A stretch of 64,000 nt of DNA from Mesorhizobium sp. CAU 1732. GTDB lineage: Bacteria; Pseudomonadota; Alphaproteobacteria; Rhizobiales; Rhizobiaceae. Under the pieces are notes generated by a model. The model made no database searches, was not told where the DNA came from, and was given only the letters and a program-made list of their open reading frames with translations. The stretch spans positions 1 through 64,000 of the forward strand of contig NZ_JBDQQR010000002.1 of the NCBI RefSeq assembly GCF_039888675.1, in the 5' to 3' direction. Position 1 is the stretch's first letter. Each line of letters begins with the position of its first letter. The position numbers and the translations under genes are program-made. Of this stretch, positions 1 to 64,000 are shown piece by piece.

Positions 1-355
1 ATTCCATCGAGAATGCCGAGATGCCCGCGCGCGCCATCGCGCCAAGGGCCGCGTCATTGCCGTACGGATCCATCGTCGCAAGCACGATAGCGCCGGACTT
101 GTAGGATTTGAGCTCGGCATCGATCGGGCGACGCACCTTCAAGACGATGTCCGCCTTGGAAGCATCGCCGGCCTTGCCGATCGTCGCGCCTGCCGCCTGA
201 TAGTCGGAATCGGGTATCCGCGAACTGTCGCCCGCCCCCGCTTCCACCACAACGGACAAACCGAAAGCAATCAGCCGCTTCACCGTATCCGGCGATGCGG
301 CGACCCTCGTTTCCGTTGCGTCAACCTCCCTGGGTACGAAAACTGTCTGTCCCAC
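1..355 (-). CDS. pntA: NAD(P) transhydrogenase subunit alpha, N-terminal part (partial)
   Basis: Only the first 118 codons lie in the window; the gene runs off the left edge. The protein starts MGQTVFVPRE and continues with ETRVAASPDTVKRL and a VVVEAGAG segment, the N-terminal alanine-dehydrogenase/PNT fold of the proton-translocating transhydrogenase alpha (PntAA) subunit, which binds NAD(H) on the cytoplasmic side and exchanges hydride with NADP. I chose the GTG at 355 because GAAAGGA lies at normal distance upstream; a TTG at 361 is the alternative. The gene follows the aa3 oxidase subunit IV gene on the same strand, a common Rhizobiales arrangement. Confidence 0.88.
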   Translation of the reverse strand, partial: MGQTVFVPREVDATETRVAASPDTVKRLIAFGLSVVVEAGAGDSSRIPDSDYQAAGATIGKAGDASKADIVLKVRRPIDAELKSYKSGAIVLATMDPYGNDAALGAMARAGISAFSME

Positions 356-446
356 CGGCAAATCCTTTCGGTTGGAACCCTACTCCCGACACGCACGCAG
401 CCCGCATTGCGGGCCGCGTAGCATGCTGCCCGACGCAGCCCCTACT

Positions 447-674
447 CTAACGGAGCAGGAAGACGCCGAGGCCACAAAGCAATATGAAAAGAATGGTCGC
501 TGAAAAGAAGCCGGCGCTGGTGAAGAACCCGAATGCCATGGCGACGAGCAGTGCGACGCACATGAGCGTCACGTATTTCGCCAGGCCGAGGAACATCGAA
601 TATGTCTTCTCGTGCTCCTGGTAGTCCATGTCGGCACCCAGTTCCAGCGGGCCGTGCGGTGTCTTGTCTGCCAT
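447..674 (-). CDS. aa3-type cytochrome c oxidase subunit IV
   Basis: A 75-residue protein: a soluble N-terminus (MADKTPHGPLELGADMDYQE) with the conserved DYxEHEKTY stretch, then two closely spaced hydrophobic segments (about residues 27-50 and 52-73). This matches the bacterial aa3 oxidase subunit IV family (PF07835), a small structural subunit of the terminal oxidase in the inner membrane. The ATG at 674 is preceded by GGAGGGGAG; a longer reading from 728 would add 18 residues with no family match. It sits directly upstream of pntA, probably co-transcribed. Confidence 0.85.
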   Translation of the reverse strand: MADKTPHGPLELGADMDYQEHEKTYSMFLGLAKYVTLMCVALLVAMAFGFFTSAGFFSATILFILLCGLGVFLLR

Positions 675-755
675 CGTCGGACTCCCCTCCGAATTTGCTC
701 TCGTGCGCTGATACCGAAATCGACGCACGAGGGCAATGGCACGATTGTCGCGGCG

Positions 756-2012
756 TCACCCGAGTTTCGACGAGGCGCGGGGCCGGTCAACCAGAAGCCC
801 GCGGAGTGCTGCAATGCCGGCAACGAGGATGAACGCATAGCCCGCCGCAATGAACGTCTGCTCGTATCCATATGCGTTTACCAGGGGTTGGCTGGCGAGC
901 GGGGACAGGAATTGCCCCAGAAAGATGCTCGACACCAACCCGCCCGACAGACGGCCACGCATGGCCGGCGGCGCGGCTGCAAGCAGCGTCGTGCTGAGAT
1001 TGGGCATCATCAACCCGAAACCAACGCCTGCGATCCCCATCGCTGCGACCAAGAGCGCAAGCGAGGGTGCGAGGCCCTGCAGCACGAAACCTGCGCCCAT
1101 GACAGCGAAAGCCAGGCCGAAAAGCGCGAAGGGCGACATGGCCTTGCGCAACCTTGGAAACAGGAGCGATCCCGGCAAGACGCCCAAGGTCGATGCGCCC
1201 ATCGCGATGGCGATGGTCAATGACGTCCCGCCATGGGTTTCCGCGATGAGAAACGGGGCCTGCGTGGGGATCAGAAGGAACAGCAGAGGCCCGGTGATTG
1301 CCAGTGCATAGACCGCGATCACCGTGCCGGAGAGACGCTGTCCGCCACCGTCAGGCGCGACGGACGTAGCGGCAAGCGCACGCGGCGGGTTTGGAACGTA
1401 GATCCAGAACGCCGCGACCAGAGGCGCCGCCACGAGGTAGATCAGAAACGCAGCGTGCCAGTCGATCTGCGTCAGCGCGCCCGCGGCAAAGATCATGCTC
1501 AGGCTGATGATGGAGTTCGCGCTGACCTGCCTCCCCATGATGGCTGCGCGCTGCTCGGGCTCGAAAAGGTCGCCGACGAGCGAAGTGAACCCGGCCATCA
1601 GGAACGCCACGGAGAGGCCAAGGCCGGCGCGCGTGGCGAGCAAGACCTCGAGACTGTCGACCGCAACGCCTGCCGTTCCGAAGATCACGAAGCCGATGAG
1701 CGCCCAGAAGACGATCGGCCGCCTCTCCGATCGGTCGAGAACATAGCCCGCGAACGGCGCCGCCACGGCAATGACGAGGGCCGGCAAGGTGATGATGAGG
1801 CGCACCAGAACGCTGGAACCGGGGTCGCCCGAAAAATGCGCCTCGATGGCAGGCAGCGCCGGCGCGATGACTGCCGTGGCGAGCACGACGAGCGAGCCGA
1901 CGAGAACCAGCGTGGCCTGGGCCGCGCGACCCGGCGCATGGGCGGTCGATGAGGCTCCGCCGGACCCGATATCGGCGGCCTCGTGCAAAGGCGTTTCTCG
2001 CACATCGATCAT
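756..2012 (-). CDS. MFS transporter, probable drug or redox-compound exporter
   Basis: 418 residues with about twelve hydrophobic segments and the MFS loop 2-3 motif ([13 protein letters not shown]). Arabinose/drug-exporter-like subfamily; substrate unknown. The ATG at 2012 overlaps the TGA of the upstream FMN reductase gene as ATGA, so translation is probably coupled; a longer reading from 2507 overlaps that gene and is rejected. It is the last gene of a three-gene operon (NTF2-like, reductase, exporter) that starts at a SoxR-type promoter, so export of redox-cycling compounds is a reasonable inference. Confidence 0.85.
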
Positions 2013-2563
2013 GCGGCCACCTCGAATTCGCGATCGGCCCGCGCCGACCTGAGCGCGGATGCCCACCAGTGCAGTCGCGACAGAAGCGTCGCCATCGACC
2101 GCTCGGCCGCAACGGGATCCTTGAGCTCTCCATCCGCGCCGAAGCGGTTCCACACGCCGGCGAAGCTGACCGTATCGCGCAGACCAACCGCGTGGAGTTC
2201 GGCGAAGACCCCGCGCAGATGCTCGACCGCGCGCAATCCGCCCGAAAGGCCGCCATAAGAGACGAACGCGACAGGCTTGGCATGCCACTCTTCGCCGAAC
2301 GTGTCGATGAACGACTTCAGCGCGCCGGTGAAGGAGTGATTGTATTCCGGCGTCACCACGATGAAGCCGTCCGCAGCCGCAAGCCGGTTGCCCGAAGTTC
2401 GCCCGCTTGCGCGCTCCGGCGTGTGATCGGCGGGGTCCACGAGATCGATCTCGAACCGGCTGTCCATGCCGATCTGCCCTGCCACCCAGGACACGATCGT
2501 GTCGCACAAGCGCCCGTCACGGACACTGCCATAGATGACTGCGATTCTGAGCGCCTTCTGCAT
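2009..2563 (-). CDS. NADPH-dependent FMN reductase family protein
   Basis: 184 residues with the flavodoxin-like fold of NADPH:FMN/quinone reductases: an N-terminal phosphate-binding loop ([13 protein letters not shown]) and the family motif [19 protein letters not shown] around residues 72-90, followed by [15 protein letters not shown]. Such enzymes reduce flavins, quinones or azo dyes in the cytoplasm. The ATG at 2563 has AAGGAGCC eight bases upstream; a TTG at 2566 is less likely. It overlaps the MFS gene by four bases. Membership of a SoxR-controlled operon fits a role in handling redox-cycling quinones. Confidence 0.85.
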
Positions 2564-2566
2564 CAA

Positions 2567-3001
2567 TCAGGCTCCTTCCGGGCTGAGAACGAGCGTATTC
2601 TGGCCCGCCACGATCTTCCAGCCATCAACCTGCCGCGCGATCACATAGAGCGGCACCGCGCCGGGTTCCTGCCGCTCGCGTCCGTCCGCATCGGTCGGAA
2701 CCTGCTTCAGGTTGACGATGCCGACATCCGGCCGGACGGAAATGATGTCGACGATGTCATAGCGTGCAAAATTGTTTCCGTTGCGCGCCATCATCGTCCG
2801 GGCCAGGCGCTCGATCTCGCCGCGCCCCCTGGCGCGCACCCCGATCGCATTCGTCCAGATGGCGTCTTCGCTGAGGTTCTTCGCAAGGGCCGCCGCATCC
2901 TTCGCGTTGAACGCATCCTGCATCGCGCCCACCAGAGCACACGCCGCCACACGCTGCTCGAATCCGGGCTCCTGCGTAAAAGTCTGCAATGCCGTCGCCA
3001 T
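2567..3001 (-). CDS. SnoaL/NTF2-like protein (SgcJ/EcaC-type)
   Basis: 144 residues with the DUF4440/SgcJ-type NTF2-like fold: an N-terminal helical part with [18 protein letters not shown], then [10 protein letters not shown], and a C-terminal strand pair ending [14 protein letters not shown]. Members bind small hydrophobic ligands; some are enzymes, many have no known function. Two ATGs occur in tandem (3004 and 3001); AAGGAGAG upstream gives better spacing to 3001. It is the first gene of the operon below the SoxR-type promoter, and its stop lies three bases before the reductase ATG. Confidence 0.8.
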
Positions 3002-3035
3002 CATTCTCTCCTTGATTTGCAACGCAACGGCCGCA

Positions 3036-3066
3036 TTGATACAACCTCAACAAATGTTGTGGTCAA
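3036..3066 (-). promoter_or_regulatory. SoxR-type promoter with 19-bp spacer and SoxR box
   Basis: On the minus strand there is a -35 TTGACC (3066-3061), exactly 19 bases of spacer, and a -10 TATCAA (3041-3036). Inside lies the 18-bp near-palindrome CCTCAACAAATGTTGTGG (plus strand, 3045-3062), one base from the SoxR consensus CCTCAA-N6-TTGAGG. An over-long 19-bp spacer that the activator untwists is the hallmark of MerR-family promoters. It drives the operon at 3001-756 and lies directly beside soxR, which it may also autoregulate. Confidence 0.85.
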
Positions 3067-3073
3067 TGACGAA

Positions 3074-3544
3074 ATGACAGAAAAAGCAGATGGCGCGAAA
3101 CCACGCCCGTTTCCAAGGGAACTGAGTGTCGGCGAGGTTGCGGCACGGGCAGGCGTGGCGGTGTCGGCGCTCCACTTCTACGAGCGTGAAGGGCTGATCC
3201 AGAGCCGGCGCAGCCGGGGCAACCAGCGCCGCTATCCGCGCGAAATCCTGCGCCGTGTCGCGGTGATCAAGATCGCGCAACGAACCGGCATTCCGCTCGC
3301 ATCGATCAAGCAGGCCCTGGCGACGCTGCCGGATGGCCGCACGCCGACCGCCGACGACTGGCGCAAGCTTTCCGAAGGTTGGCACGCGGAACTCGACGAG
3401 CGCATCCGCGCCCTGACGCAGCTTCGCGACAGCCTGACAGGCTGCATCGGTTGCGGATGTCTGTCCGTCCGGGATTGCCCCTTGCGCAATCCGCACGACG
3501 CGCTGGCAAGCGAGGGTCCCGGCGCCAGATTGCTTGAACGCTGA
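3074..3544 (+). CDS. soxR: Redox-sensitive MerR-family activator SoxR
   Basis: 156 residues: a MerR winged helix-turn-helix at the N-terminus ([20 protein letters not shown], then [15 protein letters not shown]), a dimerisation helix, and the diagnostic [2Fe-2S] cluster motif CX2CXCX5C at C124, C127, C129 and C135. The oxidised cluster switches SoxR to its activating form. The ATG at 3074 was chosen because an in-frame GTG at 3059 would lie inside the SoxR box. The divergent operon (NTF2-like, FMN reductase, MFS) is its evident target; in non-enteric bacteria SoxR usually answers to redox-active small molecules rather than running a full SoxS regulon. Confidence 0.95.
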
Positions 3545-3663
3545 GCAATCCGGCGTGTGGTTTCGGCAACAGGAGAGCCTTCGATTGCCGGATCGGCCGA
3601 TCCGCGGGTGGAAGCGACTCGAACATGATGATACGACACATTACATCTTGAAACATTAGGTGA

Positions 3664-3682
3664 GGACAGGCTGAACCTGTCC
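3664..3682 (+). other. Short perfect inverted repeat before the start codon of the 215-aa gene
   Basis: GGACAGG-CTGAA-CCTGTCC is a perfect 7-bp stem with a 5-base loop, ending seven bases before the ATG at 3690. It could mask the weak ribosome-binding region (GAGGACAGG) or be an operator half; the sequence does not tell which. Confidence 0.5.
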
Positions 3683-3689
3683 ATGTTCG

Positions 3690-4337
3690 ATGCATCCAAG
3701 ACTGACGATTTCGATGGCCATGGCGTTCGTGGCGACCCTCTTCGCTGCCTCGCCGGCGCTCGGCGATGACCGGCCCCTGATCTGGGAGCCGACCATGCCG
3801 AACGAGAACGCGCTCGGCGCGCGCGTCGGCACCAGGCTCCCCACGCCCTGGCACTCGACCGCCGGGGTGACGCTCTCCGTCGAGGACAAGGGCGCAAAGC
3901 TCGGCTTCAAGCCGATGACGATGTGGGGAACGGTGGAAATGCCGTCACAATCGGGACGGGGCCGGGAGCGAAAGACGCGCCTCCAGTTGAGCGCGCGCGG
4001 CGTCGAAGGCACGCGCACGGCCATCGTCTCCCGTTCGGTGAAGGCAACGCTTCCCAGTCTCGACGCCGAGATCGACCAGTCGCTCGCCGTCGATCACGAC
4101 CCGCGCGGACCCCACCAGTTGCGCCTGCGCGGCACGCAGTCGGTGCGCCTGACCTCGCCGAAGACGCGCACATCGGTCGTGGCAAGCACCTCGCGCAGCG
4201 ACACGAGCCCGTGGAAGACGGCGATCACGGTGGAGCAGCCGGTGCGCAAGGCGCTCAAGTTTTCAGCGCGCGTGGACGGCGAGAACTGGTCGAGCAAGAA
4301 GACGCGCGTCGGCGCATCCTACAGCTTCAAGTGGTGA
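3690..4337 (+). CDS. Exported protein of unknown function
   Basis: 215 residues with a signal peptide (hydrophobic MAMAFVATLFAASPALG, cleavage probably after ALG). The mature part is polar and basic, rich in Ser/Thr/Arg and alternating hydrophobic residues, and ends SYSFKW with a C-terminal aromatic residue, suggesting beta structure and perhaps an outer-membrane or periplasmic location. I do not recognise a family. The ATG at 3714 is an alternative start that still keeps the signal sequence. Monocistronic between soxR and a repeat element. Confidence 0.6.
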   Translation: MHPRLTISMAMAFVATLFAASPALGDDRPLIWEPTMPNENALGARVGTRLPTPWHSTAGVTLSVEDKGAKLGFKPMTMWGTVEMPSQSGRGRERKTRLQLSARGVEGTRTAIVSRSVKATLPSLDAEIDQSLAVDHDPRGPHQLRLRGTQSVRLTSPKTRTSVVASTSRSDTSPWKTAITVEQPVRKALKFSARVDGENWSSKKTRVGASYSFKW

Positions 4338-4384
4338 CCTAAAGCGAGTCGCGATCTTTCAGATTCGCTTACCGCGCTTTAGGT
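4337..4384. repeat. Intergenic palindrome, possible transcription terminator
   Basis: Perfect 10-base inverted arms ACCTAAAGCG (4337-4346) and CGCTTTAGGT (4375-4384) enclose a 28-base insert that is itself partly dyadic. It begins at the stop codon of the upstream gene. CTAAAGCG...CGCTTTAG palindromes are common in Rhizobiales intergenic DNA. It may also serve as a terminator between the convergent genes. Confidence 0.65.
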
Positions 4385-4394
4385 CCTTGTTTTT

Positions 4395-4443
4395 ATGCAT
4401 GTCGTTGTCCCAAAACCGGTTCCCACTTTTGGGCGACAAGCAT
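4395..4443. repeat. Rhizobiales intergenic palindromic element
   Basis: Dyad built on CCCAAAA (4409-4415) and TTTTGGG (4427-4433), with outer arms ATGC...GTCG and CGAC...GCAT. I recognise this as a high-copy short palindrome of Rhizobiales genomes; the copy number here cannot be checked from one window. It adjoins the preceding palindrome and fills the gap to the livF gene. Confidence 0.65.
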
Positions 4444-4453
4444 TAGCGACGGG

Positions 4454-5293
4454 TCACGCAAGCCAGCGCTTGCGCCGCTTGTAGTGCTTCACGTCCTTGA
4501 AGGAGCGACGCCCCTCGCCGCCCACGCCCAGATAGAATTCCTTGACGTCCTCGTTCTCGCGCAGCGATGTCGCGTCGCCGTCGAGCACGATGCGGCCCGA
4601 TTCGAGGATGTAGCCATATTTGGCGTATCGCAGGGCGATGTTGGTGTTCTGCTCGGCGAGCAGGAAGGACACGCCCTGCTCCTCGTTGAGCTTCTTCACG
4701 ATCTCGAAGATTTCCTCCACCAGTTGCGGCGCAAGCCCCATCGACGGCTCGTCGAGCAGGATCATCTTCGGCCTCGACATCAGGGCGCGGCCGATGGCGG
4801 TCATCTGCTGCTCGCCGCCTGACGTGTAGCCGGCAAGGCTCGTGCGCCGCACCTTGAGGCGCGGGAAATACTGGTAGACGAGGTCGAGGTCGTCGCGGAT
4901 CGCGGCTGCCCCGTCACGCCGCGTGAAGGCGCCGGTCATCAGATTGTCCTCGACCGAGAGATGGCCGAAGCAGTGACGGCCTTCCATCACCTGGATGCAG
5001 CCGCGCCGCACCAGCGTGTTCGGCGACAGGTTCTGCACCTGCGCACCCTCGAAGAGGATGTTGCCCTTGGTGACCTCGCCGCGCTCGGCATGGAGCAGGT
5101 TCGAGATCGCCTTGAGCGTCGTCGTCTTGCCCGCCCCGTTCGCGCCCAGAAGCGCGGTGATGCCGCCGCGCGGGACCGAAAGCGACACGCCCTTCAGGAC
5201 GAGAATCACATGGTCGTAGATCACCTCGATGTTGTTGACCGAGAGGATCTGTTCGGCGGGGTCAGGGGTTGGAGCGGTGCTTGTGGGCGTCAT
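4454..5293 (-). CDS. Branched-chain-type ABC transporter ATP-binding protein (LivF-like)
   Basis: 279 residues: Walker A GANGAGKTT (about residues 50-58), signature TSGGEQQM (with Thr where Leu is usual), Walker B MILLDEPSMG, and LLAEQN with the switch region. It is longer than classical LivF (about 235) because of N-terminal and basic C-terminal (KRRKRWLA) extensions. GGAAGGTCA precedes the ATG at 5293. It is the last gene of the operon reading acyl-CoA ligase, LivG, DUF3096, LivH, LivM, LivK, LivF, and is one of two ATPases energising the importer. Confidence 0.92.
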   Translation of the reverse strand: MTPTSTAPTPDPAEQILSVNNIEVIYDHVILVLKGVSLSVPRGGITALLGANGAGKTTTLKAISNLLHAERGEVTKGNILFEGAQVQNLSPNTLVRRGCIQVMEGRHCFGHLSVEDNLMTGAFTRRDGAAAIRDDLDLVYQYFPRLKVRRTSLAGYTSGGEQQMTAIGRALMSRPKMILLDEPSMGLAPQLVEEIFEIVKKLNEEQGVSFLLAEQNTNIALRYAKYGYILESGRIVLDGDATSLRENEDVKEFYLGVGGEGRRSFKDVKHYKRRKRWLA

Positions 5294-5350
5294 TGACCTT
5301 CCAATCAGGAAAGCCGGTCCGGCGTCGAAACGCCGGACCGGGATTTCAGT

Positions 5351-6664
5351 CTATTCGGTGCACTCGTCGTTCATGCCCCAGGGCTGATTGGCGGCCGCAT
5401 ATTCCGCCGAAGCCTTCTCGACCAGCGGATCGATGCTCGCGCGGTCGGCCGTCAGCAGGTCGGACGCCTTGACGAACTTCGCACCGTCCCACTCGACCAT
5501 CCATGCACTGGCGTGGCCGGTGTGGTTGCTGCAGCTCGTCGAGAACGGAGCCATCATCTCCTCGGCTCCGATTTCGGCGAGCTTCGCCTCGTCGAGCTTG
5601 ATGTTTTCCAGACCCCAGCGAAGCTGTTCGCGGTCGATGTTCGGCGTTCCGGCATGATCCTGCGCCGCCCTCACGGCGTCGGCCAGCATGACCGACATCA
5701 GGATGCCGCGCTGGTAGGCCGTGCTGTCGAACTCGCCGGCGGCCTGGTTGATCTGCGACTTGCCGGTATCGACGACGTACTTCTTGACGTCCTGCATCAG
5801 CTTGGAGTCGGAATCCACGAAGTTCCACGACAGTGCGCGATAGCCCTTGCCCTGATCGCCGACGAGCTTGAGGTCGGGCTCATGCGCGCCCCACCAGACG
5901 CTGACGAACTGGTTCATCGGATAGCGGGTCTTCACCGCCTCGGTGATCGCGCCGGCATTCATCGCGCCCCAGCCCCACATGAGCACGAAGTCAGGACGCT
6001 CGCGCCGGATCTGCAGCCACTGCGCCGACTGGTTCTGCATCTCGGTCAGGCCGACCGGGATCGGCAACAGGCTGAAGCCATGCTTGGCCGCAAGCGATTC
6101 CAGAAGCGGGATCGGCTCCTTTCCGTAGGGATGGTCGAGATGCAGCAGCGCGATCTTCTTGCCGTTGAGGTTGTCGAGATTGCCGTCGGATATCGCCTGC
6201 ATGATCATCGACGCGCCATCCCAATAGGAGGTCGGCGGATTGAACGCCCATTTGAACGTCTTGCCGTCCTGCATGGCCGAGAAACCGTAGCTCGGGGCGA
6301 ACATCGGGATCTGGTCGACGTTGGTGCGCGGCAGGACCTGAAGCGTGATACCGGTCGACCAGGGCTGCGTGATCAGCGTGCCGTCGGATTTGGTGCGCTC
6401 ATAGCATTCGACGCCCTTTTCGGTGTTGTAGCCGGTCTCGCACTCGTCGAATGCGACGCGCACGCCGTTGATGCCGCCGTCGCGTTCGTTGAGCATTGTC
6501 ATGTAGTCGAGCTGGCCGTTCATGTGCGGCGTGCCGGTCGCCGCGAACGGTCCGGTCCGGTACGACATGTTCGGAAGTTTCAGCGCGTCCTGCGCCGCTG
6601 CCGGCGCTGCGATCCCGATGGCGAAAGCGCTCGCAATCAGGGCTGCCTTGATCGTGTGTCTCAT
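5351..6664 (-). CDS. Branched-chain-type ABC transporter substrate-binding protein (LivK-like)
   Basis: 437 residues with a Sec signal peptide (IASAFAIGIAAPAAAQ, cleavage after AQ). The mature protein matches the type I periplasmic binding fold (Peripla_BP_6): YMTMLNERDGGINGVRV, VECYERTKSDG, a Tyr/Pro-rich ligand loop (MFAPSYGFSA), and LLHLDHPYGKEPIPLLE. Subfamilies of this type bind amino acids, amides, urea or aromatic acids; the ligand is not evident here. GGAGGAG precedes the ATG. Linkage to an acyl-CoA ligase argues for a carboxylic acid substrate. Confidence 0.9.
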   Translation of the reverse strand: MRHTIKAALIASAFAIGIAAPAAAQDALKLPNMSYRTGPFAATGTPHMNGQLDYMTMLNERDGGINGVRVAFDECETGYNTEKGVECYERTKSDGTLITQPWSTGITLQVLPRTNVDQIPMFAPSYGFSAMQDGKTFKWAFNPPTSYWDGASMIMQAISDGNLDNLNGKKIALLHLDHPYGKEPIPLLESLAAKHGFSLLPIPVGLTEMQNQSAQWLQIRRERPDFVLMWGWGAMNAGAITEAVKTRYPMNQFVSVWWGAHEPDLKLVGDQGKGYRALSWNFVDSDSKLMQDVKKYVVDTGKSQINQAAGEFDSTAYQRGILMSVMLADAVRAAQDHAGTPNIDREQLRWGLENIKLDEAKLAEIGAEEMMAPFSTSCSNHTGHASAWMVEWDGAKFVKASDLLTADRASIDPLVEKASAEYAAANQPWGMNDECTE

Positions 6665-6733
6665 CAGTCGCTCCTCCGTGTGTGCCCGTTTTCCGGGCGT
6701 TTCCTCTACCCTTTTATGCCGCCGCGCCCGCCA

Positions 6734-7810
6734 TCAGTGCGGGAACGGCCAAATGATCAGCTTCTCCCGGATCACGGCCCAGTAGCGCGCAAGGCCATGC
6801 GGTTCCAGAATCAGGAATGTGATGATCAGCGCGCCGATGATCATGATGTTGATGTGCTCGACGCTCGATGAACTGATCGGTATCCCGAAGAACCCCGGCA
6901 CGTTTCCGATGATGACCGGCAGCGCCACGATCAGGATGGCGCCGAGATAGTTGCCGAGGATCGAGCCCAGCCCGCCGATGATGACGATGAACAGGACGCG
7001 AAACGACAGCGGGATGTCGAACAGATTGGCCTCCGCCGCGCCGCGCCACAGGAAAACGAACAGCGCGCCTGAGACACCGACGATGTAGGATGACACGAAG
7101 AAGGCCATCAGCTTGGCCTTCATCAGATTGATACCGACGAGCTCGGCGGCGATGTCCATGTCGCGCACCGCCTTCCAGATGCGCCCGATGCGGCCGCGCG
7201 TGATGTTGATCGCGAAGAGGGTGACCACTGTGACCACGCACAAGACGACGTAGTATTGCGTCAGCGCGGTGGCGTTCGGTCCGGCGATGGTGATGCCGAA
7301 CATGCGCATGTTCGGGACCTGGATCGCGCCCGACGCGGAGTAATTGTAGAGCCACGCCCATTTCTGGAACAGCCACACCAGGAAGAACTGCGCGGCCAGC
7401 GTCGCGATCGCGAGATAAAAACCCTTGATGCGCAAGGAGGGCAGGCCGAACGCGACGCCGATCGAGGCCGAGAAGAACCCTGAGAGCGCGATCGCCACGA
7501 TCAGGTTCATCTCGGGGAAGATCGTGATCAGCTTGTAGCAGGCATAAGCCCCCACACCCATGAACGCGCCGGTGCCGAGCGACAACTGCCCGGCATAGCC
7601 CGTCAGGATGTTGAGCCCGAGTGCCGCGAGCGAATAGATCAGCACGGGGGTAAGGAGCGCGCGGAAGACGAACTCGTTCGCCGTCAGGGGGAAGATCACG
7701 AAGGCGATGAGCAGGATGAAGCCGAGCAGCCACGCATCCTGCTTGACCGGAAACAGCGCGTAATCCGCCTCGTAGCTGGTCTTGTATTGTCCGGCGACGC
7801 GATAGAGCAT
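6734..7810 (-). CDS. Branched-chain-type ABC transporter permease (LivM-like)
   Basis: 358 residues, about ten hydrophobic segments, with the LivM landmarks LGLNILTGYAGQLSLGTGAFMGVGA and the EAA-like loop around GRIWKAVRDMDIAAELVGIN. An N-terminal extension (AGQYKTSYEADYALFPVKQD) before the first membrane segment is typical of the acyl-CoA-ligase-linked subgroup. It starts three bases after the LivH stop and forms the inner-membrane pore with LivH. Confidence 0.92.
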   Translation of the reverse strand: MLYRVAGQYKTSYEADYALFPVKQDAWLLGFILLIAFVIFPLTANEFVFRALLTPVLIYSLAALGLNILTGYAGQLSLGTGAFMGVGAYACYKLITIFPEMNLIVAIALSGFFSASIGVAFGLPSLRIKGFYLAIATLAAQFFLVWLFQKWAWLYNYSASGAIQVPNMRMFGITIAGPNATALTQYYVVLCVVTVVTLFAINITRGRIGRIWKAVRDMDIAAELVGINLMKAKLMAFFVSSYIVGVSGALFVFLWRGAAEANLFDIPLSFRVLFIVIIGGLGSILGNYLGAILIVALPVIIGNVPGFFGIPISSSSVEHINIMIIGALIITFLILEPHGLARYWAVIREKLIIWPFPH

Positions 7811-7813
7811 GAC

Positions 7814-8773
7814 CTACACCCGCTCGATGATCTTTTCGCCGAACAGGCCCTGCGGCCTGAACAGGAGCACGACGAGCGCCAGGACGTAGGCGAACCAGGC
7901 TTCGGTGTTTCCACCCAGCAGCGGCTGGCCCCAGTAGATCTCGAAGAGTTTTTCCAAAATGCCGATCATGAGGCCGCCGATGATCGCGCCGGAGACGGAT
8001 TCCAGACCGCCCAGCATCAGGACCGGCAGCGCCTTGTAGGCGATCACCTCGAGCGCGAAGGACACGCCCGCGCGAGATCCCCACGCGATGCCGGTGACGA
8101 GCGCGATCACGCCGGCGATGAACCAGACGATGACCCAGATCGTCGACAGCGAGATGCCGACCGAGAGCGCTGCCTGATGGTCGTCGCCAAGCGCGCGGAT
8201 CGCGCGGCCCATCTTGGATTTGTTGAGGAAGAGCAGCAGCCCCGCCACCAGCAGGATCGCACCGGCGACCACGGTCACGTCGCGCTGCTCGATCAGCACG
8301 AAACCGCCGAACGGCTCGAACTCGAAGCTCCCCGTCGGGATCATGAGTTCCTCGGTGATCATGCGTTTGTTTTCGCCGCCGAAGATGATTTCGCCGAAGC
8401 CGATCAGGAACAGCGTGATCCCGATCGTCGCCATGAAGAAGATGATGTCGGGCTGGTTGACCAGCGGCCGCAGCACGACGCGCTCGATGCACACCGTAAG
8501 GATGAACATCACGCCGAGCGTCATGGGAAGCGCGAGAAGGGCCGGCACCCCGCGTTCATGCAGTCCGACCAGCGTCAGCGCCGCGAAGACGACCATGATG
8601 CCTTGCGCGAAATTGAAGATGCGCGACGACTTGAAGATCAGGACGAAGCCGAGCGCGATGAGCGCGTAGAGCACGCCGGAAACCGCCCCTTCCCACAGAA
8701 CCTGCACCAGGAAATCCGGCGCGCCGAACATGTCGGCGAAGGGCTGGATGAGGATCGAGTGTAGAAAGTCCAT
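7814..8773 (-). CDS. Branched-chain-type ABC transporter permease (LivH-like)
   Basis: 319 residues, eight or nine hydrophobic segments, with the LivH hallmarks GAVSGVLYALIALGFVLIFK, FNFAQG, and the cytoplasmic loop KMGRAIRALGDDHQAALSVG that contacts the ATPases. The ATG at 8773 follows a GGGGGAC-rich region. It lies between the DUF3096 micro-gene and LivM on the same strand and forms the heterodimeric channel with LivM. Confidence 0.92.
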   Translation of the reverse strand: MDFLHSILIQPFADMFGAPDFLVQVLWEGAVSGVLYALIALGFVLIFKSSRIFNFAQGIMVVFAALTLVGLHERGVPALLALPMTLGVMFILTVCIERVVLRPLVNQPDIIFFMATIGITLFLIGFGEIIFGGENKRMITEELMIPTGSFEFEPFGGFVLIEQRDVTVVAGAILLVAGLLLFLNKSKMGRAIRALGDDHQAALSVGISLSTIWVIVWFIAGVIALVTGIAWGSRAGVSFALEVIAYKALPVLMLGGLESVSGAIIGGLMIGILEKLFEIYWGQPLLGGNTEAWFAYVLALVVLLFRPQGLFGEKIIERV

Positions 8774-8811
8774 GTTTCCGGCGTCCCCCTACGCGTCGTC
8801 AATGGGTGCGA

Positions 8812-8955
8812 TCACCCGGCCAACTGCGGAAACAGCCCGAGGAGACCGACGATGATGAGGTAGATCGCCACGATGTAGTTGAGCAGACGCGGCACGATCA
8901 GGATGATGACACCCGCGATCAGCGAGATCAGCGGGGTAAGAGGCAGGCCTTCCAT
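8812..8955 (-). CDS. DUF3096 small membrane protein
   Basis: 47 residues, almost entirely one hydrophobic hairpin: LTPLISLIAGVIILIVPRLL, then NYIVAIYLIIVGLLGLFPQL. The PRLLNYIVAIYLIIVGLLGL core is the DUF3096 family pattern. AAAGGAACACAT precedes the ATG at 8955. The gene sits between LivG and LivH in the transporter operon; DUF3096 proteins have no known function. It could be a small modulator or assembly factor of the transporter, but only position supports that. Confidence 0.82.
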   Translation of the reverse strand: MEGLPLTPLISLIAGVIILIVPRLLNYIVAIYLIIVGLLGLFPQLAG

Positions 8956-8970
8956 ATGTGTTCCTTTCCA

Positions 8971-9795
8971 TCAGTGAGCCACGCCGAGATAGGCGTCGAT
9001 GACGGCTTGCTCCGCCTTCACCGCATCCGGCGTACCATCGGCAATCTTCTTGCCGTAGTCGAGAACGACGACGCGGTCGGAAAGGTCCATGACGACGCCC
9101 ATATCGTGCTCGATGAGCGCGATGGTCGTACCGCGCTGCTGGTTCACGTCGATGATGAAGCGGCTCATATCCTCTTTTTCCTCGAGGTTCATGCCGGCCA
9201 TCGGCTCGTCGAGAAGCAGGAGCGACGGCTCCATGGCGAGCGCCCGCCCGAGTTCGACGCGCTTCTGCAAACCATAGGGCAGCTTGCCGACCGGGGTGCG
9301 CCGTATGTGCTCGATCTCGAGGAAATCGATGATCTCCTCGACCTTCTCGCGATGGGCGATCTCCTCGCGCAACGCCGGGCCGTGCCACAGCATCTGCCAG
9401 CCGATACCGCGCGACATGTGCACGGAGCGGCCGGCCATGATGTTTTCGAGCGTCGTCATGCCCTTGAAGAGCGCGACGTTCTGGAACGTGCGGGCGATGC
9501 CCTGGCGCACGGCATGGTGCGACTTCATCGCCCGGCGCTCGGTGCCGCGAAAGGTGATGGTGCCTTCCTGCGGCGTGTAGAAACCGTTGATGACGTTGAG
9601 CATCGACGTCTTGCCGGCGCCGTTCGGGCCGATGATGGCGCGGATTTCGCCCTTTCGGACATCGAGCGAGATGTTGGAGATCGCCTTCACGCCGCCGAAT
9701 GCGAGCGAGACATTCTTCACGTCGAGCAGGACATCCCCTTTCGCGATGCCGTCGTCCTCGACGGCGAACTGGCTGGCCGGCGGCTTCAGGGTCAT
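8971..9795 (-). CDS. Branched-chain-type ABC transporter ATP-binding protein (LivG-like)
   Basis: 274 residues: Walker A GPNGAGKTS, Q-loop ARTFQNVALF, a divergent signature LPYGLQKRVE in place of LSxGQ, Walker B LLLLDEPMAG, and H-loop IEHDMGVVM. The divergent LPYG-QKR signature is usual for LivG homologues of the acyl-CoA-ligase-linked group. The ATG at 9795 overlaps the stop of the ligase gene as ATGA, indicating coupled translation. Confidence 0.92.
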   Translation of the reverse strand: MTLKPPASQFAVEDDGIAKGDVLLDVKNVSLAFGGVKAISNISLDVRKGEIRAIIGPNGAGKTSMLNVINGFYTPQEGTITFRGTERRAMKSHHAVRQGIARTFQNVALFKGMTTLENIMAGRSVHMSRGIGWQMLWHGPALREEIAHREKVEEIIDFLEIEHIRRTPVGKLPYGLQKRVELGRALAMEPSLLLLDEPMAGMNLEEKEDMSRFIIDVNQQRGTTIALIEHDMGVVMDLSDRVVVLDYGKKIADGTPDAVKAEQAVIDAYLGVAH

Positions 9796-11768
9796 TCGGC
9801 AGCCTCCCTGTAGCCGCCCTGCGGCTGGCCGTGCGTCCGGGCGTCGACGATCCTCACGGTCGCGCTGATCTTGCCCTTGCGGCCGTCCTCGAAGGTGACT
9901 TCGGTGGAGACGAACTTTTCCGTCGAGCCGTCATAGAGCGCCTCGATCAGCTCGCCATAGCGCTCGGCGACGAAGGAGCGGCGCACCTTCTGCGTGCGGG
10001 TCAGCTCGCCGTCATCGGCGTCCAGTTCCTTGTGCAGGATCAGGAAACGCTTGATCTGCGCGCCGGCCATCATCGGCTCGCTCGCAAGCCTGCGGTTCGT
10101 CTCGTCGACATTCTGCGCCACCAGGTCGTAGACCAGCGGATGGCCCGCCAGTTCCTGATAGGACGCATAGGCGATGTTGTTGCGCTCGGCCCAGTTGCCG
10201 ACGGCCTGGAGGTCGATGTTGAGGAACGCGGCGACGAAGTCCCGCCCGTCGCCGAACGCCACCGCTTCCTTGATGTTGGGGAAGAATTTCAGCGTGTTCT
10301 CGAGATATTTCGGCGCGTAGAGCGAGCCGTCGCGCAGCTTGCCGACATCCTTGGCGCGATCGATGATCTTGAGCTGGCCATCGGTGTCGAAGAAGCCGGC
10401 GTCGCCCGTCTTCACATAGCCGTCCGGCGTCATCGTCTCGACGGTCTTGTCGTCCTCCTTGTAGTAGCCCGAGAACATGCCGGGCGACTTGAAAAGGACT
10501 TCGCCATTGTCGGCGATCCGGATGTCGACATTGGGAGCCGCGGGGCCGACCGTATCGGAGCGCACCTGCCCGTCCTTCTGGACGGTCACGTAGAGAAACG
10601 CTTCGGTCTGGCCGTAAAGCTGCTTCAAATTGATGCCGAGCGAGCGGAAGAACGAGAACAAATCGCTGCCGATCGCCTCGCCGGCCGTATAGGCGACACG
10701 GATGTTCGACATGCCGAGCACGTTCTTGAGAGGGCCGTAGAGAAACAGTTCGCCAAGCGCATAGTGGAGCCGCCCCGCCAGCGAAACGGGCCGCTTTTCG
10801 AGGATCGCCTCGCCGTATTTCCTGGCCACTTCGGTGAAGTGGCGGAACACCCATTTCTTGAAGCGGCCCGCATCCTCCATGCGGATCGTGACGCTCGTCA
10901 GCAGACCTTCGAAGACGCGGGGCGGCGCGAAATAGTAGGTCGGGCCGATCTCGCGCAAATCCTGCGGAACGGTCTGCTGGCTCTCCGGGCAGTTCATGCA
11001 GAAACCGGCGATATAGCCTTGCGCGTAGTTGAGGTAGTGATCCCCCACCCAGGCCAGCGGCAGATAGGCGAGCACGCTGTCCGTCTCCGACAGATTGTCG
11101 AAGGCGGCCGTGTCTGCGGCCGCGTTGACGGCCGCGGCCGCCTTGATCATCACGCCCTTGGAGCGGCCGGTCGTGCCCGAGGTGTAGAGCATGATCGACG
11201 TGTCGTCGCCGCTGGCGGCCTGGATGTCCGCCGCCCAGCGCCCTGCGCGGTCGGGGTCAGCTTCCATCGCGGCTCGCCCGGCCGCCTGGACGGCGGTGAA
11301 ATCGTGCAGACCGCCGGCCGGATAGTCCCTCAGGCCGCGCGGCTCGTCGTAGATGATTTCCTTCAGGGCCGGGATCGTCTCGCGGAAGGATTGCAGCTTG
11401 TCGACCTGCTCCTGGTCCTGCACGACGGCGAAGCGCACGGCTGCGTGATCGATGACATAGGCCATCTCCTCCGCCACCGCGTCGGCATAGACGGGAACCG
11501 GAACGCCGCCCAGCGACTGCACAGCGGCAAAGGTCCAATAGAGACGCGGCCTGTTCGCACCGACGACCGCGACCTTGTCGCCGCGCACGAAGCCGATCGT
11601 CTCCAGCCCTATGGCGAAGGCGCGGATTTCGTCGAGCTGCTGCGCCCAGCTCCAATTCTGCCATATGCCGCGATCCTTGTGGCGCATGGCCGGCCCATCG
11701 CGAAATCGCTCCGCGTTGAGCAGCAGATATTTCGGAAACGTGTCGAGCGAGGTCGCAGCTTGCGCCAA
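9792..11768 (-). CDS. AMP-dependent acyl-CoA ligase (long-chain type)
   Basis: 658 residues, the length of FadD15/ACSL-type synthetases. Adenylation motif IMLYTSGTTGRSKGVM (about residues 192-207), YTAGEAI, LYGQTEAF, and the hinge GYVKTGDAGFFDTDGQLKII are intact, so it should form acyl-adenylates and CoA thioesters. The start is TTG at 11768, preceded by GGGAGGA at good distance. As first gene of a Liv-type operon it probably activates the imported acid immediately after uptake; the substrate (fatty, aromatic or branched acid) is unknown. Confidence 0.92.
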   Translation of the reverse strand: MAQAATSLDTFPKYLLLNAERFRDGPAMRHKDRGIWQNWSWAQQLDEIRAFAIGLETIGFVRGDKVAVVGANRPRLYWTFAAVQSLGGVPVPVYADAVAEEMAYVIDHAAVRFAVVQDQEQVDKLQSFRETIPALKEIIYDEPRGLRDYPAGGLHDFTAVQAAGRAAMEADPDRAGRWAADIQAASGDDTSIMLYTSGTTGRSKGVMIKAAAAVNAAADTAAFDNLSETDSVLAYLPLAWVGDHYLNYAQGYIAGFCMNCPESQQTVPQDLREIGPTYYFAPPRVFEGLLTSVTIRMEDAGRFKKWVFRHFTEVARKYGEAILEKRPVSLAGRLHYALGELFLYGPLKNVLGMSNIRVAYTAGEAIGSDLFSFFRSLGINLKQLYGQTEAFLYVTVQKDGQVRSDTVGPAAPNVDIRIADNGEVLFKSPGMFSGYYKEDDKTVETMTPDGYVKTGDAGFFDTDGQLKIIDRAKDVGKLRDGSLYAPKYLENTLKFFPNIKEAVAFGDGRDFVAAFLNIDLQAVGNWAERNNIAYASYQELAGHPLVYDLVAQNVDETNRRLASEPMMAGAQIKRFLILHKELDADDGELTRTQKVRRSFVAERYGELIEALYDGSTEKFVSTEVTFEDGRKGKISATVRIVDARTHGQPQGGYREAAE

Positions 11769-11995
11769 AACCCAAATCCTCCCGTCGGGCGTTGTCCGCC
11801 CTTTATCCTCCCGGAGGACTGCCGCATCGACGCGACCGCCCTCACCATGAACCGGAAGTTTTCACGAAATCGCCCTGCAAGCAACTGGCCGCTTGACAGA
11901 CAGGACGCCAGATTGTCTCTTGAATGGGCGCCAGTGTATGCGCCCCTCCCAACCATCCGGATCGACATACGATGCCGCGTCTTCGCGGGCTGCCG

Positions 11996-12670
11996 TCAGG
12001 CGTCGTAGGCTGTGAGAGCCGGGATATCGAGCGGCCTGATCCGACCGTGCTCGACCGCGAGCAGGCCTTCGTCCTCGAGCTCCTGCAGGCTACGATTGAC
12101 GACCTGGCGCGAGACGCCGGCAAGCAGACCGAGCTCTTCCTGGCTGATCTCGATCCACGCGCCGGTATTCGGGTAGAGAACGCGATTGAAGAACCAGGAG
12201 AGATTGCGCGCCACCCGCGCCTTGGGGCCGAGGATGCGGTCGTATTCGATCGTAGCGATGAACTGCCCCATCCGCTCGTTGAGCTGGCGCACGAGGAAAC
12301 GATTGAAGCCGGTGCTGTTTTCGAAGAGCCACATGAACGTCGCGCGCGGCATCATGGCGAGACGCGTCTCGCGGATCGCAACGAGATCGTATTTGCGTGG
12401 TTCATCCTTCAGGACCGAGCCCTCGCCGAACCAGCCGCCATCGGTCGCCCCGGCAAATGTCATGGCCTTGCCGTCCCGCGAAATCGCGCTGATCTTGACG
12501 AGGCCGGTGACGACGCCGGTCCAGTGATCGAGCTTGTCGCCGCGATGGCAGATGTAGCCGCCCTTCGCGAAGACGCGCTCGACCACGCCGCGGCGCGCGC
12601 GGTCCAGTTCGTCGTCGGTCAGCTCAGATGCCCAGACGGCCGAGCGGACGATGTCGTCGCGTGTGGTCAT
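11996..12670 (-). CDS. Crp/Fnr-family transcriptional regulator
   Basis: 224 residues: an N-terminal cyclic-nucleotide-binding beta-roll (RVFAKGGYICHRGD, GDGGWFGEGSVL-like segment), a dimer helix, and a C-terminal HTH with SQEELGLLAGVSRQVVNRSL. There is no N-terminal cysteine cluster, so it is not an FNR-type iron-sulfur sensor. The ATG at 12670 follows GAGGACCG; an ORF start at 12709 has no site. It lies upstream of the ligase/Liv operon on the same strand, 227 bp away, and may regulate it. Confidence 0.87.
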   Translation of the reverse strand: MTTRDDIVRSAVWASELTDDELDRARRGVVERVFAKGGYICHRGDKLDHWTGVVTGLVKISAISRDGKAMTFAGATDGGWFGEGSVLKDEPRKYDLVAIRETRLAMMPRATFMWLFENSTGFNRFLVRQLNERMGQFIATIEYDRILGPKARVARNLSWFFNRVLYPNTGAWIEISQEELGLLAGVSRQVVNRSLQELEDEGLLAVEHGRIRPLDIPALTAYDA

Positions 12671-12774
12671 CGGTCCTCGGTGCGGACGCGCTGCCATGGG
12701 CAGCCGCATTGCGACGGCTTATGAACGCCCTCTCCGCGAAAGACAAGCAGCCGGCAGGGCGGCCGCCGAGGCGG

Positions 12775-13569
12775 TTAGGCCGCGTGCTTGATGTATTTCG
12801 CGGTCGGCAGAATGGTCAGCGGTGCGAGTTCGCCCTTGGCAGGCTGGCCGAACATCATCCGCTGTTCCATGGCCGTCGACCGGAAGAACGGAAAGCGCAC
12901 GAACGAGCGAAGACGGATCGCGTTCACGTTGGCCTGATACAGGATCACCTGATAGTTCAGCCCGGGATAGTCGCGCAGGTCGCCGATCTGCTCGGAGCAG
13001 TAGATGCGCTTGTAGAAGCCCGCATGGTCGGGGCGGATCGTCGACAGGCAGTACGGCGCTGCGAAGTGGAAGCACGCCATGCCGGCAAGCCGCAATGTGA
13101 TGTACGGGATTTGCGGAAACGCCTTCGACCACTCCGGATCAGCCGCGAAACGGCTGGGATCGATGAAGGACTCGCCGGCGGATATCCGCGGCATCAGCAC
13201 GTCGGGATAGACGATGGTCGAAGGTGATTGGGTGTGCTCCGCCGCCGCATGATGGATACGTAAGGTGCTGACGAGCTGGCCGTCGATATACACACCGAAG
13301 CGGTAGCAGTTCGGCAGGTCGTCCAGCGCGTCGTAGACCAGACGCTCCCGATTGGCCGGCACCATGTCGGTGGCGCGGTAGGATTTGTAACGAAGCTTGT
13401 AGATGGCTTCGAGATCATCCCCGCTCTCGCAACGGCGATACTCTACCCGTTCCAGAAGTGAATAGATGTTCTTGACGAAGGAAGAGACTTCGGCGCCCTC
13501 GTTACCGAGATCAGTTGCGCCACGAACGTCCCCCGATGCGCTCGCAAGCGCCGTAACATTGCCACCCAT
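12775..13569 (-). CDS. FeeM-like N-acyl amino acid synthase domain protein
   Basis: 264 residues from the ATG at 13569 (a TTG at 13587 is possible). The body, YRRCESGDDLEAIYKLRYKS, GQLVSTLRIHH, SFIDPSRFAADP, and YITLRLAGMACFHF, matches the N-acyl amino acid synthase FeeM family, a GNAT/LuxI-like fold that transfers acyl groups from acyl-ACP to amino acids. There is no signal peptide; it is cytoplasmic. The region upstream holds two perfect TTAA-N7-TTAAC motifs, and the gene follows the GGDEF-EAL gene on the same strand. The product and donor are unknown; a signalling lipid is plausible. Confidence 0.72.
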   Translation of the reverse strand: MGGNVTALASASGDVRGATDLGNEGAEVSSFVKNIYSLLERVEYRRCESGDDLEAIYKLRYKSYRATDMVPANRERLVYDALDDLPNCYRFGVYIDGQLVSTLRIHHAAAEHTQSPSTIVYPDVLMPRISAGESFIDPSRFAADPEWSKAFPQIPYITLRLAGMACFHFAAPYCLSTIRPDHAGFYKRIYCSEQIGDLRDYPGLNYQVILYQANVNAIRLRSFVRFPFFRSTAMEQRMMFGQPAKGELAPLTILPTAKYIKHAA

Positions 13570-13653
13570 ACTTGTCCCCGTACTCAACTCATCCGCCTAC
13601 TACAGGGTATCGCACCGCCGAAAGGAGTAAAGTCGAAAAAGCGACAGGTGCTG

Positions 13654-13686
13654 TTAACGCCCGGTTAACCTTAATCAACCGTTAAC
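13654..13686. promoter_or_regulatory. Tandem CtrA-type binding sites
   Basis: Two perfect copies of the CtrA consensus TTAA-N7-TTAAC lie side by side: 13654-13669 and 13671-13686. The first reads as a perfect site on both strands because both its half-sites are GTTAAC. They sit 85-117 bases upstream of the FeeM-like start codon and 45 or more bases downstream of the GGDEF-EAL stop, so the FeeM-like gene is the evident target. Confidence 0.75.
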
Positions 13687-13730
13687 GACAAAGTCATGGG
13701 GCAAGGGGTCTGCGGCCGTTGTCATGAGCT

Positions 13731-16043
13731 TTAGGAGCTGGATTTGCGAAGCGAGGCACTGATCTGGTTCGCGAAGGGCCACGTCGTGTTCGACATGGTA
13801 TCGATCCCGGAAGCCGTCAGGGCGGATCCGAACAGGAAACCCTGGACGAGGTCCGGCTTGACTTCGAGCGACAGGATCTTGAGCTGCTCGAACGTCTCCA
13901 CGCCTTCGATGGTGACGGAAAGGCCGAGCGGCCGCGACAGGTTCACGATGCCCTTCAGGAGTTCGAGCGAGCGGGCGTTCCGCGTCACGTCGATCAGGAA
14001 AGAACGATCGATCTTGACCTTGTCGAGCGGAAGCGTGTGCAGGTAGCTCAGGCTGGAATAGCCGGTGCCGAAATCGTCGAGCGCGATGCGCACGCCGATC
14101 GTCTTCATCTGCTCGATATACTCCCGCGTCTGCGAACGGTCGTCGAGAAGCGCGGTTTCCGTGACCTCGATCTCCAGGCGGTGCGGCGCAAGGCCGGACG
14201 CATCGAGGGCGTTGCGAACCTTCGCCAGAACGTCGTCGTTGCGGAAGTCCTTGGCCGAGAGGTTCACCGATACCGAAATAGGATTGGGCCAACGCGTGCA
14301 CTCCAGCGTCGCCGCATTCAGCATGAAGGTGCTTATGTCCGAGATGATGCCCATCTCCTCGGCGAGCGGAATGAAGACCGCCGGTGAAATCGGGCCGAGT
14401 TCCGGATGATCCCAGCGGCACAGCGCCTCGCAGCTTGCGATGCGCATGGTCTCCATCGAGACGATCGGCTGATAGACTACGCGAAGACTGCGCGTCTCCA
14501 CAGCATGGCGCAGATCGGCCTTCATCACCTGCCGGTTGCGGAAGGCCTGGTCCATCGTGGCCTCGAACAGGCGCCAGCCGTTCTTGCCGTTCTCCTTGGC
14601 CTTGTAGAGCGCGAGGTCGGCGCGCACGATCATCGCATCGACATCCGCCGTCTTCGCGGGGCTGATCACGGCTCCGGCGCTTGCCTGGATGCGCAGCGAG
14701 TGCCCGGCGACATCGACATCGCCGCAGAGGCTGCTGAAGATACCGTCGAGGATGGTGGAGAATGTATCCCCTTCGCTGACATCGTTGAAGAAGATCATGA
14801 ACTCGTCGCCGCCGAAGCGGCTGACCTTCACGTCCTCGCTGGCATAGCGCCCGAGGCGCTCCGCCACGGCGAAAATCAGGCCGTCGCCGACCGGATGGCC
14901 GAGTGTGTCGTTGATGCTCTTGAAGTCGTCGAGATCGAAGACGACCAAGCCGACCGAGCGGTTCTGGTCGCCCGACGACACATGCTCCGTGATGAGCTCG
15001 TGGAAGAAGGCGCGGTTGGCCAGCCCCGTCAGGCTGTCGTAGCGCGCCATGAAACGAATGCGCTCTTCCGCCTCGATGCGCGCCGTCACCTCGTCGAAGG
15101 TGATCACGCCGAGCTCGTCATAGCCTTCACGGGCGGAGAACTCGAAATAGCGCCCGTTGGACAAGCGCAAAAGGACCTTGCGGTCCTTGCCTTCCCGCAG
15201 CGCGCGCGTGAGCTGCGTTTCCGCGTAGCGCGAATCCTTGTCGCTCAGCATGCCGCCGGCGACGCCGCGCATCAGAAGCCCGCGCAAGGTGCGCCCGAGA
15301 AGGCGATCCGGGTCCGAGACCCGCATCAGATCGGCCGCCTCTGCATTGGCCACCACGACACGTCCCGCGGGGCTGAGCATGATCAGGCCCGACGTCATCG
15401 TGTTGAGCGCCTTGTCGAAACGCTGGGCGAGGCGATTGGCCTTCTTCTGCTCGGACAAGGCGGCGAAGAGAACCTCGCGCACATTCTCGGCAAAGCGGCG
15501 AATGGCGAAGAAGAACGGGATCGACATGCAGCCGAGGATGACGTGGAACACGTCGCCGCGCAGAATGAACGCCAGCGATATCGGCCATGTCATGGTCATG
15601 ATGAACAGCATCACCATCCGCGGCGAGCCGTAGTTCCGGCCGGCGATCGATGTCGCGGACGCAAGCGTCACGCAGACCGAAGCGATCTCGCCGAAGTAAT
15701 CGTGCGACCAATAGATCGTGATGAAGCAGAAGAGGCCGAGCAGAAACCCGTGGAACGCCCCATAGAAAATGTAGAGGCGCTCGCGCTCCCGCGCCTCCGC
15801 GCGATCGGCCGGCGGCGGCGCATCACTGTAACGGCGAACACTCTGAAGACGAAAAAAAGCGAGCGTGCCGAGACTTAACGCCACTCCCAAATAAATCGGG
15901 TCGCCTGAACTGAGAAAAACGAGGATCGCGAGTAAAATCTGCGCAGCAAAACCCACCGCAAGAGTTACGCTGTCGCGGAACAAGGTCTGCACAAACGGTA
16001 TGTATATGTCGAGCGGGAGCTCTTCGTTCTTTCGATTGGGCAT
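13731..16043 (-). CDS. Membrane-bound GGDEF-EAL cyclic-di-GMP protein
   Basis: 770 residues: an N-terminal region with five or six hydrophobic segments (to about 200), a PAS-like segment (about 215-330, ALNTMTSGLIMLSPAGRVVV), a GGDEF domain with intact GGDEF at 411-415, and an EAL domain with EAL at 539-541. EAL landmarks NLSAKDF, EVTETALLDD, LDDFGTGYSSL, KIDRSFL and EGVE are all present, so both synthesis and hydrolysis of c-di-GMP look possible. The RxxD inhibitory I-site before GGDEF is absent (SEDV). The FeeM-like gene follows on the same strand. Confidence 0.93.
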   Translation of the reverse strand: MPNRKNEELPLDIYIPFVQTLFRDSVTLAVGFAAQILLAILVFLSSGDPIYLGVALSLGTLAFFRLQSVRRYSDAPPPADRAEARERERLYIFYGAFHGFLLGLFCFITIYWSHDYFGEIASVCVTLASATSIAGRNYGSPRMVMLFIMTMTWPISLAFILRGDVFHVILGCMSIPFFFAIRRFAENVREVLFAALSEQKKANRLAQRFDKALNTMTSGLIMLSPAGRVVVANAEAADLMRVSDPDRLLGRTLRGLLMRGVAGGMLSDKDSRYAETQLTRALREGKDRKVLLRLSNGRYFEFSAREGYDELGVITFDEVTARIEAEERIRFMARYDSLTGLANRAFFHELITEHVSSGDQNRSVGLVVFDLDDFKSINDTLGHPVGDGLIFAVAERLGRYASEDVKVSRFGGDEFMIFFNDVSEGDTFSTILDGIFSSLCGDVDVAGHSLRIQASAGAVISPAKTADVDAMIVRADLALYKAKENGKNGWRLFEATMDQAFRNRQVMKADLRHAVETRSLRVVYQPIVSMETMRIASCEALCRWDHPELGPISPAVFIPLAEEMGIISDISTFMLNAATLECTRWPNPISVSVNLSAKDFRNDDVLAKVRNALDASGLAPHRLEIEVTETALLDDRSQTREYIEQMKTIGVRIALDDFGTGYSSLSYLHTLPLDKVKIDRSFLIDVTRNARSLELLKGIVNLSRPLGLSVTIEGVETFEQLKILSLEVKPDLVQGFLFGSALTASGIDTMSNTTWPFANQISASLRKSSS

Positions 16044-16140
16044 GCCGGATTACCGTTTTGAACCCAAAGGCTGCCATAGTCACATTAAGAAAGGCTTATA
16101 AACCACAGTTGGGCCCCGCTCCGCCGCCGACGGAAATGCC

Positions 16141-19100
16141 CTATTCCGCCGCCTCCAGCGTGCGCTCGGGCGCGGTGTTCCTGAGCCGCTGGACCAGCCG
16201 CTCGCGCTCCGGAACGGCCTTCGCGACGCTCGCCTGCCGGACGTGGCCATAGCCCCGGATCATGGCCGGGACGGATGCCAGCGCCACGGCGGCCTCGATC
16301 CGGCCGGGTGACAGTTCGGCGAGGATCAGGTCGAGATCGCTCTCATAATCCGCCAGAACCCGCCGTTCCATGCGCCTCTCCTGCGTATAGCCGAAGACGT
16401 CGAGCGCCGTGCCGCGCAGGCCCCTGAAGCTCGCCAGCAGGCCGAACGCCTTCATCATCCACGGGCCGAAGCTCGATTTGGCCGGCTTGCCGTCGATGCC
16501 CTTGCGTCCGAGGATCGGCGGCGCGAGATGGAATTCCAGCCTGTCGAAATCCTGGAACTGCGCTTCAAGCTGCCGCTTGAACGAGCCGTCGGTGTAGAGG
16601 CGCGCCACCTCATACTCGTCCTTGATCGCCATCAGCTTGAAGAGGTTGCGGGCAACCGCCTCCGTCAGCATCGTGGAACCCGGAGCGGCACGCGCCTCAG
16701 TGGCGCGGATCGCATCGAGCTTCGTGCGGTAGCGCTTCGCATAGGCCGCGTTCTGATAGGCCGTGAGAAACACCTCGCGACGCGAGATGACGTCGTCCAG
16801 CGTATCCGACTGCTGCGGAGCCGCCTGGGTCGCCGGTCCATCGACAAGCCCCTTGACGAACTCGGGATCGTGCGCGGCGCGGCGGCCCCAGCGGAATGCA
16901 TCGATGTTCATCTTGACCGCCTGGCCATTGAGGTCGATCGCCTTTTCGACCGCCTCCGCCGAGAGCGGCAAGCCGCCATGCTGATAGGCAAAGCCGAGCA
17001 TGAACATGTTGGCGCCGAGCGAATTGCCGAACAGCGTGGCAGCCGTCTTGGTCGCGTCGAAGAAATGCGCCTTGTCTTCGCCGGCAGCCCCGCGGATCGC
17101 CTTCTTCAGGCGCTCCGTGGGAAGCGAGAAATCGGCCGAACGGGCGAAATCGCCCGGCATGACTTCGGCCGTGTTCGCGACGAAGATCGTCTCGCCCTCG
17201 CGCACCGCCGACAGGACCTTCTTGTTGCCTGACACGACGAGGTCGCAGCCGAGGATCAGGTCGGCCTTGCCGGCCGACACGCGGATGGCGTGGATGTCTT
17301 CGGGCATGCGTGCGATGCGGACATGGCTGAACACCGCACCACCCTTCTGGGCGAGGCCGGCCATGTCGATCATGCCGCAACCCCTGCCTTCGAGATGCGC
17401 CGCCATGCCGAGCACGGCGCCGATCGTCACCACGCCGGTACCGCCGATGCCGTCGATGATGGACGACCACCCTGCCCGGCCGAGCTCGAACAGCGCGGGT
17501 GTGGGCACGCCGTCGAGCGGATCGGCACTTCCCGCAACGCCTTGCGCCTTGCGCAGTTTCGCGCCGTGCACCGTGACGAAGGACGGGCAGAAGCCGTTGA
17601 CGCAGGAAAAGTCCTTGTTGCAGCTCGACTGGTCGATGCGGCGCTTGCGGCCGAACTCGGTCTCGACCGGCTGCACGGAAACGCAGTTGGACTTCACGCC
17701 GCAATCGCCGCAGCCCTCGCAGACGAGTTCGTTGATGATCACCCTGCGATCGGGATCGGGGAACGTGCCGCGCTTGCGGCGGCGGCGCTTTTCCGCCGCG
17801 CAGGTCTGGTCGTAGAGCAGCACCGACACGCCCGGAACGTCGCGCAATTCGCGCTGGACCAGATCGAGTTCGTCGCGATGATGGATGGTCGCGCCTGACG
17901 GGAACGACACCTTGCCGGCATATTTGTCCGGTTCGTCCGTCACGACCGCGATGCGGTCGACGCCCTCGGCGCGAACCTGATTGGCGATCATGTCGACGGT
18001 CAACCCGCCCTCATGCGGCTGGCCGCCGGTCATCGCGACGGCGTCGTTGTAGAGGATCTTGTAGGTGATGTTGGCGTCGCTCGCGAGTGCGAAGCGGATC
18101 GCGAGAGAGCCGGAGTGGTTGTAGGTGCCGTCGCCGAGATTCTGGAACATGTGCCCGCGCTTGGAGAACGGCGCCTGGCCGATCCACTGCACGCCCTCGC
18201 CGCCCATGGCCGTGAAGCCGACCGTCGAGCGATCCATCCAGAGCGCCATGAAATGGCAGCCGATGCCGCCGCCGGCGATCGAGCCCTCGGGAACCTTGGT
18301 GGACGAATTGTGCGGGCAGCCGGAGCAGAAATACGGCGTGCGCGACGCGACGTCCTTGGTGTCGGCGAGCATCGCCTGAAACTGCCGCAACTGGCTGACG
18401 CGCCCCGCGACCTCGTCGGAATGGCCGATGACCTTCAGCACGCGCTGGCCGAGCGCGATCGCGATATCGTTGGGATCGAGCGCGCCGGCGGCTTCGAACA
18501 GCGCCGCGCCGCGCTCGTCCTTCTTGCCGATGATGACCGGTTGCGACGCAGCGCCGTAGAGCGCCTCGCGAAGCTGCGCCTCGATGAGCGATCGCTTTTC
18601 CTCGACCACGATGATCGTGTCGAGCCCACGCGCAAAGTCCTGGACATGCTCCAGATCGAGCGGCCACGGGCAGGCCACCTTGAACAGGCGCACGCCGATG
18701 CGGTTGGCGGTGGCTTCGTCGACGCCGATCTCGTCCAGCGCCTGGCGCACGTCGAGATAGCTCTTGCCGATGGTGATGATGCCGATCTTCGGCGCGCTTC
18801 CGCCCGAATAGATGATGCGGTTCAGGCCATTGGCACGGATGAACGCCGCGACCGCCGCGCGCTTGTAGTCGTGGAGGCGCTTTTCCTGGCCGAACTGGTC
18901 GATCTCGTGCCGGATGCCCAAGCCGCCGGGCGGCAGGTCGATCTCGGGATAGACGATGTTTAGACGGTCGAGCGACACATCGACGGACGCGGTCGATTCG
19001 ATGTTGTCCTTGACGCATTTGATCGCCGACCACGTGCCGGCGTAGCGCGACAACGCGAAACCGTAGAGGCCGTAATCCACGAGTTCCTGCACGCCGGCGG

Positions 19101-19617
19101 GGTTGAAGATCGGGATCATCGCATCGACGAAGGCAAACTCGGTCGCATGCGCGTTGGTGGAGGATTCCGCCGTGTGGTCGTCGCCCATCAGAGCCAGCAC
19201 GCCGCCATGCTTCGACGTGCCGGCAAGGTTGGCATGGCGGAACACGTCGCCGGAGCGATCGACGCCGGGGCCTTTGCCGTACCAGACGGAGAAGACGCCG
19301 TCATACTTGCCCTCGCCAAGCAATTCGGTCTGCTGGGTGCCCCAGCACGCGGTCGCGGCCAGTTCCTCGTTGATGCCCGGCTGGAACACGATATCGGCGG
19401 CCTCGAGCTGGCGCTTCGCCTTCCACAATTGCTGGTCGAGCCCACCGAGCGGCGAACCGCGGTAGCCCGAAATGAAGCCTGCCGTACGCAGACCGGCGCG
19501 CAAGTCACGCTCGCGTTGCATCATCAGCATGCGGATGACGGCCTGCGAGCCGGAGACGAAAATCCGCTCTTTGGACAGGTCGAATTTGTCGTCGAGAGCA
19601 ACCTCGTGAAGTGTCAT
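16141..19617 (-). CDS. Indolepyruvate ferredoxin oxidoreductase (single-chain)
   Basis: 1158 residues, fusing pyrimidine-binding (FISGYRGSPLGGLDQ near the N-terminus), thiamine-diphosphate (GIGCHFMALW, NLGDGTYNHSG) and gamma (GIGGTGVVTIGAVLGMAAH) modules. Cysteine motifs TPYFCSGCPHN, CEGCGDCGVKSNC and CNKDFSCVNGFC can hold iron-sulfur clusters. It oxidatively decarboxylates aryl-2-oxoacids such as indolepyruvate to aryl-acetyl-CoA with ferredoxin reduction, in aromatic amino acid catabolism. The ATG at 19617 follows GGAGGAG; the reading from 19692 adds an unlikely extension. Single gene with its own promoter region. Confidence 0.93.
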   Translation of the reverse strand: MTLHEVALDDKFDLSKERIFVSGSQAVIRMLMMQRERDLRAGLRTAGFISGYRGSPLGGLDQQLWKAKRQLEAADIVFQPGINEELAATACWGTQQTELLGEGKYDGVFSVWYGKGPGVDRSGDVFRHANLAGTSKHGGVLALMGDDHTAESSTNAHATEFAFVDAMIPIFNPAGVQELVDYGLYGFALSRYAGTWSAIKCVKDNIESTASVDVSLDRLNIVYPEIDLPPGGLGIRHEIDQFGQEKRLHDYKRAAVAAFIRANGLNRIIYSGGSAPKIGIITIGKSYLDVRQALDEIGVDEATANRIGVRLFKVACPWPLDLEHVQDFARGLDTIIVVEEKRSLIEAQLREALYGAASQPVIIGKKDERGAALFEAAGALDPNDIAIALGQRVLKVIGHSDEVAGRVSQLRQFQAMLADTKDVASRTPYFCSGCPHNSSTKVPEGSIAGGGIGCHFMALWMDRSTVGFTAMGGEGVQWIGQAPFSKRGHMFQNLGDGTYNHSGSLAIRFALASDANITYKILYNDAVAMTGGQPHEGGLTVDMIANQVRAEGVDRIAVVTDEPDKYAGKVSFPSGATIHHRDELDLVQRELRDVPGVSVLLYDQTCAAEKRRRRKRGTFPDPDRRVIINELVCEGCGDCGVKSNCVSVQPVETEFGRKRRIDQSSCNKDFSCVNGFCPSFVTVHGAKLRKAQGVAGSADPLDGVPTPALFELGRAGWSSIIDGIGGTGVVTIGAVLGMAAHLEGRGCGMIDMAGLAQKGGAVFSHVRIARMPEDIHAIRVSAGKADLILGCDLVVSGNKKVLSAVREGETIFVANTAEVMPGDFARSADFSLPTERLKKAIRGAAGEDKAHFFDATKTAATLFGNSLGANMFMLGFAYQHGGLPLSAEAVEKAIDLNGQAVKMNIDAFRWGRRAAHDPEFVKGLVDGPATQAAPQQSDTLDDVISRREVFLTAYQNAAYAKRYRTKLDAIRATEARAAPGSTMLTEAVARNLFKLMAIKDEYEVARLYTDGSFKRQLEAQFQDFDRLEFHLAPPILGRKGIDGKPAKSSFGPWMMKAFGLLASFRGLRGTALDVFGYTQERRMERRVLADYESDLDLILAELSPGRIEAAVALASVPAMIRGYGHVRQASVAKAVPERERLVQRLRNTAPERTLEAAE

Positions 19618-19939
19618 CCAAATCTCCTCCGCCGCTCCCCGAAGCGGTATGCCACGAGGCCGCAGTGTTTCCGCCCCATGCATCCACGTCAACGAATTTC
19701 GCTAGGATTGCGATTGTGTCGCCGGCCCAACCATCGACGAACGAATCTGTCGCAAGACCTTGCGGCAGGTGGAATTTGTGGACAAAAAACGGGCCAGCAT
19801 TGCTTTCCAAGTCTGGTGCAAGCTGCTATCGGCGATCGCTCACCATGATCGAGCCAGCCGAAATTCAAGGGGCGGCGCCTCGATCATGTGCGGCGGAAGA
19901 CGTGGGGGAGTGCGGCGCTGCCGCGAGGGAGGACAATTC
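19618..19939. other. Intergenic region between divergent IOR and TRAP genes
   Basis: 322 bases upstream of both the oxidoreductase gene (minus) and the TRAP operon (plus). Reading frames across it have no ribosome-binding sites or family resemblance apart from the short leader ORF that starts at 19940. I expect the two divergent promoters here but could not single out convincing -35/-10 pairs. Confidence 0.6.
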
Positions 19940-20011
19940 ATGCGATCGAGACTCGATGATCGCCTTCGGGCGCATCTTGACCGGAAACGACTGCCGGGAT
20001 GGAACCTATGA
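19940..20011 (+). CDS. 23-residue leader ORF coupled to the TRAP permease gene
   Basis: A short ORF beginning MRSRLDDRLRAHLDRKR and ending PGWNL. A strong ribosome-binding site (GAGGGAGGA) lies just before its ATG, whereas dctQ itself has only a poor one. Its TGA (20009-20011) overlaps the dctQ ATG at 20008 as ATGA. This layout suggests translational coupling, with the leader delivering ribosomes to dctQ. The peptide is basic with no recognisable family; Arg codons are over-represented (7 of 23). Confidence 0.5.
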   Translation: MRSRLDDRLRAHLDRKRLPGWNL

Positions 20012-20565
20012 ACATACTCGTCTTCATCATCCGCGCCATCAGCGGACTTAACTCGATAATCGGCAAGACATTCTCATGGCTGTCCCTTGCCATCGTGCTC
20101 GTCTGCTTCACTGTCGTGGTTCAGCGCTACTTCTTCTCCACGACACAACTTTGGATGCAGGACCTTTACGTATGGCTGAACGGCGCGATGTTCACCGCAG
20201 TCGCAGGTTTCGCGCTTTTGAGAAATGACCACGTGCGCGTGGATATTTTCTATCGGCCGGCATCGATCGAGCGAAAGGCCTTGATCGATTTTATCGGCGT
20301 CGTTTTCTTCCTGCTGCCGTTTTGCTGGATCGTCTATGCGTATGGCTGGAATTACGTGGCCCGCTCGTGGCGGATCTACGAAGGCTCTCCCAACCCCGGG
20401 GGACTGAGGGGATACTTCATCCTCAAGTCGTTCATCATGGTCTTCACCGCTGTCGTGGCCTTGCAGGGCATCGCCATGGCGCTGCGCTCGATCCTGGTCC
20501 TCACACGCAGCGAGCATCTCTTGCCTGCGCATCTGCGCTACGAAAATGACGGGGGCTCCCACTAA
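20008..20565 (+). CDS. dctQ: TRAP transporter small permease (DctQ-like)
   Basis: 185 residues, four hydrophobic segments, with family features FSWLSLAIVLVCFTVVVQRY, LQDLYVWLNGAMFTAVAGFAL-like helix, and the loop NDHVRVDIFYRPAS. This is the small membrane subunit that pairs with DctM in sodium-driven TRAP uptake. I favour the ATG at 20008, which overlaps the leader stop; an ATG at 19999 is in frame. The subfamily is the one associated with TakP-type (2-oxoacid) receptors. Its TAA overlaps the dctM ATG by one base. Confidence 0.9.
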   Translation: MNILVFIIRAISGLNSIIGKTFSWLSLAIVLVCFTVVVQRYFFSTTQLWMQDLYVWLNGAMFTAVAGFALLRNDHVRVDIFYRPASIERKALIDFIGVVFFLLPFCWIVYAYGWNYVARSWRIYEGSPNPGGLRGYFILKSFIMVFTAVVALQGIAMALRSILVLTRSEHLLPAHLRYENDGGSH

Positions 20566-21956
20566 TGGATCCGGTACTTATCGGCGAGATTCTCGCCGGC
20601 CTGATGTTCTTCGGCATCATCGGCTTCCTTATGCTGGGTTTCCCGGTGGCCTTCTCGCTTGCCGGCGTTTCTTTGATGTTCGGTCTCGTCGGCATGTGGT
20701 TCGGCGTCTTCGACCCGTCCAATCTCGGCAGCCTTGCACCGCGCTATATCGGCTTCATGACAAACGAGGTTCTGGTCGCCGTTCCGCTTTTCATCTTCAT
20801 GGGCGTGATGCTCGAACGGTCCACGATCGCAGAGCAACTACTCACGACGATGGGCAAGCTGTTCGGCAACATGCGTGGCGGCCTCGGCATCTCAGTCATC
20901 ATCGTGGGAGCGCTGCTGGCGGCGTCGACCGGCGTGGTCGGCGCGACCGTCGTGACGATGGGTCTAATCTCGCTGCCGGCAATGCTGCGTGCGAACTACG
21001 ATCCCAAGCTGGCCACCGGCGTCATCTGCGCGTCCGGAACGCTCGGCCAGATCATCCCCCCCTCGACGGTCCTGATTTTCATGGGAGACATCCTGGCCGG
21101 CATCAATGCGCAAGTGCAGATGGCGAAGGGCAATTTCGCGCCTGCGCCAGTCTCGGTCGGCGATCTCTTCGCCGGCGCGATTCTTCCCGGCCTCCTTCTT
21201 GTGGCGCTCTATTTGTCCTGGATGATCTTTAAGGCGATCACCGATCCGACGTCATGCCCGGCAACACCCGTTCCCGAGGCGGAAAAGAAGGATCTGTTCC
21301 GGGAAGTGATCGTTGCGCTGGTGCCACCGCTGCTTCTGATCATAGCGGTTCTGGGTTCGATTCTCGGCGGCATTGCTACAGCCACTGAGGCTGCATCGGT
21401 CGGCGCTGTCGGCGCGATGGTCCTGTCGGCGCTTCGCTGGAAACTGTCGTTCACCATCCTGCGTCAGGCGGTGATATCGACGGCCACGATCACGTCTATG
21501 GTGTTCGTCATTCTGCTGGGCGCCTCGGTGTTCTCGATCGTCTTCCGCCTGATGGGCGGCGAGAACCTCGTTCACGAGTTCCTCGAAGGCTTGCCGGGCG
21601 GAACATTGGCGGCGGTTGCCGTCGTGATGTTCATCATGTTCCTGCTCGGCTTCATCCTGGACACGTTCGAGATCATCTTCATCGTGATCCCGATCACCGC
21701 ACCGATCCTTCTCACGCTGGGCGTAGACCCGGTCTGGCTTGGCGTTCTCGTCGGTGTGAACCTCCAGACGTCGTTCCTGACGCCGCCGTTCGGCTTCTCT
21801 CTGTTCTACCTGAGAGGTGTGGCGCCAGCGAGTGTGACCACGGGCATGATCTACAAGGGCATCATTCCCTTCGTATGTCTGCAACTCGTTGCCATGGCGC
21901 TGATGTTTGCTTTCCCGGGGCTTGCCACATGGCTGCCGCGTTGGATCTATAGCTGA
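20565..21956 (+). CDS. dctM: TRAP transporter large permease (DctM-like)
   Basis: 463 residues with about twelve hydrophobic segments, including PVAFSLAGVSLMFGLVGMWF, VPLFIFMGVMLERS, GALLAASTGVVGATVVTMG and QIIPPSTVLIFMGD, typical of the DctM ion-coupled translocation subunit. The cytoplasmic and membrane layout is full-length. The ATG overlaps the dctQ stop (TAATG). The cognate binding protein is likely the TakP-like gene at 22767-23864, transcribed toward it. Confidence 0.93.
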   Translation: MDPVLIGEILAGLMFFGIIGFLMLGFPVAFSLAGVSLMFGLVGMWFGVFDPSNLGSLAPRYIGFMTNEVLVAVPLFIFMGVMLERSTIAEQLLTTMGKLFGNMRGGLGISVIIVGALLAASTGVVGATVVTMGLISLPAMLRANYDPKLATGVICASGTLGQIIPPSTVLIFMGDILAGINAQVQMAKGNFAPAPVSVGDLFAGAILPGLLLVALYLSWMIFKAITDPTSCPATPVPEAEKKDLFREVIVALVPPLLLIIAVLGSILGGIATATEAASVGAVGAMVLSALRWKLSFTILRQAVISTATITSMVFVILLGASVFSIVFRLMGGENLVHEFLEGLPGGTLAAVAVVMFIMFLLGFILDTFEIIFIVIPITAPILLTLGVDPVWLGVLVGVNLQTSFLTPPFGFSLFYLRGVAPASVTTGMIYKGIIPFVCLQLVAMALMFAFPGLATWLPRWIYS

Positions 21957-21978
21957 TCGGCGATTGACACCGAATGCA

Positions 21979-22011
21979 GGGCCGGTGGATGACCTCTACC
22001 GGCCCTTTTTT
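21979..22011 (+). terminator. Rho-independent terminator of the TRAP permease operon
   Basis: GGGCCGGT (21979-21986) pairs perfectly with ACCGGCCC (21998-22005) across an 11-base loop, followed by six T residues (22006-22011). It starts 23 bases after the dctM stop and ends before exoD, so exoD should have its own promoter or depend on readthrough. Confidence 0.88.
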
Positions 22012-22030
22012 ATGCGCTGAGGAATGCCGG

Positions 22031-22669
22031 ATGAGTGTCGCCTACGACGATCGCGCCGAATCGATGAAGTCCGCACTTCAGCGGACCATCGACATGATCG
22101 ACGACAAGGGCGTCACGCTAAGGCAGATGCTGGCGGAGATCGGCGACCACGGACCGCTCCTGCTGTGCGCGCTGTTGACCGTTCCTTTCCTCCTGCCGGT
22201 TTCGATCCCCGGCGTCAGCACGGTCTTCGGCCTCGCGATCATTCTGCTGGGGTTTGCAGTCGCGCTGAACCGTACCCCTTGGCTTCCGTCCAGGCTCATG
22301 GATCGCTCGATCGACGGTGGGAAGCTGCGATCGGTGCTCGAGCGCGGTGTTTCGCTGATCGACCGCATCGAGGGCGTGATCAGGCCGCGGGCCAAGGCGA
22401 TCACCGGAAGCGGTTTTGCCGGCAGGGTAAACGGTCTTGCGATCGTCGCCGGCGGCGTCCTGCTGTTGTTTCCGCTCGGGCTGGTGCCCTTCTCGAACAC
22501 CTTGCCCGCCTTCGCCATCCTGTTCCTCTGCATCGGCATGTCGCAGCGCGACGGGTACCTGGTGCTGGCGGGATACGGGATGCTCGCGGCGACGGTGGTC
22601 TATTTCTCGGTTCTCGGCTACGCCGCGATAACGGCGGGACGCGGGCTCGCCTCGATGTTCGGCGGCTAG
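22031..22669 (+). CDS. exoD: ExoD-family membrane protein
   Basis: 212 residues matching ExoD (PF06055): KGVTLRQMLAEIGDHGPLLLCALLTVPFLLP, PVSIPGVSTVFGLAIILLG, and a C-terminal group of hydrophobic segments with PLGLVPFSNTLPAFAILFLC. ExoD was described in Sinorhizobium as affecting exopolysaccharide production and alkali tolerance; its molecular role is unclear. GAGGAATGCCGG precedes the ATG at 22031; the longer frame from 21974 would read through the terminator stem. It lies between the TRAP permease genes and the binding-protein gene. Confidence 0.87.
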   Translation: MSVAYDDRAESMKSALQRTIDMIDDKGVTLRQMLAEIGDHGPLLLCALLTVPFLLPVSIPGVSTVFGLAIILLGFAVALNRTPWLPSRLMDRSIDGGKLRSVLERGVSLIDRIEGVIRPRAKAITGSGFAGRVNGLAIVAGGVLLLFPLGLVPFSNTLPAFAILFLCIGMSQRDGYLVLAGYGMLAATVVYFSVLGYAAITAGRGLASMFGG

Positions 22670-22715
22670 GTCCGAATGGACAGCCTTCCGAAAGCTCACA
22701 GCTAGATCATGAAAA

Positions 22716-22741
22716 AAGCCCGGGATTTCGCTCCCGGGCTT
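22716..22741. terminator. Bidirectional terminator between exoD and the TRAP receptor gene
   Basis: Perfect 10-bp stem AAGCCCGGGA (22716-22725) and TCCCGGGCTT (22732-22741) with a 6-base loop, flanked by an A-run on the left and T-rich sequence on the right, so it can end transcription of both convergent genes. Confidence 0.88.
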
Positions 22742-22766
22742 CGTGTTTTCAGTCCGACCTCAACGA

Positions 22767-23864
22767 TCAGATATGGAAGTACTTCTCGCGCGCCTGGATG
22801 AAGAGCGAGTCGGTGCCTTCGGTCTTCTGGCGAACGATGTTGAGCGCCGAAACGAAGCTCTCGGCGGTCTTCTTGGTCAGGGCGTCGCTGGAGTCCAGCA
22901 GGCCCGTCATGACCTCCTTGGCCGCAACCGCACCCGCCTCGAGGATCTCGTCGGGGAACGGCAGAACCTTCACGCCGTGATCGTTGACGAGCGTCTGGAG
23001 CGCGCGCGGATCGTTCGCGGCGAAGTCAGCAGCGACGTTGTCGTATTCAGCCGCACAGGCATCCTTGACGATCGCCTGAAGATCGGCCGGCAGTTCCTGG
23101 AATTTCGCCTTGTCGACGACCAGCTCGGTCGCCAGGCCCGGCTCGATGAAGCTCGGGAAGTAGTAGTTCTTGGCGATCTGGTAGAAACCGAGTGCCAGGT
23201 CGTTGTAGGGACCCACGAACTCGGCCGCGTCGAGCGTCCCGGACTGGAGAGCCTGGAAGATTTCGCCGGCCGCCATGTTGGTGACGGATGCGCCAAGCTT
23301 CTCCCACACCTGGCCGCCAAGGCCGGGCGTGCGGAAGCGAAGGCCTTGGATATCGGACACGCCGGTCAGTTCGTTGCGGAACCAGCCGCCGGCCTGCGTG
23401 CCGGTATCACCCGACAGAAATGCCTGAACCCCGAACTGGTCGTAGATTTCGTCCCAGATTTCCTGGCCGCCGAGGTGGCGAACCCACGCGGTTAACTCGC
23501 GCGAGGTCATGCCGTAGGGAACGCCGGTGAAGAAGGAGAGGCCGGCGCTTTTGTTCTGCCAGTAATAGGCAGCGCCGTGGCTCATCTCGGCCGAACCTTC
23601 GATGACTGCGTCGAGCGACTGAAGCGGCGGCACGAGTTCGCCTGCGGAATAGACCTGAATGGTCAGACGGCCGCCCGATGCTGCCGTGATGCGGTCACCA
23701 AGACGCTGCGCGCCGACACCGAGACCGGGAAAGTTCTTCGGCCATGTGGTGACCATGCGCCAGGTCTGGTTGCCCTGTGCGATTGCAGGCGCGGCGAGCG
23801 TGGACGCGGCGACAGCACCCGCACCGGCAAAGCCAGCCTTTGTGATAAACGAACGACGATCCAT
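22767..23864 (-). CDS. TRAP transporter substrate-binding protein (TakP-like, Tat-exported)
   Basis: 365 residues. The N-terminus MDRRSFITKAGFAGAG and a following hydrophobic stretch ending APAIAQ is a twin-arginine signal. The mature part matches the DctP fold of the TakP subfamily: TWPKNFPGLGVGAQRLGDRI, GELVPPLQSLDAV, FRTPGLGGQVWEKLGAS, and DAAEFVGPYNDLALGFYQIA. TakP receptors bind 2-oxoacids such as pyruvate. GGGAGG precedes the ATG at 23864. Its permeases probably are the dctQM genes 800 bases away in convergent orientation. Confidence 0.9.
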   Translation of the reverse strand: MDRRSFITKAGFAGAGAVAASTLAAPAIAQGNQTWRMVTTWPKNFPGLGVGAQRLGDRITAASGGRLTIQVYSAGELVPPLQSLDAVIEGSAEMSHGAAYYWQNKSAGLSFFTGVPYGMTSRELTAWVRHLGGQEIWDEIYDQFGVQAFLSGDTGTQAGGWFRNELTGVSDIQGLRFRTPGLGGQVWEKLGASVTNMAAGEIFQALQSGTLDAAEFVGPYNDLALGFYQIAKNYYFPSFIEPGLATELVVDKAKFQELPADLQAIVKDACAAEYDNVAADFAANDPRALQTLVNDHGVKVLPFPDEILEAGAVAAKEVMTGLLDSSDALTKKTAESFVSALNIVRQKTEGTDSLFIQAREKYFHI

Positions 23865-24175
23865 GGATGTACCTCCCAAAGTGGATTTTTTGATCCCAAG
23901 AAAAACGGAGATCGAGGCAAAACCGCGCAGCAAGCGCAGCCTCCCCCCGGTAGCCGGCGCGTATAAATACACGCTGAGTCACGCGAGTCCAGCCGAATGG
24001 ACGCATGAGACGAAAGTGCTATCGCGTTGTGCAGCAAGGCGTTGTGCTCGATTATTGACGTCTTTCCGGGTGCTTCCTGGCACAAGGCCTCGCGCTTGGA
24101 AAATAGCCGCGATCAGGCTAGAGATTTGTAGAAATCTGTCAGGAAAGGCCGGGCCCGATCCGGTTCGGAAACGCC
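23865..24175. other. Intergenic region, divergent promoters
   Basis: 311 bases between the TRAP receptor gene (minus) and the amidotransferase gene (plus). It is locally AT-richer than the genes. Frames crossing it are antisense extensions with no ribosome-binding sites. No clear operator or hairpin was found. Confidence 0.55.
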
Positions 24176-24949
24176 ATGAACCAGCCTCTCGTCGCCGTGT
24201 CGACCGATGTCCGCCAGTTCGACAACTACACGTGGCATGCGGCCCCGCAGCAATATCTCGATGCTGCGATTTCCGTGGCAGACGTGTTTCCGCTGCTCGT
24301 GCCGTCCTTCGGCGAACGGCTCGATCTCGAATCGTTGCTGGCCCGGGTCGATGGCGTGATGGTCACCGGGTCGAAATCCAACGTCCACCCCTCTCTCTAC
24401 GGTGCCGAAGCGACGGAGGCCGACGGCCCGTATGACGAAGCGCGCGATTCCACCACCCTGCCGCTGATCCGCATGGCGATCGAGCGTGGCGTGCCGCTGC
24501 TCGCGATCTGCCGCGGCATCCAGGAACTGAACGTGGCGCTGGGCGGCACGCTGGCCAGCGAGATCCAGGAGCAGGAGGGCAGGCTCGACCACCGCGCCCC
24601 GGTGAGCGACGATCAGAACGAGCGCTTCGCCATCCGCCAGCCGGTTTCGATCAAGCCGGGAAGCTGCCTCGCAGGCATCTTCGGGGCGGGCGAGGTGATG
24701 GTCAACTCGGTCCACCGGCAGGCCGTCGATCGGTTGGGCGACCGGTTGCAGGTCGAAGCCGTGGCGCAGGATGGCACCGTCGAGGCGGTGTCCGTGATCA
24801 ACGCACGCGCCTTCGCGGTCGGCGTCCAGTGGCACCCGGAATACTGGGCGAAGTCCGACGATGCATCGGCGCGCGTGTTCAAGGCTTTCGGCGATGCAGC
24901 TAGAGACCATGCCGCCGCGCGCGGCGGCCGGCTGGCAGCGGCCGAGTAG
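24176..24949 (+). CDS. Class I glutamine amidotransferase-like hydrolase (PuuD/gamma-Glu-GABA type)
   Basis: 257 residues of the peptidase C26 family. Nucleophile Cys112 lies in LLAICRGIQELNVALGG, and His220 and Glu222 in VGVQWHPEYW complete the triad. The N-terminus MNQPLVAVSTDVRQ and VMVTGSKSNVHPSLY resemble gamma-glutamyl-gamma-aminobutyrate hydrolases, which release GABA in the gamma-glutamylated putrescine pathway. Homologues with other gamma-glutamyl amides exist, so the substrate is not certain. A gamma-glutamylputrescine-synthetase-like gene lies 9 kb away (33966). It is monocistronic. It should not be confused with the urate hydroxylase also called PuuD. Confidence 0.85.
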   Translation: MNQPLVAVSTDVRQFDNYTWHAAPQQYLDAAISVADVFPLLVPSFGERLDLESLLARVDGVMVTGSKSNVHPSLYGAEATEADGPYDEARDSTTLPLIRMAIERGVPLLAICRGIQELNVALGGTLASEIQEQEGRLDHRAPVSDDQNERFAIRQPVSIKPGSCLAGIFGAGEVMVNSVHRQAVDRLGDRLQVEAVAQDGTVEAVSVINARAFAVGVQWHPEYWAKSDDASARVFKAFGDAARDHAAARGGRLAAAE

Positions 24950-24982
24950 CCGCTTCCACCCAGCGGAAGCGGAGCGGTGGGC

Positions 24983-25960
24983 TCAGGCCTTACCGTTCTT
25001 GACGTGCACCGTCTCCGGCACCGCCGTCAGCGGCTTGCCCTCGTCGAACCACGACACGAGATTGTCGACGACGAGATCGGCCATCGCCTGACGCGTATGG
25101 AGCGACGCGGAGCCGACATGCGGAAGCAGGCTCGCATTCGGCGCCTGCATGAGATCGTCCGGGACGTTCGGTTCCTTTTCGAAGACGTCGAGGCCGGCCG
25201 CCATGATCGTGCCGTCCGAAAGCGCCTTTGCCAGCGCCGCCTCATCGACCGTGGTGCCACGCCCGATATTGACGAACACGCCTGTCGGGCCGAGCGCCGC
25301 CAGCACTTCGGCGTTCACCGCCTTCTCAGTCGACGCGCCGCCGGGCGCGACCGAGATCAGCGTATCGACGCTTTTTGCAAGGCCGACCAGCGTGTCGTGA
25401 TAGGCATAGCCGAGCCCGTCGACCTTGCGGCGGTTGTGATAACTGACCGGCAGACCGAATGCCTCGACACGGCGCGCGATCGCCAGGCCGATGCGCCCCA
25501 TGCCGAAGATGCCCACCGAGCGCGCCCGCAACGTGCCGCGTGTCAGCGGGTAATTGCCCGCGCTGGCCCATTTTCCCGCGCGCAGCCACGCTTCCGCCTT
25601 CGGCAGTTCGCGAACGGCGTTGATGAGCAGGCCGATCGCCGTGTCGGCGACCTCCTCGGTGAGGACGTCGGGCGTATTCGTCACCATGACGCCCTTGGAC
25701 CCTGCATGCTTCGCATCGACATGGTCGTAGCCGACACCGAAGCTCGCGATGATTTCGAGATTGGGCAGGGCATCGATGAAGGCAGCGTCGATCCGGGTCA
25801 TCGAAGCGATGCCGCGCACGCTCCCACGCTCGTCCTCGGAAAGAAGGCTTGCATCGGCAGCCTTCACATTCAGTGTCGGGAACAAGGCATTGAGGCGTTC
25901 AACCGCATGCTTATGCATATGCGATGGTACGAGGATCGTGGCTTCTTGACGTTTCGACAC
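24983..25960 (-). CDS. D-2-hydroxyacid dehydrogenase
   Basis: 325 residues. NAD(P)-binding GMGRIG near residue 155 and catalytic elements NIGRG (Arg), EKEPNVP (Glu) and LLPHVGSAS (His) are intact. The N-terminal catalytic half contains EIIASFGVGYDHVD. The family interconverts 2-oxoacids and D-2-hydroxyacids; glyoxylate/hydroxypyruvate reductases are the nearest class. The stop is 34 bases from the convergent amidotransferase gene. A LacI-type gene lies 100 bases upstream on the same strand and may be co-transcribed. Confidence 0.9.
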   Translation of the reverse strand: MSKRQEATILVPSHMHKHAVERLNALFPTLNVKAADASLLSEDERGSVRGIASMTRIDAAFIDALPNLEIIASFGVGYDHVDAKHAGSKGVMVTNTPDVLTEEVADTAIGLLINAVRELPKAEAWLRAGKWASAGNYPLTRGTLRARSVGIFGMGRIGLAIARRVEAFGLPVSYHNRRKVDGLGYAYHDTLVGLAKSVDTLISVAPGGASTEKAVNAEVLAALGPTGVFVNIGRGTTVDEAALAKALSDGTIMAAGLDVFEKEPNVPDDLMQAPNASLLPHVGSASLHTRQAMADLVVDNLVSWFDEGKPLTAVPETVHVKNGKA

Positions 25961-26060
25961 TGCATGCTCTCCTGAATGCGACTATCGGCGCGCAGACTAG
26001 AGGAAGTCATCCCAAGTTTGAACCTTGGACGACCACCGGCGCCGCTATGTTGGTAGGCTT

Positions 26061-27080
26061 TTAGCGCTCGACCGGTTTTCCGGTCGATTGCCTGACATGG
26101 AGTTCGGGCCGGATCAGCTCTTGCCCGCCATGGATTTCGATGCCGTTCAGGCGATCGAGCAGCGCACGCGCCGCACGCCGCCCCACTTCGCGCTGGCCGT
26201 TCCATACGGTCGTCAGCGCCGGCGTGGCGATCGCGGCTTCCTCGAGATCGTCGTACCCGGTTACGGACACGTCGACGCCCGGTGTCAGGCCGGCCCGGTA
26301 GATACCGTTCATGAGACCGATCGCGACCAGGTCGTTCCAGCAAACCGCCGCGGTCGGCTTGTCCTTGTGCGCCAGGAATTGCTGGGAGGCCTCGAAGCCG
26401 CCCTGCTTCGTCCGGGGGCCGGGCATGCGCCAGTCGGTGCGGACCTCCAGCCCGGCATTCTCCATGGCGATGACGTAGCCGCGATAGCGATCTCGGCCGG
26501 TGGAGGTCTGGTCCGTGCCGCCGATCATCACGATGCGGCGGTGACCGAGCGAGATCAGATGGTTGGTGGCGATCCCGATGCCATAGGAATCGTCGCCGCG
26601 AAACACCGGCACATCGGCCCCCTCGACCGATCGCGCGATCAGTACCGCCGGCAGCCCATTATCCTCGGCAAGCTGGATATCCTGCGGCGGCGTTCCGATC
26701 GCCGGCGACATGATCACGCCGTCGGCGCCGAGTTGCAGCAGCGTGTCGATGAAGGTGCGCTGCTTTTCGAGCTGATCGTAGTGGTTGGACAGGAGGAAAG
26801 TCTGCCGGCTGCGGTCCAGCTCGCTCTCGATCGAGCGCAGGATTTCGGCGAAGAATGGGTTCATGATGTCGTGCACGACGACACCCACGATGCCCGAGCG
26901 CGAGGTGCGAAGGCTCGCCGCGCGCCGGTTGTAGATGTAGCCGATAGTGCGCGCGTGTTCCTTGATGCGCTCGCGCGTGCCGTCGGCGACCAACGGGCTG
27001 TCGCGCAGCGCCAGAGACACCGTGGCGGTCGAGACGCCGAGCGCTTCGGCGATCGTCGAGAGCTTGATCTTTTGTGCCAG
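26061..27080 (-). CDS. LacI-family transcriptional regulator (probable CTG start)
   Basis: 339 residues from a proposed CTG start: N-terminal HTH KLSTIAEALGVSTATVSLAL, hinge region RRAASLRTSRSG, then a periplasmic-binding-like sensor domain (IVGVVVHDIMNPFFAEILRS, GYDDLEEAAIATPALT). A strong AGGAGG lies exactly six bases before CTG at 27080, giving a protein starting AQKIKL after the initiator; the only upstream alternative, TTG at 27107, has no site. Probably senses a sugar or hydroxyacid; neighbours are a 2-hydroxyacid dehydrogenase downstream and an EamA transporter upstream. Confidence 0.82.
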   Translation of the reverse strand: MAQKIKLSTIAEALGVSTATVSLALRDSPLVADGTRERIKEHARTIGYIYNRRAASLRTSRSGIVGVVVHDIMNPFFAEILRSIESELDRSRQTFLLSNHYDQLEKQRTFIDTLLQLGADGVIMSPAIGTPPQDIQLAEDNGLPAVLIARSVEGADVPVFRGDDSYGIGIATNHLISLGHRRIVMIGGTDQTSTGRDRYRGYVIAMENAGLEVRTDWRMPGPRTKQGGFEASQQFLAHKDKPTAAVCWNDLVAIGLMNGIYRAGLTPGVDVSVTGYDDLEEAAIATPALTTVWNGQREVGRRAARALLDRLNGIEIHGGQELIRPELHVRQSTGKPVER

Positions 27081-27111
27081 GGAACCCCTCCTCCCGGAGC
27101 TGTGCAACGTC

Positions 27112-27126
27112 TTTAAACTGTTTAAA
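27112..27126. promoter_or_regulatory. Palindrome TTTAAAC-T-GTTTAAA upstream of the LacI gene
   Basis: A perfect 7-bp inverted repeat about one central base lies 32 bases before the proposed start of the LacI-type gene, in the short gap after the EamA stop. It could be an autoregulatory operator, though classical LacI-family sites have a central CG. Confidence 0.45.
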
Positions 27127-27154
27127 AGGACTTATGGCACCCGACTGTGACAAT

Positions 27155-28096
27155 TCAAAGCTTTTTTGCCAATGACTGGTCTTCGCTGTTCGGAGCCGAG
27201 CGCTCCAGCAGCCTGAGCCGATGCTCGCGATGGATGATGTAAAGGCCGCTGGCGACGATGATGGCCGCTCCGCCCAGCGTCCACCAATCCGGGAAATCAT
27301 CGAAGACGAGATAGCCGAAGCCGATCATCCAGATCATCTGCGAATAGGGATATGGCGCGAGCGCCGAGGCCGTCGCCTGCTTGTAGGCCTTGATCAGGAG
27401 CCAATGCCCGAACCCGCCAAGCAGGCCGAGCATCAGGAACAGGACCCACTGAAGGCCATCCTGCGGAAAGGACGCGACCGACGGTACGAACGGCAGCATC
27501 AGCAGCACGGGGGCCAGAGCCGAATAGAAGATCAGGCTTTCCGCCGTCTCGATCGCCCCCATCCGGCGCGTCATGATGACGTAGAAGCAATAGCTCGACA
27601 TCGAGATCAGCGCGAAGACATGGCCGACGCCGAAATCGCCGAAACCCGGCCGCGTGATGACGAGCACGCCGACGAACCCGACCAGCACGGCCATCCAGCG
27701 CCGCCAGCCGGCCCATTCGCCAAGCAGCGGACCGGCAAGCGCCGTGATCACCATCGGTGCGAAGAAATAGATCGAAACCGTCTCGGCGAGTTGCAGCGTC
27801 TGCAGCGCAAGGAAATTGAAGACCGTGGAGCCGAACAGGAAGACGCCGCGCAGGATCTGCGCCGGCAGGCTCTTCACCTTGAACATCGACGGGTTCGACC
27901 ATGCGCGGAACAGCACCAGCACGGCCACGACATGGATCGCAAAACGCGCCCAGGACACGAATTCCGGCCGCATGCCCTGCTGAACCAGATATTTCGCGGA
28001 CGTATCGAGGCACGCGAAGAGAAAGCAAGCGCAGATCACGAGCACGATTGCCGGGGACGGCGTCGCCGTGTCGCTTCTGTTGGTCGTGGAGGTCAA
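27155..28096 (-). CDS. EamA/DMT-family membrane transporter
   Basis: 313 residues, about ten hydrophobic segments arranged as two EamA repeats: ICACFLFACLDTSAKYL at the first helix and PYPYSQMIWMIGFGYLVFDD in the second half. The family exports or imports small metabolites; the S-adenosylmethionine/amino-acid-like subgroup is nearest. The start is the TTG at 28096; no ATG precedes residue 37, and the ribosome-binding site is weak. It lies upstream of the LacI gene on the same strand. Confidence 0.82.
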   Translation of the reverse strand: MTSTTNRSDTATPSPAIVLVICACFLFACLDTSAKYLVQQGMRPEFVSWARFAIHVVAVLVLFRAWSNPSMFKVKSLPAQILRGVFLFGSTVFNFLALQTLQLAETVSIYFFAPMVITALAGPLLGEWAGWRRWMAVLVGFVGVLVITRPGFGDFGVGHVFALISMSSYCFYVIMTRRMGAIETAESLIFYSALAPVLLMLPFVPSVASFPQDGLQWVLFLMLGLLGGFGHWLLIKAYKQATASALAPYPYSQMIWMIGFGYLVFDDFPDWWTLGGAAIIVASGLYIIHREHRLRLLERSAPNSEDQSLAKKL

Positions 28097-28178
28097 ATCA
28101 GAGGGCCTGATACTGGATGTACTCAGACTTCATCGATCAACAGGTTCGGTCGCGCAAGTCCAAAGTCCCACGCGCGCG

Positions 28179-28649
28179 CTATTCCTCGGTGTCGGGATCG
28201 TCTTCGTCATCGGGGACGACTGCCCCGTTGAGGTTGGATTCGACCCGCGCCAGGAGCTTGAGCAGCGCCTTCTGCTCTTTCTTGTCCAGGCCTTTCAGCG
28301 CCTGTTTCTCGGTCTTGCGCACGGCCTTCTCGATCGACTTGATCGCGTTGCGGCCCTCGTCGGTGAGAAACACGTTCGCCTGCCGCGCATCGGAATCCGA
28401 AGCGCGCTTGTCGAGATAACCCTGGCTTTGCAGGCGGTTGATCGTCTTGGTCACTGTGGGTGGCCGCACACCGAGCCGGGTGGCCAGTTGCCCGGGCGTC
28501 TGCCCGTCCTCGCGGTCGAGCGCGATCATGATCTGGTCCTGCCCGGCATAGAAGCCGTGCGTCAGAAGCCGCGCCGCGAGTGCGGTGCGCGAGAGGCGCG
28601 CCGCCGAATGAAGCCGGCTCATCGCTGCCGCCTTGTTCGCCTTTGCCAT
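28179..28649 (-). CDS. MarR-family transcriptional regulator
   Basis: 156 residues: winged helix-turn-helix with GQLATRLGVRPPTVTKTINR and the wing DSDARQANVFLTDEGR, flanked by dimerisation helices, ending in an acidic tail (DDEDDPDTEE). GGGGGAAAG precedes the ATG at 28649. The basic, Ala-rich N-terminus is longer than in typical MarR. The EamA gene 82 bases downstream on the same strand is a possible target. Confidence 0.85.
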   Translation of the reverse strand: MAKANKAAAMSRLHSAARLSRTALAARLLTHGFYAGQDQIMIALDREDGQTPGQLATRLGVRPPTVTKTINRLQSQGYLDKRASDSDARQANVFLTDEGRNAIKSIEKAVRKTEKQALKGLDKKEQKALLKLLARVESNLNGAVVPDDEDDPDTEE

Positions 28650-28724
28650 CAAGGCTTTCCCCCTGCTATGCACGTTGCTTGTCGGTCATGCGGCACGATA
28701 GGCTGACCGCTCCGATGCGATGCT

Positions 28725-29510
28725 ATGCCAGAGCGACATATCAGAAACATGACAGCCAGCGAAACAAAACCGGATATGCGCAACACCATCGCCATCTTGC
28801 CCCTCGGCGCGACGGAGCAGCATGGCCCGCATCTGCCGTTCGAGACCGACAGCATCATCGCGCAGGGCGTGGTCGAGCGTGCAATAGGCCGCCTTCCGCA
28901 AGGCGCTGACGTGATCGTTCTGCCGGTCGAAACGATCGGCTATTCGATCGAGCACTTGGACGTGCCGGGCACGAAGTCGCTAGCCTTCGACGAGGCCGTG
29001 AACCGCTGGATCGGCATCGGTGAGGAGTGCCTCCGGCAAGGGATCAGTCGGTTCGTGATGCTGAACGCCCATGGCGGGAACTCGCCGCTGATGACGATCG
29101 TCGCGACCGAACTGCGTGTGCGACACGCCATGCTGGCGGTCGCGACGAGTTGGACGCGGTTCGGGTATCCGCTGCCGATCGTTTCGCCGGAAGAACGCGC
29201 GATCGGCATCCATGGCGGTTTCATCGAAACCTCCGTGATGCTCGCGCTGCGGCCGGAACTGGTCGACATGACAAAGGCGCGCGACTTCCCCTCCGCGCAA
29301 ACGGAATTTGCACAGGAATTCACGCATCTCCGCGCCTATGGTCCGCATGCCTTCGGCTGGATGATGAGCGATCTCAACCCGGACGGCGTGGCGGGGAACG
29401 CAGCAGCCGCAACAGCGGAAGCGGGAGAAGCCATGCTGGACCACGCTGCGAGCGGGTTTGCGGAACTGCTGGGGGACGTGGCGCGGTTCGACATGGCGAG
29501 GCTGAAGTGA
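28725..29510 (+). CDS. Creatininase/creatinine amidohydrolase family protein
   Basis: 261 residues with the family metal-binding signatures LPLGATEQHGPHLPFETDS and LNAHGGN, plus GIHGGFIETSVML. Members are zinc or manganese amidohydrolases acting on creatinine or related cyclic amides, including some steps of cofactor synthesis. An internal ATG at 28749 (MTASETK) may be the true start, since neither has a clear ribosome-binding site. It is transcribed away from the MarR gene. Confidence 0.82.
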   Translation: MPERHIRNMTASETKPDMRNTIAILPLGATEQHGPHLPFETDSIIAQGVVERAIGRLPQGADVIVLPVETIGYSIEHLDVPGTKSLAFDEAVNRWIGIGEECLRQGISRFVMLNAHGGNSPLMTIVATELRVRHAMLAVATSWTRFGYPLPIVSPEERAIGIHGGFIETSVMLALRPELVDMTKARDFPSAQTEFAQEFTHLRAYGPHAFGWMMSDLNPDGVAGNAAAATAEAGEAMLDHAASGFAELLGDVARFDMARLK

Positions 29511-29659
29511 AGCCTCCAGTTTTTGACATCGCCGCAGTTCAGCCCGGCGAATGAACTGTTCGTAATTTTTGAACCGGGACCGTGCCGGAGCGACGTGCAT
29601 TCGCTGCATCGAAGGCCTATATGACCTCTCGACATCCATTTTTCCCCAAAGAGGACATC

Positions 29660-30697
29660 ATGCCCGAGGCACAGGCCCAAATCCCGGTGACGGTGCTCAC
29701 CGGCTATCTCGGCTCCGGCAAGACCACGCTTTTGAACCGTATCCTCACCGAGGATCACGGCAAGCGCTACGCCGTCATCGTCAACGAGTTCGGCGAGATC
29801 GGCATCGACAATGATCTGATCGTGGAATCCGACGAGGAAATCTACGAGATGAACAATGGCTGCATCTGCTGCACGGTGCGCGGCGACCTGATCCGCACCG
29901 TCGAAGGCCTGATGCGACGTCCCGGCCGTTTCGACGCCATTCTGGTCGAGACGACCGGCCTCGCCGACCCCGCGCCGGTGGCGCAGACCTTCTTCATGGA
30001 CGACGACGTGCGCGCCAAGACCAAGCTCGACGCCGTCGTCGCGCTGGTCGATGCCAAGCACCTGCCGCTGCGCCTGAAGGACTCCAAGGAAGCCGAAGAC
30101 CAGATCGCATTTGCCGACGTCGTGGTCCTCAACAAGACCGATCTCGTGACGCCGGAAGAACTCCGCGCCGTCGAGGCAGCCGTGCGCGCGATCAACCCCG
30201 CGGCCAAGATCCACAAGACCGAGCGCTCCGGCGTGGCGCTGAGCGAGGTGCTGGATCGTGGCGCGTTCGACCTGAAGCGGGCGCTGGATAACGACCCGCA
30301 TTTCCTCGACGCGCAGGATCACGATCACGACCACGAATGCGGCCCGGATTGCGATCACGACCATCACGACCATCACCACGGCGAGGCATCCGCGATCCAC
30401 GACGTCTCGGTGAAATCGATCTCGCTGCGCAGCGGCGAGATGGACCCGAAGAAGTTCTTCCCATGGCTGGAAAAGACGACGCAGATGGACGGCCCCAACA
30501 TCCTGCGCCTCAAGGGCATCATCGCGCTGAAGGACGATCCGGATCGTTACGTCGTGCAGGGCGTGCACATGCTGCTCGAAGGTGACCACCAGCGTCCCTG
30601 GAAGGATGCGGAGAAGCACGAGAGCCGGCTGGTGTTCATCGGCCGCGACCTCGACGTGGAGCGCCTGACGCGCACTTTTGAGGCCTGCCAGGCTTAG
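29660..30697 (+). CDS. CobW/COG0523 metal-chaperone GTPase
   Basis: 345 residues: Walker [10 protein letters not shown] near the N-terminus, metal-binding CXCC (C68, C70, C71 in [13 protein letters not shown]), guanine-specificity NKTD, and a His/Asp-rich segment (about 220-242) with [20 protein letters not shown]. The C-terminal CobW_C domain ends [12 protein letters not shown]. Such proteins pass zinc (or cobalt) to target enzymes. AAAGAGGAC precedes the ATG at 29660; the frame extends back to 29582 without a good site. A WD40 gene follows by 112 bases. Confidence 0.92.
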
Positions 30698-30809
30698 GGC
30701 TTGCAAGAGACTTTTGTCACGCTTCGCGCGGAAGGCTTGATGAGCACTCGCTCTTGCCGCCACGAGCCTGTATGAGGCTCGCGGCAGGAACAATCAGACA
30801 CAGGTATCG

Positions 30810-31784
30810 ATGCCCACCGTTGCTCCCCTCGATCTCGATGCGCACTGCGTCGCCGCAGTCTGGCTCGGAAACATCCCGCATTTCGCGCTCGCCGATGGCG
30901 TCGTGCATCGCCTCGACAACGGCCACAAGCACGAAGCCGTGCATGACGGCCTTCTGGCGGCCGTGCCCGGCGACGGAGGACAATCGCTGATCACCGGCGG
31001 CGAGGACGGCAAGGTCTTCGAGGTCAAGCCGGACGGATCGAAGACAGAGATCGCTTCGATCGGCCGCAAATGGGTGACGACCGTCGCTGCCGGTCCGCGC
31101 GGTGCGATCGCATACGCCACCGGCAGGACGGCCTATGTCCGTCTTCCCGACGGCAAGGTGAAGGAATTCCAGCATCCGCGCTCGGTGGAAGGCATCGCTT
31201 TCGCACCGAAGGGCATGCGGATCGCGGTCGCGCGCTACAACGGCGCGACGCTGCATTTCCCCGCCGCCGAGGGCAAGCCCGTCGAACTGGAATGGGCGGG
31301 CGCGCATACCGGCGTCACATTCTCGCCGGACGGCAATTTCCTCGTCACCACCATGCAGGAAAACGCGCTGCACGGCTGGAAGCTCGCAGATGGCAAGCAC
31401 ATGCGCATGGCCGGCTACCCGGTGAAGGTGAAGTCGCTGTCGTGGAGCGCGAAGGGCCGTTGGCTTGCCAGTTCAGGCGCTCCGGCTGCGATCGTCTGGC
31501 CCTTCCTGACCAAGGACGGCCCCATGGGCAAGGCGCCCGTCGAACTTGGCACGCGCGGCGATTCGATGGTCACGTCGGTCGCCTGCCACCCGACCGACGA
31601 CGTCGTCGCGATCGGTTTTGCCGACGGGATGGTGCTCGCGGGCCGCATCGCCGACCAGAAGGAAGTGCTGCTGCGCCGCCCGGGCAAAGGCGCGATCACG
31701 GCGCTCGACTGGGACGCTGAAGGCCGCCGCATCGCCTTCGGGTCCGAAGCGGGCGACTGCGGCGTCATCGACGTGGCGGGCTGA
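30810..31784 (+). CDS. WD40-repeat beta-propeller protein
   Basis: 324 residues with about seven repeats of the WD40 type (GQSLITGGEDGKVFEVKPDG, GVTFSPDGNFLVTTMQENAL, LASSGAPAAIVW, VVAIGFADGMVLAGRI). There is no signal peptide; cytoplasmic scaffold predicted. It follows the cobW gene on the same strand, an association I recall from other Rhizobiales, so a link to metal homeostasis is possible but unproven. Confidence 0.82.
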   Translation: MPTVAPLDLDAHCVAAVWLGNIPHFALADGVVHRLDNGHKHEAVHDGLLAAVPGDGGQSLITGGEDGKVFEVKPDGSKTEIASIGRKWVTTVAAGPRGAIAYATGRTAYVRLPDGKVKEFQHPRSVEGIAFAPKGMRIAVARYNGATLHFPAAEGKPVELEWAGAHTGVTFSPDGNFLVTTMQENALHGWKLADGKHMRMAGYPVKVKSLSWSAKGRWLASSGAPAAIVWPFLTKDGPMGKAPVELGTRGDSMVTSVACHPTDDVVAIGFADGMVLAGRIADQKEVLLRRPGKGAITALDWDAEGRRIAFGSEAGDCGVIDVAG

Positions 31785-31787
31785 GCC

Positions 31788-32243
31788 TCACTCGACGCTG
31801 CAGACGATCTCTCCGGCAGTCTCGGTCTTGCGCGCCTCGCCGCCGCTCGCACCCGTCATGTTGTATGTGCTGATCGCATAGGTCCCGGCGAACGTGCTCG
31901 TCGTCTCGTTGAGCGCGGTCTCGACGAGCATCTCGACATAACCGTGCGGCGCATCGCCCTCTCGCTCGCGATAGAGCCGCAGCTTCAGCGTTTCACCGTC
32001 GAACCAGTATTGCGGGAGGTGACCGCGTTCGAACTCCGTTCGGCGAAGATCGTCCTCGACGGTCGCATCCAGAATCGTCGTACTGGCGGAAAAGCTGAAC
32101 AGCGCGCTGCCCATGCCCCGCGTCATGCCGCCACCGATCACGATCTCTGCCCCATCGTCCACGACCTCGCAGGAAATGCCGCCGGACGCCATCGCCCCCG
32201 ATGGTCCGGCAACAAAAGCGAGAACCGCGAGAATTGAACGCAT
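31788..32243 (-). CDS. Exported protein of unknown function
   Basis: 151 residues with a short signal peptide (MRSILAVLAFVAGPSGAMAS, cleavage after MAS). The mature part has two cysteines (near ISCEVVDD and at EIVCSVE) that could form a disulfide bridging its ends, and acidic/Gly-rich strands suggesting a small beta domain. AAAGGAAAC precedes the ATG at 32243. The gene converges with the WD40 gene (three bases apart). Confidence 0.62.
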   Translation of the reverse strand: MRSILAVLAFVAGPSGAMASGGISCEVVDDGAEIVIGGGMTRGMGSALFSFSASTTILDATVEDDLRRTEFERGHLPQYWFDGETLKLRLYREREGDAPHGYVEMLVETALNETTSTFAGTYAISTYNMTGASGGEARKTETAGEIVCSVE

Positions 32244-32366
32244 GGACAGGTTTCCTTTCAGCATGGTCGCGAATCCGTATCAGCACCATCAACCTTGTTG
32301 GTGTGACACAGTTGCGGCAAGCACGCCGCGACGATAGGAAACCGTCATCTGAGGGAGTTTTGAACC

Positions 32367-33758
32367 GTGGCAGGAGCACCGGAGCAAGCAGCCGGCGTCA
32401 TCGGCGGCATCGCGCGCACCCGCATCGACGCGCTGCGGGCGCGTGAAGCGAAGATGTACGCGCATGCCCGTCCGCAGTCGCGCAAGGCGATGGCCGAGGG
32501 CGTGAGCGGCTATCTGGCGGGCGTTCCGATGCACTGGATGCGCGACTGGCCGATGCCTTTCGCCTTCGTGGTGGAGAAGGCGTCCGGCGCCACGATCACG
32601 GATATCGATGGACACCGCCTGGACGATTTCTGCCTTGGCGACACCGGCTCGATGTTCAGCCATTCGCCCGCACCGGTCGCGCGCGCGATCAGGCGGCAGG
32701 CCAGGCGCGGCCTGACATACATGCTGCCTTCGACCGACGCGCTCGTGCTCGGTGATCTCCTGGCACGACGCTTCGGCCTGCCCTCTTGGCAGATCGCGAC
32801 GACGGCGACGGATGCCAACCGGTTCGCGCTGCGCGTCGCGCGCGCGGTCACGGGACGGCCGAAAATCCTCGTCTTCAACGGCTGCTACCATGGCTCGGTA
32901 GACGAGACGATGGTGAACCTCAGGCATGGCCGGCCAGTCAACCGGCCCGGGCTGGCCGGCGAGTTCCGCGATCTCACCGAGACGACCCGCATCGTGGAGT
33001 TCAACGATCTCGACGCGCTGGATGCGGCGCTTGGCGAGGGCGACGTCGCTTGCGTCATAACCGAGCCTGTCCTGACCAATTCGTGCATGGTCCTCCCACA
33101 GCCGGGCTTTCACGATGGCTTGCGCGATCTCACCCGCAAGCACGGCACGCTGCTTCTCATCGACGAGACGCATACGATCTCGACCGCCCCCGGCGGCTAT
33201 ACGCGCGCCTTTGGACTCGAGCCTGATCTCTTCGTTCTCGGGAAGCCGGTGGCCGGTGGCGTGCCGGCCAGCGTCTGGGGCATGAGCGCCGACGTCGCGG
33301 AGCGCTGGACGGCTTATGAGCAGACCAAGGAGCCCGGCTATTCCGGCATGGGCACGACGCTGTCGGCCAACCCGCTCCAGTTCGCCGCGATGCGCGCCAC
33401 ACTGGAAGAGGTGATGACCGAGAAGGCCTATGCGCATATGGACAAGCTCGCCGAACGGCTGGAGCTTGGCCTGCGCGCGGCGATCGAACGTCACGGCCTG
33501 CCGTGGCATGTCGCCCGCGTCGGCGCGCGCGTCGAGTTCATCTGCGCGCCGGGGCCGCTGCGCAACGGCGCGGAAGCCGAGCTTGCCCATGCGCCGGAAC
33601 TGGAGGCCGCGATCCATGTCGGCCTCGTCAATCGCGGCTGCCTGATCGCGCCTTTCCACAACATGATGCTGATCTCGCCGGCAACGAAGAAGAAGCAGGT
33701 CGATCGGCTGGTGGAAGCGTTCGATGAGATTGTCCGGGAGTTGACCTCACATGTCTGA
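32367..33758 (+). CDS. Class III aminotransferase (glutamate-1-semialdehyde-aminomutase-like)
   Basis: 463 residues of fold-type I PLP enzyme. Landmarks: SGATITDIDGHRLDDFCLGD, NGCYHGSVDE, LLIDETHTISTAPGG (PLP-ring Asp), and LFVLGKPVAGGVPAS, which carries the Schiff-base lysine. Glutamate-1-semialdehyde aminomutase is the nearest fold relative, but the context (a glutamine-synthetase-like gene next) suggests an amine or amino acid transaminase. The start GTG at 32367 has GAGGGAG upstream. A palindromic repeat separates it from the next gene. Confidence 0.87.
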   Translation: MAGAPEQAAGVIGGIARTRIDALRAREAKMYAHARPQSRKAMAEGVSGYLAGVPMHWMRDWPMPFAFVVEKASGATITDIDGHRLDDFCLGDTGSMFSHSPAPVARAIRRQARRGLTYMLPSTDALVLGDLLARRFGLPSWQIATTATDANRFALRVARAVTGRPKILVFNGCYHGSVDETMVNLRHGRPVNRPGLAGEFRDLTETTRIVEFNDLDALDAALGEGDVACVITEPVLTNSCMVLPQPGFHDGLRDLTRKHGTLLLIDETHTISTAPGGYTRAFGLEPDLFVLGKPVAGGVPASVWGMSADVAERWTAYEQTKEPGYSGMGTTLSANPLQFAAMRATLEEVMTEKAYAHMDKLAERLELGLRAAIERHGLPWHVARVGARVEFICAPGPLRNGAEAELAHAPELEAAIHVGLVNRGCLIAPFHNMMLISPATKKKQVDRLVEAFDEIVRELTSHV

Positions 33759-33770
33759 GTTCCTTCGCGC

Positions 33771-33926
33771 GCCCCTCTGCCCTGCCGGGCATCTCCCCCA
33801 CGAGGGGGGAGATCAGTCTGCATCTGCGTTTTCGCCAACCTCCAGCCTTGCAGGACGAGCGGAGAGGGTGATGAAGGATAATCTCCCCCCTCGCGGGGGA
33901 GATGTCCGGCAGGACAGAGGGGGGCG
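33771..33926. repeat. Mosaic palindromic repeat, copy 1
   Basis: Outer arms (33771 onward, CCCCTCTGCCCTGCCGGGCA; and the complementary arm ending at 33926) flank two inner hairpins (33791-33813 and about 33880-33903) and a 65-base central segment. It lies in the 207-base gap between the aminotransferase and glutamine-synthetase-like genes; copies 2, 4 and 5 share the arms. Confidence 0.8.
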
Positions 33927-33965
33927 CCACAGAACGCCAACCCTGCAATTTGGAGCCAGTTTCGC

Positions 33966-35354
33966 ATGACCTCCCCCTCCGGCTCCTCCCCCGACGAGGC
34001 CCTCGCCTTCCTGGACGCGCATCTCGACATCGAGGCCTTCGACATCGTTTTGACCGATGCCAACGGCGTGGGACGCGGCAAGATCATCCGACGCCACGAA
34101 CTTGAGGCGTTCTACAAAGGTGGCCGCCATCTGCCGATCTCGATCCTCGGCCTCGACATCACCGGTGAGGATGTCCACGAGACCGGCCTGATCTGGGATT
34201 CCGGCGACGGCGATTTGCGCGCATGGCCCATACCCGGCACGCTGAAGCCGCTTCACGGCACGACCCCGCCGCGCGGACAGGCGCTGATGTCGATGTATGG
34301 TCTCGACGGCACGCCGATGACCAGCGATCCGCGCCACGCGCTGCTTCGGCAAGTCGCGGCGATGAAGGCGCGCGGCCTGCATCCTGCCGGTGCCTTCGAA
34401 CTCGAATTCTTCCTGCTGGCCAACGAACGCGACGCCGAAGGGCGCGTCCAACCGGCGCGCGCCGTCGTGGACGGGCGCGCCAGCGGCAAGACCGAAGTCT
34501 ATTCCGTCGATCATTTGCACGGCATGGAGCCGCTGTTCTCCGACATCTACGCTGCGGCCAAAGCGCAGGGCATACCCGCCGAGACGGTGATTTCGGAATA
34601 TGCGCCCGGCCAGTACGAGCTGACCCTGAACTACCGCAAAGACGTGATGCAGGCGGCCGACGATCTCGTCATGCTCAAGCGCATCGTACGCATGCAGGCG
34701 CGCCGCCACGGCGTCACCGCCTGCTTCATGGCAAAGCCGATCGAGCGCTATGCGGGATCCGGCATGCATTTCCACGTTTCGCTGCAGGACGATGCCGGCC
34801 GCAACGTCTTCGCGGAGGAGGCGGAGGGCACATGGAACCCCAAGCTGCTTCACGCGATCGGCGGGCTGTCGCACACGATGGCGGAATCCATGCTGGTCTT
34901 TGCCCCGCACGCCAATTCCTGGCGGCGTTTCGTCTCGCAATCCTACGCGCCCGTCGCGCCGACCTGGGGCGTCAACAACCGCTCGGTCGCCCTGCGTGTA
35001 CCGGCCGGCGACGTGAAGGCGCGGCGCATCGAGCACCGCCCCTCCGGCGTCGACGCGAACCCCTATCTTGTGGCGGCGACGATACTCGCCGGCATTCTCA
35101 AGGGACTGGACGACAGCCTCGATCCGGGGCCTGAAACCACCGGCAATGGCTACGCGGCGGACGAAAACGACAAAGCCGTGATGCCGGCGGACTGGCTGAC
35201 CGCGATCAAGGCGGCGGAGGGCTCGGCATTCCTGAAATCCGCTCTGGGCGAGGACATGCACCGCACGTTCACCGCGATCAAGCGGGCGGAATATCTGCGC
35301 GTGGCCAAGACCGTCAGCGAACTGGACTATCACCTCTACCTCCACGAGGTGTGA
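33966..35354 (+). CDS. Glutamine-synthetase-family protein, gamma-glutamylputrescine-synthetase-like
   Basis: 462 residues with the GS-II-type catalytic motifs: HPAGAFELEFFLL, EYAPGQYELTL, GSGMHFHVSL, and NNRSVALRVP; the N-terminal VLTDANGVGRGK is typical of the PuuA branch, which joins glutamate to amines with ATP. Together with the adjacent aminotransferase it may catabolise putrescine or another amine through gamma-glutamyl intermediates, but the gene pair differs from the E. coli puu order. GGAG lies ten bases before the ATG at 33966. Confidence 0.85.
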   Translation: MTSPSGSSPDEALAFLDAHLDIEAFDIVLTDANGVGRGKIIRRHELEAFYKGGRHLPISILGLDITGEDVHETGLIWDSGDGDLRAWPIPGTLKPLHGTTPPRGQALMSMYGLDGTPMTSDPRHALLRQVAAMKARGLHPAGAFELEFFLLANERDAEGRVQPARAVVDGRASGKTEVYSVDHLHGMEPLFSDIYAAAKAQGIPAETVISEYAPGQYELTLNYRKDVMQAADDLVMLKRIVRMQARRHGVTACFMAKPIERYAGSGMHFHVSLQDDAGRNVFAEEAEGTWNPKLLHAIGGLSHTMAESMLVFAPHANSWRRFVSQSYAPVAPTWGVNNRSVALRVPAGDVKARRIEHRPSGVDANPYLVAATILAGILKGLDDSLDPGPETTGNGYAADENDKAVMPADWLTAIKAAEGSAFLKSALGEDMHRTFTAIKRAEYLRVAKTVSELDYHLYLHEV

Positions 35355-35399
35355 TCGCATCGCGCGATGTGTCAAAAGTTATAGACGGCGAGGACGCCA

Positions 35400-35414
35400 G
35401 AACATATCATGAAC
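35400..35414 (+). promoter_or_regulatory. LexA (SOS) box of alphaproteobacterial type
   Basis: GAAC-ATATCAT-GAAC is a perfect match to GAAC-N7-GAAC (GTTC-N7-GTTC on the other strand), the direct-repeat operator used by LexA in many alphaproteobacteria. It ends two bases before the radical SAM gene ATG, a position where bound LexA would block transcription. A TTATAG about 20 bases upstream could be the -10. Confidence 0.75.
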
Positions 35415-35416
35415 GA

Positions 35417-36652
35417 ATGTCAGCACCGTCACTCGCTCAAAAGCTTGCCATCCTCGCCGATGCCGCCAAATACGATGCGTCCTGCGCATCGTCGGGCGGT
35501 GCCGGTCGCAATTCGCTGAAATCCAAGGGCATCGGCTCGACCGAGGGGAGCGGCATCTGCCATTCCTACGCGCCGGATGGGCGCTGCATCTCGCTGCTCA
35601 AGATCCTGCTGACCAATTTCTGCATCTATGACTGCGTGTATTGCGTGAACCGGTCGTCCTCGAACGTGCGCCGCGCCCGTTTCACGATCGACGAAGTCGT
35701 CAATCTCACGCTCGATTTCTACAAGCGCAACTACATCGAGGGCCTGTTCCTTTCCTCGGGCGTGATCCGATCGCCGGACGAAACCATGGCCGAGATGGTG
35801 GAGATCGCGCGGCGGTTGCGGATCGATCACGCGTTTCATGGCTACATCCACCTCAAGATGATCCCCGAAGCGAGCCGCGACCTGATCGCGCAGGCGGGTC
35901 TTTACGCCGACCGGCTGTCGATCAATGTCGAACTGCCGACCGACGAGGGCGTGAAGCGGCTCGCACCGCAGAAGAAGCCCGAGACGATCCGCGTATCGAT
36001 GGCTCGGCTGCGCGAAAAGATCGAGGAAAAGTCCGAGCCGACCATGCGGACCAAAAAGCGGCAGCGCTTCGCGCCGGCCGGACAATCGACGCAGATGATC
36101 GTCGGCGCGGACGCGGCCACGGATTCCGATATCCTTTCGACTTCCGCCCGGCTTTATTCGGGCTACCACCTCCGGCGCGTCTATTACTCGGCCTTCAGCC
36201 CAATCCCGGATTCATCGTCGGCCCTTCCGCTGGTGCGCCCGCCTCTGATGCGCGAGCACAGGCTTTATCAGGCGGATTGGCTGATGCGGTTCTACGGCTT
36301 CGAGCGCAACGAGATCGTCGCCGGCCGGCCGGATGGGATGCTCGATTTGGACATCGACCCCAAGCTTGCCTGGGCGCTCGTCAACCGCCACGCCTTCCCG
36401 CTCGACGTGAATCGCGCCCCGCGCGAGATGCTCTTACGCATTCCCGGCATCGGCACCAAGGTCGTCACGCGCATGCTGGACATCCGGCGATACAAGCGCC
36501 TCCGGATCGAGGATGTCGCCCGCCTCTGCCAGTCGATCGCGAAGGTGCGACCCTTCATCGTCGCCGATGGGTGGTCGCCGCGCGGCATGACGGACGAGGA
36601 GAATTTGCGCGGTCGGCTGGTGCCGGCACCGAAGCAGTTGAGTTTGTTCTAA
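35417..36652 (+). CDS. Radical SAM protein linked to UdgX (putative DNA modification/repair)
   Basis: 411 residues. Radical SAM cluster motif CX3CX2C in NFCIYDCVYCVNR, followed by a TIM-barrel region (SGVIRSPDETMAEMVE, GYIHLKMIP) and a C-terminal helix-hairpin-helix DNA-binding motif (LLRIPGIGTKVVTRMLDIR). This fits the TIGR03916 family, putative DNA modification/repair radical SAM proteins always seen beside UdgX genes. The substrate is unknown. I chose ATG at 35417 because family proteins start just before KLAILADAAKYDASC; a GTG at 35351 overlapping the glutamine-synthetase stop is possible. Confidence 0.85.
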   Translation: MSAPSLAQKLAILADAAKYDASCASSGGAGRNSLKSKGIGSTEGSGICHSYAPDGRCISLLKILLTNFCIYDCVYCVNRSSSNVRRARFTIDEVVNLTLDFYKRNYIEGLFLSSGVIRSPDETMAEMVEIARRLRIDHAFHGYIHLKMIPEASRDLIAQAGLYADRLSINVELPTDEGVKRLAPQKKPETIRVSMARLREKIEEKSEPTMRTKKRQRFAPAGQSTQMIVGADAATDSDILSTSARLYSGYHLRRVYYSAFSPIPDSSSALPLVRPPLMREHRLYQADWLMRFYGFERNEIVAGRPDGMLDLDIDPKLAWALVNRHAFPLDVNRAPREMLLRIPGIGTKVVTRMLDIRRYKRLRIEDVARLCQSIAKVRPFIVADGWSPRGMTDEENLRGRLVPAPKQLSLF

Positions 36653-36683
36653 CGCGGCATTTGCGATGGTCACGCCCTACGTT

Positions 36684-36750
36684 GCCCCCCTCTGCCCTGC
36701 CGGGCATCTCCCCCCTCGTGGGGGAGATGCCCGGCAGGGCAGAGGGGGGC
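36684..36750. repeat. Mosaic palindromic repeat, copy 2 (compact perfect hairpin)
   Basis: A perfect 31-bp stem with a 5-base loop (CTCGT): left arm 36684-36714, right arm 36720-36750, with the GCCCCCCTCTG...CAGAGGGGGGC ends shared with copies 1, 4 and 5. It lies inside the radical SAM / udgX cassette and ends 23 bases before the udgX ATG, so its RNA hairpin could affect expression of udgX. Confidence 0.9.
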
Positions 36751-36773
36751 GCGACAGATCGCGGTGCCCCACG

Positions 36774-38225
36774 ATGAGCCCAGTTTACCACACCGTCCGC
36801 CTCGCCTCCGAGACCGATTTCGACGGGTGGCGCGATGCGGCGCGCAGGCTTGCGCTAAACGAGATAGAGCCCGGCGCGATCACATGGCAGGTCGGCGACG
36901 GGGACGATCTGTTTTCCGATGCGACACCCCTGCCGGAAGCACCGCCTGGCGCGACGATGAACGTTCCGCGCGACTTCGTGGAAAAGGCGAAAGCCGTGAT
37001 CTGCCATCGCGACCCGGCACGGTTCGGCCTTCTCTACCGTATCCTGTTCAGGCTGCGGAGCGAGCCGCATCTGATGAAAATCGCCTCCGACCCGGACATC
37101 ATCGCGCTCCGCGAGCACGAGAAATCCGTGCGGCGCGACATCCACAAGATGCGCGCCTTCGTGCGTTTTGTGAAGGTCGGCCAGGGCGAGGACGAGCGGT
37201 TCGTCGCATGGTTCGAACCGGACCACTACATCGTAGAGCGCAACGCGGATTTCTTCGTTCGCCGGTTCGCCGGCATGCGCTGGACGATCCTGACGCCGCA
37301 TGCCTCGGCCGACTGGGATGGCGACAGCCTCGTCATCGGGCCGGGCGCGACCAGGGCCGATGCGCCTCTGGAAGACGCCGCAAACGATCTATGGCGCACC
37401 TATTTCACCAACATCTTCAATCCGGCGCGCCTGAAGGTGAAGGCGATGCAGGCCGAGATGCCGAAGAAGTACTGGCGGAACCTGCCCGAGGCTTCGCTCA
37501 TTCCTGATCTGATCAAGAATGCGGACCGATCTGCCCGGGAGATGCTGGAAAGGATGCCCACAATGCCCGCGCCGCACCACGCCAAGGTGCAGGAAAAGCA
37601 CTGGAGCAAGCCTGAGGAACACGCGCCGGAGGACGCGACCTCCATTCCCGAGCTTCGCCGCCAGGCCGAGAGCTGCCGGCGCTGCCCGCTGTGGCAGGAC
37701 GCGACGCAGACGGTGTTCGGCGAAGGACCGGAAACGGCGGAAATAATCTTCGTCGGCGAGCAGCCGGGCGACCAGGAGGACATTGCCGGCAAGCCGTTCG
37801 TCGGCCCGGCGGGGCGCGTGTTCGACGAGGTGATCGATGAGGCCGGCATCGCGCGTGAAAAACTCTACGTCACGAATGCGGTCAAGCACTTCAAGTTCGA
37901 GCCGCGCGGCAAGCGGCGCATCCACCAGAAGCCGAACGCCGGCGAGGTCAAGGCATGCCGCTGGTGGATCGACCACGAGATCGGCCTGATCAAGCCGGCC
38001 CTCGTCGTCGCGATGGGCGCGACCGCCGCCCAGTCGCTGCTCGGCAAGGCTATTCCCATCACGCGCATGCGCGGCGAGATCGTCACCCGCGACGATGGCG
38101 TGCAGGTCTTTTTGACGATCCACCCCTCGTTTATCCTGCGCATTCGAGAGCCTGACGAAGCGCAGGCCGAGCGCGCGCGGTTCGTGAAGGACATGCAGGC
38201 GGTCAAGGCGCTGATGGGGGTGTAA
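36774..38225 (+). CDS. udgX: UdgX-type uracil-DNA glycosylase fused to DUF4130
   Basis: 483 residues. The N-terminal half (about 1-245) is the DUF4130 domain (SDPDIIALREHEKSVRRDIH, KMRAFVRF). The C-terminal half (about 290-480) is a family 4-like uracil-DNA glycosylase, with motif A GEQPGDQED starting at G328 and the UdgX-specific loop KRRIHQKP; His384 corresponds to the residue that bonds covalently to the abasic site in characterised UdgX. Cysteines CRRCPLW and others can hold a 4Fe-4S cluster. The ATG at 36774 has no clear ribosome-binding site. It is paired with the radical SAM gene and the LexA box. Confidence 0.9.
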   Translation: MSPVYHTVRLASETDFDGWRDAARRLALNEIEPGAITWQVGDGDDLFSDATPLPEAPPGATMNVPRDFVEKAKAVICHRDPARFGLLYRILFRLRSEPHLMKIASDPDIIALREHEKSVRRDIHKMRAFVRFVKVGQGEDERFVAWFEPDHYIVERNADFFVRRFAGMRWTILTPHASADWDGDSLVIGPGATRADAPLEDAANDLWRTYFTNIFNPARLKVKAMQAEMPKKYWRNLPEASLIPDLIKNADRSAREMLERMPTMPAPHHAKVQEKHWSKPEEHAPEDATSIPELRRQAESCRRCPLWQDATQTVFGEGPETAEIIFVGEQPGDQEDIAGKPFVGPAGRVFDEVIDEAGIAREKLYVTNAVKHFKFEPRGKRRIHQKPNAGEVKACRWWIDHEIGLIKPALVVAMGATAAQSLLGKAIPITRMRGEIVTRDDGVQVFLTIHPSFILRIREPDEAQAERARFVKDMQAVKALMGV

Positions 38226-38248
38226 GGGAGCGAGACGGCGAGACGTAG

Positions 38249-38395
38249 ACCCCCCACTCCGTCGCGCTGCGCGCGCCACCTCTCCCCCTCAAAAGGGGAG
38301 AGGAAACCAAGCTGAAGAAGCGATGCATTGCGGCAGTAATTCTTCTACCCCGGGCAGGGGGAGAGGTGGCGCGCGCAGCGCGACGGAGTGGGGGT
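38249..38395. repeat. Long-arm palindromic repeat of a second family, copy 3
   Basis: Complementary arms of about 39 bases (38249-38289 and 38356-38395) with ends ACCCCCCACTCCGTCGCGC and GCGCGACGGAGTGGGGGT, and an inner 66-base segment carrying another small hairpin (CTCCCCCTcaaaAGGGGAG). It fills the gap between udgX and the convergent glycerate kinase gene and does not share the arms of copies 1, 2, 4 and 5. Confidence 0.85.
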
Positions 38396-38405
38396 GGTTC
38401 GTCCG

Positions 38406-39671
38406 CTACAAAACCAACACCGCCCGCAGATCGTTGACATTGGTGCCGGTCGGGCCGGGCGCGAAGAGACCGCCGACCGCATCGAACGCGGTCCATGCAT
38501 CGTTTCGTGCAAGCGCGGCCTTGGGGTCTACCCCGGCAGCCCGCATGCGCTTGGGGGTCGTAAAATCGGCAAACGCGCCCGCATTCGCTTCCGATCCGTC
38601 GATCCCGTCGGTATCGGCTGCAAAGGCATGGATGCCCTCGACGCCGTCGATGGCGAGCGCGAAGGCGAGCAGGAACTCCGAGTTGCGCCCACCCTTGCCA
38701 TCCTTTGCGCGGATCGTCACCGTCGTCTCTCCCCCCGACAGCAACAGGACCGGCTTTTCGAACGGCCGGTTCCTCATTGCGACCTCGCGGGCGATTGCCG
38801 CATGGACGCCCGCGACGTCACGCGCCTCGCCCTCGATCGAATCCGACAGGATGACCGCTTTGATGCCATGACGCGCGGCTTCCGAGGCGGCTGCCTCCAG
38901 CGATCGCGCGGCGGAGGCGATCAGGTGGACCTCGTTGCGCGCAAAACGTGGATCGTCGGGGGATGGCGCATCGGCCGCCGGCGTATCGAGATGCTTGAGT
39001 GCTGCTGCGGGCAGGTCCAGGCGGTAGGCATCGACGATCGCCAGTGCATCAGCGCGAGTGCCCGCGTCCGGCACGGTCGGCCCCGATGCCACATAGGCCG
39101 GATTGTCGCCCGGTATGTCGGAGACGATCAGCGACACCATTTTCGCCGGGTGCGCGGCAAGGGCGAGCCGCCCGCCCTTGATCGTGGAGAGGTGCTTGCG
39201 CACCGTGTTCATGGCGGCGATCGGCGCGCCGGACGCCAGCAGCGCGCGGTTGACCGCGATCTCGTCGGCCAGCGTCATGCCATCGGGCGGCGATGGCAAT
39301 AGCGCCGAACCGCCGCCGGAAATCAGCGCGATGACGAGGTCGTTTTCGGTGAGGCCCGAAACCGCATCGAACAGCCGATGGGAGGCGGCTAGTCCGGCTT
39401 CGTCCGGCACCGGATGCGCCGCCTCGATGATCTCGATGCGTTCGCATGCGCAGCCATAGCCGTAGCGGGTGACGACGACGCCTTCGAGCGGTCCGTCCCA
39501 CGCCTGCTCCAGCGCACGCGCCATCTGCGCCGAACCCTTGCCAGCGCCGACGACGACGGTACGCCCCTCAGGCTTCTGCGGCAGGACATCACGGATGGTG
39601 CGCTGTGGGTCGGCGGCATCGACGGCGGCGTCGAAGAGAGAGGTGAAGAGGGATTTGGGGTCGATGGTCAT
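38406..39671 (-). CDS. Glycerate 2-kinase (MOFRL family)
   Basis: 421 residues. N-terminal half has VVVGAGKGSAQMARALEQAW and LISGGGSALLPSPP; C-terminal MOFRL region has LLLSGGETTVTIRAKDGKGG and AADTDGIDGSEANAGAF. This GckA/TtuD-type enzyme phosphorylates D-glycerate to 2-phosphoglycerate with ATP. Ureidoglycolate breakdown by the neighbouring purine genes gives glyoxylate, whose glycerate route (glyoxylate carboligase and tartronate semialdehyde reductase, not in this window) would feed this kinase. Confidence 0.92.
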   Translation of the reverse strand: MTIDPKSLFTSLFDAAVDAADPQRTIRDVLPQKPEGRTVVVGAGKGSAQMARALEQAWDGPLEGVVVTRYGYGCACERIEIIEAAHPVPDEAGLAASHRLFDAVSGLTENDLVIALISGGGSALLPSPPDGMTLADEIAVNRALLASGAPIAAMNTVRKHLSTIKGGRLALAAHPAKMVSLIVSDIPGDNPAYVASGPTVPDAGTRADALAIVDAYRLDLPAAALKHLDTPAADAPSPDDPRFARNEVHLIASAARSLEAAASEAARHGIKAVILSDSIEGEARDVAGVHAAIAREVAMRNRPFEKPVLLLSGGETTVTIRAKDGKGGRNSEFLLAFALAIDGVEGIHAFAADTDGIDGSEANAGAFADFTTPKRMRAAGVDPKAALARNDAWTAFDAVGGLFAPGPTGTNVNDLRAVLVL

Positions 39672-39701
39672 TCGCTGGTGTGACCCCGGTTGGTACGCAC
39701 C

Positions 39702-39872
39702 CTACGTTGCCCCCCTCTGTCCTGCCGGACATCTCCCCCACGAGGGGGGAGATCGGCCGTCACGTCGGCTTCTGCCAATCTCAAGCGTTGCACAATGGGC
39801 GATGACAGAGATGAAGGCTGATCTCCCCCCGTGTGGGGGAGATGTCCGGCAGGACAGAGGGGGGCAACGTAG
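39702..39872. repeat. Mosaic palindromic repeat, copy 4
   Basis: Left arm from CTACGTTGCCCCCCTCTG at 39702 and right arm ending at 39872 are complementary over about 38 bases. Between them are two hairpins and a 66-base central segment that resembles the central segment of copy 1 (shared ...CGATGA-AGA--GATGAAGG--... pattern). It lies between the glycerate kinase and guanine deaminase genes. Confidence 0.85.
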
Positions 39873-39897
39873 AGTGCGACCATAGCCGTCGAATTTC

Positions 39898-41211
39898 TCA
39901 ACCGACCAACCCGCTTTTCGCAGGCCTGCCCGCGACATAGACTTCCCGCACAGCCCTGTCATCCCCCATGGTCTGGAGCAGGAAGAGTTCTTCAGCGAGC
40001 GTCTCCACGGTTTCCATGCGCAGCGCCATGCCAGGTGTCGAACGTGCATCGAGCACGACGATGTCCGCATCGGTCCCGGCATCGAGCGTGCCCACGCGCG
40101 CATCAATGGACAGCGCCTTGGCGTTGCCGAGCGTGATCTGCCAGAACGAGGCGAGCGGGTTGAGCTTCTCGCCCTGCAGCGCTATGACCTTGTAGCCCTC
40201 GTCCATGGTGCGCAGCATCGAATAGTTGGTGCCGCCGCCGACATCGGTCGCGGTGGCGATGCGCAGGGGCTTCGCGCGGCGGGAATAGCGCTGGTAGTCG
40301 AAAAGGCCTGAGCCGAGGAACAGGTTCGAGGTCGGGCAGAAGACCGCGATCGAGCCGGTATCCGACAGGGCATCCGCCTCGCGTTCCGAGAGATGGATGC
40401 AGTGACCGAACAGCGCCTTCGGCCCGAGTAGGCCATATTGCGCATAGATTTCGGTGTAGTCCCTGGCCTCTGGATAAAGCTCCATCGTATAGGCGATTTC
40501 GGCGTGGTTCTCCGACAGATGCGTCTGCATGTGCAGGTCGGGGTGCTCGCGCATCAGCGCGCCGGCCATATCCATCTGCTCTGGGCTCGACGTGATCGCA
40601 AAGCGCGGCGTGACGGCGTAATGCAGCCGCCCTTTGCCGTGCCAGTCGGCGATCAGCGCCTTCGTGTCGTCATAGCCGGATTGCGGGGTGTCGCAAACGC
40701 CGTCCGGCGCGTTGCGGTCCATCATCACCTTGCCGGCGATGACCAGCATGTCGCGCTCCAGCGCCTCGGCGAAGAAGGCGTCGGCGCTCTCCCGATGCAC
40801 CGAACAATAGGCCGCGACGGTCGTCGTGCCCTGCCGGACCATCTCGTCCAGAAACAGCCGCGCGATGCGCCGCCCGTGCTGGGTGTCGCGGAACTTGCTC
40901 TCTTCGGGAAAGGTGTAGGTGTTGAGCCAGTCGAGCAGTTCGGCGCCATAGCTCGCGATCACCTGCATCTGCGGCACGTGAACATGCGCGTCGATGAAGC
41001 CCGGCAGGATGAGATGCGGGCGGTGATCGACGACGCGCACATCCCTGCCGGCTTCGGACGAGACGAGATGAAAATTGCCGACGGCTGCAATTTTGCCGTC
41101 GCGGATCAGGACCGCGCCATCCTCCTCGTAGCGATAGGAAGCGCGATCGTCGATGGCCTCAGGCCGGGTGAGGAAAGAGAGGACGCGCCCGCGCAGGAGG
41201 AGCGCGCTCAC
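39898..41211 (-). CDS. guaD: Guanine deaminase
   Basis: 437 residues of the amidohydrolase superfamily, guanine-deaminase subgroup: metal ligands in LPGFIDAHVHVPQMQ, TVAAYCSVH, QTHLSENHAE, GHCIHLSERE, and ATDVGGGTNYSMLR. It deaminates guanine to xanthine. The GTG start at 41211 overlaps the stop of the urate hydroxylase gene as GTGA, so the two are translationally coupled. Extending the frame to 42264 would merely read into puuD. Confidence 0.93.
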   Translation of the reverse strand: MSALLLRGRVLSFLTRPEAIDDRASYRYEEDGAVLIRDGKIAAVGNFHLVSSEAGRDVRVVDHRPHLILPGFIDAHVHVPQMQVIASYGAELLDWLNTYTFPEESKFRDTQHGRRIARLFLDEMVRQGTTTVAAYCSVHRESADAFFAEALERDMLVIAGKVMMDRNAPDGVCDTPQSGYDDTKALIADWHGKGRLHYAVTPRFAITSSPEQMDMAGALMREHPDLHMQTHLSENHAEIAYTMELYPEARDYTEIYAQYGLLGPKALFGHCIHLSEREADALSDTGSIAVFCPTSNLFLGSGLFDYQRYSRRAKPLRIATATDVGGGTNYSMLRTMDEGYKVIALQGEKLNPLASFWQITLGNAKALSIDARVGTLDAGTDADIVVLDARSTPGMALRMETVETLAEELFLLQTMGDDRAVREVYVAGRPAKSGLVG

Positions 41212-42425
41212 CGCTGCGCCTCCTCGAACCACGCCACCAGCAGCGCGCGTTCCCGGGCGGTCATGTCGGAAACGTTTCCGGGCGGCATGGCATGGCTGCG
41301 CCCTGCCTGAAGGTAGATCTCGCGGGCATGGTCGGCGATCTGCACGTCCGTTTCGAGCATCACGCCCTTTGGCGCGAAGGAAACGCCTTCCCAGCCGGGC
41401 TCGGCGGCATGGCACATCGCGCATCGGCCCATCACCGCGTCGCGCACGGCAGGGAAATGCTCCGACGCAACCAGCGTCTCGCCACGCGCCGAAAGCTGCG
41501 GCTCGCCGGTCAGCACACGGGGCACCGTCGAAAGCCACATCACGACGATGAAGACGATCAGGGCGGCGGCCCAGGTCCAGTGCGGATTGCCCTTCCGCGC
41601 ATGCACCGTGTTGAAATAGTGCCGGATCAGCACGCCGATGATGAAGATCAGCGAGGCGATGATCCAGTTGAACTGCGTGCCGAAAGCCAGCGGGTAATGG
41701 TTCGACAGCATGAGGAAGATGACGGGCAGTGTCAGGTAGTTGTTGTGCAGCGAGCGCGTCTTGGCGATCTTGCCGTATTTTGGGTCGGGCTTGCGGCCGG
41801 CGATCAGGTCCGCGACGACGATTTTCTGGTTCGGGATGATGATCAGGAAGACGTTTGCCGACATGATCGTCGCGGTGAACGCGCCGAGATGCAGGAAGGC
41901 AGCGCGTCCGGTGAAAAGCTGCGTGTACCCCCACGCCATGAACACCAGCACCACATAGAGCACCAGCATCAGCGTCGTGTCGTTGTTGCCGAGCGGCGAC
42001 TTGCAGAGCTGGTCGTAGACGATCCAGCCCACAGCCAGCGATGCGATCGAAATGCCGATCGCGACCGGCGCGGAGACGTCGAGGACGGAGCGGTCGATCA
42101 GGAAGAGTTCCGCCCCGGCGTAATAGACGATCGCCATCAGGAAGAAGCCCGACAGCCACGTGGCGTAGCTCTCCCATTTGAACCAGGTCAAATGTTCCGG
42201 CATGCGCGCGGGTGCCACGAGATATTTCTGGATATGGTAGAAGCCGCCGCCGTGAACCTGCCATTCCTCGCCATGCGCGCCTTCAGGCATGCCCTCACGC
42301 TTCACGAGGCCGAGATCGAGCGCGATGAAATAGAAGGACGAGCCGATCCAGGCGATCGCCGTGATGACGTGCAGCCAGCGGGCGGCAAAGCTCAGCCACT
42401 CCCAGAAGATCGCATATTCGTACAT
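41208..42425 (-). CDS. puuD: Membrane-bound urate hydroxylase PuuD with C-terminal cytochrome c domain
   Basis: 405 residues: eight or so hydrophobic segments (first ARWLHVITAIAWIGSSFYFI) followed by a C-terminal cytochrome c module with heme-binding CXXCH in GRCAMCHAAEP and an axial Met region (SHAMPPGNVS). This matches the bacterial PuuD urate hydroxylase, which oxidises urate to 5-hydroxyisourate and passes electrons to the respiratory chain instead of making peroxide. GAGGGGCCGGAC precedes the ATG at 42425. Operon with guaD. Confidence 0.93.
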   Translation of the reverse strand: MYEYAIFWEWLSFAARWLHVITAIAWIGSSFYFIALDLGLVKREGMPEGAHGEEWQVHGGGFYHIQKYLVAPARMPEHLTWFKWESYATWLSGFFLMAIVYYAGAELFLIDRSVLDVSAPVAIGISIASLAVGWIVYDQLCKSPLGNNDTTLMLVLYVVLVFMAWGYTQLFTGRAAFLHLGAFTATIMSANVFLIIIPNQKIVVADLIAGRKPDPKYGKIAKTRSLHNNYLTLPVIFLMLSNHYPLAFGTQFNWIIASLIFIIGVLIRHYFNTVHARKGNPHWTWAAALIVFIVVMWLSTVPRVLTGEPQLSARGETLVASEHFPAVRDAVMGRCAMCHAAEPGWEGVSFAPKGVMLETDVQIADHAREIYLQAGRSHAMPPGNVSDMTARERALLVAWFEEAQR

Positions 42426-42499
42426 GTCCGGCCCCTCTTCGACGCGAGTCAAGTTTACGGTCTCCTTTTCGAAGAGAAAGGGGTGAGATGCACGATGAC

Positions 42500-42518
42500 T
42501 TTCAAAAAAAATTGGAAA
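42500..42518. promoter_or_regulatory. TTTC-N11-GAAA dyad, candidate LysR-type operator
   Basis: TTTC (42500-42503), eleven mostly A bases, then GAAA (42515-42518) form a dyad that includes the T-N11-A core of LysR-type operators. It lies in the divergent gap between puuD and the LysR-type gene, 35 bases before its start codon. Confidence 0.4.
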
Positions 42519-42552
42519 ATAATGCCCGGCACCGCCAGCGAGTGAGCAAGCC

Positions 42553-43473
42553 ATGGCCTATCTCGACACCATCGCCGTCTTCGTCCGGGTCGTGGAACTC
42601 GGCAATCTGTCGTCGGCCGGCCGCGACATGCGCATCTCGCCGGCGGTTGCGTCGAACCGCATCAAGGAACTCGAAAAACATCTGGGCGTGCGCCTGTTCA
42701 ACCGAACGACCCGCCAGTTGATGCCGACCGAGCATGGCCGCGTCTTCTATGACGGGGCAAAGCGTATCCTGGAATCGGTGATAGAGGCCGAGGCGGCCGT
42801 CAGCGCATTGTCGGGCCAGCCGCGCGGCACGATCCGCGTCACCGCGCCTCTGGGTCTCGGGCGCAGGTTGATTGCGTCCGGCATTCCCGAGTTTCGCGAC
42901 CGCTACACGGATATCGAGGTCAGGCTTCGCCTCTCCGACCACAATGTCGATATCATGAAGGAAGGCATCGATGTCGCCTTCCGGCTGGGAGTGCTGGAGG
43001 ATTCAAGCCTGCGCATGCGCGGCATCATGGATTGCGAGCGCGTGATCGTGGCGTCCCCCAACTATCTGGCATCACGCGGCGAGCCGCAGCACCCGCAGGA
43101 GTTGATCTCGGATCGTCACGATTGCCTGCTGCTGCGGTTTCCGGGCTCCAAGGAGTATCACTGGACGTTGCAGATGCCGGATGGGCCGAAGAAGTTCGAC
43201 GTGCACGGACCGTTCGATTCCGACGATGGCGACGTTCTGACCGGATGGGCGCTGGCGGGCCGCGGCATCATCAACAAGCCGCGTTTCGATGTCGAGCCGT
43301 TCATCCGTGACCAGCGGCTGAAGGTCATCCTGCCGGCCTTTCCGCCCCTGCCGGTGCAATTGGCCGCCGTCTATCCGCACAAGAATTTTCAGGACCCGAA
43401 GGTTCGCCTCCTGCTCGATTTCATGGCCGATCGCTGCCACCGGATGATCCGCGACATTCTTGCGGGCAAGTGA
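42553..43473 (+). CDS. LysR-family transcriptional regulator
   Basis: 306 residues: N-terminal HTH (FVRVVELGNLSSAGRDMRIS, RIKELEKHLGVRLFNRTTR) and a C-terminal periplasmic-binding-like effector domain (GTIRVTAPLGLGRRLIASGI, DIEVRLRLSDHNVDIMKEGI). The divergent position relative to puuD-guaD suggests it senses a purine or urate and regulates that operon. GAGTGAGCAAGCC precedes the ATG. Confidence 0.9.
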   Translation: MAYLDTIAVFVRVVELGNLSSAGRDMRISPAVASNRIKELEKHLGVRLFNRTTRQLMPTEHGRVFYDGAKRILESVIEAEAAVSALSGQPRGTIRVTAPLGLGRRLIASGIPEFRDRYTDIEVRLRLSDHNVDIMKEGIDVAFRLGVLEDSSLRMRGIMDCERVIVASPNYLASRGEPQHPQELISDRHDCLLLRFPGSKEYHWTLQMPDGPKKFDVHGPFDSDDGDVLTGWALAGRGIINKPRFDVEPFIRDQRLKVILPAFPPLPVQLAAVYPHKNFQDPKVRLLLDFMADRCHRMIRDILAGK

Positions 43474-43539
43474 CGGCAACCCGCTCGCCATCATAGGCGT
43501 TCTGGTCCCGTTATCCCCATCGAGACAAGGAGCCACATC

Positions 43540-44028
43540 ATGGCGCTTCACAACACACGGATCGATCTCAAGTCCAACACCAAGAAGGTCGCCATCGAAC
43601 TTCTCAACGCACGGCTGGCCGATGCCATCGACCTGTCGCTGATCACCAAACAGGCACACTGGAACCTCAAGGGTCCGCAGTTCATCGCGATCCACGAAAT
43701 GCTCGACACATTCCGCGCCAGCCTGGACAACCATGTCGACACGATCGCGGAGCGCGCCGTCCAGCTCGGCGGCATGGCCCAAGGCACCGTGCAGACGGTG
43801 GCCGAGAAGTCGACGGTGAAGGCGTACCCGACCGACATTTCGAAGACCAAGGATCATCTCGCCGCGCTGATCGAAAGCTTTGCGACGGTGGCGAACGCCG
43901 TTCGCGCAGGCATCGACGAAGCGGACGAGGCAGGCGACGCCGACACCGCCGATATCTTCACCGCCTTCTCGCGCGAACTCGACAAGTCGCTCTGGTTCCT
44001 CGAGGCGCATGTGCAGGAAAAGGAATAG
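43540..44028 (+). CDS. dps: Dps family DNA-protecting ferritin-like protein
   Basis: 162 residues. The dinuclear ferroxidase site is formed by residues in KQAHWNLKGPQF, AIHEMLDTF and NHVDTIAERAVQLGG; the N-terminal tail is basic (RIDLKSNTKKVAIE), suited to DNA binding. Dps oxidises ferrous iron with hydrogen peroxide and packs DNA under stress. AAGGAG precedes the ATG. Monocistronic with a strong terminator downstream. Confidence 0.95.
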   Translation: MALHNTRIDLKSNTKKVAIELLNARLADAIDLSLITKQAHWNLKGPQFIAIHEMLDTFRASLDNHVDTIAERAVQLGGMAQGTVQTVAEKSTVKAYPTDISKTKDHLAALIESFATVANAVRAGIDEADEAGDADTADIFTAFSRELDKSLWFLEAHVQEKE

Positions 44029-44073
44029 TTCCCGGCCGTTGCGGCGCTGCACGATCATTCGAACTTCCAAAGA

Positions 44074-44107
44074 AAAAGCCCCGCCTCTCATCGGAGGCGG
44101 GGCTTTT
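44074..44107. terminator. Bidirectional terminator between dps and the four-helix membrane gene
   Basis: Perfect 14-bp arms AAAAGCCCCGCCTC (44074-44087) and GAGGCGGGGCTTTT (44094-44107) with a 6-base loop TCATCG; A-run on one side and T-run on the other serve the two convergent genes. Confidence 0.92.
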
Positions 44108-44136
44108 GTTTTCAGCCGAAAGCAGGCTGGCGCGGT

Positions 44137-45033
44137 TTACCAGGGACGGTTCCAGTCGGCGAATACCGTATGCTCGTCGCGGTGCTTGCCGCCGAGGGTC
44201 GCGCCGAAGTAGGCGGCCGCGCCGCTCACCAGAAGCGAGGCTGCCGCGAGGAAGGCGGCGATCAACGTTGTCTTGCGCGCTGTTTCAGCCGCGTCGCGCG
44301 CCTGCGCCTCAAGTGCACGGCCCTGCTCGACCACCTGGTCGATGCGTGCCTGCGCCTCTTCCGGCGGAATGCCGGCACGCTGCGAGACGACCGAAACGAG
44401 GTAGTCGCGGTCACCCTGGTCGAGTTCGCCATCCCCGAGCGTCGATGCGAGAATGCGGCCGATCTCCGAGCGTGTGCCCTCATCGACAGGCTGGTTTGCA
44501 TTGGCACCGCCACGCAAGGCGCGATCGACCAGAAGGGAATCTGCCCCGAACTGGTCGGCAGCCTCGGTCGCGACATTGGCGACACCGGAGCCGACGGCAC
44601 TTGCCGCGCTGCCCGCCGCACTGATCGTGCCGCTGATGCCCCAGAACGCGATGAACGCGCCCAGAAGAACCCCGAGGGCCCACATCACCAGACCATGCGA
44701 CCCGTCACGGATGTCGGATTCGGATTCCGTCGAATCGCCATGGCGGCGGCGAAGTCGTCCGGTCAGATAGCCGCCTGCGGTAAAGCTGGAAATCTGCACC
44801 CACAACAGCCAGAGCGCACCGACGACCGCGACCCAGAACAGCGAGGTGCCCTCACCGGCGCGTGCCGACGACATCGACAGGCCGATGGCGGAGCCGAAGG
44901 TCAGGAGAACGAAGGAAATCGCGGTTGCGAGCACCGTGCCGGCGAAAATCGCGGGCCAATCGACATAGGAACGATCGTCGTCATTGATGACGACTGCGGG
45001 CTCGATGCCCGCGACAGTTTCGATATGGGCCAT
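44137..45033 (-). CDS. Four-helix membrane protein of unknown function
   Basis: 298 residues: three hydrophobic segments in the N-terminal half (AIFAGTVLATAISFVLLTFG, LFWVAVVGALWLLWVQISSF, GLVMWALGVLLGAFIAFWGI), a soluble region (about 155-255) with DGELDQGDRDYLVSVVSQRAG and an Ala/Gln helix, and one C-terminal segment (LIAAFLAAASLLVSGAAAYF). It resembles general-stress-associated membrane proteins of Rhizobiales; I cannot assign a function. AAAGGAGG precedes the ATG at 45033; the frame to 45348 crosses the next micro-gene and is rejected. Confidence 0.75.
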   Translation of the reverse strand: MAHIETVAGIEPAVVINDDDRSYVDWPAIFAGTVLATAISFVLLTFGSAIGLSMSSARAGEGTSLFWVAVVGALWLLWVQISSFTAGGYLTGRLRRRHGDSTESESDIRDGSHGLVMWALGVLLGAFIAFWGISGTISAAGSAASAVGSGVANVATEAADQFGADSLLVDRALRGGANANQPVDEGTRSEIGRILASTLGDGELDQGDRDYLVSVVSQRAGIPPEEAQARIDQVVEQGRALEAQARDAAETARKTTLIAAFLAAASLLVSGAAAYFGATLGGKHRDEHTVFADWNRPW

Positions 45034-45079
45034 GGTGGCCTCCTTTGAATTGGAACTTTCATGCCAGCCCCTGGCTGGC

Positions 45080-45154
45080 TCAGCGGAGACCGAAGAACGA
45101 CAGGATCGCCAGGATGATGACGACGAGACCGACGAGATAGATGATACCGTGCAT
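45080..45154 (-). CDS. 24-residue conserved micro-protein, single membrane helix
   Basis: Starts MHGIIYLVGLVVIILA and ends ILSFFGLR: one hydrophobic helix with a short polar end. A strong AAAGGAGC precedes the ATG at 45154. I recall near-identical short ORFs in Rhizobiales, which supports it being real. It lies 46 bases upstream of the four-helix membrane gene on the same strand, likely in one transcript. Confidence 0.72.
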   Translation of the reverse strand: MHGIIYLVGLVVIILAILSFFGLR

Positions 45155-45245
45155 GGGAGAGCTCCTTTGCTGCTCCCTATTAACCTACGGAAATTGCCAA
45201 GGTTCCGCCGCATTCCGAAAGTGGCGATATAGCGTGGGGGAGGCC

Positions 45246-46061
45246 TCAGGCCCGCGCGTCGGCAATTGCTCGGATGATCTCGGCTGCAGCCATCGCGGCG
45301 ATGACGGCAGGACGCTTGTCCTTCGCATGCGCGCCGCCGATGGGGCACGCCACTCGGGCGAAATCCGCCTCCGACCCACCGGCCTCTTTAAGATACCAGC
45401 TACGGAACGTCGCCTTCTTCGTCTTCGAGCCGATCATGCCGACATAAGCGGCATCGGCGCGCCGCAACGCCTCGGCAACGATCAGAAAATCCAGCGCGTG
45501 GTCGTGCGTCAGGACGACATAGGCCGACCCGGACGGCGCATCGCGAACCACGTCCTCCGGCATGGCGGCGAGCTGGGTGGCGACGCCTTCCGGCATGCCG
45601 TCAAGCGCCTCGGCACGGGTTTCCACCACGGTCACCGTGAGGGGCAGCAAGGAGAGTGCGGCGGCCAGGGCGTGGCCGACATGCCCGCCACCGAACAGAT
45701 AGACATGCGGCTGCATTGCCTGCTCGGACGCGATGCGTTTCGGTATCGCCTCGCGCAGTTCCTCATCGACCAGCGCGATGTCGATCAGCACGCGCCCCCC
45801 GCAGCACTGGCCGATTTCGGGACCGAGGGGCACGTCCATCAGATCGGTCGTTTTCTCTCCGCCAAACATCGCGCGTGCGCGGTCGATCGCCATGAATTCG
45901 AGTTGCCCGCCGCCGATCGTGCCGAAGATGCCGTCCGGCGAGACGAGCATCCACGCGCCGACATCGCGCGGGGTGGAGCCCTTCGCCTCGCGGACTTCGA
46001 CGAGCGCCACGTCGGGGGAGGCAGCGAGGAAGGTGTTGAGGCGTGTGAGCGCGGAGGTCAT
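45246..46061 (-). CDS. xdhC: Xanthine dehydrogenase accessory protein XdhC
   Basis: 271 residues: N-terminal XdhC/CoxI region (LVEVREAKGSTPRDVGAWML, GTIGGGQLE, GQCCGGR) and C-terminal Rossmann part (YLFGGGHVGHALAAALS, VLTHDHALDFLI). XdhC binds and sulfurates molybdenum cofactor and inserts it into xanthine dehydrogenase. A mosaic palindromic repeat separates it from xdhB, so co-transcription with xdhAB is uncertain. Confidence 0.93.
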   Translation of the reverse strand: MTSALTRLNTFLAASPDVALVEVREAKGSTPRDVGAWMLVSPDGIFGTIGGGQLEFMAIDRARAMFGGEKTTDLMDVPLGPEIGQCCGGRVLIDIALVDEELREAIPKRIASEQAMQPHVYLFGGGHVGHALAAALSLLPLTVTVVETRAEALDGMPEGVATQLAAMPEDVVRDAPSGSAYVVLTHDHALDFLIVAEALRRADAAYVGMIGSKTKKATFRSWYLKEAGGSEADFARVACPIGGAHAKDKRPAVIAAMAAAEIIRAIADARA

Positions 46062-46086
46062 CTGCGGATCCGCCCGCGCTCCTTCG

Positions 46087-46202
46087 CGCCCCCCTCTGTC
46101 CTGCCGGACATCTCCCCCACACGGGGGGAGATTACGCGGCGTCGGTCACGAGAATAATCTCCCCCCTTGTGGGGGAGATGTCCGGCAGGACAGAGGGGGG
46201 CG
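46087..46202. repeat. Mosaic palindromic repeat, copy 5 (shortened centre)
   Basis: Arms CGCCCCCCTCTGTCCTGCCG (from 46087) and its complement (to 46202) flank two inner hairpins, with only about 23 bases of central segment versus about 65 in copies 1 and 4. It lies between xdhB and xdhC. Confidence 0.85.
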
Positions 46203-46226
46203 ACGTAGAGAGCCAACATAGGAGAA

Positions 46227-48593
46227 CTATAGCAGCTTCTTCCCGCCTGACCGCCCCGCCTCTCGCCTCATCCGCTCAACCGCCATCAACACCCGTTCCG
46301 GCGTGGCGGGCGCGTCGAGGCGCGGGCAGATACGATGGTCGGCGACGCTGGCGACGGCATCCGACAGCGCGTGCAGCACCGCCATGCCGAGCATGAAGGG
46401 CGGCTCTCCGACCGCCTTCGATTTGTGGATCGTCGGCTCGTGCGCTTCGGACCAGTCGGCCAGCGCGACGTTGAAAATCTTCGGCCGGTCCGACGCCAGC
46501 GGGATCTTGTAGGTCGACGGCGCATGGGTGCGCAGCCGGCCCTTGTCGTCCCAGACGAGTTCCTCCGTCGTCAGCCAGCCCATGCCCTGGATGAACGCGC
46601 CCTCGACCTGGCCGAGGTCGATCGCCTTGTTCAGCGAGCGGCCGGTTTCGTGCAGGATGTCGGTGCGCTCGATCATGTATTCGCCAGTCAGCGTGTCGAT
46701 CGAGACCTCCGAGCACGCCGCGCCATAGGCGAAGTAGTAGAACGGGTGCCCCTGCCCCTTGTCGCGGTCCCAGTGGATTTTAGGCGTCTTGTAGAAGCCG
46801 GCTGCCGAGAGTTGGATGCGGGCCATGTAGGCCTGCTTGACGAGATCGGCGAAGGGGATTTCCTGATTGCCGACGCGCACCCGGTTCGGCAGGTAGACGA
46901 TCTGCTCGACCGGCACCTCGTAGCGCTCCGCCGCAAAGGCCGTCAGCCTGTCCTTGATCTGGCGCGCCGCGTTCTGTGCCGCCATGCCGTTGAGGTCCGA
47001 GCCCGACGAGGCGGCAGTGGCCGAGGTGTTGGGCACCTTGGCCGTCGTCGTCGCTGTAATCTTCACCTGCTCGATGTCGATCTGGAACTCTTCGGCGACC
47101 ACCTGCGCGACCTTGACGTAGAGCCCCTGCCCCATCTCCGTGCCACCATGGTTCAGGTGAACCGACCCGTCAGTATAGACGTGGACCAGCGCGCCGGCCT
47201 GATTGTAGTGCGTTGCCGTGAACGAGATGCCGAACTTGACCGGCGTCAGCGCGATGCCGCGCTTGACGATGTCGCTGTTGGCGTTAAACGCCGCGATCTC
47301 GCGACGCCGGCGTTGATAGTCGCTGGACGCCTCGAGTTCATCGACGATGCGATGGACGATATTGTCCTCAACCGTCTGGTGATAAGGCGTCAGATTGCGA
47401 TCATCGGTGCCGTAGAAATTGAGCCTGCGGATTTCGAGCGGGTCTTTCCCGACCGCGAACGCCACCTCGTCGATGACACGCTCCGCGCCAACCATCCCCT
47501 GCGGACCGCCGAACCCGCGAAAAGCGGTGTTCGACACCGTGTTGGTATAGAGCGGCGCGGAAACGGCCTTCACTGAAGGCCAGAAATAGGCGTTGTCGCA
47601 GTGGAACAGCGCCCGATCCGTCACCGGTCCCGACAGATCCGACGAGAACCCGCAGCGCGCCGCATAGACGAAGTCGACGCCATGGATGTTGCCCGCGTCA
47701 TCGAAGCCGACCTCGTAATCGATCAGGAAGTCGTGGCGTTTGCCGGTCGCCATCATGTCGTCGTCGCGGTCGGGCCGGATCTTGACCGCACGTTTCAGGC
47801 GCTTGGCGGCAATCGCGGCCACTGCGGCGAACTGGTTTGACTGCGTTTCCTTGCCGCCGAAACCGCCGCCCATGCGCCGGATCTCGACGGTGACCGCGTG
47901 GCTCGACACGCCGAGCGCATGCGCCACCATGTGCTGCACCTCGGACGGATGCTGCGTCGACGAATAGACCGTCACGTCATCGTCCTCGCCGGGGATGGCG
48001 AAGGCGATATGCCCCTCGAGATAGAAATGATCCTGTCCGCCGACGCGCATCTGGCCCTTGATGCGGCGCGGAGCGTTCGCGATCGCCTCGGACGCATCGC
48101 CGCGCTTGAGCGTCAGCGGCGGTGTGACGAGCTTGTCGCTGAGGGGATCGAGATCGCCGATGTCGAAAACGGCGGGCAGCTCGTCATAGGTCACCTTGGC
48201 GAAACGGCAGGCGCGCCGCGCGTCCTCGCGCGTTGCCGCGATCACCGCGAAGATCGGCTGGCCGTGGAACTGCACGACGTCGGTGGCGAGGATCGGCTCG
48301 TCATGCTTGCCAGTGGGCGAGATGTCGTTCTCGCCCGGAACGTCGTTGCCGGTCAGCACGTCGACAACGCCCGGCGCTGCGCGCACGGCCGACAGATCGA
48401 TGCCGACGATCCTGCCATGCGCGACGCTCGACAGCCCAAGGCAGGCATGCAGCGTGCCCGCCGGTTCCGGCATGTCGTCGATATAGACCGCCGTCCCGGT
48501 GACGTGCTTGTGCGCGCTGTCGTGGCGGCGGTCGGTCGCGACGCCGCCGGAGATGGATGGTGCGGCGAGGTTGGGAGTGGTGTGGCGGTTCAT
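46227..48593 (-). CDS. xdhB: Xanthine dehydrogenase, molybdopterin-binding subunit
   Basis: 788 residues with the molybdenum-hydroxylase motifs: MRVGGQDHFYLEGHIAFAIP, MGGGFGGKETQSNQFAAVAA (molybdopterin contact), FRGFGGPQGM and GTEMGQGLYVKVAQ. It oxidises hypoxanthine and xanthine to urate, with electrons passing to the XdhA subunit. The ATG at 48593 overlaps the xdhA stop by one base (TGATG); a TTG at 48596 is possible. Confidence 0.95.
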   Translation of the reverse strand: MNRHTTPNLAAPSISGGVATDRRHDSAHKHVTGTAVYIDDMPEPAGTLHACLGLSSVAHGRIVGIDLSAVRAAPGVVDVLTGNDVPGENDISPTGKHDEPILATDVVQFHGQPIFAVIAATREDARRACRFAKVTYDELPAVFDIGDLDPLSDKLVTPPLTLKRGDASEAIANAPRRIKGQMRVGGQDHFYLEGHIAFAIPGEDDDVTVYSSTQHPSEVQHMVAHALGVSSHAVTVEIRRMGGGFGGKETQSNQFAAVAAIAAKRLKRAVKIRPDRDDDMMATGKRHDFLIDYEVGFDDAGNIHGVDFVYAARCGFSSDLSGPVTDRALFHCDNAYFWPSVKAVSAPLYTNTVSNTAFRGFGGPQGMVGAERVIDEVAFAVGKDPLEIRRLNFYGTDDRNLTPYHQTVEDNIVHRIVDELEASSDYQRRRREIAAFNANSDIVKRGIALTPVKFGISFTATHYNQAGALVHVYTDGSVHLNHGGTEMGQGLYVKVAQVVAEEFQIDIEQVKITATTTAKVPNTSATAASSGSDLNGMAAQNAARQIKDRLTAFAAERYEVPVEQIVYLPNRVRVGNQEIPFADLVKQAYMARIQLSAAGFYKTPKIHWDRDKGQGHPFYYFAYGAACSEVSIDTLTGEYMIERTDILHETGRSLNKAIDLGQVEGAFIQGMGWLTTEELVWDDKGRLRTHAPSTYKIPLASDRPKIFNVALADWSEAHEPTIHKSKAVGEPPFMLGMAVLHALSDAVASVADHRICPRLDAPATPERVLMAVERMRREAGRSGGKKLL

Positions 48594-50062
48594 CAAGCCA
48601 CCTCATACCGCTTGATCGTGAACGGCTTGCCGGTCCCCGTCGTCTCGATGAAGAACCGCTTGAGCAGGTTGCGGCCCGCGAGCATGCGATATTCCGCCGA
48701 AGCGCGCATGTCCGAGATCGGCGCATAGTCCTCGCCGAAACGCGCCATCGCTGCCTCGACGGTGTCCATCGTCCATGGCTTGCCGGTCAGCGCGGCCTCG
48801 ACCGCCCGCGCGCGCTTGGGCGTTGCAGCCATACCGCCATAGGCGATGCGGATGCTGGCGACGACGCCATCCCGAACGACCAGATTGAACGCGCCGAGGG
48901 CTGCCGTGATGTCCTCGTCGCGGCGCTTGGTGATCTTGTAGGCGGCGAAGTGGGCGCCAGGTTGCGGCAAAGGCACATGAACCGCCTCGACGAATTCGCC
49001 CGGCGCGCGGTCCTGCTTGCCGTAGTCGACGAAGAAATCCTCCAGCGCGATCGTCCGGCGGGCATCCCCCTTGCGCAGGGTCAATGTCGCGCCAAGCGCG
49101 ATCAGTGGCGGTGGCGTGTCGCCGATCGGCGAGCCGTTGGCGATGTTGCCACCGATCGTGCCCATGTTGCGCACCTGATCGCCGCCGATCCGGTCGATCA
49201 GTTCGCCAAGAGCCGGAATGTCGCTGGCGAGCGCGCGACGAGCGTCGGTGTAGCTGACACCTGCGCCGATCGTGACCACGCGATCGTTTTCGGAAATCGA
49301 GCGCAGCGCCTCAAGACCGCCAATGAAGACGGCGGGCGTGATCTCGCGCATGAACTTCGTCACCCACAGGCCGACATCGGTGGAACCAGCGACGATGCGC
49401 GCATGGGGTTCCGCTTCGAGCACAGCGGCGAGGTCATCGACCGACGCAGGAACGATCAGCCGGTCCTTGCCCTGCCCGATCTCGACGCGGCTACCGTCGC
49501 GAAGGGTGCGCAGCGTGGCGATCACGTCGGCACGCTCGGCGGCCAGAACATCGTTGCCCGCGTCGGCATAGGACGAGATCGTACGCGCGGCGCGCATGAT
49601 CGCCTCATAGCCCGTGCAACGGCAGAGGTTACCCTGCAACGCCGTCTCGATCTCGCGGTCGCTCGGGCTCGGCGAGCGCATCCACAGCGCGTAAAGCGAC
49701 ATCACGAAGCCGGGCGTGCAGAAGCCGCATTGCGAGCCGTGGCAATCCACCATCGCCTGCTGGACGGGATGCAGACCGCCTGCCTCGCCTTTGAGATGCT
49801 CGACCGTGACGACATGGCAGCCGTCGAGCGAGCCCATGAAGCGGATGCAGGCGTTGACGCCTTCATAGACCAGACCGTCGCCTGCGAGACGTCCGACCAG
49901 CACCGTGCATGCGCCGCAATCGCCCTCCGCACAGCCTTCCTTGGTACCGCGCAACGAGCGCCGAAGCCGCAAAAAATCCAGCAGCGTCTCATCGGGCCGT
50001 ACGTCGCCAAGCGCGACGGCCTCGCTATTCAGCAGGAAGCGGAGTTCGTGGCGAACAGCCAT
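48593..50062 (-). CDS. xdhA: Xanthine dehydrogenase, iron-sulfur/FAD subunit
   Basis: 489 residues: N-terminal plant-type [2Fe-2S] domain (CAEGDCGACTVLVG), second [2Fe-2S] domain (GFCTPGFVMSLYAL, CRCTGYEAIM), then an FAD domain (RIVAGSTDVGLWVTKFMREI, TIGGNIANGSPIGD). It carries electrons from the molybdenum site to NAD. It starts three bases after the hiuH stop, so hiuH, xdhA and xdhB form one unit. Confidence 0.95.
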   Translation of the reverse strand: MAVRHELRFLLNSEAVALGDVRPDETLLDFLRLRRSLRGTKEGCAEGDCGACTVLVGRLAGDGLVYEGVNACIRFMGSLDGCHVVTVEHLKGEAGGLHPVQQAMVDCHGSQCGFCTPGFVMSLYALWMRSPSPSDREIETALQGNLCRCTGYEAIMRAARTISSYADAGNDVLAAERADVIATLRTLRDGSRVEIGQGKDRLIVPASVDDLAAVLEAEPHARIVAGSTDVGLWVTKFMREITPAVFIGGLEALRSISENDRVVTIGAGVSYTDARRALASDIPALGELIDRIGGDQVRNMGTIGGNIANGSPIGDTPPPLIALGATLTLRKGDARRTIALEDFFVDYGKQDRAPGEFVEAVHVPLPQPGAHFAAYKITKRRDEDITAALGAFNLVVRDGVVASIRIAYGGMAATPKRARAVEAALTGKPWTMDTVEAAMARFGEDYAPISDMRASAEYRMLAGRNLLKRFFIETTGTGKPFTIKRYEVA

Positions 50063-50065
50063 TCC

Positions 50066-50431
50066 TCAACTCCCCCGATAGGTCGAATAGCCGTAGGGCG
50101 AGAGGAGCAGCGGCACGTGGTAGTGCCTATGTTCCGATATGCCGAAGCGGATGGGGATCTGATCGAGGAAAAGCGGCTCCGGCAGCGCCGCACCGCCCGC
50201 ACGCAGATAATCGCCGGCGAAGAAGATCAGTTCGTACTGGCCGGGCTTGAAATCCTTGCCTTCGAGCAGCGGCGCATCGCAGCGCCCGTCGGCATTGGTG
50301 ACGGCCTCTTTGATTTTGCGATGCGAATTGCCACTGACGCGGTAGAGCGCGATCGAGAGGCCCGCGGCTGGTCGGCCGGATGCGGTGTCGAGGACGTGTG
50401 TCGTCAGTCTCCCGCCCGATGCGTCGGCCAT
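50066..50431 (-). CDS. hiuH: 5-hydroxyisourate hydrolase
   Basis: 121 residues of the transthyretin-like family, ending with the signature YRGS (in YGYSTYRGS) and containing [14 protein letters not shown] with the conserved His, and FAGDYLRA. It opens 5-hydroxyisourate (made by PuuD) to OHCU. AGGAGGGCAT precedes the ATG at 50431; the longer frame to 50470 has no site. It is the first gene of the xdhAB operon. Confidence 0.95.
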
Positions 50432-50472
50432 ATGCCCTCCTGCGTGCCGTGAACCGGCATTGTCGTTCAAAT

Positions 50473-50479
50473 TCTATCC
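50473..50479. promoter_or_regulatory. TCTATCC half-site near the hiuH-xdh promoter
   Basis: TCTATCC repeats the arm of the dyad at 50568-50591. It lies 42 bases upstream of the hiuH start, where the complementary strand reads GGATAGA beside an AT-rich possible -10 (TAGAAT). Confidence 0.35.
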
Positions 50480-50567
50480 AGCCTATTGCATCGCATGGAA
50501 GAGGCCGAGCCGGAACCAACAAAAAGACTTTCAAACTTTCCGAGGGGAATGTCGGCCGATCACTTCC

Positions 50568-50591
50568 TCTATCCTGACTATCGAGGATAGA
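50568..50591. promoter_or_regulatory. Perfect dyad in the divergent purine promoter
   Basis: TCTATCCT (50568-50575), 8-base spacer, AGGATAGA (50584-50591). It lies 42 bases before the puuE-uraD start and about 137 bases before hiuH, in the 201-base gap that must hold both promoters. Probable operator for a purine-responsive regulator. Confidence 0.55.
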
Positions 50592-50632
50592 ACGCGCCTG
50601 CGGAACTTGCAGTGCTCGAGGGACGGAAACAC

Positions 50633-52066
50633 ATGCGGTATCCACGCGACATGCGCGGCTATGGGGCGAACCCGCCGAAGGCAAGCTGGCCCGGCGACGC
50701 CCATGTCGCCGTCCAGTTCGTGGTCAACTACGAGGAAGGCGGCGAAAACAACATCCTCCATGGCGATGCCGCATCGGAGGCGTTCCTGTCGGAAGTGGTG
50801 GGCGCCGCGCCGTGGCCCGGCAAGCGCCACTGGAACATGGAATCGATTTACGAATACGGTGCGCGCGCCGGGTTCTGGCGGCTGCACCGCATGTTCACGC
50901 GCGCCGCAATTCCCGTCACCGTCTATGGCGTCGCCTCCGCGCTCGCGCGATCGCCCGATCAGGTGGCGGCCATGCAGGATGCAGGCTGGGAGATCGCCAG
51001 CCACGGCCTGCGCTGGATCGACTATCGCGACCACGACGAAGAGGACGAGCGCGCCGACCTCATCGAGGCGATCCGGTTGCACACGGAAGTCACCGGCGAA
51101 CGCCCGAAGGGACTATATCTCGGCCGGACCTCGGTCTGGTCGGTACGGCTGGCGGCGCAGGAGGGCGGGTTCGATTGGATCTCGGATACCTATGACGACG
51201 ACCTGCCCTACTGGCTCGACCATGACGGCCATGGCAACCCGATCCCGCCGCAACTCGTGATCCCCTATACGCTCGACGCCAACGACATGCGGTTTGCGAC
51301 GCCGCAGGGCTTCAATTCCGGCGACCAGTTCTTCGCCTATCTGAAGGACAGTTTCGACACGCTCTACGCCGAGGGGAAGGCCGGGCGACCGGCGATGATG
51401 AGCATCGGGCTGCATTGCCGCCTGATCGGCAGGCCGGGTCGTGCGGCAGCACTCCAGCGCTTCATCGACTATGTGAAAAGCCACGAGGCCGTCTGGCTGC
51501 CGACACGCGGAGACATCACCGCGCACTGGCGCGCGCATCACCCGTATCAGCCGCCGACACTTCGCCCGAGCCGGATGGCGAAGGCGGATTTCGTGGCGCG
51601 CTTCGGCTCGATCTTCGAGCATTCGCCGTTCATCGCCGAACGTGCCTTCGATCTGGAACTCGGTCCCGCCCACGACAGCGCGGGCGGCCTGCACAACGCG
51701 CTTGCACGCATGTTCCGCTCGGCCACGCACGACGAGCGGTTGGGCGTGCTTCGCGCGCATCCCGATCTCGCCGGCAAGCTGGCTCAAGCCAAACGGCTGA
51801 CGCCGGAATCGAGCGCCGAACAGGCGTCTGCCGGTCTCGACGCCCTGACGGATGAGGAACGTGAAACGTTTACCCGGCTCAACACCGCCTATGTCGATAA
51901 ATTCGGCTTCCCGTTCATCATCGCGGTGAAGGGGCGGACCAAGGCCGCGATTCTCGACGCCTTCGAAGCGCGCATCGGCAACGACCGCGACACCGAATTC
52001 GACACCGCCTGCCGCCAGGTCGAGCGCATCGCGCGCCTGCGGCTGAACGACATCCTGCCTGCCTGA
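50633..52066 (+). CDS. Fused allantoinase (PuuE) and OHCU decarboxylase (UraD)
   Basis: 477 residues. The N-terminal part (about 1-310) is the polysaccharide-deacetylase-like PuuE allantoinase: WPGDAHVAVQFVVNYEEGGE, HWNMESIYEYGARAGFWRL, YGVASALARSPDQ and IASHGLRWID. The C-terminal part (about 320-477) is the OHCU decarboxylase, with DFVARFGSIFEHSPFIAER, LGVLRAHPDLAGKLAQA and KFGFPFIIAVKG. It therefore makes S-allantoin from OHCU and then opens it to allantoate. GAGGGACGG precedes the ATG at 50633. Confidence 0.93.
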   Translation: MRYPRDMRGYGANPPKASWPGDAHVAVQFVVNYEEGGENNILHGDAASEAFLSEVVGAAPWPGKRHWNMESIYEYGARAGFWRLHRMFTRAAIPVTVYGVASALARSPDQVAAMQDAGWEIASHGLRWIDYRDHDEEDERADLIEAIRLHTEVTGERPKGLYLGRTSVWSVRLAAQEGGFDWISDTYDDDLPYWLDHDGHGNPIPPQLVIPYTLDANDMRFATPQGFNSGDQFFAYLKDSFDTLYAEGKAGRPAMMSIGLHCRLIGRPGRAAALQRFIDYVKSHEAVWLPTRGDITAHWRAHHPYQPPTLRPSRMAKADFVARFGSIFEHSPFIAERAFDLELGPAHDSAGGLHNALARMFRSATHDERLGVLRAHPDLAGKLAQAKRLTPESSAEQASAGLDALTDEERETFTRLNTAYVDKFGFPFIIAVKGRTKAAILDAFEARIGNDRDTEFDTACRQVERIARLRLNDILPA

Positions 52067-52071
52067 GGGAC

Positions 52072-52905
52072 ATGACCATGCAAGGCCGCTCCTACTACGC
52101 GCCGCACGGCGGCTTGCCGCCGCAGACCCAGCTTCTCACCGATCGCGCGGTCTTCACGGAAGCCTATGCGGTCATCCCCAAGGGCGTGATGGGCGATATC
52201 GTCACGAGCTTCCTGCCTTTCTGGGACCGGACACGCGCGTGGATCCTGTCGCGGCCCCTGTCGGGCTTTGCGGAGACGTTCTCGCAATACATCATGGAAG
52301 TCGCGCCCGGCGGCGGCAGCGAAAGGCCGGAGCCGGATGCGGATGCGCAGGGCGTGCTTTTCGTGGTCGAGGGCGAGCTGACGGTCACCATCGACGGTGC
52401 ATCGCATGTCATGGCCCCCGGAGGCTTCGCCTATCTGCCGCCCGCGAGCGGCTGGACCGCGACGAATGCGGGCGCTGCACCGGTGCGCTTTCACTGGATC
52501 CGCAAGGCCTACGAGTTCGTCGAGGGCATCGACGTGCCGGACGCGTTCTTCTCGCGCGATCAGGACGTCGCGCCGACGCCGATGCCGGACACGGAGGGGC
52601 GCTGGGCGACGACGCGCTTCGTCGATCCGGACGATATGCGTCACGATATGCATGTGACCATCGTCACCTTCGAGCCGGGCGGCGTGATCCCCTTCGCCGA
52701 GACGCATGTGATGGAACACGGGCTCTATGTGCTGGAAGGCAAGGCGGTCTATCGGCTCAATCAGGATTGGGTGGAGGTCGAGGCGGGCGACTATATGTGG
52801 CTGCGCGCATTCTGCCCGCAGGCCTGCTATGCTGGCGGCCCGGGCCGGTTCCGATACCTGCTCTACAAGGACGTCAACCGCCACGCGAAGCTGACCTACC
52901 GATGA
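52072..52905 (+). CDS. allE: (S)-ureidoglycine aminohydrolase
   Basis: 277 residues, bicupin. Metal-binding residues of the C-terminal cupin line up with the plant enzyme: E210, H212, H216 (in ETHVMEHGLYVLEG) and Q250 (CPQACY), with identical spacing (2, 4, 34). It converts S-ureidoglycine to S-ureidoglycolate and ammonia. It follows the allantoinase gene by five bases and its stop overlaps the next gene as ATGA. Confidence 0.93.
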   Translation: MTMQGRSYYAPHGGLPPQTQLLTDRAVFTEAYAVIPKGVMGDIVTSFLPFWDRTRAWILSRPLSGFAETFSQYIMEVAPGGGSERPEPDADAQGVLFVVEGELTVTIDGASHVMAPGGFAYLPPASGWTATNAGAAPVRFHWIRKAYEFVEGIDVPDAFFSRDQDVAPTPMPDTEGRWATTRFVDPDDMRHDMHVTIVTFEPGGVIPFAETHVMEHGLYVLEGKAVYRLNQDWVEVEAGDYMWLRAFCPQACYAGGPGRFRYLLYKDVNRHAKLTYR

Positions 52906-53399
52906 CACGCACGATCACCGCACGGCCCCTCACCCGCGAAGCCTTCGCCGAATTCGGCGACGTGCTGGATACCGACTGGGACAATCACTTCCCCATCAAC
53001 GGGGGGCGCTGCGAACGCTATCACGATCTGGCGAAAGTGGAGGCGGAAGGTCCGAACGCGCATGTGGTGATCTCGCTCTTCAAGGGCACGCCCTATGATT
53101 TCCCGCTGACGCTCGGCATGGTCGAGCGCCACCCGTTCGGCAGCCAGGCCTTCATGCCGCTGTCGCCAGCGCCGTTCCTCGTCGTCGTCTGTCATGACGG
53201 GCCGGACGGCCCCGGAGAGCCGCACGCCTTCGTGACGAAGCCCGGCCAGGGCGTGAGCTACCCGCGCAATTGCTGGCATGCCGTGCTGACGCCGATCGGC
53301 GCACCGCAGGATTTTCTGGTGGTCGATCGCGCAGGCGACGGCACGAATGTCGAGGAACATCACTTCGACGAAGCCTATGAAATCCATCTGCCGGAGTGA
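52902..53399 (+). CDS. allA: Ureidoglycolate lyase
   Basis: 165 residues of the AllA family: AFAEFGDVLDTDWDNHFPIN, GRCERYHDLAKV, LGMVERHPFGSQAFMPLS, and VSYPRNCWHAVLTPIG. It splits ureidoglycolate to glyoxylate and urea. It overlaps the preceding gene by four bases and is followed by the nucleoside deaminase gene two bases later. Confidence 0.93.
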   Translation: MTRTITARPLTREAFAEFGDVLDTDWDNHFPINGGRCERYHDLAKVEAEGPNAHVVISLFKGTPYDFPLTLGMVERHPFGSQAFMPLSPAPFLVVVCHDGPDGPGEPHAFVTKPGQGVSYPRNCWHAVLTPIGAPQDFLVVDRAGDGTNVEEHHFDEAYEIHLPE

Positions 53400-53401
53400 C
53401 G

Positions 53402-53995
53402 ATGCCCGACGCGTCCTTTCTCGACCGCCTGTTCGACGTCGTCGAGCACGACATCGTACCCAGGACCGAAGCCGGCGTGGCCAGGGGCAACAAGCTGTTC
53501 GGCGCGGCGATCCTGCGCAAATCCGACCTGTCCGTGGTGATCGCCGAAACCAACAACGAGATGGAAAACCCGCTCTGGCACGGCGAGGTCCATGCCTTGA
53601 AGCGGTTCTACGAACTGCCCAAGGCCGATCGCCCCGAAACCAAAGATTGCATCTTCGTCGCGACCCACGAGCCCTGCTCGCTCTGCCTTTCGGCGATCAC
53701 ATGGAGCGGTTTCGACAATTTCTACTATCTGTTCAGCCATGAGGATTCGCGCGACGCCTTCGCGATTCCGCACGATCTGAAAATCCTGAAAGAGGTCTTC
53801 ACGCTGGAACCAGGCGGCTACAATGCCGAAAACGCGTTCTGGAAAAGCTATGGCCTGCGCGCGATGGTACGGGATCTTCCGGTAGCCGATCGACAGCGTC
53901 TCGAAGAGCGCATTGCCGTCATCGCCAGGCGCTATGACGGCTTGTCAGAGACGTATCAGGCATCGAAGGCGGACAACGATATTCCGTTGAATTGA
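53402..53995 (+). CDS. Nucleoside deaminase family protein
   Basis: 197 residues with the cytidine-deaminase zinc site: H60 and E62 in HGEVHALKRF and C92/C95 in PCSLC. The fold is the TadA/guanine-deaminase-like class; length and insertions are more like stand-alone purine deaminases than tRNA editing TadA. A role in purine salvage or in deamination of a ureide-pathway compound fits its place at the end of the operon. GGAG precedes the ATG at 53402. Confidence 0.82.
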   Translation: MPDASFLDRLFDVVEHDIVPRTEAGVARGNKLFGAAILRKSDLSVVIAETNNEMENPLWHGEVHALKRFYELPKADRPETKDCIFVATHEPCSLCLSAITWSGFDNFYYLFSHEDSRDAFAIPHDLKILKEVFTLEPGGYNAENAFWKSYGLRAMVRDLPVADRQRLEERIAVIARRYDGLSETYQASKADNDIPLN

Positions 53996-54111
53996 ACGGG
54001 CGTGCCCTTGTGAGGGAGACCATGACAAGGTCCGCACACGAGAAAGGCCAAACCTCGATCTTCCGAAGAAATCTCTCCTCAAGGGTTGCGCGCAACGGCG
54101 TATAGCGGTTA

Positions 54112-54130
54112 CCCCATTGGACCAGTGGGG
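54112..54130. promoter_or_regulatory. Near-perfect dyad upstream of the peptide-type ABC operon
   Basis: CCCCATTGGACCAGTGGGG is a 19-base dyad with one mismatched pair, centred on TGG-A-CCA, a form seen in GntR/FadR-type operators. It lies 140 bases before the binding-protein ATG. Confidence 0.4.
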
Positions 54131-54269
54131 CAATACCAATTACGCCATGCGATGTCGCAGACGGCCTTGCCGGATGTCGCGCTTTGTCGTCAATATGGCG
54201 ATAACGAGGCACGCCCAACGTTGCCCGAAGTCAATGGGTCCGAAAGAATCAAACGGAGTGAGGAACGAA

Positions 54270-55859
54270 ATGTCTAACGAACTCGATTATTTGAGCCGTC
54301 GCGTCGCTGCGGGCAGACTGAGCCGCCGCGATTTCCTCGGACGCGCCGCAGCCCTCGGCGTGACGGCGACGATGGCCAACTCGTTCCTTTCATCCGCCGC
54401 GCGGGCGCAAGGCGCCGTCAAGGGCGGCATCCTGAGGGCCGGCATGCTCGGCGGCGAAGCCACCAACAGCCTCGATCCGGCAAGCTTCCTCAGCCAGGTT
54501 CCCGGCCTCTTCGGCAAGGCATGGGGTGAATATCTCGTCCGCCAAAACCGCGACGGCTCGCTCGAAAACCGCCTCGCCGAAGAGATCGGCGCATCCGACG
54601 ACGCCAAGACCTGGACGATGAAGGCGAGGCAGGGTGTCGAGTTCCACAACGGCAAGACGGTGAGCGCGGAAGACATCGCAGCCACGATCGAGCGTCACGC
54701 CGATGCCAACTCGAAGTCCGGCGCGCTGGGCATTCTGGGCAATATCGGCACCATCAAGGCGAGCGGCAACGAGGTTATCGTCGAACTGAAGGAGCCCGAC
54801 GCCGACTTCCCGTATCTGATGGCCGACTACCATTTGATCATCCAGCCGAATGGCGGCAAGGACAATCCGACGGAAGGCATCAGCGCCGGCCCTTACAAAG
54901 TCGCCGTGAACGAGCCCGGTGTGCGCCACGGGGGCGAGCGCTTCGCCAATTTCTGGGGCGGCGACACGTTGGGGCATGCCGATCAGGTCGAGATCATCGT
55001 CATCAACGACGCCACTGCCCGCACCTCGGCCCTCCAGGGCGGCCAGGTCCATATGATCAACCGCGTCGAGCCCAAGATCGTCGATCTGGTCAAGCGCGTT
55101 CCCGGCGTCACGATCCAGAACGTCGCGGGCCGCGCCTACTACCCGTTCAACATGTTCTGCGACACCGCGCCCTTCGACAACAACGATCTGCGCATGGCGT
55201 TGAAGCTTGCCATGAACCGCGAGGAACTTCTGGAGAAGATCCTGTTCGGCTATGGTTCGGTCGGCAACGACTTCCCGATCAACGCGGCCTATCCGCTGTT
55301 TCCAGAAGGCATCGAGCAGCGCGTATTCGACCCGGAGGCGGCCGCCGCCGCCTACAAGAAGTCCGGCCACAGCGGCTCGATCCTGTTGCGCACCTCGGAC
55401 GTCGCATTCCCCGGCGCGGTCGACGCGGCCCAGCTTTACCAGCAGTCCTGCGCACAGGCCGGCATCACCATCGAGATCAAGCGTGAGCCCGGCGACGGCT
55501 ACTGGTCGGAAGTCTGGAACAAGCAGCCCTTCTCGCTCTCCTACTGGAGCGGACGCTCGACCCAAGACCAGCAGTACTCGACCGGCTACGTCTCGACGGC
55601 GGACTGGAACGACACACGCTGGAAGCGCGACGATTTCGACAAGATGCTGTTCAGCGCCCGTGGCGAATTGGACCAGGAAAAGCGCAAGGCCACCTATCGC
55701 GACATGGCGATCATGATGCGCGATGAAGGCGGCGTGATCGTGCCCTTCTTCAACGAATGGATCGATGCCTCGAGCGACAAGATCGGCGGTTTCGTCCCAC
55801 ATCCGGCCATGGACATGATGGATGGCTATGCGCTGGGAGAATGCTGGGTGATTGCATAG
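54270..55859 (+). CDS. Peptide/nickel-type ABC transporter substrate-binding protein (Tat-exported)
   Basis: 529 residues of the SBP_bac_5 cluster C family. N-terminus has a twin-arginine motif SRRDFLGRAAALGVTATMAN followed by hydrophobic segment and ARAQG. Landmarks: WTMKARQGVEFHNGKTVSAE, ISAGPYKV, and MNREELLEKILFGYGSV. Ligands of this class include peptides, opines and other compounds; the true substrate is unknown, but purine-pathway neighbours and the phosphatase-like gene offer hints. GTGAGGAACGAA precedes the ATG at 54270. Confidence 0.9.
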   Translation: MSNELDYLSRRVAAGRLSRRDFLGRAAALGVTATMANSFLSSAARAQGAVKGGILRAGMLGGEATNSLDPASFLSQVPGLFGKAWGEYLVRQNRDGSLENRLAEEIGASDDAKTWTMKARQGVEFHNGKTVSAEDIAATIERHADANSKSGALGILGNIGTIKASGNEVIVELKEPDADFPYLMADYHLIIQPNGGKDNPTEGISAGPYKVAVNEPGVRHGGERFANFWGGDTLGHADQVEIIVINDATARTSALQGGQVHMINRVEPKIVDLVKRVPGVTIQNVAGRAYYPFNMFCDTAPFDNNDLRMALKLAMNREELLEKILFGYGSVGNDFPINAAYPLFPEGIEQRVFDPEAAAAAYKKSGHSGSILLRTSDVAFPGAVDAAQLYQQSCAQAGITIEIKREPGDGYWSEVWNKQPFSLSYWSGRSTQDQQYSTGYVSTADWNDTRWKRDDFDKMLFSARGELDQEKRKATYRDMAIMMRDEGGVIVPFFNEWIDASSDKIGGFVPHPAMDMMDGYALGECWVIA

Positions 55860-55872
55860 ACGGACCCGGCCC

Positions 55873-56838
55873 GTGGGGACCACCCATCCAATCCTGAAGC
55901 TAGTCGCCCAGCGTATCGCGCTGGGCGTGCTTCTCCTCTTCGCTGTGTCGGCATTGATCTTTGCCGGCACACAAATCCTGCCCGGCGATGTCGCCTCGTC
56001 CATTCTGGGCCAATCGGCGACACCGCAAGCGCTGGCCAATCTGCGTGAAGAACTCGGCCTGAACGACCCTGCCATCGTGCGCTATTTCGCATGGCTCGGC
56101 GGCGTGTTGACGGGCGATCTCGGCACGGCGCTGACGACGCGCCAGGACATCGCGACCACACTGATGCCGCGCCTGTGGAACACCCTGTTCCTCGCCTTCT
56201 GGACGGCGATCGTGGCGGTGCCCCTCGCGGTTCTGCTCGGCCTGCTCGCCGTGCGCTACCGCAACGGCCCGGTCGACAAGGCGATCTCCGGTTTCGCGCT
56301 GGCGTCGACCTCGCTGCCAGAATTCTTCATCGGCTACCTCTTGATCTTCTTCTTCGCCGTGAAGATGCAGTGGTTCCCGTCGATCTCCACCGTCTATGAC
56401 GGCATGCCGCTTCTCGAAAAGCTGAGGGCGATCGTCCTGCCGGGCACCGCGCTACTGCTGGTCGTGCTCGCCCACATGATGCGCATGACGCGCGCAGCGA
56501 TCCTGAACGTGATGCAGTCCGCCTATATCGAGACGGCCGAACTCAAGGGCCTGTCGCAGTTCGACATCATTCGCAGGCATGCGTTTCCGAACGCGATCGC
56601 GCCGATCGTGAATGTGGTGATGCTGAACCTCGCCTTCCTCGTCGTGGGCGTCGTCGTGGTCGAGGTGATCTTCGTCTATCCGGGCCTGGGCCAGTACCTC
56701 GTCGACCACGTGGCAAAGCGCGACGTCCCGGTCGTCCAGGCAGTCGGCCTCATATTCGCAGCGGTTTACATCAGCCTGAACATCTTCGCAGACATCGCCG
56801 CAATCCTCGCGAATCCGCGACTGAGACATCCGAGGTAG
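55873..56838 (+). CDS. Dipeptide-type ABC transporter permease (DppB-like)
   Basis: 321 residues from GTG at 55873 (a TTG at 55852 overlapping the upstream stop is possible). Six hydrophobic segments; EAA-loop region YIETAELKGLSQFDIIRRHA, and VEVIFVYPGLGQYLVDHV. It pairs with the DppC-like subunit. Ten bases separate it from the next gene. Confidence 0.9.
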   Translation: MGTTHPILKLVAQRIALGVLLLFAVSALIFAGTQILPGDVASSILGQSATPQALANLREELGLNDPAIVRYFAWLGGVLTGDLGTALTTRQDIATTLMPRLWNTLFLAFWTAIVAVPLAVLLGLLAVRYRNGPVDKAISGFALASTSLPEFFIGYLLIFFFAVKMQWFPSISTVYDGMPLLEKLRAIVLPGTALLLVVLAHMMRMTRAAILNVMQSAYIETAELKGLSQFDIIRRHAFPNAIAPIVNVVMLNLAFLVVGVVVVEVIFVYPGLGQYLVDHVAKRDVPVVQAVGLIFAAVYISLNIFADIAAILANPRLRHPR

Positions 56839-56847
56839 ACGCCCGGC

Positions 56848-57678
56848 ATGCTTGATTTCAAACGCATAACCCCCGGTGCTGCGATCGGGCTCACGCTGAC
56901 GGCCCTGTTCCTGATCACCGCGATCTTCGCGCCCTGGATCGCGCCGTTCGGCAAGGGCCAGATCGTGGGTGGCGTCTGGGAACCGATGTCGGGCCAGTAT
57001 TGGCTCGGCACCGACAATCTCGGACGCGACCTGCTGTCGCGCATGATCTACGGCGCCCGCACGACGATCTTCATCGCCGCCATGGCGACCGCACTGTCCT
57101 TCACGCTCGGCGCGATACTCGGCCTGACGGCCGCCGTGCTGGGCGGATGGTTCGACACGCTCATGTCGCGCTTCGTCGATCTCCTGATGGCGATCCCGAC
57201 GCTGATCTTCGGCCTCGTCGTCCTCTCGGTGCTGCCCACAACGATCCTCACGCTGATCCTCGTGATGGGCATCCTCGACTCGACGCGCGTCTATCGCCTG
57301 ACGCGTGCCGTCGCCGTCGATATCAACGTGATGGATTTCGTCGAGGCCGCGAAACTGCGCGGCGAAGGCATGGGCTGGATCATCTTCCGCGAAATCCTGC
57401 CCAACGCGCTCTCGCCGCTCATCTCCGAACTCGGCCTGCGCTTCATCTACGCGGTGCTCTTCCTGTCGGCCCTCTCCTTCCTCGGCCTCGGCGTCCAGCC
57501 GCCGGAAGCGGATTGGGGCGGCATGGTGAAGGAAAACAAGGACGGCATCGTCTTCGGCATCCCGGCAGCCCTCATTCCGGCAGCCGCGATCGCCGCGCTG
57601 GCGATCTCGGTCAACCTCGTCGCGGACTGGATCCTCAACCGCACCACCGACCTCAAGGGAGGACGCGGCAATGGCTAG
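56848..57678 (+). CDS. Dipeptide-type ABC transporter permease (DppC-like)
   Basis: 276 residues with six hydrophobic segments and the DppC hallmarks QYWLGTDNLGRDLLSRMIYG, and the loop EAAKLRGEGMGWIIFREILP. Its last eight bases overlap the start of the fused ATPase gene (57671), a tight coupling. Confidence 0.92.
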   Translation: MLDFKRITPGAAIGLTLTALFLITAIFAPWIAPFGKGQIVGGVWEPMSGQYWLGTDNLGRDLLSRMIYGARTTIFIAAMATALSFTLGAILGLTAAVLGGWFDTLMSRFVDLLMAIPTLIFGLVVLSVLPTTILTLILVMGILDSTRVYRLTRAVAVDINVMDFVEAAKLRGEGMGWIIFREILPNALSPLISELGLRFIYAVLFLSALSFLGLGVQPPEADWGGMVKENKDGIVFGIPAALIPAAAIAALAISVNLVADWILNRTTDLKGGRGNG

Positions 57679-59341
57679 GAAACCGCAAAAGCCCAAGCAT
57701 GACGGCACGCTTCTCGACATCCGCAATCTGCGCATCGAAGCGACCGTCTATCCTCCGGGCGAAGAGCCGCGCAACGTCACCATCGTCGACGACGTCTCGC
57801 TGACGCTCGAGCGTGGCAAGGTTCTGGGGCTCATCGGCGAATCCGGCGCGGGCAAGTCCACGATCGGGCTGTCCTCCATGGCGTTCGGCCGTGGCGGCGT
57901 CCGGATCACCGGCGGTGAGGTGCTGCTCAACGGCCGCGACATCATGAAATCCGGCAAAGGCGGCATCCGGCGCATCCGCGGCAAGGAGGTGTGCTACGTC
58001 GCCCAATCCGCAGCAGCCGCGTTCAATCCCGCGCACAAGCTGATGGATCAGGTGGTCGAGGCGACCGTCGAGCATGGCAGCGCGTCACGTGCGGAAGCCG
58101 AGAAGCGTGCGAAGGCGCTCTTCAAGAAGCTCAGCCTGCCCGACCCCGACAACATCGGCAATCGCTACCCGCACCAGGTTTCCGGCGGCCAGCTCCAGCG
58201 CGTCATGACAGCGATGGCGCTCTGCTCGCAGCCCGACCTGATCGTCTTCGATGAGCCGACGACCGCGCTCGACGTGACCACCCAGATCGACGTGCTGGCG
58301 GCGATCAAGGACGCGATCCGCGACACCGGCGTCGCCGCGCTCTACATCACGCACGACCTCGCGGTCGTCGCGCAGGTGTCCGACGAGATCATGGTGCTGC
58401 GCCACGGCAAGCTGGTCGAATGGGGCGATACGCGTCAGATCATCAAGGAGCCGCGGCAGGAATACACCAACCAGCTCGTCTCCGTTCACGAGATCGAACA
58501 TGCCGAAAAAGCCGCCGCGGAAGGGCAAGCGCCAATTCTGTCGGTGAAGAACATCACGGCATCCTACGGCAACAGCGCGATCAAGGTGCTGAACGACGTG
58601 TCGGTGGATATCTTCCCCGGCCAGACATTGGCGGTGGTCGGTGAATCCGGCTCCGGCAAATCGACGCTGGCACGCGCCATCACCGGCCTGCTTCCGCCCA
58701 CGGATGGAACGATCACCTTCGCGGGACGAACGCTGTCGAAGTCCCTGTCGAGCCGCAAGCGTGACGACCTGCGTGAATTGCAGATGATCTACCAGATGGC
58801 CGACGTGGCCATGAACCCGCGCCAGACCGTCGCGACGATCATCGGCAGGCCGCTGGAGTTCTACTTCAACATTCGCGGCAAGGAACGCGACCGTCGCGTC
58901 GCCGAACTGCTCGACAAGATCGAGATGGGCCAAGGCTTCGCAGACCGCTACCCGGCCGAGCTTTCGGGCGGCCAGAAACAGCGCGTCTGCATCGCGCGGG
59001 CGCTGGCGGCCAAGCCCAAGCTGATCATCTGCGACGAAGTCACCAGCGCGCTCGATCCGCTCGTTGCGCATGGCATCCTGCGCCTCCTGCTTGATCTGCA
59101 GGCGGAGGAGGACGTCGCATACCTCTTCATCACCCACGACCTCGCGACGGTGAAGGCGATCGCGGATTCCATCGCGGTCATGTATCGCGGTCAGGTCGTG
59201 CGCTACGGCACGAAATCGACCGTGTTGACGCCGCCCTTCGACGATTACACCGACCTGCTCCTGTCCTCGGTCCCAGAGATGGAGATCGGCTGGCTGGAAA
59301 AGGCGATCGGCGGCCGACGCATGGCCAGCGCCGGCAACTAG
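57671..59341 (+). CDS. Fused dipeptide-type ABC ATPase (DppD-DppF-like)
   Basis: 556 residues with two complete ATPase domains: first Walker [10 protein letters not shown], signature VSGGQLQR, Walker [13 protein letters not shown]; second Walker [10 protein letters not shown], signature LSGGQKQR, Walker [14 protein letters not shown]. One polypeptide replaces the usual DppD and DppF pair. It overlaps the permease gene by eight bases. A phosphatase-family gene follows 36 bases downstream. Confidence 0.93.
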
Positions 59342-59377
59342 CTATTGATCGATACGCATTCAGAAACGGAGCCATCG

Positions 59378-60217
59378 ATGGCGCTGAAGTCCAAACTGTT
59401 GCTCATCATTCTGGATGGCGTTCCCTATCGCAACTGGCGCAGGCTTTTCGGCAATCTCGAAGGCTGGGTGCAATCGGGCGCCGCGCGCGTCTGGAAGATG
59501 CGCGCGGTGCTGCCGTCGACGTCGGCCTGCTGCTACGCGTCCATCCACACCGGCGTTTCGCCGCAGCAGCATGGCATCCATTCCAACGAGGTTCGCCACA
59601 AGGTGGATTTTCCCGACCTCTTCTCGGAGATCACCAAGGCGGGCGGCAAGACCGGCGCAGTGACGCATTCCTACTGGTCGGAATTCTTCAACCGCTACCC
59701 CTTCGATCTTGTCGAAGACATGGAGTATGACGAGCCCGGCGGGCCGATCACGCATGGCCGGTTCCACACGATGACGGGCTACAATCTGAAGAACCAGATG
59801 ACGCCGTCGGACGTCGACCTCTTCGCCACGCTCACCATGCTCTGCAAGCGCCACGGCATCGACTACGGCATCCTTCACACCTGCACACTGGATTCCATGG
59901 GCCACCGCTTTCATCACGAATGCGAAGAAATGGATCATGCATGCGCCGGCATGGACGCCATGCTCGCAGCCTTCCTGCCGCGATGGCTGGAGGCCGGCTA
60001 CGAGGTGATCGTGACGGCGGACCACGGCCAGAGCGACCGCGGCCACCACGGCGGCGCCGGCGAAGATCAGCAGGACTTCGCGCTCTACTATTTCGGCAAG
60101 GCGAAGGGACCGAAACCGGACGTGCTGCTCGACCAATTGCAACTCGCGCCGACGATCCTCAAACGTATGGGCGTCGCAATCCCCGATACGATGACGGCAA
60201 AGCCGTTCCTGTCTTGA
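59378..60217 (+). CDS. Alkaline-phosphatase-fold (type I phosphodiesterase-like) protein
   Basis: 279 residues of the alkaline phosphatase superfamily: LLLIILDGVPYRNWRRLFG at the N-terminus, candidate Ser/Thr nucleophile in AVLPSTSACCYASIHTGVSP, and metal-ligand segments LDSMGHRFHHECEEMDHAC and TADHGQSDRGHHGG. No signal peptide, so cytoplasmic. GGAG precedes the ATG at 59378. As the last gene of the transporter operon it may cleave a phospho- or phosphonate ester imported by it. Confidence 0.83.
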   Translation: MALKSKLLLIILDGVPYRNWRRLFGNLEGWVQSGAARVWKMRAVLPSTSACCYASIHTGVSPQQHGIHSNEVRHKVDFPDLFSEITKAGGKTGAVTHSYWSEFFNRYPFDLVEDMEYDEPGGPITHGRFHTMTGYNLKNQMTPSDVDLFATLTMLCKRHGIDYGILHTCTLDSMGHRFHHECEEMDHACAGMDAMLAAFLPRWLEAGYEVIVTADHGQSDRGHHGGAGEDQQDFALYYFGKAKGPKPDVLLDQLQLAPTILKRMGVAIPDTMTAKPFLS

Positions 60218-60220
60218 CGT

Positions 60221-61801
60221 CTACTCTGCCGGCTCGGTCACGCACGCGTCGTCGCGCGTCGCGACCGGCTTGCCATCGCGCAATGCGATAGCGGTGATGA
60301 TAGCGGCGCACAGCGCAACGGCTGCACAGATGAGCGCGGCGATAGAGAAGGCATCCCCGTATGCCGTCTGGGCGGCAAGGCGCAGCGCCTCTCCCTGCGC
60401 ACCCAGGAGATCGGCCTGCGCGATCGCGCCCCCTACAGTGTCGATCGCGACCGCCTCCGTTTCATCAGGAAGCCCGGCTGGCAGCGTGGCGACCATCGCT
60501 GTCCGATAGAGCACAGCGACGACGCTGCCGAGGATGGCGATGCCGAGTGCGCCGCCGAATTCGGAGCTGGTCTCCGCCATGCCGGCAGCCGTGCCCACGC
60601 GCTCCGGCGGAGCCTTGCCGATGATCAGGTCGGTCGCCAGCGTGAAGACCGGCGCGAGCCCGAACGACAGGACGATACAGGCGGTAACGATCAGGATGAG
60701 CGACGACAGTCCGGCCGCCACCGACAGCGTGGCAAAGCCGACAGCCGCGATCACCAGACCGCCGGACATCAGCCATGCCGGGCGGATGCGGCTTGCCAGC
60801 GCAGGCGCGAGCATCGAGCCGCCGATGAAGCCGATCGCGGACGGCGCCGACCACAGCCCCGCCTCCAGCGGCGAGAGGCCGATAACGAGTTGCAGATATT
60901 GCGCGATCAGAAGGAACGAGCCGAAGGCCGCGAAGAAGCCGAATACATTGATGGTGAGTGCCGCGCTGAACCCTTTGGAGGCAAAGAACGACAGGTCGAT
61001 CATCGGCGTTTCGATGTGGCGCTGGCGGCGCAGGAAAAGCCAGCCGACGATGATGCCAAGCGCGATCGTGCCGAGCGAGATCGCATCGAGCCCGGCGACC
61101 GCGCTGTGCTTCACGCCATAGATGATAGACAGGACCGCAATGAGCGACAGCGCGGCGCTGGCGATATCGAGCCGGCCCGCATCCGGGTCGCGATATTCCG
61201 GCAGCAGGATCGGTGCGAGCACCAGAAGCAGCCCCATCACCGGCACCGCGATCAGGAAGACCGAACCCCACCAGAACCATGTAAGCAGCACGCCACCGAT
61301 CAGCGGACCGATCGCGCCGCCTGCGGAAAAGCTGGCGATCCACACGCCGATCGCGAATGTCCGCTCCTTCGGGTCGAGGAACATGTTGCGGATGAGCGAG
61401 AGCGTGGACGGCGCGAGTGTCGCCGCCGCCAGCCCCAGCATGGCACGAGCGACGATCAGCATCTCGGCGCTGGTCGAGAACGCGGCCAGAACGGACGCCA
61501 CGCCGAAGAAGACCCCGCCGATCATCAGGAGCTTGCGCCGGCCGATGCGGTCGCCCAGCGTCCCCATGGTGATCAGCGCGCCGGCAACCATGAAACCATA
61601 GATGTCCACGATCCAGAGAAGCTGCGCGGCGGATGGTTGCAGGTCGGCGCTGAGGCGCGGGACGGCGAGGTTCAGCACCGTCAAATCCATGGAGTAAAGC
61701 AGGCATGGAAGCGCAATGACGGCGAGGCCGATCCATTCGCGCCGACCCGCCTTGGGCTCCGATGGCTCAACGGACGATTGCTTGTGTGCTAGGTCAGACA
61801 T
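60221..61801 (-). CDS. MFS transporter of the DHA2 (14-helix) family
   Basis: 526 residues, about fourteen hydrophobic segments, with MDLTVLNLAVPRLSADLQPS, LLWIVDIYGFMVAGALITMG and GDRIGRRKLLMIGG (loop 2-3 motif). It resembles SmvA/methyl viologen resistance-type exporters. AGAGGGAACGAC precedes the ATG at 61801; the frame to 61858 lacks a site. The gene is convergent with the phosphatase gene, three bases apart. Confidence 0.88.
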   Translation of the reverse strand: MSDLAHKQSSVEPSEPKAGRREWIGLAVIALPCLLYSMDLTVLNLAVPRLSADLQPSAAQLLWIVDIYGFMVAGALITMGTLGDRIGRRKLLMIGGVFFGVASVLAAFSTSAEMLIVARAMLGLAAATLAPSTLSLIRNMFLDPKERTFAIGVWIASFSAGGAIGPLIGGVLLTWFWWGSVFLIAVPVMGLLLVLAPILLPEYRDPDAGRLDIASAALSLIAVLSIIYGVKHSAVAGLDAISLGTIALGIIVGWLFLRRQRHIETPMIDLSFFASKGFSAALTINVFGFFAAFGSFLLIAQYLQLVIGLSPLEAGLWSAPSAIGFIGGSMLAPALASRIRPAWLMSGGLVIAAVGFATLSVAAGLSSLILIVTACIVLSFGLAPVFTLATDLIIGKAPPERVGTAAGMAETSSEFGGALGIAILGSVVAVLYRTAMVATLPAGLPDETEAVAIDTVGGAIAQADLLGAQGEALRLAAQTAYGDAFSIAALICAAVALCAAIITAIALRDGKPVATRDDACVTEPAE

Positions 61802-61825
61802 GTCGTTCCCTCTGCATCGGCTCGT

Positions 61826-61847
61826 GCGTTCACCGAAGGACGAACGC
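61826..61847. promoter_or_regulatory. Inverted repeat upstream of the DHA2 exporter
   Basis: GCGTTC, ten-base spacer, GAACGC: six-base perfect arms 24-45 bases upstream of the exporter ATG, a suitable operator position, although no adjacent regulator gene is present. Confidence 0.3.
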
Positions 61848-62007
61848 GAACGCTGCAAACCGACAATGCCGAAGCAAAACCCTGGGCGATTGAAGATTTG
61901 GGGCGTCGGACCGCGAGACAGTCGAAGGCCCTCACCCTACGGACGCGACCATAGAGGGAGGGTGCTGACAGCATTGCGTCAGGAGGAAAGGAAGCCCGGA
62001 CTCCGCG

Positions 62008-62952
62008 TCAGAAGGGCCAGTCGCGGCGCGCGAGCGCGCGCAACGCTTCGACGATCCTCGTAAAACTTTCGCGCGCCCGGCCAACCGTATGACGGCCGCG
62101 CAGATAGCCGTGCACCAGACCCGGCTCCTCGTGCCAGAAGGCTTTGCCGCCTGCACCGAGGATCGCATCGCGATAGGTTTCCCCGTCCGAGGACAGCGGG
62201 TCGCATTGCGCGGTGATGACCACGGTCGGCGGCAGGTTCGCGAAATCCGTGTCGGCAAGCGGCGCCGCCGTTTTGTCCGGCGCAGCCGCTTTTCCGCCCG
62301 TGCGTATATCCTTGTAGAATGCGACCTCGCGGGTGGTCAGCATCGGCGCGTCGGCGTGCTCGATATAGGAACCCTTGCCCATGTCGCCGCCCAGCCCCGG
62401 ATAGATCAGGACCTGGCCGATGGGCCGGCGCGCATGACCGCGCGTTGCGTGCGCGACCGTGGCAGCGAGAGCCCCGCCAGCGGAATCGCCGCAGAGCAGG
62501 ATCGGGCACGCATAGGTGTCAGTTGCCCAGCCGAAGGCCGACATCGCATCATTGAACGCGGCCGGATGGATGTGCTCCGGCACCAGCCTGTAATCGACCG
62601 ACACGACCTCGAAACCGGTTCGTGCGCACAGTTCGGCGCAGACATCGTCATGGCTGTCGAGGCCACCGAGAATGAAGCCGCCGCCATGGAAATAGAGAAC
62701 CATCGCGGCTTCGTTCGTTATCGCCGGCCGATAGATGCGGATCGGGATGGCATGGCTCTGCACGTCGATCGCCGTGGTCTCGACCACAACGCCGTCCGGG
62801 TATCCGGCGAAGAACGCGCGGCACATGCGATCGTAAATCTCACGTTGCTGCACGATCGTGTAGTCGATCGTATCGGGCGGGTAGAACGCATTGGTGCGGT
62901 CGATGAAAGCCCAGGTCTCGGCGTCGATGAGCGTGGCGTAATCGGTCGTCAT
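62008..62952 (-). CDS. Alpha/beta hydrolase, hormone-sensitive-lipase family
   Basis: 314 residues: oxyanion motif YFHGGGFILGGLDSH, nucleophile in GDSAGGALAATVAH, and Asp/His near QCDPLSSDGE and GLVHGYLRG. These are the HSL-type (HGGG) esterase signatures. Cytoplasmic. Its start overlaps the stop of the enoyl-CoA hydratase gene (ATGA), so it belongs to that operon; the ester substrate is unknown. Confidence 0.9.
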   Translation of the reverse strand: MTTDYATLIDAETWAFIDRTNAFYPPDTIDYTIVQQREIYDRMCRAFFAGYPDGVVVETTAIDVQSHAIPIRIYRPAITNEAAMVLYFHGGGFILGGLDSHDDVCAELCARTGFEVVSVDYRLVPEHIHPAAFNDAMSAFGWATDTYACPILLCGDSAGGALAATVAHATRGHARRPIGQVLIYPGLGGDMGKGSYIEHADAPMLTTREVAFYKDIRTGGKAAAPDKTAAPLADTDFANLPPTVVITAQCDPLSSDGETYRDAILGAGGKAFWHEEPGLVHGYLRGRHTVGRARESFTRIVEALRALARRDWPF

Positions 62953-63731
62953 TTGCCCTTCCAGACCGGATCGCGTTTCTCAGCGAATGCCTTGAAGCCC
63001 TCCATATTGTCCTCCGACGCGTAAAGCTCGTCCACGGTACGGAACTTGCGCTTGGTGATCCAGTTCATCGCCTCCTGGAAGGTCATCGCCTCCGCCTCCC
63101 GCGCGACCTCCTTGATCGATGCGAAGACGAGCGGCGGACCACCCGCCAGGAGCCGCGCGATCTCCCACACGCGGTCTTCGAGTTTGTCGGCGGGCAGGAC
63201 CTCGTTGACGAGGCCCCAGCGATGCGCCTCTGCAACGTCCATCCAGCGGCCGGTGAGCAGGAGGTCCATCGCGACGTGATACGGCATGCGCTTCGGCAGC
63301 TTCACGGTCGCTGCGTCGGCAAGTGTGCCCGCCCGGATTTCAGGCAACGCGAAGGAGGAATGGTCGGAGGCGTAGATCAGGTCGCAGGACAGCGCCAGTT
63401 CGAAGCCGCCGCCCACCGCCATGCCGTTGACGCAGGCGATGACGGGCTTGTTCATGTCGCGCAGTTCCTGCAGGCCGCCGAAGCCGCCGACACCGTAGTC
63501 GCCATCGACCGCATCGCCACCGGCGGCGGCCTTCAAATCCCAGCCCGCAGAGAAGAACTTGTCGCCCGCCGTTTTCACGATGGCGACGCGCAGGCCCGGA
63601 TCGTCGCGGAAGGACTGGAACGTCTGCCCCAGGAGGCGCGACGTGGCGAGGTCGATCGCATTCGCCTTGGGCCGATCGAGCGTGATTTCGAGGACCGCGC
63701 CGTCGCGGCGGGTCTTTACAATGTCGCTCAT
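62949..63731 (-). CDS. Enoyl-CoA hydratase/isomerase family protein (CaiD-like)
   Basis: 260 residues of the crotonase family: ITLDRPKANAIDLATSRLLG, KFFSAGWDLKAAAGG (oxyanion loop), VNGMAVGGGFELALSCDLIY (second oxyanion loop) and LPEIRAGTLADAATVKLPKR. KANAIDLATSRLLG is typical of crotonobetainyl/carnitinyl-CoA hydratase CaiD. The better-spaced ATG is at 63731 (GGAG seven bases upstream); 63734 is in tandem. It follows the acyl-CoA ligase gene on the same strand. Confidence 0.88.
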   Translation of the reverse strand: MSDIVKTRRDGAVLEITLDRPKANAIDLATSRLLGQTFQSFRDDPGLRVAIVKTAGDKFFSAGWDLKAAAGGDAVDGDYGVGGFGGLQELRDMNKPVIACVNGMAVGGGFELALSCDLIYASDHSSFALPEIRAGTLADAATVKLPKRMPYHVAMDLLLTGRWMDVAEAHRWGLVNEVLPADKLEDRVWEIARLLAGGPPLVFASIKEVAREAEAMTFQEAMNWITKRKFRTVDELYASEDNMEGFKAFAEKRDPVWKGK

Positions 63732-63735
63732 CATT

Positions 63736-64000
63736 TCACTCCGTCATCACCAGCAATGCATCCGCAACCCAGGCACCGTGACCGATTTCGCACACGATCA
63801 GCGGGTTGATGTCCAGTTCTTCGAGGCGGCCCGCGTTTGCCAGCGCGAAATCGGCGATCTGCGCGATGGCATCGACAGCCGCGTCGACGTCGGCCTTCGG
63901 TCTGCCTCGGTAACCGTCCAGCAGCGGGAACAGTCTCAGCGACCGCAACGCCGCATCGATATCGCCACGCGACGACGGAAGCAGCAGCGTCACTGAATCC
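63736..64000 (-). CDS. Acyl-CoA/acetate-CoA ligase (ADP-forming), C-terminal end (partial)
   Basis: The last 87 codons of a gene that begins beyond the right edge. The peptide includes LFPLLDGYRGRPKADVDA, FALANAGRLEELDINPLIV and GAWVADALLVM, the end of the ATP-grasp subunit of ADP-forming acyl-CoA synthetases. With the CaiD-like hydratase it suggests a carnitine or acyl-CoA catabolic operon. The stop lies one base before the tandem ATGs of the next gene. Confidence 0.85.
   Translation of the reverse strand, partial: DSVTLLLPSSRGDIDAALRSLRLFPLLDGYRGRPKADVDAAVDAIAQIADFALANAGRLEELDINPLIVCEIGHGAWVADALLVMTE

Follow-up and report, generated by a model that had tools for sequence, protein, structure and literature searches.

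The analysed window is a stretch of 64,000 nucleotides from Mesorhizobium sp. CAU 1732 (contig NZ_JBDQQR010000002.1), in which two forward-strand genes, 121 bp apart, lie behind a predicted LexA operator (Table 1). The first is an open reading frame of 411 codons (ATG at 35417, stop codon at 36650-36652) whose product matches the TIGR03916 rSAM_link_UDG profile with 565.8 bits (cutoff 343.5) and PF04055. A profile built from 94 relatives (A1) matched the helix-hairpin-helix (HhH) of ComEA (2duy) at positions 322-377 with E 0.0065; PF12836 is precomputed for relatives, whereas scanning the window protein against Pfam gave Radical_SAM only. In the AF2 model the protein adopts a HydE/LipA/BioB-type barrel. 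The sequence search found no full-length solved relative, and no described reaction was found in the searchable literature. The second gene matches both TIGR03915/DUF4130 and TIGR03914/UdgX. The earlier note had read the pair as a radical SAM protein with CX3CX2C and HhH next to a DUF4130-UdgX fusion, and the profiles bear out both assignments.

Table 1 Features of the cassette, with positions counted in the window
Feature	Position	Strand	Basis
-35 element TAGACG, predicted	35382..35387	+	promoter scan; column match in relatives
LexA operator GAACATATCATGAAC (GAAC-N7-GAAC), predicted	35400..35414	+	sequence; kept in 76/80 orthologs
-10 element TATCAT, predicted, within operator N7	35405..35410	+	17-bp spacer to -35
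Radical SAM gene, TIGR03916, 411 aa; leaderless mRNA predicted, starting at or beside the ATG	35417..36652	+	ORF, profile, promoter anatomy
Cys23, invariant extra cysteine	35483..35485	+	107/107
Cys48-His49, invariant	35558..35563	+	107/107
Cys57, invariant extra cysteine	35585..35587	+	107/107
CX3CX2C (Cys69, Cys73, Cys76), radical SAM cluster ligands	35621..35644	+	107/107; PF04055
Helix-hairpin-helix, residues about 334-357	36416..36487	+	profile match; PF12836 in relatives
Palindromic repeat between genes, 67 bp, 31-bp arms, 5-nt loop	36684..36750	+	repeat analysis
DUF4130-UdgX fusion gene, 483 aa	36774..38225	+	TIGR03915/DUF4130 and TIGR03914/UdgX profiles
DUF4130/TIGR03915 domain, constant partner	36807..37493	+	profile; partner survey
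UdgX/TIGR03914 domain	37497..38204	+	profile; structure comparison
His384 in KRRIH, corresponding to the covalent trapping residue His109 of UdgX	37923..37925	+	alignment

We do not count the palindromic repeat as belonging to the ancestral cassette, and Rfam returned no match at gathering score in 33000-40500. Of the genes upstream, two were scanned for families: one encodes an aminotransferase, the other is glutamine synthetase-like. A defence role was also considered, but PADLOC gave no match at E 0.01. Carriage by phages was considered too: of the ten matches labelled as phages, eight are scaffolds from the human gut and the other two are records labelled Acinetobacter, in one of which glyQ/glyS adjoin the radical SAM gene and the DNA looks bacterial, so these matches were not counted as phages.

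Is the box in front of the radical SAM gene a functional operator? Its position agrees with the earlier description, with GAACATATCATGAAC at 35400-35414 followed by GA and the ATG at 35417. A lone GAAC-N7-GAAC match is weak evidence, because the genome contains 197 exact copies (80 for the reversed control); within the window there are 6, compared with 1.76 expected. The earlier note had named a lack of conservation upstream of orthologs, along with absent induction by DNA damage, as the outcome that would speak against LexA. Instead, the box is present at 76 of the 80 alphaproteobacterial orthologs against an expectation of 0.21, derived from the box density elsewhere within the same ortholog loci; the sampled genomes are not mutually independent, which applies to all conservation counts given here. 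For all the copies in the genome, this conservation and the switch to a different LexA-type motif in other classes of Pseudomonadota rule out a chance match without LexA function for practical purposes.

The switch itself is seen in an evenly drawn sample of the phylum. GAAC-N7-GAAC occurs in 45 of 53 alphaproteobacterial genomes (46 of 54 with one locus, L227, read by eye), and seven of the eight alphaproteobacterial genomes lacking it belong to one family. In the other classes it is replaced by CTGT-N8-ACAG, which is exact in 19 of 29 genomes, while 5 of the 29 lack a box of any tested kind. Neither dialect was found upstream in the opposite group of this sample. No convincing box was found at the loci of Parabacteroides (L158), Subdoligranulum (L159) and an Acinetobacter-labelled record (L163).

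The promoter anatomy fits direct occlusion by LexA. A scan of 35300-38400 gave one promoter-like site only, TAGACG/TATCAT, which is weak alone since shuffled sequences give 0.5. In relatives, columns T-N-G-N-C at -18/-16/-14 from the box agree with TAGACG, and the operator N7 has the consensus A-TATAAT with columns resembling a -35 element at 17-bp spacing. Since the centre of LexA boxes is AT-rich in any case, the likeness to a -10 element is in part confounded. With the predicted -10 element inside the operator and the ATG at the predicted transcription start, a leaderless radical SAM mRNA whose promoter is occluded directly by LexA is implied. The start codon lies exactly 2 nt past the box in only 38 of 77 relatives.

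In this genome the stricter pattern GAACRWWN4GAAC occurs at 27 sites (4 in the control), and such sites precede dinB, ssb, imuA-like, ParE-type, YifB/ComM and PA0069-family rSAM genes. A lexA gene is present (match at C1:2879413) with its own box, GAACACAACTGGAAC, at C1:2879346-2879360, 53-67 nt ahead of the match, and the operator of the cassette is of the lineage type and overlies the predicted promoter. Given the conserved box and its replacement by another LexA-type motif in other classes, SOS control of the cassette is strongly supported by the comparative sequence data. This control is not new: the accessible parts of two papers report or predict it for the pair in Alphaproteobacteria, Verrucomicrobia, Bacteroidetes and Clostridium (PMC8565304; PMC3828012). 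Excerpts of another list an unspecified radical SAM protein among SOS regulons (PMC7739468), and the gene appears in PMC9611098 as a table entry only. A term search of PMC10776899 gave no match, and the accessible portion of PMC1839093 does not mention the pair, nor was it found in literature searches combining UdgX with radical SAM, LexA with both, or LexA with leaderless and alphaproteobacteria.

Another important question is which protein the radical SAM enzyme works with. Among 398 sampled Pseudomonadota genomes, 84 carry the enzyme over the cutoff, and DUF4130 lies downstream on the same strand in 84/84. UdgX above its cutoff is absent from 21 of these 84 and is found in 15 of the 314 genomes without the enzyme. 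A fusion of UdgX with the partner gene is seen in the window and in most of the 80 alphaproteobacterial loci; L075, L084, L088, L101, L106 and L149 each have such a fusion; L145 has a degenerate fused UDG and L192 the two parts in different frames; L090 and L104 have DUF4130-type ORFs without a UDG motif, and L153 and L173 have DUF4130 only. The partner lies ~3 kb away at L207 (G229) and L210 (G241), and at L041 no DUF4130-type ORF was found within the 4 kb examined. Thus, the constant partner of the radical SAM enzyme appears, from these gene neighbourhoods, to be DUF4130 and not UdgX. The distribution makes an enzyme merely serving UdgX unlikely, and on the 21 genomes without above-cutoff UdgX we reject the idea that the radical SAM gene needs UdgX. 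The proposal in the earlier note of an SOS-inducible radical SAM/UdgX system is thus supported as to LexA control (76/80 orthologs, motif switch), while its pairing of the enzyme with UdgX is incomplete.

The UdgX domain of the window has the family-4 UDG fold, motif A GEQPG and the R-loop KRRIH, and the R-loop histidine makes covalent trapping a fitting activity for it. The trapping histidine occurs in 72/72 loci of a set chosen by a pattern that itself requires it; of 8 fusions outside the pattern, six have the histidine, while the position is Asn in L101 and a gap in L145. That the radical SAM enzyme resolves or resets the covalent UdgX-DNA adduct, the functional pair being radical SAM and UdgX, would agree with the frequent fusion and the usual presence of this histidine, and the resolution of UdgX adducts is described as an open question in the accessible part of PMC10359453. 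However, with UdgX missing above cutoff from a quarter of the radical SAM genomes (21/84), present in enzyme-less ones (15/314) and carrying Asn at the trapping position in the L101 fusion, we consider this improbable.

Regarding DUF4130 itself, Pfam assigned it to 9/9 proteins, with one stray member match (E 0.045), and the DUF4130 profile found one match in the PDB sequence search (E 2.6). Structure matches of the fusion protein are filled by its UDG half and in effect cover that half only. Aravind and colleagues called DUF4130 a predicted mutagenesis-related enzyme (PMC3765255, accessible part). Instead of serving repair, the pair might accordingly prepare mutagenesis by lesion bypass, one conceivable way being to turn lesions into forms readable by SOS polymerases, and the same kind of box stands at imuA-like and dinB genes of this genome; but neither of the two scanned upstream neighbours is a polymerase, and we regard this role as unlikely, if worth keeping in mind.

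The radical SAM protein contains further conserved residues ahead of its cluster motif. C23, C48, H49 and C57 are invariant alongside CX3CX2C in 107/107 proteins from three phyla, and the spacing CHx7Cx11Cx3Cx2C is kept in 344 of 346. A group of paralogs lacks the three cysteines, with the aligned H49 still present in 18 of 120, and retains CX3CX2C, an RExRLYQ motif and an HhH-like C-terminus. This invariance, together with the loss of the cysteines in paralogs, suggests a second metal site, formed by the cysteines and perhaps H49 and possibly binding zinc; the region is poorly modelled in AF2 (block means 54-66). Do the extra residues take part in the chemistry? Since the paralogs keep the core motifs, the core chemistry may not need the cysteines, and a single-cluster enzyme that, like spore photoproduct lyase, reverses lesions directly, with a zinc-binding or structural Cys3-His, is a possible though less likely reading. 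Against it stand the invariance across three phyla and the fixed spacing to CX3CX2C, which hint at something tighter than a loose loop holding zinc, and the presence among the closest barrels of LipA, an enzyme with an auxiliary cluster at its N-terminus. In its favour, SplB is described as SOS-regulated in several species in the accessible part of PMC8565304.

Taken together, we think it probable, with some reserve, that the cassette is an SOS-inducible system for processing DNA lesions, consisting of a LexA-occluded promoter, a two-site radical SAM enzyme, DUF4130 acting jointly with it and UdgX as an accessory. In undamaged cells LexA would cover the -10 element and keep the operon off; upon DNA damage, cleavage of LexA would allow a leaderless mRNA to be produced. 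The radical SAM protein may then bind DNA via its C-terminal HhH and direct a 5'-deoxyadenosyl radical at a base or sugar that is damaged or unusual; the second metal site (C23, C48, C57, perhaps H49) could assist in this step. DUF4130 would work in the same step, either presenting the substrate or acting as a second enzyme, and UdgX would have joined by fusion as an accessory for trapping uracil-derived sites, without being needed for the core reaction. More tentatively, the SOS core may be the two-metal-site enzyme and DUF4130 as a separate, widespread pathway of damage-induced base chemistry, the second site having arisen or been kept with DUF4130 and UdgX having been grafted on later in some lineages.

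A constant partner in DUF4130 instead of UdgX redirects the functional search and names the protein for assays, and genomes without UdgX offer a clean place for a radical SAM phenotype. C23, C48, H49 and C57 can serve as mutation targets, with the cysteine-less paralogs as a natural comparison.

Among known systems, the closest counterpart is the SOS base-excision-repair pair COG4277-COG1573 (TIGR03916 with TIGR03915/TIGR03914; we take COG4277 to be the TIGR03916 radical SAM family), which likewise combines radical SAM/HhH and UDG-family neighbours under LexA control. This control is reported in Alphaproteobacteria and Verrucomicrobia and predicted in Bacteroidetes in the accessible part of PMC8565304, where the promoter-operator overlap, the constancy of DUF4130 and the extra cysteines were not found. 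The locus in the window further differs from the pair as published by the palindromic repeat between its genes. SplB is, like the window enzyme, a radical SAM protein of DNA repair with a link to SOS (PMC8565304, PMC3765255, both in part); it belongs to COG1533 (PMC8565304), and no SPL family was among the NCBIfam matches of the window protein at E <= 0.001 in a library whose SPL model is unconfirmed. The Clostridium acetobutylicum pair CAC3343-CAC3344, of which we infer CAC3344 to be a DUF4130 protein, belongs to a different LexA lineage. Mycobacterium smegmatis UdgX is a chain of 207 residues in the PDB, whereas here UdgX follows DUF4130 as the C-terminal half of one fused protein, with a LexA-type box ahead of the cassette. 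The barrel of the window enzyme is shared by lipoyl synthase, biotin synthase and HydE at a low identity (11-17% in the matches compared); to our knowledge, these three have no DNA substrates. The auxiliary-cluster motif of lipoyl synthase is CX4CX5C, while the extra cysteines here follow the pattern C23-x24-C48-H-x7-C57. The window enzyme is also set apart from these three by its C-terminal HhH and by the different spacing of its N-terminal cysteines.

The earlier note had placed a LexA-type box directly ahead of a radical SAM gene and a DUF4130-UdgX fusion gene, and this arrangement is correct: the ATG of the radical SAM gene lies 2 bases past the end of the box, and 121 bp separate the two genes.

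Features of the radical SAM/DUF4130-UdgX cassette in the window
Feature	Position	Strand	Details
LexA-type box GAACATATCATGAAC	35400-35414	+	15 bp, GAAC-N7-GAAC
Predicted -35, TAGACG	35382-35387	+	T-N-G-N-C columns; promoter scan
Predicted -10, TATCAT	35405-35410	+	N7 columns; promoter scan
Radical SAM gene	ATG 35417	+	411 codons; TIGR03916, 565.8 bits (cutoff 343.5)
Perfect palindrome	36684-36750		between the two genes; 31-bp arms, 5-nt loop
DUF4130-UdgX gene	36774-38225	+	483 codons; halves TIGR03915/DUF4130 and TIGR03914/UdgX

By itself, a single GAAC-N7-GAAC box is weak evidence. Exact matches occur at 6 sites in the window (1.76 expected) and at 197 sites in the 5.44-Mb genome of Mesorhizobium sp. 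CAU 1732 (80 for the reversed control), while the tighter pattern GAACRWWN4GAAC yields 27 sites versus 4 in the control. A family scan of 10 genes adjoining the latter sites, picked for starts close to the site, placed DNA polymerase IV, SSB, a YifB/ComM ATPase, a PA0069-family radical SAM protein and an O6-methylguanine methyltransferase above the curated cutoffs. Two more scored below theirs: an ImuA-like protein, with 47.5 bits against a cutoff of 150, and a ParE-type topoisomerase, with 480.7 bits on a sequence truncated at the end of the locus. The remaining three were SNase-like, 2'-5' RNA ligase-like and DnaA C-terminal-like proteins. Other sites among the 27, some within ORFs, may be chance matches. 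The lexA gene was also found, with GAACACAACTGGAAC 53-67 nt ahead of the lexA match. Given the excess of sites, the genes adjoining them and the sequence ahead of lexA, this genome very probably employs the GAAC-N7-GAAC box type. The PA0069-family gene, a second radical SAM gene (L114 274-1425, minus strand), has its LexA-type box 75 nt upstream, and in the gene of the small protein that carries a DnaA C-terminal helix-turn-helix (L116 1518-1985, plus strand), 2 nt separate the box from the start codon, just as in the radical SAM gene of the cassette.

Among the best 80 radical SAM orthologs, taken from one genome per species, 76 have an exact box in the 60 nt ahead of the aligned start. From the box density beyond the 75-nt upstream windows, 0.21 of 80 loci would be expected to have one. 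Of the four without an exact box, L067, L088 and L104 have one with a single mismatch, read by eye. This conservation does not merely reflect recent ancestry, since the columns around the box are weakly conserved except for a -35-like element.

Promoter columns were taken from the 70 forward-oriented boxes of 77. By commonest base, the N7 reads A-TATAAT (T 0.90, A 0.81, T 0.61, A 0.50, A 0.50, T 0.37), preceded after a 17-bp spacer by T-N-G-N-C at -18/-16/-14 from the box (0.70, 0.74, 0.71). In an independent scan of 35300-38400, TAGACG/TATCAT was the sole promoter-like site, with 0.5 expected and no significance alone; the predicted transcription start is at the ATG of the radical SAM gene. 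With start codons chosen mechanically, the box-to-start distance is exactly 2 nt in 38/77 loci, 1-4 nt in 49/77, 5 nt in 6/77 and 11-27 nt in 15/77, and the script placed the start codon inside the box in 7/77. We infer a leaderless mRNA from a promoter whose -10 element would be covered by LexA, a reading partly confounded by the AT-rich centres of LexA boxes.

A phylum sample of 398 evenly drawn genomes contained the radical SAM enzyme above cutoff in 84, and loci from all 83 besides CAU 1732 were compared. The box was present in 45 of 53 scored alphaproteobacterial genomes, or 46/54 with L227, whose GAACGGAACGGGAAC was missed by the script and read by eye. Of the eight genomes without the box, seven come from a single family, f3 (L193-L196, L200, L201, L204). 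Six of these seven loci share another upstream sequence, GAGTCAATCGAATTGG ... GAATCAA, recognized by eye, and the f3 pattern suggests a different regulator of these genes.

In the other classes, exact CTGT-N8-ACAG, the E. coli-type LexA box, was found in 19 of 28 scored genomes, and L156 and L169-L172 have it with one mismatch (partly by eye). No box was seen upstream of the radical SAM gene in four of the 28, nor in L138, which brings the exact count to 19/29. The alpha-type box was absent upstream in the non-alpha set, as was CTGT-N8-ACAG in the alpha set. Six further loci outside both sets were also tested: L165, a gut scaffold, has two exact GAAC-N4-GTTC boxes (the Firmicutes type), L160 and L162 have this box with one mismatch, and L158, L159 and L163 have no convincing box. 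Control of the radical SAM gene appears to have tracked the LexA dialect of each host, which is strong evidence of function. In L146, L147 and L155, CTGT-N8-ACAG overlaps the start codon, another operator-at-start arrangement, if the script-chosen GTG is the true start.

UdgX (TIGR03914; above cutoff in 78 of the 398 genomes) is present above cutoff in 63/84 enzyme genomes and absent from 21/84, and it occurs in 15/314 genomes without the enzyme. The constant partner is DUF4130 (TIGR03915; above cutoff in 87 genomes). In 84/84 it lies downstream of the enzyme and shares its contig and strand, in 79/84 within 500 nt between profile matches, and it occurs in only 3/314 genomes without the enzyme. 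The contrast (phi 0.98 for DUF4130 versus 0.72 for UdgX) is large despite the mutual non-independence of the sampled genomes; a radical SAM-DUF4130 pair with an accessory UdgX is the better description of the cassette. One genome of the 21, G387 (locus L145), retains a degenerate fused UDG domain, and short TIGR03915-only partners were profile-confirmed in L138, Parabacteroides (L158) and an Acinetobacter-labelled record (L163). In L101 (Qipengyuania sp.), Asn replaces the trapping His in the R-loop of UdgX, which reads KRRLN. L161 (Gemmatirosa plasmid 1) represents a radical SAM paralog group without the three N-terminal cysteines, and no DUF4130 was found on the same record.

The second gene overlaps the first or starts within 10 nt of its end in 40 of 69 measured alpha loci, with gaps of 11-100 nt in 18 and longer gaps in 11 (start codons chosen mechanically); by this measure the 121-bp gap seen in the window is unusual, though not unique. 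Its RNA (36653-36773) folds at -98.3 kcal/mol (z -9.7), and a 25-nt piece of the palindrome arm has 34 genome matches at up to 2 mismatches and 8 window matches at up to 3.

The SOS (LexA) control proposed in the earlier note is strongly supported by comparison of upstream sequences, through the ortholog boxes and the dialect switch, and is already known rather than new. A literature search of open-licence papers found no description of the radical SAM protein's reaction. DUF4130 has been called a predicted mutagenesis-related enzyme that is linked to SplB-like photolyases and UDGs and might modify thymines (PMC3765255), and a gene of the same name is up-regulated, as is recA, in Acinetobacter Tol 5 under severe desiccation (PMC13130816). 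In Verrucomicrobia and Alphaproteobacteria, a repair system built on a uracil-DNA glycosylase is reported to be under SOS control (PMC8565304, citing Erill 2016; Paes da Rocha 2008), and the same paper infers such control for the COG1573-COG4277 operon in Bacteroidetes. LexA control is predicted for the Clostridium acetobutylicum pair CAC3343-CAC3344 (PMC3828012).
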